Source of the DNA: a virus
DNA: 27,597 nucleotides
Direction: 5' to 3' (one strand)
IMG/VR virus record: IMGVR_UViG_3300021961_000491
Coordinates: 1 to 27,597 of that record
In this document: positions 1-27,597 of the stretch, piece after piece
How the letters are laid out: each line of letters opens with the position of its first letter
Position numbering within the stretch: the stretch's first letter is position 1
Made by a program: the position numbers and the translations under genes
Notes under the pieces: model-generated
What the model was told of the DNA's origin: nothing
The model's input: the letters and a program-made list of their open reading frames with translations, nothing else
Databases searched by the model: none

Positions 1-1440
1 CCAAGCAACATCAATGTATGGACTGTAAATGGTGTTGGTTTCTTTGCTGAAGAATTGCAGCAATCCGTTGGTTTGTTCAACTGGAGGAACTGTTATTTCC
101 AACGAAGTTGCCAAAATTATACCATTATTTGGTACACAACCGCACAACCAAGAACGCACAATTTGAGTAACATCCATTGTGATGTCACCTTGTTGACCTA
201 GATTGAAAGACTGACTGCAAATCAGACTTGATCCACTCAACGGTGAGTAGAATGATGAGCTACAGATCCAATGTGGCTTGTTGGTGTATGTGCTAGGAAC
301 GTTGTAATACCATGTACCACCACCGTTTTTGAAACTTGCTGATGCATACGATGCTGTGCGCAGATAGTCTACTTGTTGGTAGCTATTGGTAATTGGATAA
401 GACCATGGATTTTTACCATCCCAACTTCTATAATCCCAGCTTGCACCCATCTTTGAGCCACCGTCTGCCCAGCGACCATCACCGTTGTCCCAGCTTTGGC
501 TAATAGGATATGCATAGATGGTGTAATTTAGTGGCAAATTGCGTTGGCCACATGCTGTCAAGTTCAAAGTAAACTTGATGTTTGAGCTTGATACATGACT
601 TCTTGCGATTGATTCGCTGATATTTGCCAAATCAAACTGCAACATGGTTCTTGAGAAGTCTGGACGAAGAATATAGTAAGCTGATTGTGGAGGATTGATT
701 GATCCACTATATTCGCCTTGAAACAACCCCGTGAAATTTGTAACGTCCAAATAATAGAACGTGGTAGATTCCACCGTGCTCACAGACCCACCAAACGGCG
801 ATGAATAAACGCTGCCAGTGAAAGTGCCGTCTGTAACACATAGAGGGCCTGTGCCAGTACAAGATTTGCCAGACACAACTCCGTTGAACTGTCTGAAACT
901 TCCACTACCTTGCAATGATTGAGTCAGCGGAGATGTTGTATATGTTTTACCATTTACTTTGAGTGCGGTAAAAGTTGATCCCACAGACAAAGATCCATTG
1001 AAACTGCCAGTGGTGATCAAACCATCTACTTGAGCATTTGATGTGATGTTGTAGCTGCCACTGAATGATCCAGATGCGATATCAGCAGATCCAGATACGG
1101 TCATGGCAACCAGCGGAGCAACGTTTTGGTTTGAAAACCTACCACTAAATCTACCGATAGAACTTTCTGCACCAATTACAGACGAAGCCACTGGATACTC
1201 ACGCCAAAAACTTCCAGAATAAGTGTAAAAAAAGTTGTTGTCATATGCCAACCAGCCTTGATTACCATACGAGTCGCTGTTTTGTGGAGCAGCATACCAA
1301 TTTGGTGTGGTATATACCAAACTGTTGCCGTAGTTCAGCGCATAGATTTCCAAAATTTCATCAATTCCAAAGTTTTTGTTGCGAAGGTCTTTGGCATTAT
1401 TGATGTAGGTATCTTTTATTGGGTAAATAAATGTATGCAT
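1..1440 (-). CDS. DNRLRE-like appendage/tail-fibre protein, C-terminus beyond window
   Basis: An open frame starts at the ATG ending at 1440 and stays open for 480 codons to the left edge, so the C-terminus is missing. The start lies one base after the gp6 stop codon. Residues 1-40 (IYPIKDTYINNAK, then NFGIDEILEI) and residues about 258-480 (FSRTMLQFDLANIS, IYAYPISQSWDNGDG, then DVTQIVRSW and NNGIIL) resemble the start and body of a DNRLRE-type beta-sandwich, a fold of secreted and virion adhesins. Between them, about residues 85-250 hold repeats of the form G-S-F-x-G-S, also seen in the fibre proteins near 14800 and 16300. I infer a virion surface appendage protein attached next to the baseplate. 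The family call rests on motif recall, not on a search. Confidence 0.75.
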   Translation of the reverse strand, partial: MHTFIYPIKDTYINNAKDLRNKNFGIDEILEIYALNYGNSLVYTTPNWYAAPQNSDSYGNQGWLAYDNNFFYTYSGSFWREYPVASSVIGAESSIGRFSGRFSNQNVAPLVAMTVSGSADIASGSFSGSYNITSNAQVDGLITTGSFNGSLSVGSTFTALKVNGKTYTTSPLTQSLQGSGSFRQFNGVVSGKSCTGTGPLCVTDGTFTGSVYSSPFGGSVSTVESTTFYYLDVTNFTGLFQGEYSGSINPPQSAYYILRPDFSRTMLQFDLANISESIARSHVSSSNIKFTLNLTACGQRNLPLNYTIYAYPISQSWDNGDGRWADGGSKMGASWDYRSWDGKNPWSYPITNSYQQVDYLRTASYASASFKNGGGTWYYNVPSTYTNKPHWICSSSFYSPLSGSSLICSQSFNLGQQGDITMDVTQIVRSWLCGCVPNNGIILATSLEITVPPVEQTNGLLQFFSKETNTIYSPYIDVAW

Positions 1441-1441
1441 A

Positions 1442-3433
1442 TTATACCACTAGTCCTTTGATATCGGTCGTAGGAAACTTGACTTCAAAAATTGATGGAT
1501 CTTTTGAAGGATATACGATGTTGTTTTGTGTGGCTATATCAATGTTGTAAGCAATTGGAGAATAGTCTCCATCGTCAATAGTCAAGTTCTTGATCTTCAC
1601 ATTGATTACAGATTGAACACCCTCATTCTTCATGATTTCAAACATCAGTTGGCTGATATTGATTGGTTGATTGAAACTCCATCCATCAATGTTGAAAAAT
1701 TCTTGTACAGACGAAATACATGCGTTCAACACATCACGTTTGTTGAATCCAGCAAACACACTGATTTGAAACTCCACCCCAATGTTGATGATATATCCAT
1801 CAATCACGTTAAACTTGTCGGTCAAAATCTTGTATTGACTCAAGTAGTTTTTCAAATTAAGCAAAGTAGCTTCGTTGATTGGAGTCAAATGCTTTTGTGT
1901 ATTGTAACCCAACAAATATAGATTGTTTGTGAACGGATTGTTGCTTTCCAAGAACTTTCTACGATCAAGTGGGTTGAGTGGGTTCAAATTCAACGCTTCG
2001 TTCATTGCTGCCGATCCGCTGATAACACCACTAATAAGTCCAGTATATGAAACTTGACGAGTTGCATTTGGTTGAACATATGCTTTTGCCACACTACCAA
2101 ATTGTGGGCTCATAGAATATACTCGCAACAAAATGTCTTCTTCGGTCACAATACGATTTTGTGATGAAAAGTTTGCAATAGCGTTTTGTCGAATATCTTC
2201 GTCGGTTTCTGGACCAGCACCACCTGTCGCTGCAAGTGGGTTGTTTACTCTCAAGCTGTTTTGAATATTGTTGAGCAGCGAAATCTGGCTATCGGTCAAA
2301 CCACTGGTATCGTTCAAATACGCAACCGAGCTAATCACTGTGATTTCTTCTGAGTTGACGTTGCTTTCCAAACCGCCGCCAACGATATAAGTAATTGTGA
2401 GCGTTGTATTGGATGGAGAAACACCATAACTGTTGCTTTTCAATACGTTGGTTCCGTCCAAACTGATGTTTAGATTGCCTAGATTTGACATTCCCACACC
2501 CACATTTGTAGGATTAGGTACAATTACGGTGTTGTCGAAGTTTTCGGTGTTTGCGCCAAACTGAATATATGTGTTGTTTGCTTCATCAATATATGTGATG
2601 AATCGCTTTTCGGTGCGAAGATACTTCAAAAGCTTTGGAGTTTCGCCACGATACTTTGACAGTGTTTGATTTGTCAAAGGAACGTTATCAACAGCCAATG
2701 GTACCGTTTCTTGTGCAAGATATTGAACTTCATAGTAATTGTTGTTGTTGCTGTCAACCACGCTTACTACCTTTACAATGTTTGAACCCTCAAGCTTGAT
2801 ATTCAAGAAAGGTTGTGCTGCACCAACAGTTACTTGCTTAGATACAAGTTTGCCAGAATAAGCCTTTGCTTTTTTCTTGAGCAAATAGAATTGTGGAGCA
2901 CCAGTTTCGTCACGGCTATATACACTAATCTCTCTAGGAGAAAATACGGTGTCTTGGCTGAAATCAACGCTGTCGTCAACCAAAAATGGTACACCAGACA
3001 CGCTGCTAAATTGCGAATATGGACGCAGAATCAAACAGTAGTTCTCATCTGGCACGTAATCTGCATCCATTGATCCTACACGCTTTGACGGAAGAAGCTG
3101 AAACAAATCAAGCTCGGTTGCGGCAGCAGATGTTACTTTTGGTTTATATCCCAAATATGCTGCTTGGTTGATGATGTTTCTGCGATCAGTGGCAAACTGA
3201 ATAAAGCTTTCTTTGAACTGCTGGTCAGTGTAGTACGACAGCACATCACCAACATATGCAGCTTGCTCAATAAAAATTTGACCTGGCGAACTTTCACTAA
3301 AATCCCTATAGCTTTGGGGATAATATTGCTTAGTGAAGTCGATCAGTTGTTGCTTCAACGACGCAAAATCACGGTTGACGTAGTTCACGTCTTTCGTGTT
3401 TGCTCGGAACGTCTTGTTGATAATCTGTGCCAT
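1442..3433 (-). CDS. 6: Baseplate wedge protein gp6-like (baseplate J family)
   Basis: This 663-residue protein matches the T4 gp6 / baseplate J family in length and in its N-terminal block: the region around residues 15-60 (VNYVNRDFASLKQQL, then SPGQIFIEQAAYVGDVLSYY) is the family signature. Gp6 forms the dimeric ring that joins the wedges of the contractile-tail baseplate. A middle stretch with ETDEDIRQNAIANFSSQNR and VTEEDILLRVY is also typical of the family. Its ATG overlaps the stop of the gp25-like gene by one base (TAATG), and the next gene begins one base after its own stop, so the three are probably co-transcribed and translationally coupled. The gp25-gp6 order is that of many T4-like phages. 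Confidence 0.93.
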   Translation of the reverse strand: MAQIINKTFRANTKDVNYVNRDFASLKQQLIDFTKQYYPQSYRDFSESSPGQIFIEQAAYVGDVLSYYTDQQFKESFIQFATDRRNIINQAAYLGYKPKVTSAAATELDLFQLLPSKRVGSMDADYVPDENYCLILRPYSQFSSVSGVPFLVDDSVDFSQDTVFSPREISVYSRDETGAPQFYLLKKKAKAYSGKLVSKQVTVGAAQPFLNIKLEGSNIVKVVSVVDSNNNNYYEVQYLAQETVPLAVDNVPLTNQTLSKYRGETPKLLKYLRTEKRFITYIDEANNTYIQFGANTENFDNTVIVPNPTNVGVGMSNLGNLNISLDGTNVLKSNSYGVSPSNTTLTITYIVGGGLESNVNSEEITVISSVAYLNDTSGLTDSQISLLNNIQNSLRVNNPLAATGGAGPETDEDIRQNAIANFSSQNRIVTEEDILLRVYSMSPQFGSVAKAYVQPNATRQVSYTGLISGVISGSAAMNEALNLNPLNPLDRRKFLESNNPFTNNLYLLGYNTQKHLTPINEATLLNLKNYLSQYKILTDKFNVIDGYIINIGVEFQISVFAGFNKRDVLNACISSVQEFFNIDGWSFNQPINISQLMFEIMKNEGVQSVINVKIKNLTIDDGDYSPIAYNIDIATQNNIVYPSKDPSIFEVKFPTTDIKGLVV

Positions 3434-3834
3434 TAGATTTTGTCCGTCGTAATTGTTACGTCGGCACTTGCCGTCGTTTTGTTATAAGTGAATGTCACAC
3501 TTATAAATATCTTGTTCTTATCAGTATTCTCTGGTTGATTTGTAGCCAATTGCACTTTTACGTCGTTGACAATCACGCCGTTCAACCATCTATCAATATC
3601 ACGTTGAACCACATCAACGATGATATCTTTACTGACTTCCAAATCTGCTTGTTGAAACAGCAGATTATACAAACCAGATCCAAAGTCATTGTTGAATCTG
3701 CGTTCACCAGGCATCGTAAGCAACAAATTTTTGATGTTGTCTGCAACTTGTGCAGCAGTAACAACATTTGTTGCAAAATATCCACTTTTACCCAAAGTAA
3801 TTGGCAGAGATAGACCTAAAGCCTGGGTTGCCAT
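3433..3834 (-). CDS. 25: Baseplate wedge protein gp25-like
   Basis: A 133-residue protein of the gp25 / IraD-like family, a small baseplate wedge subunit that with gp6 and gp53 forms the core bundle and starts sheath assembly. The diagnostic block is at residues 41-55, MPGERRFNNDFGSGL, followed by helices and a beta-rich C-terminus, and the length is normal for the family. The ATG is preceded by AAGGATAACAAATT, giving a plausible AAGGA ribosome binding site. The stop overlaps the start of gp6 (TAATG). Confidence 0.93.
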   Translation of the reverse strand: MATQALGLSLPITLGKSGYFATNVVTAAQVADNIKNLLLTMPGERRFNNDFGSGLYNLLFQQADLEVSKDIIVDVVQRDIDRWLNGVIVNDVKVQLATNQPENTDKNKIFISVTFTYNKTTASADVTITTDKI

Positions 3835-3840
3835 AATTTG

Positions 3841-4344
3841 TTATCCTTTTTTAGCAGCAACCTTTTTGTCAACTGCTTTCATCAAAGCTCGAAAATCTCG
3901 ATTAAATACAGCAGCAGTCTTTTTTACTTCAACTGGTGCCGCAGCAGGGATTTCTGGTGCAGCAGCTTCGTTAAGAACTTCTGTTCCTCCTCCACCAAAA
4001 CCACCCATCATACCAACCATGCTACCTTCTTGTGGAATACCCTTGAAGTTTTGTGCAGTTTCGTTCAACACAGCGTTTAGAACTGGATTTTTAGTATATT
4101 GAACCTTCTTTTTGCTGGTTTGAGGTTGTTGCGGTGTTTGCTCAATATCGTCGTTTTCCATCAAACTTGCAAAGCTTGAATTTGATGGATTTTCGCTGAC
4201 TTGGACTTCACGACGTGATTGGTTCACAGAAGAACTTGCACCAAAAGCCTCAGAAATGCAGTTTTTAACTTCATCTCGCACAGCCTTTCGTACTTCTTCA
4301 CGAACTACTTTAGCGATATATTCTTTAAGTTGGTCCACTTTCAT
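3841..4344 (-). CDS. Conserved phage protein with N-terminal charged helix
   Basis: I do not recognise a named family. The 167-residue protein opens with an amphipathic charged helix (residues 1-35, VDQLKEYIAKVVREEVRK and onward) likely to form a coiled coil. A low-complexity Ser/Gln/Asn linker follows, then a Gly-rich patch (MVGMMGGFGGGG), an Ala/Pro stretch and a basic end (FRALMKAVDKKVAAKKG). It ends 6 bases before the gp25-like start and lies between baseplate genes in the same orientation. A structural or assembly role is therefore inferred from position only. There is no signal peptide or membrane segment. Confidence 0.8.
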   Translation of the reverse strand: MKVDQLKEYIAKVVREEVRKAVRDEVKNCISEAFGASSSVNQSRREVQVSENPSNSSFASLMENDDIEQTPQQPQTSKKKVQYTKNPVLNAVLNETAQNFKGIPQEGSMVGMMGGFGGGGTEVLNEAAAPEIPAAAPVEVKKTAAVFNRDFRALMKAVDKKVAAKKG

Positions 4345-4367
4345 AATTTCTCTAATATCTATAATTA

Positions 4368-6263
4368 TTAACCTGACTTAGATTTGTTCAAATTTAATAG
4401 TTGTTCTGCTCCTTTTGTGCTGTCTGGTCTTGGTATCTTTATCTTCTTGATACGGGGTGCATTTGCAGGTTTTGGTACTTTTGGTGTGGGTAAACCATTT
4501 TTTACAGATGCTAGTTTAGCCGCAGCAGCACCCAAAGCTACACCAGACGCAGCACCAATCAATGCTCCTTTACCACCTCCAAGAGCGGCACCTATACCTC
4601 CACCCAGTCCACCACCAATCAATGCTCCACCACCAATTCCACCAGCAGCAAGACCACCACCCACAGCCAACCCGGAAACTCCGCCGATCAATGCACCTTT
4701 GCCTCCACCAGCCAAAGCACCTATGCCTGCTCCAACGCCGCCACCAAGCAATCCAGCACCAGCAACACTACCAAACGATGGTGCAACACTGCTTTTTGCT
4801 GAAGATACCAATTCAGATGGTGATGCGATTGCTGAGTTTGGATTCAATGCCCCAATATTCGTATCGGACAATTTGCTCAACGCAGCATCCGCACCACTAA
4901 TATTTGTTGGTGGAGCAATATCTGGCAAACTTGGTATGTTAGGTTTTGGAACATCAGGCAGCGATGTTTTAAGTTTATCTGCTGCTGCGGTTACTTCTGT
5001 TGATCCAATATTACCAGTTGCGGGATCAACAAACTTGGTGTTACCAGCAATCGTTTCTGGTTTGTATTTGTCAGGACTCCAATTTTCACCTAGTCCGTCT
5101 TTGACAAACTTTGGAGTTTCAACTTTTGGAGTCTCTACTTTTACGTTTGTATCTGACTTCAGTTTTGCCACAATATCTGTACCAGAAGCAGATGTTACTT
5201 TATCAACCGAAGAAGATACTGACGACGTTGTAGTGGTAACTGAATCTTTGCCTGGAATCTTAAACTCCGTTTGACCTGCATTATTTGGTAAAGCAGCCAA
5301 TTGTTCCTGGGTCATTCTTGATCTAGGATCATCAGAAGCAAAACTTGTACGCACAGTTACGCCGCCACCAGATACTTTTTCAACACTTTTGGTGGTAACT
5401 GTTTCTGTAACAGTTGATTTTACTGTTCCACCCTCAGCAGTAAGTTTGTCTAAACTTTCAGATGGATTTAGTGCTTTTGGTTCAGACGACGGCAACGTGA
5501 TATTGGCATCATCAACCGTTGGTGGTTTATTTAGGGTGCCATAAATTGTTTGAGTTGGTGGTCCAGGCAATGCTGGTGCTGGATCTGGAAGAAAACATGC
5601 TGGAATTTGATTTTTATTCCACGTTCCATCCTTTGCATTGTCTGCAACTTCTTGCGACACCGACATCACATTTTCTGCCAACGCTTTTTCTTTTTTGTTT
5701 GCTTGGTCTACTTTTCCTTGCAACAAAATCTGTTCATACGATTTAACGTCGCCATGGATAGTCAATAAATAAGGCAACAGTTTACTTGTTTCCAGATCTT
5801 TGAAACATGGCCATTTTGCATAATAAACCCGCTGAAAAATCGGTCTTTGGTTTATGTTGACGATTATATTTTGTTTGTTGGTGCTTGGTCCAGCATAACC
5901 AACTATGACAGGCGGAAGATTGTTTTTATCAGGAACATCTGGCAACAACTTACGATCATTCAAATACTTGTAAAGCTCTGCGTATGTTTTTGGTCCCGTG
6001 TTTTCGACTTTGACTGATGCTGCTTTTTGATTAGCAGCAACACGTAAAGCACTATGACTACCAATCAAGTTTTTTGGATCGATGGCAACTGGGGCTGGAG
6101 CCAAGCTAGGATCTTCAACATAATATGAAAAATCTTCGCTAGTTTTTGCATCTTCAAACGCATACATGATTTTGGCATTGCCATCCAAAAAGATGCCAGC
6201 GTTCCAGTTGTTGCCAGAATCGGGTTGCAAAAATCCAAGAATGTCTACAAGTTTGTCCGCCAT
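4368..6263 (-). CDS. Virion/baseplate-associated protein with glycine-zipper C-terminus
   Basis: A 631-residue protein. The ATG at 6263 (MADKLVDILGFL) is preferred because it follows the upstream stop by 4 bases; an in-frame ATG at 6335 would overlap the upstream gene by 68 bases. Residues 1-220 look globular. The centre is Ser/Thr/Val/Lys-rich low complexity, with repeats such as VETPKVETPK and SVSSSVDK. The C-terminal third has two copies, 43 residues apart, of a glycine-zipper unit (GGGKGALIG) inside a long Gly/Ala/Leu stretch that could cross or insert in a membrane, then a basic Pro-rich tail (PKVPKPANAPRIKKIKIPRP). Its place between baseplate genes suggests a virion protein, possibly involved in membrane penetration. 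That role is inference; I recognise no named family. Confidence 0.75.
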   Translation of the reverse strand: MADKLVDILGFLQPDSGNNWNAGIFLDGNAKIMYAFEDAKTSEDFSYYVEDPSLAPAPVAIDPKNLIGSHSALRVAANQKAASVKVENTGPKTYAELYKYLNDRKLLPDVPDKNNLPPVIVGYAGPSTNKQNIIVNINQRPIFQRVYYAKWPCFKDLETSKLLPYLLTIHGDVKSYEQILLQGKVDQANKKEKALAENVMSVSQEVADNAKDGTWNKNQIPACFLPDPAPALPGPPTQTIYGTLNKPPTVDDANITLPSSEPKALNPSESLDKLTAEGGTVKSTVTETVTTKSVEKVSGGGVTVRTSFASDDPRSRMTQEQLAALPNNAGQTEFKIPGKDSVTTTTSSVSSSVDKVTSASGTDIVAKLKSDTNVKVETPKVETPKFVKDGLGENWSPDKYKPETIAGNTKFVDPATGNIGSTEVTAAADKLKTSLPDVPKPNIPSLPDIAPPTNISGADAALSKLSDTNIGALNPNSAIASPSELVSSAKSSVAPSFGSVAGAGLLGGGVGAGIGALAGGGKGALIGGVSGLAVGGGLAAGGIGGGALIGGGLGGGIGAALGGGKGALIGAASGVALGAAAAKLASVKNGLPTPKVPKPANAPRIKKIKIPRPDSTKGAEQLLNLNKSKSG

Positions 6264-6267
6264 AGGT

Positions 6268-7986
6268 TTACGATTCAAATTCAAATTCAGTTTGAACTGG
6301 ACCTTCACGACGATTGCGTCCTTTGAAGTCTCCAATTACTCCTTCACCACTAACAGTATTGATTATTACTGGATCTGCGCATTCTGCACCACTGCCAACT
6401 GGTTTGACGCCGTTGGCACCAGGCGCATATCCACCACCCGTCAAATATACACGACGACTTAGCGTTTTATGCAAATTATCACGCAGCAGTTTCAGCTTGA
6501 TTTGTTGAACTGGTATTTGTGTTTGATCTGGAATAGAATCTCCTGTATTCAACTCGCTAATTTGACCAGCGTCTTCATGTCCATGTGGATGTGGATGAAC
6601 GTGGTGATACCAATGAACGTGGTCAAGTAGCCAATTGCAAAGATCATACAACCAGTCTACGGTTGTTTGTCCTAGCAGTGCTGGTTCGTTTGTTTCTCCA
6701 TACTGACCCAAAAATATTTGAGGAGCATTGATGCAAGCTGTACGATTGGTTGTCAACACAACTTGGTCGTTGGCATCTACAGTATATTCAGCGTCAGTCA
6801 CAATACCATATCTACGCTTGCTGAAATGCAGTGTTTCGGCAAATCTGCTGCTCAACACAATACGATCTGTGTTGATGACCATCTGATCGCCGTTCAAAAT
6901 AGGAAATTCAAATGTGGTTGATCCCGCTGGATTGAAAAGAACTTGTTCTTCAGTAGGTTTACGATCCTTTGTCACTCCAAACATTTTCTTGTATACAGTC
7001 GTAACCCAATTACTTACAACAGGTCCACTATTGATCTCAATCGTAGTACCATCATTATTGATGTCTTCTTCAATTTGCCCACCGTAATTCTTTTCACGAT
7101 CTGTGATAACTGGAATTGGTGGTAGTTTTGGATGCAATTGTTGCGGCTTGTCCAGTGCAATATTGCGCTGACGATTTCTCAAAATAAATCTTGGATTGCC
7201 GTATCCACCATTCACAGAGTCTCTAAACAAATTAGCGTTCAGTGCGTATGATGGGTTTGTAGACTTATCAAGCTGACGATTGCTGTTGTATGCAGTGAAT
7301 CGAATGCTTTGACCAAAACGACTTTCTATGACAGTATCTCCTTCAAATTTACGAACACTACGAATAAACGGATTCAGAATGAAATAGCTTCCCAAATATC
7401 CAGTTTTTGTGATTGCCTTAAAGTTTGGATGTGATAGATATGTTTTTCTAAGCGGGTCTGGATTGCTTGGTGTAGCACTTGTATAGTCGCTGCTTTTGGC
7501 AAGTTCGGTAACAAAGTCAGCATTTACTCCAACAAAATTGTATTGATTAAAAGGCTTGGTGTAGAAATAGTTTCCAAACACTTTGATGACCAACACTTGT
7601 TCATTCAACAATGGATATTGCGTAATCGTATTATCCAAAGGAATTGCCCAAGGCAACTTCTCTTGTGGAGTTTTGCCTTCCAAATCTAAAATACGAACCT
7701 TGGCACGACCGATATAACTGTAATCGGTGTTTTTTGGGTTGGGTACTTCGTTCTTATAGTTTACAGGAATTTGCTGTGGGTTGACATTAATTGCCAACTG
7801 AGAAGACCTAGAATCTGGAGATTTATCAAAAAATGGATGTTGATCATTCAGAATGATGTCAACTACAACCGCCAACTGAAAATTTGGATTGTCGCCTGTT
7901 CCTTTTGAACCTTGTCGTGGTCCACCGCCAGCAGATGGGTTCTGTACTTGAACATATCTGGATATATTTGTAGATGCGTCACTCAT
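6268..7986 (-). CDS. Baseplate hub/spike-like structural protein with OB-fold-like N-terminus
   Basis: A 572-residue protein. Residues about 90-140 (YIGRAKVRILDLEG, LPWAIPLDN, QYPLLNEQVLVI) resemble the OB-fold of gp5-like hub and spike proteins. A block with FEGDTVIESRFGQSIRF is, from memory, common in structural proteins of aquatic T4-like phages. Residues 456-470 are strongly His-rich (HVHWYHHVHPHPHGH) directly after a hydrophobic helix. His clusters bind metal at the tips of some phage spikes, so a metal site is possible. The start is one base after the stop of the upstream small gene. The hub or spike role is inferred from the OB-like segment and from position. Confidence 0.75.
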   Translation of the reverse strand: MSDASTNISRYVQVQNPSAGGGPRQGSKGTGDNPNFQLAVVVDIILNDQHPFFDKSPDSRSSQLAINVNPQQIPVNYKNEVPNPKNTDYSYIGRAKVRILDLEGKTPQEKLPWAIPLDNTITQYPLLNEQVLVIKVFGNYFYTKPFNQYNFVGVNADFVTELAKSSDYTSATPSNPDPLRKTYLSHPNFKAITKTGYLGSYFILNPFIRSVRKFEGDTVIESRFGQSIRFTAYNSNRQLDKSTNPSYALNANLFRDSVNGGYGNPRFILRNRQRNIALDKPQQLHPKLPPIPVITDREKNYGGQIEEDINNDGTTIEINSGPVVSNWVTTVYKKMFGVTKDRKPTEEQVLFNPAGSTTFEFPILNGDQMVINTDRIVLSSRFAETLHFSKRRYGIVTDAEYTVDANDQVVLTTNRTACINAPQIFLGQYGETNEPALLGQTTVDWLYDLCNWLLDHVHWYHHVHPHPHGHEDAGQISELNTGDSIPDQTQIPVQQIKLKLLRDNLHKTLSRRVYLTGGGYAPGANGVKPVGSGAECADPVIINTVSGEGVIGDFKGRNRREGPVQTEFEFES

Positions 7987-7987
7987 G

Positions 7988-8326
7988 TTACTTTTTGGCG
8001 ATAGAAATTACGTCGTCCATCAATTGCTTGCGTTCGTCTTCGCTCAGAATCATCGCACCACCCTCACCACTAGTTTCACCTTTTGCCACCAATTTTTGAA
8101 CGATAGCTGCCAACTTAACCAGTTGTTCGTCATTCTTGACGCCAACATCATAATAGTCTTTAATTAGTGGCACAATAATAACAGCGTCGTTTACCGTCTT
8201 GATCAGAGTACGCAGTTCAGAGATCAAAATATCGATTTGATCCTTTTTGCTTTCGGAGTTTTTTACTATGTCCTTACAAAGACTAGAGAAGTTCTTTCCC
8301 TTGTATATCTCAAAGTTTGTATCCAT
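7988..8326 (-). CDS. Small conserved T4-like phage protein
   Basis: A 112-residue protein. I start it at the ATG ending at 8326 (MDTNFEIYKGKNF). An in-frame upstream ATG at 8353 would put the start inside the terminator hairpin and add a spurious peptide. The sequence is mostly helical and charged (CKDIVKNSESKKDQIDILI, then SEDERKQLMDDVISIAKK), without membrane segments or recognisable catalytic motifs. From memory, similar small proteins accompany baseplate genes in aquatic T4-like phages, but I cannot name a function. It is the first gene after a terminator and has a TATTTATT element 4 bases before its ATG, so it probably heads the 8326-to-left structural transcript. Confidence 0.8.
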   Translation of the reverse strand: MDTNFEIYKGKNFSSLCKDIVKNSESKKDQIDILISELRTLIKTVNDAVIIVPLIKDYYDVGVKNDEQLVKLAAIVQKLVAKGETSGEGGAMILSEDERKQLMDDVISIAKK

Positions 8327-8330
8327 ACTC

Positions 8331-8338
8331 AATAAATA
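8331..8338 (-). promoter_or_regulatory. TATTTATT element before start codon (candidate late promoter -10)
   Basis: The coding strand reads TATTTATT, then 4 bases, then ATG, and lies immediately after a terminator. The same arrangement occurs before the genes starting at 11163, 15058, 17564 and 25985. A promoter role for the encoded gp55-like sigma factor is inferred. Confidence 0.45.
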
Positions 8339-8368
8339 GAAAAAACCAACCATTTTGATGGTTGGTTT
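8339..8368 (-). terminator. Rho-independent terminator after sigma factor gene
   Basis: A perfect 11-bp stem (AAACCAACCAT with ATGGTTGGTTT, loop of 4) is followed on the minus strand by a run of T. It lies 26 bases after the stop of the sigma factor gene and just before the next gene. Confidence 0.85.
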
Positions 8369-8393
8369 CGTTTTTATACAAAATATGTTGTGG

Positions 8394-9401
8394 TCAAATC
8401 ACACCACGATTCATGTAGTTTTTGTTGATCTGCCCTTGATAGGCTTTCATTTTGTTCAAAACCTTGGTGATTTGCTGAGTCTTGCAATTACTGATCTCTC
8501 GGATGTAAAGATACAGAGTTTTCTTGTTGAAGTTTTCAATACGCTCACAGCTACGAAACAACTCCAATACTGCATATGCAATATTTAGATCTTTGACCTT
8601 GGTGAAAACCTTGGTAATGTTTTTTTCCCAATAGTCGATCACCAACTTCATGAACTCTTGAGTTTGAACAGTACGATAGTGTGCATCTTCAGTTTGCAAA
8701 CACACGCTGTCTTCGCTAGGAGTTTCACTGATATCTACATGCTGATTGAAACGCTTGTAGTTGTTATTGTTATGAAAAATCAAGTAGTTCTTGGCAACAA
8801 TACTGAAATAGCTGAATGCTTTGCCTTTGCCAGCTTGAAACTTGTGTATGTTGGAAACAAGATGTGCCACAGTTTCACGCTGAATTTCCAACGGACCAGA
8901 ATCAAAGTACGTAAACTTGAAAGTGTTGTAGATATTTTCTACCAGCTTCTCGAAACTGAATTTGATACGCTCATTATAGATTGTATTGCGCACATCGTTA
9001 TCAGTCTCAGCGTTGTAGGCAATGATGGCTTCTTCTGTGGCTTTGCTGAAATAGATCTTTTCTTTTTTGTTTCTACCACGACGACGAACTGGCTTATCGC
9101 TTGCGTCCAGTGTTTCCACGTCAGATTCAACATCTGTGCTGGTAGTGGATGACACTGACTCAACATCACTATCTCGCTTGACAAAAACACCACTAGAAGA
9201 AATAGGCAAATCTTTCTTGATTTGCTTTGGTTGCTTCTTGACTACCTTCTTTTTCTTGGGAACCGTGACTTTGTAAACGACAGTAGTCTTGGGTTTTTTG
9301 TCTTTTTTCTTGGTGTTAGACAAAAGCTTTGCGGTTTTCTGCTTGGAAACCTTCTTACTTTTATCCTTGCTTTTCATCAGTGGTTCTGTTTGCGTCATCA
9401 T
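8394..9401 (-). CDS. 55: gp55-like RNA polymerase sigma factor for late transcription
   Basis: A 335-residue protein whose residues about 118-220 match the T4 gp55 / sigma-70 region 2 type. The segment runs from FSKATEEAIIAYN through NERIKFSFEKLVENIY and LVSNIHKFQ to GKAFSYFSIVAKNYLI; the last block is the core of this family. Gp55 proteins redirect host RNA polymerase to late promoters. The first about 115 residues are an unusual extension: Lys-rich low complexity (KKKDKKPK, VPKKKKVVKKQPK), then Ser/Asp/Val-rich, then RRRGRNKKEK. Starts at 9401, 9398 or 9377 are all possible; 9401 overlaps the upstream gene by 41 bases. A terminator follows at 8339-8368. Its targets may be the TATTTAT[T/A] elements in this window, which is inference. 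Confidence 0.85.
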   Translation of the reverse strand: MMTQTEPLMKSKDKSKKVSKQKTAKLLSNTKKKDKKPKTTVVYKVTVPKKKKVVKKQPKQIKKDLPISSSGVFVKRDSDVESVSSTTSTDVESDVETLDASDKPVRRRGRNKKEKIYFSKATEEAIIAYNAETDNDVRNTIYNERIKFSFEKLVENIYNTFKFTYFDSGPLEIQRETVAHLVSNIHKFQAGKGKAFSYFSIVAKNYLIFHNNNNYKRFNQHVDISETPSEDSVCLQTEDAHYRTVQTQEFMKLVIDYWEKNITKVFTKVKDLNIAYAVLELFRSCERIENFNKKTLYLYIREISNCKTQQITKVLNKMKAYQGQINKNYMNRGVI

Positions 9402-9855
9402 TCTGTATATTGTTGATTCTGTTGTTGTATTCAGTGATAATGTTCACCATGTCTTGAAAAAGAATGCCAACATCATCATCTTTTTCAAACATACCACGTT
9501 CGTCGATAGATTTCAACTGTTTATATACGTTTCCTGTAAGTTTTCCAAAGTCTGTGACCCATTGGGCCAGTTCCGTATTCAATTTTTCTGAATCATCCAG
9601 TTGTTTTTGCAACAATTCAAGCTGCTCCAGAGATTTTTTAATTGATACGTGCAAAAACGCAGAAATACCAGTGCTGAGAATTTGTTCAAGATCTTTTTGA
9701 GCAGTACGCAACTCGTTGATCTTTGATACAACCAGTTCAGCATCCTTCAGCTTTTTGTTGACGCTGCGCAGCCGAAAGAACAAAAAGGTGCTGATGGAAA
9801 ATAGCAGCACCGATAGTGTAACAAGGATTTGTGTAATCATATTAAGTGTAAACAT
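9361..9855 (-). CDS. Membrane-anchored coiled-coil protein
   Basis: A 164-residue protein. The N-terminus has one hydrophobic helix (about residues 6-28, ITQILVTLSVLLFSISTFLF) followed by positive residues (RLRSVNKK), consistent with a single membrane anchor with the bulk cytoplasmic. The rest is a long charged helix likely to form a coiled coil (residues 33-125, LEQLELLQKQLDDSEKLN) with an acidic-polar tail. Its ATG overlaps the stop of the 45-residue upstream gene (TAATG). I know of no function. Similar anchored coiled coils occur in T4-like phages, and some phages use such proteins as spanins or scaffolds, but nothing here proves either. Confidence 0.75.
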   Translation of the reverse strand: MFTLNMITQILVTLSVLLFSISTFLFFRLRSVNKKLKDAELVVSKINELRTAQKDLEQILSTGISAFLHVSIKKSLEQLELLQKQLDDSEKLNTELAQWVTDFGKLTGNVYKQLKSIDERGMFEKDDDVGILFQDMVNIITEYNNRINNIQNDDANRTTDEKQG

Positions 9856-9992
9856 TAGATTTCATCAGACTCATCATCTAGCTCAACAAATTCATTAATA
9901 AACTCAACAGCGTCGTCGATTGCTGACCAGTCGTTATTTTCGTTTGCTTCTATAAGAATGCGACGTAGTTCTAAAAGTTCTTCGTTATTCAT
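9855..9992 (-). CDS. 45-residue acidic protein
   Basis: A short open frame begins at ATG 9992 (MNNEELLELRRILIEAN) and ends in an acidic tail (FVELDDESDEI). Its TAA overlaps the ATG of the next gene by one base (TAATG), the same coupling seen between gp25 and gp6, which argues for a real gene despite its length. It is helical and strongly acidic, without signal or membrane segment. About 20 bases upstream is CTATATATT, close to the TATTTATT elements elsewhere in the window. Function unknown. Confidence 0.65.
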   Translation of the reverse strand: MNNEELLELRRILIEANENNDWSAIDDAVEFINEFVELDDESDEI

Positions 9993-10047
9993 GGGTTTCT
10001 AATACAGTAATATATAGTTCCCACGATTCAAAACGATATTTTTCTTT

Positions 10048-11163
10048 TCAAAAACTGAACAAACCACGAATACCAGCACCTTTTCCTCTGATCTTTCTGA
10101 TGATGGTATTTTCGATTGGCTTCTCTACAACCCTTTCTACTTCTTTAACTACCTCAACTGGCTTTTCTACAGTTTTTTCAACTTCATGTATTACGTCACG
10201 AACAACATCAACTGGCTTTTCAACCTCAACAATTTTTTCCACAACTCGTTCCACAGGCTTTTCCACCTCAACGATCTTTTCTACTACTGTTGTATTGTTT
10301 GTTGATTGGTCAGCCTCGGTAGATGTTTGTTTCTTTAGCTCAATGTCTTTCTTTTTGTAGAGTTCATACTCTTTATCAGTTTCTACTTCACGATAGTTTG
10401 CAGACATGTTGTATGCCAACAACAATACCACAGCCAATGGATCAAACACAGTAATCAGCACGATAATAAACCACTTTACAACGTGACGAATGTCTGTGTT
10501 GAATTCGTCTGCCACAAATTTGAATGTTGTAATATCTTTCTTTTGACTGTTTTCAATCTTGAGCTTGAAAATGTCATCATCGATCTTGCCAGATTTATCA
10601 CTAGCGTCTTTCAACTTAGCATTTTCAGTTTCAATTTGTTTGTTCAAATCACCGATTTGTTCGTTGATTTGATTTTGAATACTTTGTAGCTGAATTGGAT
10701 TGCGAGCAATCAATGCATTGGTCATTGTTTGGCTCAAACGATCTTCTTGAGAAGCACGTAGTGCCAACAACTTGTCGATGTTGGCTTTTACAGCATCAAG
10801 CTTTTTGGATTCGGTAGTTTTTTGCATTTCCAAAGTGGCAATTTTGGTGTTTGCCAATTCACTTTCCAACGAACTCTTTTGAAATGCTGCTGTAAGATAG
10901 CCAAAAATACCCAAAGATGTAATACACATCAAAACCAACACAGCCGTCACCATATAAACCTTCATCAGTTTATTGGCAATATTCCAGTATCTAAACAACC
11001 ACGATGTTGTCACAAGCTTGCCCAATTCAAGCGAGCTTGCCATGATCATAGCAGCTATGATAGCACCAGAGAAAAGCAAACCAATACCATACACACTGAA
11101 GAAAGCGGCACAGCCAGCAATCAACATGGAGGTAAACATCACCAAATTTTTGAATTTGAACAT
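10048..11163 (-). CDS. Four-helix membrane protein with coiled coil and Val-Glu-Lys repeat tail
   Basis: A 371-residue integral membrane protein. Hydrophobic segments lie at about residues 7-29, 28-45, 69-92 and 230-252 (the last WFIIVLITVFDPLAVVLLLA). Between the third and fourth is a charged coiled coil (about 95-215). Residues 293-350 are an imperfect repeat built from VEKIVEVEKPVERVVEK, giving a long Pro-punctuated charged arm, and the C-terminus is basic (RKIRGKGAGIRGLFSF). From memory, aquatic T4-like phages carry comparable membrane proteins with an FDPLAVVLL helix; their function is unknown to me. The gene follows the Hsp20 terminator and has TATTTATA 5 bases before its ATG. Confidence 0.8.
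   Translation of the reverse strand: MFKFKNLVMFTSMLIAGCAAFFSVYGIGLLFSGAIIAAMIMASSLELGKLVTTSWLFRYWNIANKLMKVYMVTAVLVLMCITSLGIFGYLTAAFQKSSLESELANTKIATLEMQKTTESKKLDAVKANIDKLLALRASQEDRLSQTMTNALIARNPIQLQSIQNQINEQIGDLNKQIETENAKLKDASDKSGKIDDDIFKLKIENSQKKDITTFKFVADEFNTDIRHVVKWFIIVLITVFDPLAVVLLLAYNMSANYREVETDKEYELYKKKDIELKKQTSTEADQSTNNTTVVEKIVEVEKPVERVVEKIVEVEKPVDVVRDVIHEVEKTVEKPVEVVKEVERVVEKPIENTIIRKIRGKGAGIRGLFSF
10114..10287 (-). repeat. Imperfect repeat encoding Val-Glu-Lys-Pro units
   Basis: Repeated coding units for VEKIVEVEKPVERV and variants such as VEKPVEVVKEVERVVEK form the C-terminal arm of the membrane protein. The units are diverged at DNA level, so this is protein-level selection on a repeat and not a recent expansion. 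Confidence 0.75.
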
Positions 11164-11168
11164 ACTAA

Positions 11169-11176
11169 TATAAATA
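11169..11176 (-). promoter_or_regulatory. TATTTATA element before start codon (candidate late promoter -10)
   Basis: TATTTATA on the coding strand ends 5 bases before the ATG at 11163 and follows the Hsp20 terminator by about 10 bases. It is one of five such sites in the window. Confidence 0.45.
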
Positions 11177-11186
11177 TCAAAGATAC

Positions 11187-11218
11187 TAAAAAACCCTTCG
11201 CATTTCTACGAAGGGTTT
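11187..11218 (-). terminator. Rho-independent terminator after Hsp20 gene
   Basis: A perfect 10-bp stem (AAACCCTTCG with CGAAGGGTTT, loop of 8) is followed by T6 on the minus strand, 20 bases after the Hsp20 stop codon. Confidence 0.88.
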
Positions 11219-11238
11219 GTTGTAACCAATTGGCTTAA

Positions 11239-11718
11239 TTATCCAATCTTGATCTTTTTGCTTGTTGGAGGTGTTGGCTTGACCTTTTTGATGGTCACAG
11301 TCAACAGTCCATTCTCAAACTTGGCCGAAGTAGTTTCTTTGTCAAACAAGTCGCTCAAGGCGAATGTACGTTTGAAGCTGCTGTGCTTGAGTTCTTTGCG
11401 AATATAGGTACGTTTGTCGTCCTTTTCAACAGTCTTGGTCTTTTGACCACTAATGATCAACAGATTTTCTTCAAATTCCACAGAAACCTCGTCTTTGCTG
11501 AGACCTGGAATCTCGGCGATGATTTCAATGCTATCTACATTATCAATAACATCTACTTTTGGATAGCTTTGTTTTTCGAAGAATCCCACACCAAATTCCT
11601 TGGTGAAATCTGGGAAAGCATTTGAGAATACATCATCAAACAGCTTATCGAATGGGGTTAGAAATTCGTCACGATTGATGTGACGCAACACAGGTGAGTT
11701 GTATCTTACTACTGACAT
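11239..11718 (-). CDS. Small heat shock protein Hsp20 (alpha-crystallin family)
   Basis: A 159-residue Hsp20 chaperone. The N-terminal arm (PFDKLFDDVFSNAFPDF) precedes an alpha-crystallin domain with the usual blocks: PKVDVIDNVDSIEIIAEIPG, LSKDEVSVEFEENLLIISG, SSFKRTFALSD and GLLTVTIKK. The protein ends in a short basic tail. Hsp20 proteins hold unfolding proteins in solution. They are recurrent in aquatic T4-like phages, where they may help capsid or tail folding. A good SD (AAAGGAACAAT) precedes the ATG. A 120-base leader lies upstream with a candidate promoter, and a strong terminator follows, so this looks like a single-gene transcript. Confidence 0.96.
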   Translation of the reverse strand: MSVVRYNSPVLRHINRDEFLTPFDKLFDDVFSNAFPDFTKEFGVGFFEKQSYPKVDVIDNVDSIEIIAEIPGLSKDEVSVEFEENLLIISGQKTKTVEKDDKRTYIRKELKHSSFKRTFALSDLFDKETTSAKFENGLLTVTIKKVKPTPPTSKKIKIG

Positions 11719-11842
11719 ATTATTGTTCCTTTCTTTGTTATAATAATTCGTTTTGAACTTATTATCTTGGCAACCTCACAAGAGCTTTGCCGTGACGGTA
11801 ATCTACCATCAACAATATATAGCTGTCAAGAAACAAAAAACA
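11719..11842 (-). promoter_or_regulatory. Hsp20 leader with candidate sigma70-type promoter
   Basis: The coding strand has TTGACA at 11829-11824, then an 18-base gap and TAGATT at 11805-11800. The remaining leader of about 80 bases contains an imperfect hairpin (GGCAA with TTGCC around CTC/GAG) and an A/T-rich stretch before AAAGGAAC. CTATATATT, resembling the late-type element, lies between the two hexamers. I saw no pairing between the leader and the ribosome binding site, so a thermosensor is not supported. Confidence 0.4.
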
Positions 11843-13732
11843 TCACTGTTTTTGTTGATACACTTCAGTATCGCCAACACCAGCGTTATGACCAATAATT
11901 TTTCCACGCATCAAGAATCTACGGTTTTCACAATTCAAGTGCATATATTTTCCAATAGGCATATACAACTCATTGCTTTCAACTATGTAGTTGTCGCCAT
12001 GCGCACCTTCAAGCACATCACCAGCTTTTAGAGATCTTACTGATCTCCAAACACCATTTCCAATATACCACAAATGACTGTCGTCCACATCATACGTCTC
12101 GCCTCGTATCACAGTTCTCCAGATTGGAGCATCTGCTTCATAAGCCAGTGTTACTTTGTTCCATTCGTCATCTGGACCACGTAGATGCATTCCTACCTTA
12201 ATTTCACCTGCTGGTATAAATCCATGCTCTTTGGTTTCCATAGGTTGCCAAACCGCTGGACATCCTCCGCTACTACCATCGCCTGTGGAAGATGGTACAC
12301 AAACTGTTTTATTCCAATTTGCCGTGACGTATCCAGTCAATGTTGCTGCTGGACTAGTAAATGTCATGGTAAATGTACCTTTTGCCGAGAAACTAGAGCT
12401 TTGGGTAGCTTGTCCCCAATATGCTTCACCAAATTTAATCGAATGCTTTTTCGTCTCTCCTGCTGCCAAGGAGACGGTCGGAGCAAAAGATGGTACCAAT
12501 TGACTGCCTGCAAAAAGTAACGGTTGGTTATTTTCTGTATTGATCCAGTCTTGGTTGAAAGTTATGTTAACCGGTTCATTGTTTGGATTGGTCACCCAAA
12601 AACTTCCAGTGTAGTGAACTTGAGAAATGTTTGTAATGGCACAAACGGTCTGAGCGTTGCAAAAACAGTCTTGAACGGCTGCTGTATTTGATACGTTTCT
12701 TGTTGGAGGTGATCCACACGAACCTGCTACACTCGCATTGGCCAACGCAAACAATCGAATAACAGATTGTCCTGTTGTTGTTACTACTTCATCTACACCA
12801 TAGCTATAGGTTCCAGCTTGAGGTGGTCCGCCAGTGCAAGTTACCAAACCTGCATAATAGTTTCCGTTTGGAGAAAGACGTGTTATTGACCCTTGCAATG
12901 CAAATGTACGAGTGCCACCCAGTGTATAAGCTGGTGCTGTCTTTGTAAAATATCGTGTGTAGCCAGTGAGTGTATAGCTTTGTGGGTTTGCTATAAAATT
13001 TGGAAGCTCTGCGACAAACAAAGACAAATCCGATTTTTGAAAAGCGTTTAGTGTAGCATTGGAATTGATCTTTGGAGTAATATCTGCGACGGCAGCGTTA
13101 ATATTTGACATCACGCTGGATTGAATTGATACACTTGAGCCGACAACAGACGTTGCTGCACACGAACCAGTAAAGAAACTAGATGTAAATGCGTTGGAAA
13201 CAACATCCTTCAATACTACTTTATAGATTCTGTCTGTGGTCAAACCAGAAAAGTATTCTTCAGCATCATTTGCCAAAACATACGAAGCTTGTTTTGTGAA
13301 CGATGCTGCTCCAGGAGGATTTGGTTTTGAATACAAGCTGTATCTATAAACACGACTTGATGTTTCCTGCGTCAAATAGTTAGCGTTGTATACGGTACTA
13401 TCTGGGTAGAATTGAGCATACCAAACACCATTTCCTTGTGACTTTACAGATGCACTCAAAAAGTTGGCACCATAAAATTCACTCATTCTAGCGTCACGAA
13501 TGTTATCGTAGCTCACCAAGCCAGCACCAATTCCTTGGTCACTTTTTACGTTGTTTACTGGATCGCCAGTGAATGCCTTTAGTCTAGCCAACGAAGCCGA
13601 CAACGAAATGTTTTGAGTAGGAACAACATTATCGACGTTGGCGAGTAGATTGTTGATCGATGCGTATGGTGAACCTGCCGCCAACTGAGAGAATGACAGC
13701 GATCCTCCTCTATTTAAGCGATTGATCGGCAT
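11843..13732 (-). CDS. Tail-fibre/appendage protein ending in a Hint (intein-like) domain
   Basis: A 629-residue protein. Residues 1-490 are beta-rich, Ser/Thr/Gly/Asn-rich virion-type sequence; one part (HYTGSFWVTNPNNEPVNITF) resembles an Ig-like appendage fold. Residues 491-616 have Hint features: a leading Cys (CPAVWQPMETKEHGFIPAGE, 491-510), a block B-like segment with His553 (YDVDDSHLWYI, then LKAGDVL), and a closing His-Asn at 615-616 followed by Ala and a 12-residue tail. Hint domains cleave or splice their own backbone. A Cys start, an HN end and a non-nucleophilic +1 residue resemble bacterial intein-like domains, which mostly cleave. The gene ends 3-7 bases upstream of other fibre genes in order. 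The Hint call rests on motif positions. Confidence 0.8.
   Translation of the reverse strand: MPINRLNRGGSLSFSQLAAGSPYASINNLLANVDNVVPTQNISLSASLARLKAFTGDPVNNVKSDQGIGAGLVSYDNIRDARMSEFYGANFLSASVKSQGNGVWYAQFYPDSTVYNANYLTQETSSRVYRYSLYSKPNPPGAASFTKQASYVLANDAEEYFSGLTTDRIYKVVLKDVVSNAFTSSFFTGSCAATSVVGSSVSIQSSVMSNINAAVADITPKINSNATLNAFQKSDLSLFVAELPNFIANPQSYTLTGYTRYFTKTAPAYTLGGTRTFALQGSITRLSPNGNYYAGLVTCTGGPPQAGTYSYGVDEVVTTTGQSVIRLFALANASVAGSCGSPPTRNVSNTAAVQDCFCNAQTVCAITNISQVHYTGSFWVTNPNNEPVNITFNQDWINTENNQPLLFAGSQLVPSFAPTVSLAAGETKKHSIKFGEAYWGQATQSSSFSAKGTFTMTFTSPAATLTGYVTANWNKTVCVPSSTGDGSSGGCPAVWQPMETKEHGFIPAGEIKVGMHLRGPDDEWNKVTLAYEADAPIWRTVIRGETYDVDDSHLWYIGNGVWRSVRSLKAGDVLEGAHGDNYIVESNELYMPIGKYMHLNCENRRFLMRGKIIGHNAGVGDTEVYQQKQ
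11885..12262 (-). other. Hint / bacterial intein-like domain coding segment
   Basis: The segment runs from the TGT for Cys491 (12262-12260) to the AAC for Asn616 (11887-11885). It is 126 codons, within the usual size of a Hint domain without an endonuclease. The TxxH of block B appears as DDSH, so the usual Thr is absent while the His is kept. The final HN is followed by Ala. Confidence 0.72.
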
Positions 13733-13735
13733 ATA

Positions 13736-15058
13736 TTACTTTGATTCTAATTGAGCAATTTTTTCCGCCAAAGCCGCAATTTGTTGTTGCTGCTCTTGCA
13801 CAGTTTTGATCAACAGAGGTATGAACGAGTTATACTTGACATGTTTGTAGCCATTCATGTCATCCTTCACAAAATCTGGATAAATTTGTTCAACTTCTTG
13901 TGCGATCAAACCAAAATCTGAAGTACCATTGCCGTTCCATTCAAACGACACTGGGTTCAGTGCGTCAATCTTGCTATATGCGTCCTCAATAGGTTGAATA
14001 TTGTCTTTTAGACGTTCATCCGAAGATGCAAATGTTGAGAATGATACGATATCACCAGCAACGTCAAGTTGACCACTTCCACTGACTCTCAACAATTTGG
14101 TATATGCGCTACCAGATGTTACCAAGAATACGTTTTCATTTGGCTTGTAAACGTTATACGGACTTGCGTTAGTAGCATAGTATCCAGGCCATCCATAAGA
14201 ACTGCTCAAATGAACATGGCATTGTGCTTGAATATAGTTGCTTTGTGGGAAATGACCAATACCCAACAAGCGTGTACGCACACCCAAAACAGTCCAGCCA
14301 GATTTTCCAGAGTTAGTAGCATCTGGTTTCCACGCAACATCTTTTTCATATGGCGGAACCAAACAAGTGTCATCTGTAAACGAACCCGAGTAATAAATTG
14401 CAAAATTTGCTCCAGTGCGAATGTAATTATTTCCGCATTGCAATCCAATATCGTACAAATAATTCTTTCCGTATTGTGATGCGGAATATTGAATCAAATG
14501 TTGGCCGGTATAATTATTGACGACCAGCGGACGAGACAAAATAGTACGACCCTTGGTAGATCCCAAAGAACCGCCCAGGTTTGGCCAACCAGTACCTTTG
14601 TTTATAGTAGTAGTGTCAACTTGAACAAACGGAACGTTGGCTGTTGAACTTGCACCAGTCCAATAAGTAAAGTCGTTGGCAACACCAGTACCAGTCAAAG
14701 CACCGGGCACAGAATCCGCAGTCAGAGCATGTACAGAATCCATTGCCCAACTTGCTGTACCATGAAACGCAGCTTTTTTGGTGAATGCTGCCGATGCGCT
14801 CATATAGCCTTTGAAGCTACCAGTAAAGCTGCCAGTAAAATGACCACGGGCACTGCCACTGAAACTGCCACTGTAAGATCCTGATGGCACACTCTTCAAG
14901 AATGTCACCAAACTATTGAGATTGCTTTTGCGAGAGTATAGAGTGCCATCATTTTGAATCAGCAAGAATATATCTCCACCTTTGAGCGCACGGGTAGGAG
15001 ACGCAAGAGTGCTGATTTTGATGGTTTGTACGTTTAGACTATTACAAGGGCTTGCCAT
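13736..15058 (-). CDS. Tail fibre/spike protein with C-terminal peptidase S74 chaperone
   Basis: A 440-residue fibre protein. The C-terminal 96 residues (345-440) are a peptidase S74 intramolecular chaperone: SSDERLKDNIQPI holds the Ser346-Lys351 pair used for self-cleavage, followed by ALNPVSFEW, FGLIAQEVEQIYP, VKYNSFIPLLI and a terminal coiled coil. Such domains fold trimeric fibres and then cut themselves off before the Ser. The N-terminus (GGDIFLLIQND) resembles that of the neighbouring fibre gene at 15097-16512 and probably attaches to the virion. Residues about 58-90 are G-S-F-x-G-S repeats. The middle is beta-rich. TATTTATT lies 5 bases before the ATG. Confidence 0.92.
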   Translation of the reverse strand: MASPCNSLNVQTIKISTLASPTRALKGGDIFLLIQNDGTLYSRKSNLNSLVTFLKSVPSGSYSGSFSGSARGHFTGSFTGSFKGYMSASAAFTKKAAFHGTASWAMDSVHALTADSVPGALTGTGVANDFTYWTGASSTANVPFVQVDTTTINKGTGWPNLGGSLGSTKGRTILSRPLVVNNYTGQHLIQYSASQYGKNYLYDIGLQCGNNYIRTGANFAIYYSGSFTDDTCLVPPYEKDVAWKPDATNSGKSGWTVLGVRTRLLGIGHFPQSNYIQAQCHVHLSSSYGWPGYYATNASPYNVYKPNENVFLVTSGSAYTKLLRVSGSGQLDVAGDIVSFSTFASSDERLKDNIQPIEDAYSKIDALNPVSFEWNGNGTSDFGLIAQEVEQIYPDFVKDDMNGYKHVKYNSFIPLLIKTVQEQQQQIAALAEKIAQLESK

Positions 15059-15063
15059 ATGTT

Positions 15064-15071
15064 AATAAATA
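15064..15071 (-). promoter_or_regulatory. TATTTATT element before start codon (candidate late promoter -10)
   Basis: TATTTATT on the coding strand lies 5 bases before the ATG at 15058. Unlike the other four copies it has no clear terminator hairpin upstream. Confidence 0.4.
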
Positions 15072-15096
15072 TACGGTTTATTGGTTTTGGTTTATA

Positions 15097-16512
15097 TTAT
15101 CCCAATACGTAGCATTTTAATCTCCATTTGGTGGTGGTAATTGTTTTATCAACGTTGGTTCCATCTGGCGATGGCAAATATAAAGTTGCAAATGTGTTTC
15201 TTACAGCATACGTAAAAAATGCATCGGCATAAACTACAAATGCAGGCACAGTGTCGTCATCGGAAAACCCATTTCCGTTAAAAAATGAGCACAAATCTAC
15301 TTCGTCGCCAACATCATACAAAGTATTCAGAGGATCAGCTTCATTCAATACAGCAACCCATCGATAAAACTTTGGTGCAGTTCCCAGTAGATGTGCATAT
15401 TGTGTAACAACCCCACCGGTGGCAGGAAATGTCAATGTTGAACTTGTCTTTGTGGCTACTTGTGCTTGAGAAGCATAACTTGCACTACGAGCATAACTTG
15501 AACTGAGAGCATAGCTGGAACTGCGAGCACTACGAGCATAGCTTGAACTAAGAGCATAGCTTCCACTCCTTGAATAGCTGCTGCTGCGCACATAGCTTGC
15601 ACTAAGAGCATAGCTTGAACTCAAAATATAGCTTGAGCTAATTGCATAGCTGGCACTGCCATTGTAAACACCAGTATACAACAAAAATGATGCGTTTGTT
15701 GCATTGTTTGCGTTTGTGGCACTGTCTGCACTATATGCTTTCAATGCGTATGATGCCGATCCATTTTTTGGATTCAAAATTGGATGATACCACAAATAAG
15801 AAGACGAACGTGATGCTGACGCATAACTAGAGCTACCAGCAAATGTTGCAAAATCAGCAGTGGTTGCGTTGGTTACACAAGTCAAAGTAATTTGTGCTAC
15901 CTCGGCATAACTTGCTGTTGTGGCACGATGTGCAAAACTTGATGTACCATAAAACAATGCGTTCTTGGCCAGGTTTGCACTGTTTTCCAACACTTTGTTA
16001 CCAGCATCGGAATATACGTCGCCAGTCAAATTACCAACAACATTACCATCAACATTGCCGTACACAACACCAGTCACTTGCACGTCTTCGACCACTGTAA
16101 GAGTTTTATCAATTATTGTATCGTTCTTCAACTTAATCGGATTGCCTGTAGTGCCAAGCTCCAGTTGGTTGAAATTTTTTGCAAAAAATCCTGTGTAATC
16201 AACTTTGAATCTGTTCTCCCCCAGCACTGTCAGATAGTTATCAAATATTGCTCGGCTACCACTAAACAAATCCCCTCTAAACCATCCATCTTTAACTCCT
16301 TGGAAACTACCGGTAAACTTATTGAGTGGATTATTAAAGTTTACAGCAGCACCTTGAACTTGACCTGCTACTGTTGCGGCAAGCTGGCTCAGAGTAATGT
16401 TCTTGGTTTGATTGTTAAGAACATCTTGAATAACCAACAAATCACCAGACTTTGGGTTGGTGTAGTTGGCCAAGCTCTGAATGACCCTTCCTTTATTTGA
16501 CAATATTGCCAT
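15097..16512 (-). CDS. Tail-fibre/appendage protein with hexapeptide (S/A)SYxxS repeats
   Basis: A 471-residue fibre-type protein. The N-terminal module (residues about 15-50, SGDLLVIQDVLNNQTKNITL) parallels that of the S74 fibre next door, and is followed by KFTGSFQGVKDGWFRG, a short stretch of the shared GSF-type repeat. The centre is rich in Ala/Ser/Tyr, with a regular hexad (SSYALS, SSYARS, ASYVRS) repeated about ten times near residues 285-345. The C-terminal 110 residues look globular (FYRWVAVLNEADPLNTLYDVGDE and on) and may be the tip or a collar. There is no S74 domain. Gene order and composition suggest a virion fibre; the function is inferred. Confidence 0.8.
   Translation of the reverse strand: MAILSNKGRVIQSLANYTNPKSGDLLVIQDVLNNQTKNITLSQLAATVAGQVQGAAVNFNNPLNKFTGSFQGVKDGWFRGDLFSGSRAIFDNYLTVLGENRFKVDYTGFFAKNFNQLELGTTGNPIKLKNDTIIDKTLTVVEDVQVTGVVYGNVDGNVVGNLTGDVYSDAGNKVLENSANLAKNALFYGTSSFAHRATTASYAEVAQITLTCVTNATTADFATFAGSSSYASASRSSSYLWYHPILNPKNGSASYALKAYSADSATNANNATNASFLLYTGVYNGSASYAISSSYILSSSYALSASYVRSSSYSRSGSYALSSSYARSARSSSYALSSSYARSASYASQAQVATKTSSTLTFPATGGVVTQYAHLLGTAPKFYRWVAVLNEADPLNTLYDVGDEVDLCSFFNGNGFSDDDTVPAFVVYADAFFTYAVRNTFATLYLPSPDGTNVDKTITTTKWRLKCYVLG
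15473..15657 (-). repeat. 18-bp tandem repeat encoding (S/A)SYxxS hexads
   Basis: About ten 18-base units of the form gcatagcttgaactaaga run in frame inside the fibre gene, with small changes and one 9-base insertion (encoding ARS). Tandem in-frame repeats of this kind can gain or lose units by slippage, changing fibre length without a frameshift. Confidence 0.85.
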
Positions 16513-16537
16513 ACGTTTTCTTACATATAATTATCAA

Positions 16538-17257
16538 TCAGTTTAGCTTTTTGAGTTTTTTTAGTATAAATTTCACAAGTCCGCTTCGTACAACGTCTTC
16601 TTCATCAAACTTAAAGATAAAAATACCGTTGTCTCGACTTTCTTGATCATCAAAATGGTTCATGATTGGTGCAAACCCACTTTTTCCATTGATGTCACTT
16701 TGATCTGGATCGCCGCAAACAAACAATTTGCTGAATTCACCCACACGGGTGATCAATGTGACAAGCTCTTTTTTTGTCATGTTTTGAGCTTCGTCTGCTA
16801 CAATGCATCGTGCGTTCCAGTTCAATCCACGCAAAAAGTTGGCAGGTATACCATGAATACGTTCTTCCTTTTTCAACTTTTCAACATCGGATCTAGACAA
16901 TATTTCTTCAAGCTTGTCGATCAGTGGTTGAATGTATGGGCTCATCTTTTCATCCATCTCACCAGGCAAAAAGCCCAACTTGCTGTCGCTGCTTTCCACG
17001 GCAGTACGAATATAGGTTAGTTCACTGACACGCTTGTCATTGATCAAATGAAGACCCGCCAAAATTGCTGTATATGTTTTTGATGTACCTGCTGGGCCAG
17101 ACACAAACACCAATTTGGTGTTTTTGTCACGCATAATTTCTAAAAGCTGTTTTTGTTTCTCAGTAAGGTCGATACTTTTAATTTGTATCGTGTCTCTTAT
17201 TTTTGAGTTTTGTGGAATTTTCGGACTGTTGTCTTTTAGTGGTTTTCTTTTGCTCAT
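16538..17257 (-). CDS. phoH: PhoH-like P-loop ATPase
   Basis: A 239-residue PhoH-family protein, common in aquatic phages. It has a Walker A at GPAGTSKTYTA, a PGEMDEKMSPYIQPL block, a NFLRG segment, a Walker B at CIVADEAQNMT, LITRVGEF and CGDPDQSDINGKSGF, all standard for the family. Its length is normal. I start it at the ATG ending at 17257 (MSKRKPLKDN). A start at 17389 would overlap the upstream gene by more than 200 bases. Even so, the first 80 bases overlap the end of the upstream gene in another frame. The biochemical role of PhoH in phages is unsettled: it is an ATPase, with RNA and phosphate-stress links proposed. Confidence 0.95.
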   Translation of the reverse strand: MSKRKPLKDNSPKIPQNSKIRDTIQIKSIDLTEKQKQLLEIMRDKNTKLVFVSGPAGTSKTYTAILAGLHLINDKRVSELTYIRTAVESSDSKLGFLPGEMDEKMSPYIQPLIDKLEEILSRSDVEKLKKEERIHGIPANFLRGLNWNARCIVADEAQNMTKKELVTLITRVGEFSKLFVCGDPDQSDINGKSGFAPIMNHFDDQESRDNGIFIFKFDEEDVVRSGLVKFILKKLKKLN

Positions 17258-17564
17258 TAGGATTGAGGTGGTTAATAAGTTTTTGCTGTACTTCCACAAC
17301 ACGGTTACAAAACTCATATTGTTCTGTGGCAATATAATAGTTGTAGATGTTGTCGAGATTGTCTTTGAACGTCTCAACATTAAGAACAACTATATAATCC
17401 GTGTTTTGAAATCGAAAAACTTCTACGTTTGACAAATTCTTTTCAATTGCGTGGGCAATCGAAGCAACGACTTGTTCGGTAAGAACAGATTTGTTTTTTA
17501 CCACGAACGTTTCCATTTTTTGGAAGTCCGATGGCAACACTTTCACACAAAACTTTTTTGTCAT
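17178..17564 (-). CDS. Conserved T4-like phage protein, unknown function
   Basis: A 128-residue protein. Residues 1-100 form an alpha/beta-looking domain (TFVVKNKSVLTEQVVASIAHA, VEVFRFQNTDYIVVLN, FKDNLDNIYNYYI, YEFCNRVVEVQQKLI) which I recall as a conserved hypothetical of T4-like phages, often close to phoH. The last 30 residues are Lys/Gln/Asn-rich and overlap the start of phoH in another frame, so the conserved part probably ends near residue 98. TATTTATT lies 5 bases before the ATG, with a purine-rich AGGGT between, and a strong terminator lies just upstream. Confidence 0.85.
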   Translation of the reverse strand: MTKKFCVKVLPSDFQKMETFVVKNKSVLTEQVVASIAHAIEKNLSNVEVFRFQNTDYIVVLNVETFKDNLDNIYNYYIATEQYEFCNRVVEVQQKLINHLNPNEQKKTTKRQQSENSTKLKNKRHDTN

Positions 17565-17569
17565 ACCCT

Positions 17570-17577
17570 AATAAATA
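17570..17577 (-). promoter_or_regulatory. TATTTATT element before start codon (candidate late promoter -10)
   Basis: TATTTATT on the coding strand lies 5 bases before the ATG at 17564 and about 15 bases after a terminator stem. The spacer is AGGGT. Confidence 0.45.
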
Positions 17578-17584
17578 GCTGTGC

Positions 17585-17622
17585 CCAAAATAAGAAAGGC
17601 ACCATTATTTTGGTGCCTTTCT
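17585..17622 (-). terminator. Rho-independent terminator
   Basis: A perfect 12-bp stem (AGAAAGGCACCA with TGGTGCCTTTCT, loop of 6) is followed on the minus strand by TATTTTG. It ends the transcript of the small genes at 17648-18860. Confidence 0.85.
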
Positions 17623-17647
17623 GATCAAACCTTGACGTGTTAACTAT

Positions 17648-17881
17648 TTATTGATTCGACTTTGACTTATTTGGTTTCTTGCTCTTTTTGACTGGTGTTG
17701 CTTCGGCAGAAGCTTCTTGAGCAGGAACAGGGTTTGTCAACTGTGCTAGTCTATATCGTGCAGTTGACTTCCACGACTGTTTGGTTCGTGGTGAAGCGAA
17801 TTCATATTTCGATCCAGTCCGCAACAACGAATCCACATCTGGTGCAGTCTTTGCGTTTTTGATTTGTTCTCGTAGTCCCAT
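17648..17881 (-). CDS. Small conserved phage protein (MGLREQIKNAKT type)
   Basis: A 77-residue protein. The first 50 residues (MGLREQIKNAKTAPDVDSLL, then YEFASPRTKQSWKSTARYRL) form a short helical domain that I recall from other aquatic T4-like phages without an assigned function. The tail is Ala/Pro then Lys/Ser-rich and basic. It sits 11 bases after the stop of the next small gene upstream and precedes a terminator, so it is probably the last gene of a small-protein operon. Confidence 0.8.
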   Translation of the reverse strand: MGLREQIKNAKTAPDVDSLLRTGSKYEFASPRTKQSWKSTARYRLAQLTNPVPAQEASAEATPVKKSKKPNKSKSNQ

Positions 17882-17892
17882 AATAGTGATAG

Positions 17893-18108
17893 TTACTTAG
17901 AGTTCTTTTTGCTGAGGTTGACAATTTCAAGCTTGCTACCATCCGGCCATTTTGTTACAATACGATTCCAATAATCATATTCTTGTTGTGCGGCATCTTT
18001 GCTGGGATAGTCTTCATCAGATACTCTGGCACCATTCCGCAACACCACAAAACGATCATTGCTTGGCTCAAACTCACCGTCGTTTTTTCTGCTGTATTTA
18101 GTTTGCAT
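17893..18108 (-). CDS. Small conserved phage protein, unknown function
   Basis: A 71-residue, charged, probably alpha/beta protein (FVVLRNGARVSDEDYPSKD, YWNRIVTKWPDGSKLEIVNL). The strand-turn-helix pattern looks like one compact domain. There are no cysteines, signal peptide or membrane segment. It is adjacent to two other small genes on the same strand with short gaps. I recognise no function. Confidence 0.75.
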   Translation of the reverse strand: MQTKYSRKNDGEFEPSNDRFVVLRNGARVSDEDYPSKDAAQQEYDYWNRIVTKWPDGSKLEIVNLSKKNSK

Positions 18109-18116
18109 TGTTTTAT

Positions 18117-18191
18117 CTATGGGTTTGTTGTTTGCTTTGGTTTGATCACAACGAGTTTATAACTCTCATTGTTGTTCTCACAATAAGACAT
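18117..18191 (-). CDS. Possible 24-residue minigene
   Basis: A short frame starts at ATG 18191 (MSYCENNNESYKLVVIKP) and stops 8 bases before the next gene's ATG. It fills the only gap in this tightly packed run, leaving 13 bases to the upstream stop. The codon content looks like protein (YKLVVIKPKQTTNP). It is too short to be sure of. Confidence 0.35.
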   Translation of the reverse strand: MSYCENNNESYKLVVIKPKQTTNP

Positions 18192-18204
18192 AATTAATAC
18201 ACTG

Positions 18205-18615
18205 TCAATCTATTTGTTCAAATGCTCTGTTGTAGCATTCCACATCTTTGTGTTTGACAACTGCTTCTGGATATACTTGTTTAGTTTCTCCCAATGTCTT
18301 ATTGTAAATTTTAATTCCACCGTGAGGATAGCATTGCGCTCCTGGTTTATGGTATGACACCAAATACACCTCATGACTATCTGGATAAACTGATGACATT
18401 ACTTTACGACCTTTTTCTGTGGTTTCGTCGATGCTCAACTCGCTTGGAATGTTTTTGTAAACTTTGTAAAGTGAGCCACCCTCGGCATATGTTTTTGTAA
18501 CTACTTCAAGTGATTTTGATAGCTTGGAAATTTCCTTGTCAACCACGATCTCTTTTGGTTTATGAGACTTGCGTGGTTTGTTGGTGCGCTTTGGTTGTTT
18601 CTGTTTAGCTGCCAT
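18205..18615 (-). CDS. Conserved phage protein with basic N-terminus, unknown function
   Basis: A 136-residue protein. Residues 1-30 are a strongly basic low-complexity tail (KQKQPKRTNKPRKSHKPK), consistent with nucleic-acid contact. The rest is a compact alpha/beta domain with YKVYKNIPSELSIDETTEKG, VYPDSHEVYLVSYHKPG and a Cys/His-containing loop (AQCYPHGGIKIYN). No family is recognised. It is in the same run of small genes as its neighbours. Confidence 0.75.
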   Translation of the reverse strand: MAAKQKQPKRTNKPRKSHKPKEIVVDKEISKLSKSLEVVTKTYAEGGSLYKVYKNIPSELSIDETTEKGRKVMSSVYPDSHEVYLVSYHKPGAQCYPHGGIKIYNKTLGETKQVYPEAVVKHKDVECYNRAFEQID

Positions 18616-18665
18616 GATGCTATATCATATGGCAAAAATTTCAACTGTCAATCTAGAAAAAGATT

Positions 18666-18860
18666 TCAAGGTGCTGGTGTGGCATCTTCCACCACAGCTT
18701 TGATCTCGCTTTCAATTTCTTTGATTTTTTCTTTGTAGCCTGCTGCCACATCCTTGAAATCTTTTTTCACAAAAAGCAACTTCTCGGTCAGTTCATACAC
18801 TTTCTTTTGTGCATCTGTTTTGCTTAGCTTGGTGGTTACCGCAGTGTTGTTTGTACTCAT
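18666..18860 (-). CDS. Small coiled-coil protein, first gene left of the strand switch
   Basis: A 64-residue protein, mostly one charged helix (KTDAQKKVYELTEKLLFVKK to AAGYKEKIKEIESEIKAVVE) likely to form a coiled coil, with short polar ends. It is the first gene of the leftward small-protein run, next to the divergent intergenic region. No family or function is recognised. Confidence 0.7.
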   Translation of the reverse strand: MSTNNTAVTTKLSKTDAQKKVYELTEKLLFVKKDFKDVAAGYKEKIKEIESEIKAVVEDATPAP

Positions 18861-19030
18861 AACTTTGTAAATTGGTTATTGCTTGTATCGACATATAAGT
18901 AGTTGACAATTTTCATCGATCAACAATTTTTAGACATACAACTTATTTTTATCACGTTGAATATTGCACTATTACAATAAATTACGCTAATTTATTGTCT
19001 GAATACTATGTATGGTTAACAACTACGAAT
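18861..19030. promoter_or_regulatory. Divergent intergenic region
   Basis: An A/T-rich stretch separates a leftward gene from the only rightward gene. On the plus strand TTGACA occurs at 18902-18907 but no good -10 stands at the right distance; TACAAT occurs later without a -35. On the minus strand a TTATAT lies near 18895. Promoters must be here, but I cannot place them confidently. An in-frame TTG at 18995 offers an alternative start for the rightward gene. Confidence 0.3.
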
Positions 19031-19768
19031 ATGATTGACTATGTAATGACCATTCACAAAAACTATGATCTGTTATACCTTCAACTTGAAAACTTCAAAA
19101 AGCGAATGGCATCAACAGAGTATAGACTGATCTTTGTTGATAACACACCCGGAGAAAAACAACCTATAAAAATCGAAGATGAGTCGGTCAATCACTTGAT
19201 TTTGACAGTAGATGCTCCAGATCAATTTGACGGAGCATCACATGGTTACGCTATCAATTGTGGTATGCAGCATTGCACGTCGCCGATTGTTTGTGTGATT
19301 GACTCTGATTTTTTCATTCTCAACAACAAAATGCATGAATATGTACGTGATATTTTCTCACAAGGATACAGAGCAGTTGGTTGTGAAATGGACGACGGCG
19401 ACGGCACAAAAGTGTTTCTTAAAGCATGGCCACATCTATTTGAAAACATACCTTACTTGTTTTGTGCATACTATGACATCCATATAGCCAAAGCAGCATC
19501 GTGGGGAATAACAGACGCAGAAGCCAAAGAAGGTACACATACAGGATTTCTAGACACAGGGTGGAGAATCAGAAAGTATATCTTGGACAACAAAATAAAA
19601 ACGTGCAATTGGAAAACGGATGCAACAAGCTATGGAAACTGTTATTTCAGAAATTCCAAACTTGAAATGATGGGGCTGCACTATGGTGCAGGATCACATC
19701 GTCGCTGGAACGAAGATTCCAAAACAGAAATCTCCGCAGTCATTCAAAAAGACTTTGGACAACTCTGA
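19031..19768 (+). CDS. GT-A type glycosyltransferase (family 2-like)
   Basis: A 245-residue protein from ATG 19031 (MIDYVMTIHKNYD); an in-frame TTG at 18995 would add 12 residues. The order of elements is that of a family 2 glycosyltransferase: a first strand with TIHKNYDLLYLQLENF, a strand ending FVDNTP, GASHGYAINCGMQ, and the DxD-type VIDSDFF that binds the metal and sugar nucleotide. A later part (GFLDTGWRIRKYI) may hold the acceptor side. The donor and acceptor cannot be read from sequence. It is the sole plus-strand gene, and its 3' end overlaps that of the next gene by 25 bases, tail to tail. Confidence 0.78.
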   Translation: MIDYVMTIHKNYDLLYLQLENFKKRMASTEYRLIFVDNTPGEKQPIKIEDESVNHLILTVDAPDQFDGASHGYAINCGMQHCTSPIVCVIDSDFFILNNKMHEYVRDIFSQGYRAVGCEMDDGDGTKVFLKAWPHLFENIPYLFCAYYDIHIAKAASWGITDAEAKEGTHTGFLDTGWRIRKYILDNKIKTCNWKTDATSYGNCYFRNSKLEMMGLHYGAGSHRRWNEDSKTEISAVIQKDFGQL

Positions 19769-20541
19769 AACACAGAATTGAAACCTGGGTTGGTCAAAAG
19801 CTCATAACAACCGCTGTTTTGTTTTTCAACAAATCGTTTGTTCAATGTTTCTAGGTTTGGTATAAAATGACTAGAAGAGTCTTGTACGCCTTTACGATTG
19901 TCGGATGGATGCAATTTTTCCTGGATTTGCATTTTACGCTTTCTCAACGCATCACAGTATGGTGACCAACCATACCACATACAGTAAAAAGCATCTTTTG
20001 GATACACTCGATCCAAACGACTGTTGTGTCGTCCCGAGGTATATTGACCATCTGGCATTTTGTGCAATAGTCGACATCGCATGTTTCCGTTTTCAATAGA
20101 ACCATAGTGCCTTTGAACGTACAAAGGAATATTGGTATCAACTGGTTGGTCAACATTTTCTGTGGTGTCTATCATCAACACTCCAGTCGAGGAAATACAT
20201 GTAGCATCTGGGTGTTGATCCAACACTACTGAAATGAATTTTTTGAGGTTGAGTTCTGGCATCATGATAAACTCGGTGGTATTGAGACACATTTTCCAAT
20301 AACCGTCAAACTCTCGCTCAATGTCCATAACCTCGTCATCGATTGGAACGGGATCAAAATATTGATTTTTTGTAGTTCTGATTTGCCAGTGAGGAGCAAG
20401 CTGTTTTATGATTTCCACCGACGAATCTGTAGAGTTATAGTCGATCATCACCACATCGTCAAACATATTGATGTGCTGTTTGATCCAAAAAGGAAGCAAA
20501 AATTCTTCGTTGTAGAAGTGCGATACTAAAAGCGTTTTCAT
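19744..20541 (-). CDS. Glycosyltransferase, family 2-like
   Basis: A 265-residue protein from ATG 20541 (MKTLLVSHFYNEEF). The start at 20556 is a poorer choice because it adds five residues before the family's usual opening. FYNEEFLLPFWIKQHINMFD and VVMIDYNSTDSS, the latter with the nucleotide-binding Asp, match the glycosyltransferase family 2_4 pattern, and IMMPELNL stands where the DxD-like segment would be. It lies at the end of the leftward sugar cassette and probably adds a sugar made or modified by its neighbours, by inference from position. Its terminal 25 bases overlap the plus-strand glycosyltransferase. Confidence 0.8.
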   Translation of the reverse strand: MKTLLVSHFYNEEFLLPFWIKQHINMFDDVVMIDYNSTDSSVEIIKQLAPHWQIRTTKNQYFDPVPIDDEVMDIEREFDGYWKMCLNTTEFIMMPELNLKKFISVVLDQHPDATCISSTGVLMIDTTENVDQPVDTNIPLYVQRHYGSIENGNMRCRLLHKMPDGQYTSGRHNSRLDRVYPKDAFYCMWYGWSPYCDALRKRKMQIQEKLHPSDNRKGVQDSSSHFIPNLETLNKRFVEKQNSGCYELLTNPGFNSVFQSCPKSF

Positions 20542-20575
20542 CTGTGATATACACAAATATGTAGTACCAACACAG

Positions 20576-21286
20576 TCAATTCAGAGATTTTTTAATCAAG
20601 TTTTTGAACTTTGTGGTTGACCAACCATGTGATCTATCTAGAAAGTGTATTTTTACAGTTTCTCTACAACCAGTGATAACCTTGTTTTTATAGTCATCGC
20701 CCAAGAATCTGATGTTGGGGTTTATGCGATCAATCAACTTGATCAACTCAGTTTCGGTATGATATACAATCACATCATCTACATATTTCAACGCCAACAA
20801 AGTATTTTTACGCTCGTCAACCGACAATATTGGTTTGATTTTTGCTGGATTCTCTAAAGTAGGATCTGCGTGTAGCCCCACAACAAGTTTATCACAATGA
20901 TCTTTTGCTTGAGAAAACATAGCAATATATCCAGGGTGCAATACATCAAATGAACCAGCCAAAAATCCCACAGTTTTTTTGGATATTCTACGTTTCCATT
21001 CGTCGGCACTGATGGCTTTGTCGTCAATAAACAGATCATAGCTGGGTTTATTTTTATCAACCAATAAATGATACTTAACGTTCCACTCAGACAACTGTTT
21101 TACTGTCAATCCGTGCCAATCCATTCCACTAGATGCACCTCTTGCGGTAAACAATGTAATATGGTGGCCATGATCATACAAAGTATTGACGCTCTCAATC
21201 ATGTCTGGTAACGGTTTAGCTAAAACATAATCGTGGGACGAGTCTGTTGTACAAAGTGTGCCGTCAATATCAAAGCAATACTTCAT
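20576..21286 (-). CDS. HAD phosphatase fused to nucleotidyltransferase
   Basis: A 236-residue two-domain protein. Residues 1-100 are a HAD-type phosphatase: DIDGT at 6-10, TLFTARG near 44-50, and KPSYDLFIDD with Lys80 and Asp88-89. Residues 106-235 are a cytidylyltransferase-like domain: AGSFDVLHPGY, QAKDHCDKLVVGLHADPT, SVDERKNTLLALKYVDDVI and NIRFLGDDYKNKVITG. Such domains transfer a nucleotide to a sugar or polyol phosphate. The HxGH motif reads HPGY, so the second His is a Tyr. The ATG overlaps the stop of the sugar kinase gene (ATGA), pointing to coupled synthesis of consecutive enzymes. The substrate is not known; a heptose is a guess from the neighbour. Confidence 0.82.
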   Translation of the reverse strand: MKYCFDIDGTLCTTDSSHDYVLAKPLPDMIESVNTLYDHGHHITLFTARGASSGMDWHGLTVKQLSEWNVKYHLLVDKNKPSYDLFIDDKAISADEWKRRISKKTVGFLAGSFDVLHPGYIAMFSQAKDHCDKLVVGLHADPTLENPAKIKPILSVDERKNTLLALKYVDDVIVYHTETELIKLIDRINPNIRFLGDDYKNKVITGCRETVKIHFLDRSHGWSTTKFKNLIKKSLN

Positions 21287-22239
21287 AGTTTTGTTAGATT
21301 GTGAAATTGTAGACCAACATCTGAACTTTGTATTGGTAAGATAGCATAATCGTTGATCAAAGAACGATATGAATTTCTGTTGGCAAAAATCAAGAAGTAT
21401 CCACCATTACCAGCACCGCACAATTTATGCGACAAGATTCTGGTGTCTTGGGTCAATCTGTAATCCAACGATTGCAAAACGTCATGTCCACAAATTTGAG
21501 GAGATGTTTGTTTTTTGTTGATCCAAGTTCTATTGATTACGGTATTAAACTTGTCTATATCCACAGCTTCTATTGCGGCTTGCAAGTCTTTTACGTCTTG
21601 CAACAATACAACAGATTTAGAGGTGTCTATATTTTGCAACACAGTTGTTGAGCTTCTGATAATATCTGTGCGTAACAAATACAAATCCATTTTGTCAAAT
21701 ATACGACTATCAAGCAAGGTACATCTAGGATCGCTGTTTTTGAAAAAGTCGATTCGCTTTAATCCACCAAGACTACCATAAAAATCTTGTTGTCCAACCA
21801 AAGGGTTTATGCTCTTTTCTATCTGTTCTGCAATTCGACACACATCATAGTCAGAGAGACTTTTGTGTTGATAAACACTCACACATTTAATCAACGCCAA
21901 TAAATATGCAGAAGATGCTGCCAATCCAGACCCGGCCGAGTATATGTCGGATGTCAGCGAACAATGAATATGTTCAACATCAAAATATTCAAAAACTTTT
22001 CTGACTAATTCGTTTTTGATGTCTTGTATGTTGTCAACTTCTTCTCGTACAGAATAGTTGATGATGTATTTTTTGTTGATTGAATTGATGCCCCATTTGT
22101 CACGATTGATGACAACATATGCTCTCAAATTCGATGGAAAGCTGATAACCGATCCAGTACCATAAGCTTCAATAAACTTTGGGTGATCTGTGGACCCGCC
22201 GACAAGCGAAATTCGTAATGGGCATGATGCTACAATCAT
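21283..22239 (-). CDS. GHMP kinase, heptose/sugar kinase-like
   Basis: A 318-residue GHMP-family kinase. The three family motifs are visible: PLRISLVGGSTDHP at 7-20, the ATP-binding SAGSGLAASSA at 101-111, and CGAGNGG at 274-280. The N-terminus (PLRISLVGGSTD) is the type found in D-glycero-D-manno-heptose-7-phosphate kinases (HddA) and related sugar kinases. It overlaps by 4 bases both the upstream methyltransferase and the downstream HAD-nucleotidyltransferase gene, so kinase, phosphatase and nucleotidyltransferase are made from one coupled message. The exact sugar cannot be read from the sequence. Confidence 0.87.
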   Translation of the reverse strand: MIVASCPLRISLVGGSTDHPKFIEAYGTGSVISFPSNLRAYVVINRDKWGINSINKKYIINYSVREEVDNIQDIKNELVRKVFEYFDVEHIHCSLTSDIYSAGSGLAASSAYLLALIKCVSVYQHKSLSDYDVCRIAEQIEKSINPLVGQQDFYGSLGGLKRIDFFKNSDPRCTLLDSRIFDKMDLYLLRTDIIRSSTTVLQNIDTSKSVVLLQDVKDLQAAIEAVDIDKFNTVINRTWINKKQTSPQICGHDVLQSLDYRLTQDTRILSHKLCGAGNGGYFLIFANRNSYRSLINDYAILPIQSSDVGLQFHNLTKL

Positions 22240-22937
22240 GGGATTTTTCCCGCATACACCAAGTATCTATCATCGCCGTTTGGATTGATATAGCTACGAT
22301 TACAGCAAACAAACGGATACTGAATAGACTGTAACTGAGATGATAGTTGATTCAACCACCAGTCTTTTGGAAACAAAGATTTGTGATAGTCAAGTCCGTC
22401 TGGAGTATTTTTTGACGTTGGATGTCTGCCAGACGAAAACAAAGCTATGGTGGCAACGTATACACCATTTGGTTTCAAATGATTTTTGACAAGCTCCACA
22501 AACTTTGGAACCGCACTTGGTTCAAAATGCTCCATTACATCCCAACAAGTGATCAAGTCAAACTTCATTGGTTGACCGTTGTCGTAAATTTGATAGTCTT
22601 TGGTAATGTCGCAAGTAAACAGTATTTTGTTGCCGTGTGTTTTCCAGTTTTGGTGCCCCAGCGGCAGCATTCCCACTTCATCAACTGATTGTGGTTGAAC
22701 GTTCAAACAATGATCAGATCCCTCCAATCCAACAGCAACATGACCCTTTTGGTGCATATCACAAACCAATTGTCCTCCAGCGCAACCCAAATCTAGAATC
22801 GAAATTGGTCCATTAAAATACTTCTCTACGTCAGCAATGAACGTTTCGTTTGAGTTGTTGTCATAGTATATTCCCTCGGGATATTTATGATCGTCAGAAT
22901 CAATTGCAATAGGATGGTTGGTGGTTACTTGAATCAT
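22236..22937 (-). CDS. SAM-dependent methyltransferase (class I)
   Basis: A 233-residue class I methyltransferase: motif I at 47-58 (ILDLGCAGGQLV), an acidic end to strand 2 (VGLEGSD), FDLITCWDVMEHFEP as motif IV, and LKPNGVYVATIALFS after it. The acceptor is unknown. A partial match to sugar O-methyltransferases of surface glycan clusters is suggested by context only. It is coupled to the kinase gene by ATGA and starts 8 bases after the stop of the next methyltransferase. Confidence 0.85.
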   Translation of the reverse strand: MIQVTTNHPIAIDSDDHKYPEGIYYDNNSNETFIADVEKYFNGPISILDLGCAGGQLVCDMHQKGHVAVGLEGSDHCLNVQPQSVDEVGMLPLGHQNWKTHGNKILFTCDITKDYQIYDNGQPMKFDLITCWDVMEHFEPSAVPKFVELVKNHLKPNGVYVATIALFSSGRHPTSKNTPDGLDYHKSLFPKDWWLNQLSSQLQSIQYPFVCCNRSYINPNGDDRYLVYAGKIP

Positions 22938-22945
22938 AATGAAAC

Positions 22946-24154
22946 TCAGTTTTTTTCTTCGATGTATTGTGGAAAATATTTGATATAAACGTCGTTTGGC
23001 GAGTTTCGCACTTGTTGAATTCTGCTTTTAATTTCGGCGTAGAAATTCCAAGCGAGCGGCACAAAACAAACTTTTTGATAGTCGTTTTTCAAAACATCAA
23101 TTGAACAAATTGGTATGTCCATACCTGGCGTTAGATACCCACATTTCATGGGATTGTCGTCGATGATGTGATCCAGTTTATAGTTGATGTAATTCAACAA
23201 TGTATTGCCTTTGGCGGCAGCACCATATCCAATAAGCACATATCCTTCGTTTTTGAGTCGGGTCAGATTTTCAATTAGTTGCTTTTTGATCTTTGCAGCG
23301 TTGGATCGAAACTCGACGTACTTATCAAATCCATAAATACCGTGTTCTGTTTCAAACTTAATCAACTCGTTCAACTGACTTTCATTGCACCAATCTTTTT
23401 GTAATGAAAACAAAAACGATTTGCTATGAATGTCGGTTTTAACAATACTAGAAACAAACAAACCATGGTTTCTTGCCAATTGCTGAATTGACTTACCAGT
23501 GAAGTATGAAGAATGTTCGTGGTAAATTACATCAAACTCGTTGTTGAGCAACATATCACATTGTGATGTTTGAATAAAGATTTGACCTTTGTCCGACAAC
23601 ACACTTTTACACGCTGCCACAAAATCGTTTGGATTTTGAACATGTGGTAGTACATGAAACGCAAGTATCAGATCAAACAAACCCTTTTCTGCTCTTAGCT
23701 TATCGGCAAAACTTTGATTCCAATAATCTACATACACATCCAAATTTCGTGCCGCAGATAATTCTCTCAAATTTTTTGCAGGATCTACTCCACAGCAAGT
23801 GTATCCTTGTTTCTGAAACATGGCCAACAACAGTCCAGAATTACATGCAATCTCAAATACCTTTTTTGGTTGAGTTTTATTTAGAATGTATTGTACCACC
23901 CACTCAAAATACTGGGTAAGCGTTTTTGATGTATCTGAAACATACAAATAATGCTCAAACATTTCTTTTGGGTCAACAGAAACAGATAGCTGTGAATGCC
24001 AACAGTTGGAACACAACTTCATCGTCAGTGGATATTGCTTTAGAGACTCTCCTTTGTGATAAGAATTGGCCAAGGGTTGATTGCCCAGATCCAAAAATTC
24101 TATGGAAATTGGCTTGGTACACACCAAGCATTTATCGTTGTGTTTGTAGCTCAT
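22946..24154 (-). CDS. Sugar C-methyltransferase with zinc-binding N-terminus
   Basis: A 402-residue protein from ATG 24154 (MSYKHNDKCLVC), chosen over 24181 because it starts at the family's usual N-terminus and GAGAAAAAT stands before it. Three parts are clear: a zinc-binding domain with Cys9, Cys12, Cys48 and Cys51 (CLVC, LDLGNQPLANS, LCSNCWH); a SAM domain with VFEIACNSGLLL at 99-110 and DLILAFHVLPHV; and a C-terminal domain with GYGAAAKGNTLLNY. This is the layout of NDP-sugar C-methyltransferases (TylC3/NovU type), which put a branch methyl on a deoxysugar. Its 5' end overlaps the upstream gene by 23 bases. A role in a branched surface sugar is inferred. Confidence 0.9.
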   Translation of the reverse strand: MSYKHNDKCLVCTKPISIEFLDLGNQPLANSYHKGESLKQYPLTMKLCSNCWHSQLSVSVDPKEMFEHYLYVSDTSKTLTQYFEWVVQYILNKTQPKKVFEIACNSGLLLAMFQKQGYTCCGVDPAKNLRELSAARNLDVYVDYWNQSFADKLRAEKGLFDLILAFHVLPHVQNPNDFVAACKSVLSDKGQIFIQTSQCDMLLNNEFDVIYHEHSSYFTGKSIQQLARNHGLFVSSIVKTDIHSKSFLFSLQKDWCNESQLNELIKFETEHGIYGFDKYVEFRSNAAKIKKQLIENLTRLKNEGYVLIGYGAAAKGNTLLNYINYKLDHIIDDNPMKCGYLTPGMDIPICSIDVLKNDYQKVCFVPLAWNFYAEIKSRIQQVRNSPNDVYIKYFPQYIEEKN

Positions 24155-25025
24155 ATTTTTCTCGTTTTGACCATTTCTCATTGTGTGGATGTGACACGAT
24201 ATCGTTCACAATAGACTCCACAGTGTCGCTGAATTGATAATTATAGGTGTTACTAAACTTGTCGGTCAAAATAGAAAAATTGTAGGTAAAATCCTTACCT
24301 TTGTCGATGAGCGCAGAGTTTGTAACCTTGGCAACTTGGGTACCAATATTGAAAATGCTGTTGTTAAATGACTTCATGTTGAATACACCACGATTGTTTT
24401 GCTTGGATTCAATGATTTTTTCAATACCATTAACCAAATCGTTCATACCCAAAATGGGGCGATAACACTCGCCGTTGAAAACGTTCACAGTACCAGTTTT
24501 TTGTGCGGATACTGTCATAGAGTTGATCATCAAATCCAATCGCATGTTTGGACTCCAACCATTTACACTACCAAATCGCAATGCGTAGTATTCAATGTTG
24601 GTAAGCGGCATGAAATTATCAATTGTAGTTTTTGAAAACGTCAAGCCATCGATTGGCGAACACAGATCAGTTTCCACTTTTGCTGAATTTGCAGATTCTA
24701 CATACACACAAGAACTTGAAGCGTATATGAACTTTTGTTTGTTCAGTTTTTTGACCAGATTGATGAACTTACAAACGTTATTGTCAAATGTGTCAAACGG
24801 ATCACTACACAATTTGACTGACGAATTACCCGCAAGAAAAATGATAGCATCGAAACGGTCCAAATAGTCTTTGGTAAGCGTATCAAAATCACATTTGATA
24901 TTTTTGGGATTCATGAAATTCCCAAAATACTCCAAATCAACAGTGTCAACTTCGTGTTTTTTAGAAAAACGAGTATACAGTGCAGATCCAATATAACCAC
25001 ATCCTCCAATAATCAATAACTTCAT
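24132..25025 (-). CDS. NAD-dependent epimerase/dehydratase-like protein lacking the catalytic Tyr
   Basis: A 297-residue extended SDR protein. The NAD-binding GGCGYIGS is at 7-14, FLAGNSSV follows strand 4, and ASSSCVYVE supplies the catalytic Ser region. The usual Tyr-x-x-x-Lys is not present: Lys132 stands in LTFSKTT and the position four before it is Leu128. The protein may therefore have a different chemistry, or bind NDP-sugar without the classical step. It heads the leftward sugar cassette after a terminator. The 17 bases between that terminator's T run and the ATG (ATATGTATATGATAAT) may hold a promoter, and they lack the TATTTAT element. Confidence 0.82.
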   Translation of the reverse strand: MKLLIIGGCGYIGSALYTRFSKKHEVDTVDLEYFGNFMNPKNIKCDFDTLTKDYLDRFDAIIFLAGNSSVKLCSDPFDTFDNNVCKFINLVKKLNKQKFIYASSSCVYVESANSAKVETDLCSPIDGLTFSKTTIDNFMPLTNIEYYALRFGSVNGWSPNMRLDLMINSMTVSAQKTGTVNVFNGECYRPILGMNDLVNGIEKIIESKQNNRGVFNMKSFNNSIFNIGTQVAKVTNSALIDKGKDFTYNFSILTDKFSNTYNYQFSDTVESIVNDIVSHPHNEKWSKREKYELQTQR

Positions 25026-25042
25026 ATTATCATATACATATC

Positions 25043-25079
25043 AAAAAAAAGTGGTAGTGAATTATTTTTACACTACCAT
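25043..25079 (-). terminator. Rho-independent terminator
   Basis: An 8-bp stem (TGGTAGTG with CACTACCA, 11-base loop) is followed by T8 on the minus strand. It closes the transcript of the two small genes at 25108-25985 and precedes the sugar cassette. Confidence 0.85.
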
Positions 25080-25107
25080 TTTACATCATCAGACTCTAGT
25101 AAAATTA

Positions 25108-25521
25108 TCACAGTTTTTGCAGATCAATAATTTGCTTTACAGCTTGTATTGGAATGTATGTGGTAACAAAATTACCTTTGTCCACAGCTTTTAGGTCGGG
25201 TAGCTTATTTTTATCTACAACAATCACCACACCCTCACCTTTATCACGAAAGTTCACCAAAGCAAACCTAGCACTCAATTTGAAATCACTAGCTAGATAG
25301 CTACCATAGATGTTGCGGGTGTTGCCTTTACCCTTGGAAGTGACTTTTCCATGCTTTTGTAGCACTTCCAATTCTTTCTTGCTCATACCACGAAACAAAT
25401 CGTCGCCGCCAAAACTATTCATTTGATCAAGCTTGTCGGCAACATCCTTGAGTTTGCCTTGGGGCTCCCAGATTAAATAGTCGTAGATGCTAGTCTCATA
25501 CAACAAGCTATAGCGTTTCAT
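25108..25521 (-). CDS. Conserved phage protein, possible ADP-ribosyltransferase-like fold
   Basis: A 137-residue protein from ATG 25521 (MKRYSLLYETSIYDYLIW); an in-frame TTG at 25530 is less likely. DLFRGMSKKELEVLQKHGKV, GSYLASDFKLSARFALVNF, VVIVVDKNKLPD and TTYIPIQAVKQIIDL follow the order of an ADP-ribosyltransferase fold (RG, then S-x-x-x-A, then a terminal Y-I-P). The Glu normally near the last motif is not evident, so catalytic activity is doubtful. The name is a fold guess. It overlaps no coding region and sits 5 bases after the Cys-rich gene stop. Confidence 0.75.
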   Translation of the reverse strand: MKRYSLLYETSIYDYLIWEPQGKLKDVADKLDQMNSFGGDDLFRGMSKKELEVLQKHGKVTSKGKGNTRNIYGSYLASDFKLSARFALVNFRDKGEGVVIVVDKNKLPDLKAVDKGNFVTTYIPIQAVKQIIDLQKL

Positions 25522-25526
25522 ACAAA

Positions 25527-25985
25527 TCAAAGATACAACTCTTTTGCCATAGTGGCATAATCAATCGCCTCAGTCTTTGGCTTCCATGAAGCCGTGCTTG
25601 GACCTTTTTTATTCTTTACACCCGTCTTGGTGCATTGGCTTGGAGTAGGACGACATGCTGGATACTTGGCTCGCTTTTCGCCCGATTGACGACCACATGC
25701 TTTGCATTTCTTTTGACCAGTCTTGGGATCTTTGCGACAAGTGTTGCAATCTACCCATCCTTTACCACCTTTGCCGCCACGTCTAGCAAACCAACCGTGA
25801 AGACCTTGCTTCTTTTCTTTGCTGAATCCGCCTTCATCTACAACTTCTTCGCTGACGCCTTTCCAAATCTTGCCTTGACGGCATTTTACCACAGCACCAC
25901 TTGCGTATGCACTGGGCCATTTTTTGTATTTACGTTTTGCAATACGTACACATCTATCGTCTTTCTCGGTGGTCAATTCGCTCAT
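25527..25985 (-). CDS. Cys-rich conserved phage protein, possibly zinc-binding
   Basis: A 152-residue protein from ATG 25985 (MSELTTEKDDRCVRIAK). WPSAYASGAVVKCRQGKIW is a block I recall from many phage hypotheticals. A central Gly/Lys part (HGWFARRGGKGGKGWVDC) leads into four closely spaced Cys (CNTCRKDPKTGQKKCKACG) and then YPACRPTPSQC, which could hold zinc. A DUF5872-like family is my best guess, with low certainty. TATTTATA lies 3 bases before the ATG, just after the RNA-gene terminator. Function unknown. Confidence 0.8.
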   Translation of the reverse strand: MSELTTEKDDRCVRIAKRKYKKWPSAYASGAVVKCRQGKIWKGVSEEVVDEGGFSKEKKQGLHGWFARRGGKGGKGWVDCNTCRKDPKTGQKKCKACGRQSGEKRAKYPACRPTPSQCTKTGVKNKKGPSTASWKPKTEAIDYATMAKELYL

Positions 25986-25988
25986 AAC

Positions 25989-25996
25989 TATAAATA
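25989..25996 (-). promoter_or_regulatory. TATTTATA element before start codon (candidate late promoter -10)
   Basis: TATTTATA on the coding strand lies 3 bases before the ATG at 25985 and follows the terminator of the RNA genes. The plus strand here reads TATAAATA, the T4 late consensus, but in the wrong direction for the gene. Confidence 0.45.
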
Positions 25997-26004
25997 GATG
26001 TAAA

Positions 26005-26040
26005 AACAAAAAAGGTCAGCACTTTTGATGCTGACCTTTT
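26005..26040 (-). terminator. Rho-independent terminator of the RNA gene cluster
   Basis: A perfect 12-bp stem (AAAAGGTCAGCA with TGCTGACCTTTT, 7-base loop) is followed by a T run on the minus strand, 5 bases after the CCA end of the tmRNA. Confidence 0.88.
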
Positions 26041-26045
26041 GTAAA

Positions 26046-26433
26046 TGGTGGACCCGGGGAGAGTTGAACTCCCGTCTTTGAATATATAATCACCGCACTC
26101 TACACGCTTGTACGATTTTGAATTTGTTAGGAACCGTAATCTAATATCGTCAAAAAATGCGGTTCTTAGGATTTGCAATATGTCAACTGAAACCACAAAT
26201 CAACCTTTTCAGTTCTAGTCCGTAAATGACATTTGTTTCGATTACCGAACTCTCATCGAACAAACGGGCAACCCTTATTAGGCTGCAACTGCTGCGACAT
26301 CCTCGTAAGAGAAGTCATAGCTAACTACATTTTCCTTAGCGGTTAATGTTTTGATGGATCTTTAGAGAAGCCAACCATCATCTTCTACGTGCGTACAATG
26401 ACCGAATACTCAAATCGATACCAGTACGAGCCC
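26046..26433 (-). ncRNA. ssrA: tmRNA (one-piece, phage-encoded)
   Basis: The 5' strand GGGCTCG (26433-26427) pairs with CGGGTCC (26056-26050) as a 7-bp acceptor stem with wobble pairs. The encoded 3' end is ACCA. The T-arm reads GGGAG-TTCAACT-CTCCC. The conserved tRNA-like 5' region is TGGTATCGATTTGAG. A reading frame at 26340-26281 gives the tag AKENVVSYDFSYEDVAAVAA with stop codons TAA TAA, starting at a GCT resume codon. A CGCAC/GTGCG pairing fits the P2 helix. tmRNA releases stalled ribosomes and tags the unfinished protein for proteolysis. The order tag-then-T-arm shows the linear and not the permuted form. A terminator follows. Confidence 0.93.
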
Positions 26434-26438
26434 GAAAT

Positions 26439-26510
26439 TGGTTGCTGGAGTGGGTGCCGCCCCCACTTAAACTGGCTTATGAAACCTGTTTCCTTGCTGA
26501 AGGTCCAGCA
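26439..26510 (-). tRNA. tRNA-shaped RNA with CAU anticodon and non-canonical D and T arms
   Basis: A 72-base element fits a tRNA layout: acceptor TGCTGGA/TCCAGCA (perfect 7 bp), discriminator A, encoded CCA, an anticodon stem CAGGT/GCCAG (one A-A mismatch, one G-T) with loop TTCATAA giving anticodon CAU, and a 5-bp T-stem GTGGG/CCCAC. The D-arm is cut to CCTT-CAGC-AAGG and the T-loop is GGCGGCA instead of TTCRANY, so the usual elbow contacts are absent. It is 7 bases from tRNA-Gly and 5 bases from tmRNA, as expected of a co-processed RNA. It may be a degenerate or a specialised tRNA-Met/Ile. The call is mine from hand folding. Confidence 0.55.
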
Positions 26511-26517
26511 GTTAAAT

Positions 26518-26591
26518 TGGAGCGGGTAGCGGGAATCGAACCCGCATAATCAGTTTGGAAGACTGACACTCTACCATTGAGCTATACCCGC
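26518..26591 (-). tRNA. tRNA-Gly (UCC)
   Basis: A full cloverleaf: acceptor GCGGGTA/TACCCGC, D-arm GCTCAATGGTAGAGT, an anticodon loop with TCC, T-arm GCGGG-TTCGATT-CCCGC, discriminator T and encoded CCA. It leads the RNA cluster on the minus strand. Confidence 0.97.
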
Positions 26592-26604
26592 ATACTAATA
26601 AGTA

Positions 26605-26832
26605 TTATTCTTTCAGAACAATTGCTTCACATTCATAGTTGTGACTGTCTTTGTATTCGTCACAATATCGCTTGGCAGCTTTTTCCGTCAGAAACACACG
26701 ATGAATTGATCGTTCCGAATCACCATTGCGTACAACGTACACAGTAATCGGTAGTATCTTTTCATTTTTGATTACTTCATTGGCAAACAAAACGTTGCCG
26801 ATCAAGATCAGTGCTACTATCAATTTCTTCAT
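26605..26832 (-). CDS. Small exported protein, unknown function
   Basis: A 75-residue protein with a clear signal peptide (MKKLIVALILIGNVLFA, cleavage likely before NEV). The mature part is about 58 residues, with VYVVRNGDSERSIHRVF and two Cys (YCDEYKDSHNYECE) that could form a disulphide bond in the periplasm. I recognise no family. It lies 14 bases before the tRNA-Gly gene. Confidence 0.75.
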   Translation of the reverse strand: MKKLIVALILIGNVLFANEVIKNEKILPITVYVVRNGDSERSIHRVFLTEKAAKRYCDEYKDSHNYECEAIVLKE

Positions 26833-26862
26833 ACCAACAGTCTAACACAGAACTTGTTGAAG

Positions 26863-27597
26863 TCAACCACAATCTTGTAGCTTAGATTTGTATACGTTTT
26901 CCCACAATTGTTGTGCTTCACCTAAATGCTGTCTGGCTTTTATTTGGGTGTAACCAAGCACTGGACTATACGTTACAATGTTTTCTTTTTTGCTGCAAGC
27001 TTTACCTATCCATATTTCCCAAACCCAACGCTCGGGAGTAAAAATAGGCCATTCCAAAAACTGAACTATGTTGGGTGGACATTCCAACGGTGGATCAAAA
27101 TATTGACGAATATACGAAGAACGTGCCCAAAAAAACGTCATATACATGAATCCATCTTTGTGAGGCAAAGCCCCAGCAACATCAATGTTTGAATCGCTCT
27201 CAAACTTGTAAGTGTATTCTTTGTAGTTTTCTATGGTAGACACCATCATTAATCTACGCAGATAGGTACCAAATTTTTGATCTTCGTGAGTGATACCTTT
27301 TGTGTGCATATACACAACACATTCATCGTCTCGGTTGTCTACAACATCATACAAAGCTTTGAAACTTGGAAATTGATAAGTGTTGCGTTCCGACGTTTCT
27401 TTGATTTGAACTTTTGGAAAATTGGACTCTAGAAAATCAGAAAACTTAATCAATTCATCGTTGGTGCCAACTACACCTACATAAATTGCTTGGGCATCAT
27501 CGTACAAACCACACTGCTTTATTGAATTTAATTGCTCTGTTACGATTGACTGCCACATGTTGGGCACCAAGTAAACGCCATACACAACCTTTATGTT
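26863..27597 (-). CDS. Glycosyltransferase-like protein, N-terminus beyond window
   Basis: The frame is open from its stop at 26863 to the right edge, so the start may lie outside; a GTG at 27585 is internal or an alternative start (the preceding visible codons read N-I-K-V). At least 244 residues are present. VVYMHTKGITHED, FESDSNIDVAGALPHKDGF and PPNIVQFLEWPIFTPERWVWEIWIG suggest a glycosyltransferase of the type with a Y-x-H-T/S-K-G motif, often found in surface polysaccharide clusters. No clear DxD is visible. It is separated by 30 bases from the exported protein. Confidence 0.72.
   Translation of the reverse strand, partial: NIKVVYGVYLVPNMWQSIVTEQLNSIKQCGLYDDAQAIYVGVVGTNDELIKFSDFLESNFPKVQIKETSERNTYQFPSFKALYDVVDNRDDECVVYMHTKGITHEDQKFGTYLRRLMMVSTIENYKEYTYKFESDSNIDVAGALPHKDGFMYMTFFWARSSYIRQYFDPPLECPPNIVQFLEWPIFTPERWVWEIWIGKACSKKENIVTYSPVLGYTQIKARQHLGEAQQLWENVYKSKLQDCG

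Follow-up and report, generated by a model that had tools for sequence, protein, structure and literature searches.

The 27,597-nt stretch of viral DNA analyzed here (positions 1 to 27,597 of IMG/VR record IMGVR_UViG_3300021961_000491, hereafter the window) encodes on its minus strand, from 26510 to 26439, a 72-nt cloverleaf with anticodon CAU and an encoded CCA, flanked by a tRNA-Gly and a tmRNA. Sequence comparison makes it quite probable that this CAU element is a functional phage tRNA decoding AUG, most likely an elongator-type tRNA-Met, with a rewired elbow. Given relatives with compensatory changes, the element is real, well beyond chance. Its type is part of a large, hitherto overlooked set of phage tRNAs whose elbow joint, near-universal in other tRNAs, is rebuilt from other letters that match each other; as a result, the window's type mostly escapes standard gene finders. 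Covariation among the sequences establishes the four stems, the couplings 18–55 and 19–56, and the recurrence of this architecture across anticodons and unrelated phages.

A probable compact CAU tRNA between tRNA-Gly and tmRNA

The RNA gene array and the parts of the element are laid out as follows (evidence in parentheses):

26518–26591, minus strand: ordinary tRNA-Gly (UCC), first RNA gene of the array (ARAGORN/Rfam)
26439–26510, minus strand: predicted compact CAU tRNA with rewired elbow and encoded CCA (fold, covariation, covariance model)
26504–26510, minus strand: acceptor 5' strand TGCTGGA, partner 26443–26449 (pairing kept despite a wholly different acceptor in L085/L091)
26492–26503, minus strand: D-arm CCTT-CAGC-AAGG, with A18 at 26498 and G19 at 26497 (abuts the acceptor stem, no 8–9 linker)
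26469–26491, minus strand: anticodon stem of 8 bp with one A·A mismatch and loop TTCATAA; CAU at 26481–26479 (fold and alignment)
26450–26466, minus strand: T-arm GTGGG-GGCGGCA-CCCAC, with G55 at 26460 and C56 at 26459 (alignment, elbow survey)
26439–26442, minus strand: discriminator A73 and encoded CCA (sequence)
26046–26433, minus strand: tmRNA, tag AKENVVSYDFSYEDVAAVAA (ARAGORN/Rfam)
26010–26040, minus strand: intrinsic-terminator-like hairpin and T run at the end of the array, beyond the tmRNA

On the minus strand the element reads TGCTGGA-CCTT-CAGC-AAGG-AAACAGGT-TTCATAA-GCCAGTTT-AA-GTGGG-GGCGGCA-CCCAC-TCCAGCA-A-CCA. It starts 7 nt after the tRNA-Gly and ends 5 nt before the tmRNA, matching the 5–7 bases given in the first-pass annotation, whose list of features (a perfect 7-bp acceptor, CCA, CAU in a 7-base loop, a 5-bp T-stem, the T-loop GGCGGCA and a 12-nt D-arm with a 4-nt loop) is present in full. 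Fold and alignment correct the length of the anticodon stem from 5 bp to the 8 bp given above. The predicted fold, a cloverleaf with a lengthened anticodon stem, beats all but 3 of 200 shuffles (z = −2.45).

Set against the canonical tRNA family (RF00005), the element has the 7-bp acceptor, the 5-bp T-stem with a 7-nt loop, U33 in a 7-nt anticodon loop, and CCA. It lacks the two-nucleotide linker (U8, N9), the 5-bp anticodon stem, and both G18G19 and T/U54-U55-C56, in place of which it carries CAGC and GGCGGCA; the D-loop/T-loop contact 18:55 plus 19:56 is recovered by covariation alone. Neither ARAGORN nor RF00005, even at E ≤ 5, sees the element. The literal GG and TTC are thus absent, as originally described, but the elbow itself is not missing, as 18:55 and 19:56 covary. 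We define here a rewired-elbow class, in which a D-loop C-R18-G19-C is coupled to a T-loop G-N55-C56-R-G-C-A, with either A18/G55 or G18/U55. The window belongs to it with CAGC/GGCGGCA; its own family pairs CAGC with GGCRGCA, or CGGC with GTCGGCA in L002 and L101 (L numbers denote sequences in our collection), and CGGC/GTCGGCA recurs in an unrelated tRNA-Ser of L125.

Relatives with compensatory stem changes

Relatives were sought in IMG/VR by neighbor-protein search and degenerate DNA patterns, and about 24 distinct relatives of the CAU element were found in its contigs. In L085 and L091, 52 nt are 96% identical to the window, yet the acceptor stem is entirely different with its pairing retained. 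Among 19 aligned relatives (alignment A2, used for all stem counts because a MAFFT alignment of all 24 misplaced the acceptor of members with longer D-arms), the acceptor (7 bp), D (4 bp), anticodon (8 bp) and T (5 bp) stems are paired in 93.6% of cells, and compensatory changes on both sides are seen in 20 of the 24 pairs. Relatives lacking such changes, the outcome that had been named beforehand as counting against a functional RNA, thus did not occur. The covariation score in the same alignment was 0.793, vs. 0.237 after shuffling and no more than 0.13 for slid versions, and RNAalifold, run unguided, returned nearly the same structure. Invariant or nearly so are the D-arm UU-CRGC-AA, U33, the AA before the T-stem, the T-loop GNCRGCA and G53-C61, with the constancy of the D- and T-loop letters and of CCA partly by construction, since the search patterns included them. 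Relatives of the compact type have no linker between acceptor and D-stem. Ruled out as relatives on sequence were L097, L099, L109 and L115, as well as an unrelated family (L082–L084, L086–L090 and L092) that a pattern built on TCATAA also matched.

A covariance-model search (model R1), together with the patterns, also yielded relatives with other anticodons: Thr (CGU, UGU), Asp (GUC), Glu (UUC), Gly (UCC), Gln (CUG), Lys (UUU), Phe (GAA) and Ile (GAU). These sit in similar tRNA clusters, and their discriminators fit their anticodons (e.g., G73 for the Asp and Gln relatives). In L131 (446-kb record) the Asp relative forms an ordinary cloverleaf, in which U8-A9 is present and CAGC caps a D-stem of 6 bp, and it differs chiefly in its D-arm and elbow; TA precedes the D-stem in both L123 and L131, the Asp relatives. 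Such a range of anticodons argues for a tRNA architecture and against a one-off mimic.

The gene order tRNA-Gly / CAU tRNA / tmRNA is conserved in L004, L094, L106, L108, L110 and L114, L002 has CAU tRNA / tmRNA, and other relatives are embedded in long tRNA clusters. The tmRNA tags of relatives end in GAVAA or ALAA.

Elbow letters change together across phage tRNAs

A cloverleaf finder blind to loop sequence, which required an encoded CCA (as did the search patterns) and gave 0 matches in 60 kb of shuffled sequence, returned 410 distinct tRNA candidates in these phage contigs. Their T-loops fall into TTCRANN, TGCRANN, GGCAGYA and variants, AGCRTTA, CGCRATA and others. Coupling was evaluated on 353 distinct D-loop/T-loop combinations, with identical pairs removed and relatedness otherwise uncorrected, and with positions 18–19 in long D-loops assigned by motif. 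The D-loop contains GG in 150 of 155 combinations with a U55-C56 T-loop; with G55-C56 it contains AG in 168 of 172 and GG in only 40. The association of U55 with G18 and of G55 with A18 is thus strong (Fisher p = 2e-47, kinship ignored). Where 18 and 19 are nearly fixed by D-loops of 3–4 nt, a count we restricted since the automatic parser for such loops misread ordinary D-arms, 32 combinations are AG/G55, 20 are GG/U55 and 3 are crossed (p = 9e-12), two of the crossed ones being AAGG, which contains AG.

The second contact behaves similarly: where C56 is replaced, the predicted 18–19 dinucleotide is present in 21 of 23 cases, vs. 12.3 expected with random D-loops. Swapped 19:56 examples include CAAC/GGTAGCA in a tRNA-Glu of L159, GU/UUA in a tRNA-Arg and AC/UGG in L140. 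Pair 54:58 occurs as U·A (237), G·G (43), A·U (41) and C·A (15). A four-Watson-Crick-pair kissing of D-loop and T-loop was also considered, which fails for CGGC/GTCGGCA; 18:55 plus 19:56 fits all. This covariation across phages suggests that the elbow contact is kept in altered form.

Both 18:55 states are found within 29 of 45 anticodons, which implies many switches. In several phage records all classifiable tRNAs are A18/G55 (20/20 in the 203-kb phage L227, 11/11 in L229, 12/12 in L155 and 9/9 in L112). As a control, 52 of 53 scored tRNAs from the cultured tRNA-rich phages Aeromonas 65.2, Ccr10, Phosso, Carin-5 and T5 were U55/C56 with GG, the lone exception being a T5 tRNA with T-loop TTTAA.

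Some further oddities surfaced in this survey. L227–L228 (record G006, 203 kb) and L229 (G009, 205 kb) carry nearly complete tRNA sets. At L227 13236, 15569 and 16191, T-loops CAGTCAA, TCCCCAA and TCGTCAA face D-loops that could give other 18:55 and 19:56 pairs (e.g., G18-C55, C19-G56), possibly further elbow types. CAU tRNAs with very short D-arms (3–4 nt loops) and other elbow types lie at L111 3658, L131 7663, L155 4682, L227 16115 and L236 6264, and short D-arms seem common among phage CAU tRNAs. The tRNA-Ile(UAU) genes at L226 13695–13787, L225 14510–14600 and in L155 measure 90–94 nt and have a long variable arm, which is unusual for Ile.

Distribution and detection

In these phage records, which are mostly fragmentary metagenomic contigs, ARAGORN found 132 of 137 canonical tRNAs but 1 of 42 of the window's type. 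Within the window's own clade, a tRNA-like gene of L004 (~860–933) with T-loop GGCAGCA was likewise missed by ARAGORN. This clade is T4-like: the terminase of the L002 record is 53% identical to that of Microcystis phage Mel-JY01 and 52% to those of Flavobacterium immuto phages, and the window's baseplate protein has the same neighbors. The terminase of the L125 record is quite different, with weak matches to other phages, and the rewired-elbow trait therefore crosses unrelated phages.

Outside this collection, blastn for relatives in cultured phages gave chance pieces only, R1 found no match in Mel-JY01, LR756508, immuto, PA5oct and Lak-A1, the closest records from cultured phages or complete genomes, and the 57 pattern matches in GTDB genomes included 0 forming a cloverleaf. 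There was no R1 match in 299 genomes of one phylum, a search run without a positive control, and one weak R1 match (26 bits) in a bacterial bin. A phage TruB, as a possible partner, was not found in 15 records, of which 3 encode a CCA-adding enzyme.

Amino-acid identity and alternative readings

The amino acid of the CAU element is probably Met, given the CAU anticodon, A73, U4-A69, the rarity of AUA in the window and the presence of tRNA-Ile(UAU) nearby in several relatives. The U4-A69 pair is as in elongator Met. The discriminator of the CAU relatives is A in most and U or C in a few.

The first-pass annotation had offered a tRNA mimic with a special role as one outcome. As a decoy, an uncharged or rarely used CAU RNA might soak up a tRNA-cutting host defense enzyme or toxin aimed at tRNA-Met, fMet or Ile2. 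The very conserved core beside a wholly different acceptor (window vs. L085/L091, above) would suit such a role, as would the ordinary CAU tRNAs in the same records (e.g., two in L085) and the known use of phage tRNAs against tRNA-cutting defenses (PMC10264068, PMC11555353). We nevertheless consider a decoy unlikely because anticodons for Thr, Asp, Glu, Gln, Lys and others are found on this same architecture; in addition, records with all classifiable tRNAs rewired suit tRNAs in use better than a single decoy, and CCA is always encoded in the set, though the search patterns and finder required it.

An isoleucine-2 tRNA, with CAU changed to lysidine and reading AUA, is improbable as well. The anticodon loop matches bacterial tRNA-Ile2 loops, and T5 carries a tRNA of this type. 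TilS, however, uses C4-G69 and the window has U4-A69, AUA makes up only 64 of the 420 Ile codons in the window, and tRNA-Ile(UAU) is often found in the same clusters.

An initiator-type tRNA, in which a weak 1:72 pair would allow formyltransferase to act so that the RNA starts phage proteins, is more doubtful still. The 1:72 pair is U-A or G·U in 10 of 11 CAU relatives vs. 139 of 340 other tRNAs, L145 has C1·A72 as in bacterial fMet, and T5 encodes its own fMet tRNA; yet the base of the anticodon stem lacks the G-C triplet, and contigs L085, L095 and L107 carry separate fMet-like CAU tRNAs (TGCGGGG...CCCCGCA/T) as well. Decay of a tRNA gene, also raised at first and in keeping with the unusual loops and the silence of ARAGORN and Rfam, is scarcely credible against strong compensatory changes in every stem, invariant loop letters, an intact CCA and a conserved order with the tmRNA. 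What survives of the initial interpretation is thus a real tRNA-shaped RNA in an RNA gene array, without the decay or the missing elbow and with a mimic role made less likely by the many anticodons.

Comparison with known unusual tRNAs

In shape, the CAU element appears closest to tRNAPyl. In Methanomethylophilus alvus, Methanosarcina and Desulfitobacterium, tRNAPyl has a short D-loop (4 nt in M. alvus), no acceptor/D-stem nucleotide in M. alvus, a lengthened anticodon stem, a small variable loop, no G18G19 and no TPsiC (PMC7609411). The element shares the short D-loop, the missing linker, the long anticodon stem (8 bp rather than 6), the small variable loop and the absence of GG and TPsiC, but its anticodon is CAU rather than CUA, its elbow letters covary (A18/G55, G19/C56), and its type sits among ordinary phage tRNAs with many anticodons. 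It resembles bacterial tRNASec in placing a 4-nt D-loop on a D-stem that is long in tRNASec (6 bp, as in the L131 Asp relative with its loop CAGC) and only 4 bp in the CAU element, which differs further in its 7/5 acceptor/T-arm and in having neither a long variable arm nor UCA.

In the Steinberg-Cedergren model, a longer anticodon stem is compensated by a shorter linker to the acceptor. The CAU element shares this compensation with type I mitochondrial tRNASer(UCN) (PMC7609411), which keeps G18G19 and TPsiC whereas the phage type rewires both. T5 likewise has tRNA-like stable RNAs (RNA1–3) and three CAU tRNAs inside its tRNA cluster, but its scored tRNAs keep the U55/C56 and GG elbow, apart from the exception noted above. 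Staphylococcal cell-wall tRNA-Gly has U-G-C for T-Psi-C in its T-loop and UU for the D-loop GG, and leaves translation; in the phages, by contrast, A18 accompanies G55 and the change extends to many isoacceptors. Altered 54:58 or D/T-loop contacts are also found in suppressor tRNAs selected in the laboratory. The open literature, as far as covered, describes non-canonical Sec, Pyl and mitochondrial tRNAs (PMC7609411), and we found in it no account of elbow letters that covary in phage tRNAs.

A proposed working of the rewired elbow

In our model, a D-arm cut down to a 4-bp stem and the tetraloop C-A18-G19-C would stack directly onto the acceptor, and the anticodon stem is extended to 8 bp, so that a 12-bp D/anticodon stack is kept (4 + 8, equal to the 6 + 1 + 5 of the Asp relatives). 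A similar length compensation has been proposed for mitochondrial tRNAs. At the elbow, G19-C56 would be kept, A18·G55 would replace G18·U55, and G54·G58 would replace U54·A58 inside the T-loop. U55-C56-R57 forms a UNR-type turn. In G55-C56-R57, by placing A18 behind R57 in the stack, a GNRA-like turn with a sheared A18/G55 pair may form instead, which would explain why letters 18 and 55 change together. Stacking of G18 within the T-loop has been described, and the flat face that the ribosome and RNase P read is G19-C56 (PMC4810234), which the CAU element would retain. We infer that the element folds into an L with an intact elbow, that it is processed together with its two RNA neighbors, tRNA-Gly and tmRNA, and that it accepts Met and is active on the ribosome.

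Such rewiring may have been selected since enzymes that read the elbow or T-loop (host nucleases, TruB/TrmA-type modification) would no longer recognize the tRNA. Lacking U55, and in most cases U54 too, tRNAs of the window's type would be no substrate for TruB or TrmA at these positions, and would go unrecognized by an enzyme that cuts or reads the standard T-loop/elbow. Known evasion by phage tRNAs lies in the anticodon loop, and T-loop or D-loop change is unmentioned (PMC10264068). It is tempting, if speculative, to propose that in some phages the entire tRNA set carries a re-coded elbow (A18·G55, swapped 19:56, G54·G58 or A54·U58). Such tRNAs would be competent on the host ribosome yet escape elbow- or T-loop-reading enzymes such as host tRNA nucleases or TruB/TrmA-type modification, in effect an immune or orthogonal set. 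If selection is by defense, the known anticodon-loop evasion would extend to the elbow.

Few contacts in biology are as conserved as 18:55 and 19:56, and covariation can therefore seldom test them. These phages supply natural double swaps, with 19:56 apparently as G-C, A-U, U-A and C-G, and so offer a direct way to ask if the letters, or the shape alone, matter to the ribosome, RNase P, EF-Tu and modifying enzymes. Almost every tRNA of the window's type is overlooked by standard annotation, which, for these phages, biases tRNA counts as well as ideas on what phage tRNAs are carried for. Compact, differently wired tRNAs would also be useful scaffolds for tRNA engineering.

Neighboring genes in the window

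Upstream of the tRNA-Gly, positions 26605–26832 encode a small protein with a signal-like N-terminus, and L002 has a comparable coding stretch upstream of its array. An ORF at 20576–21286 matches the phosphoheptose isomerase and heptose kinase/adenyltransferase families and adjoins methyltransferase and sugar epimerase genes (20.5–25 kb), a surface-sugar gene block in a phage.
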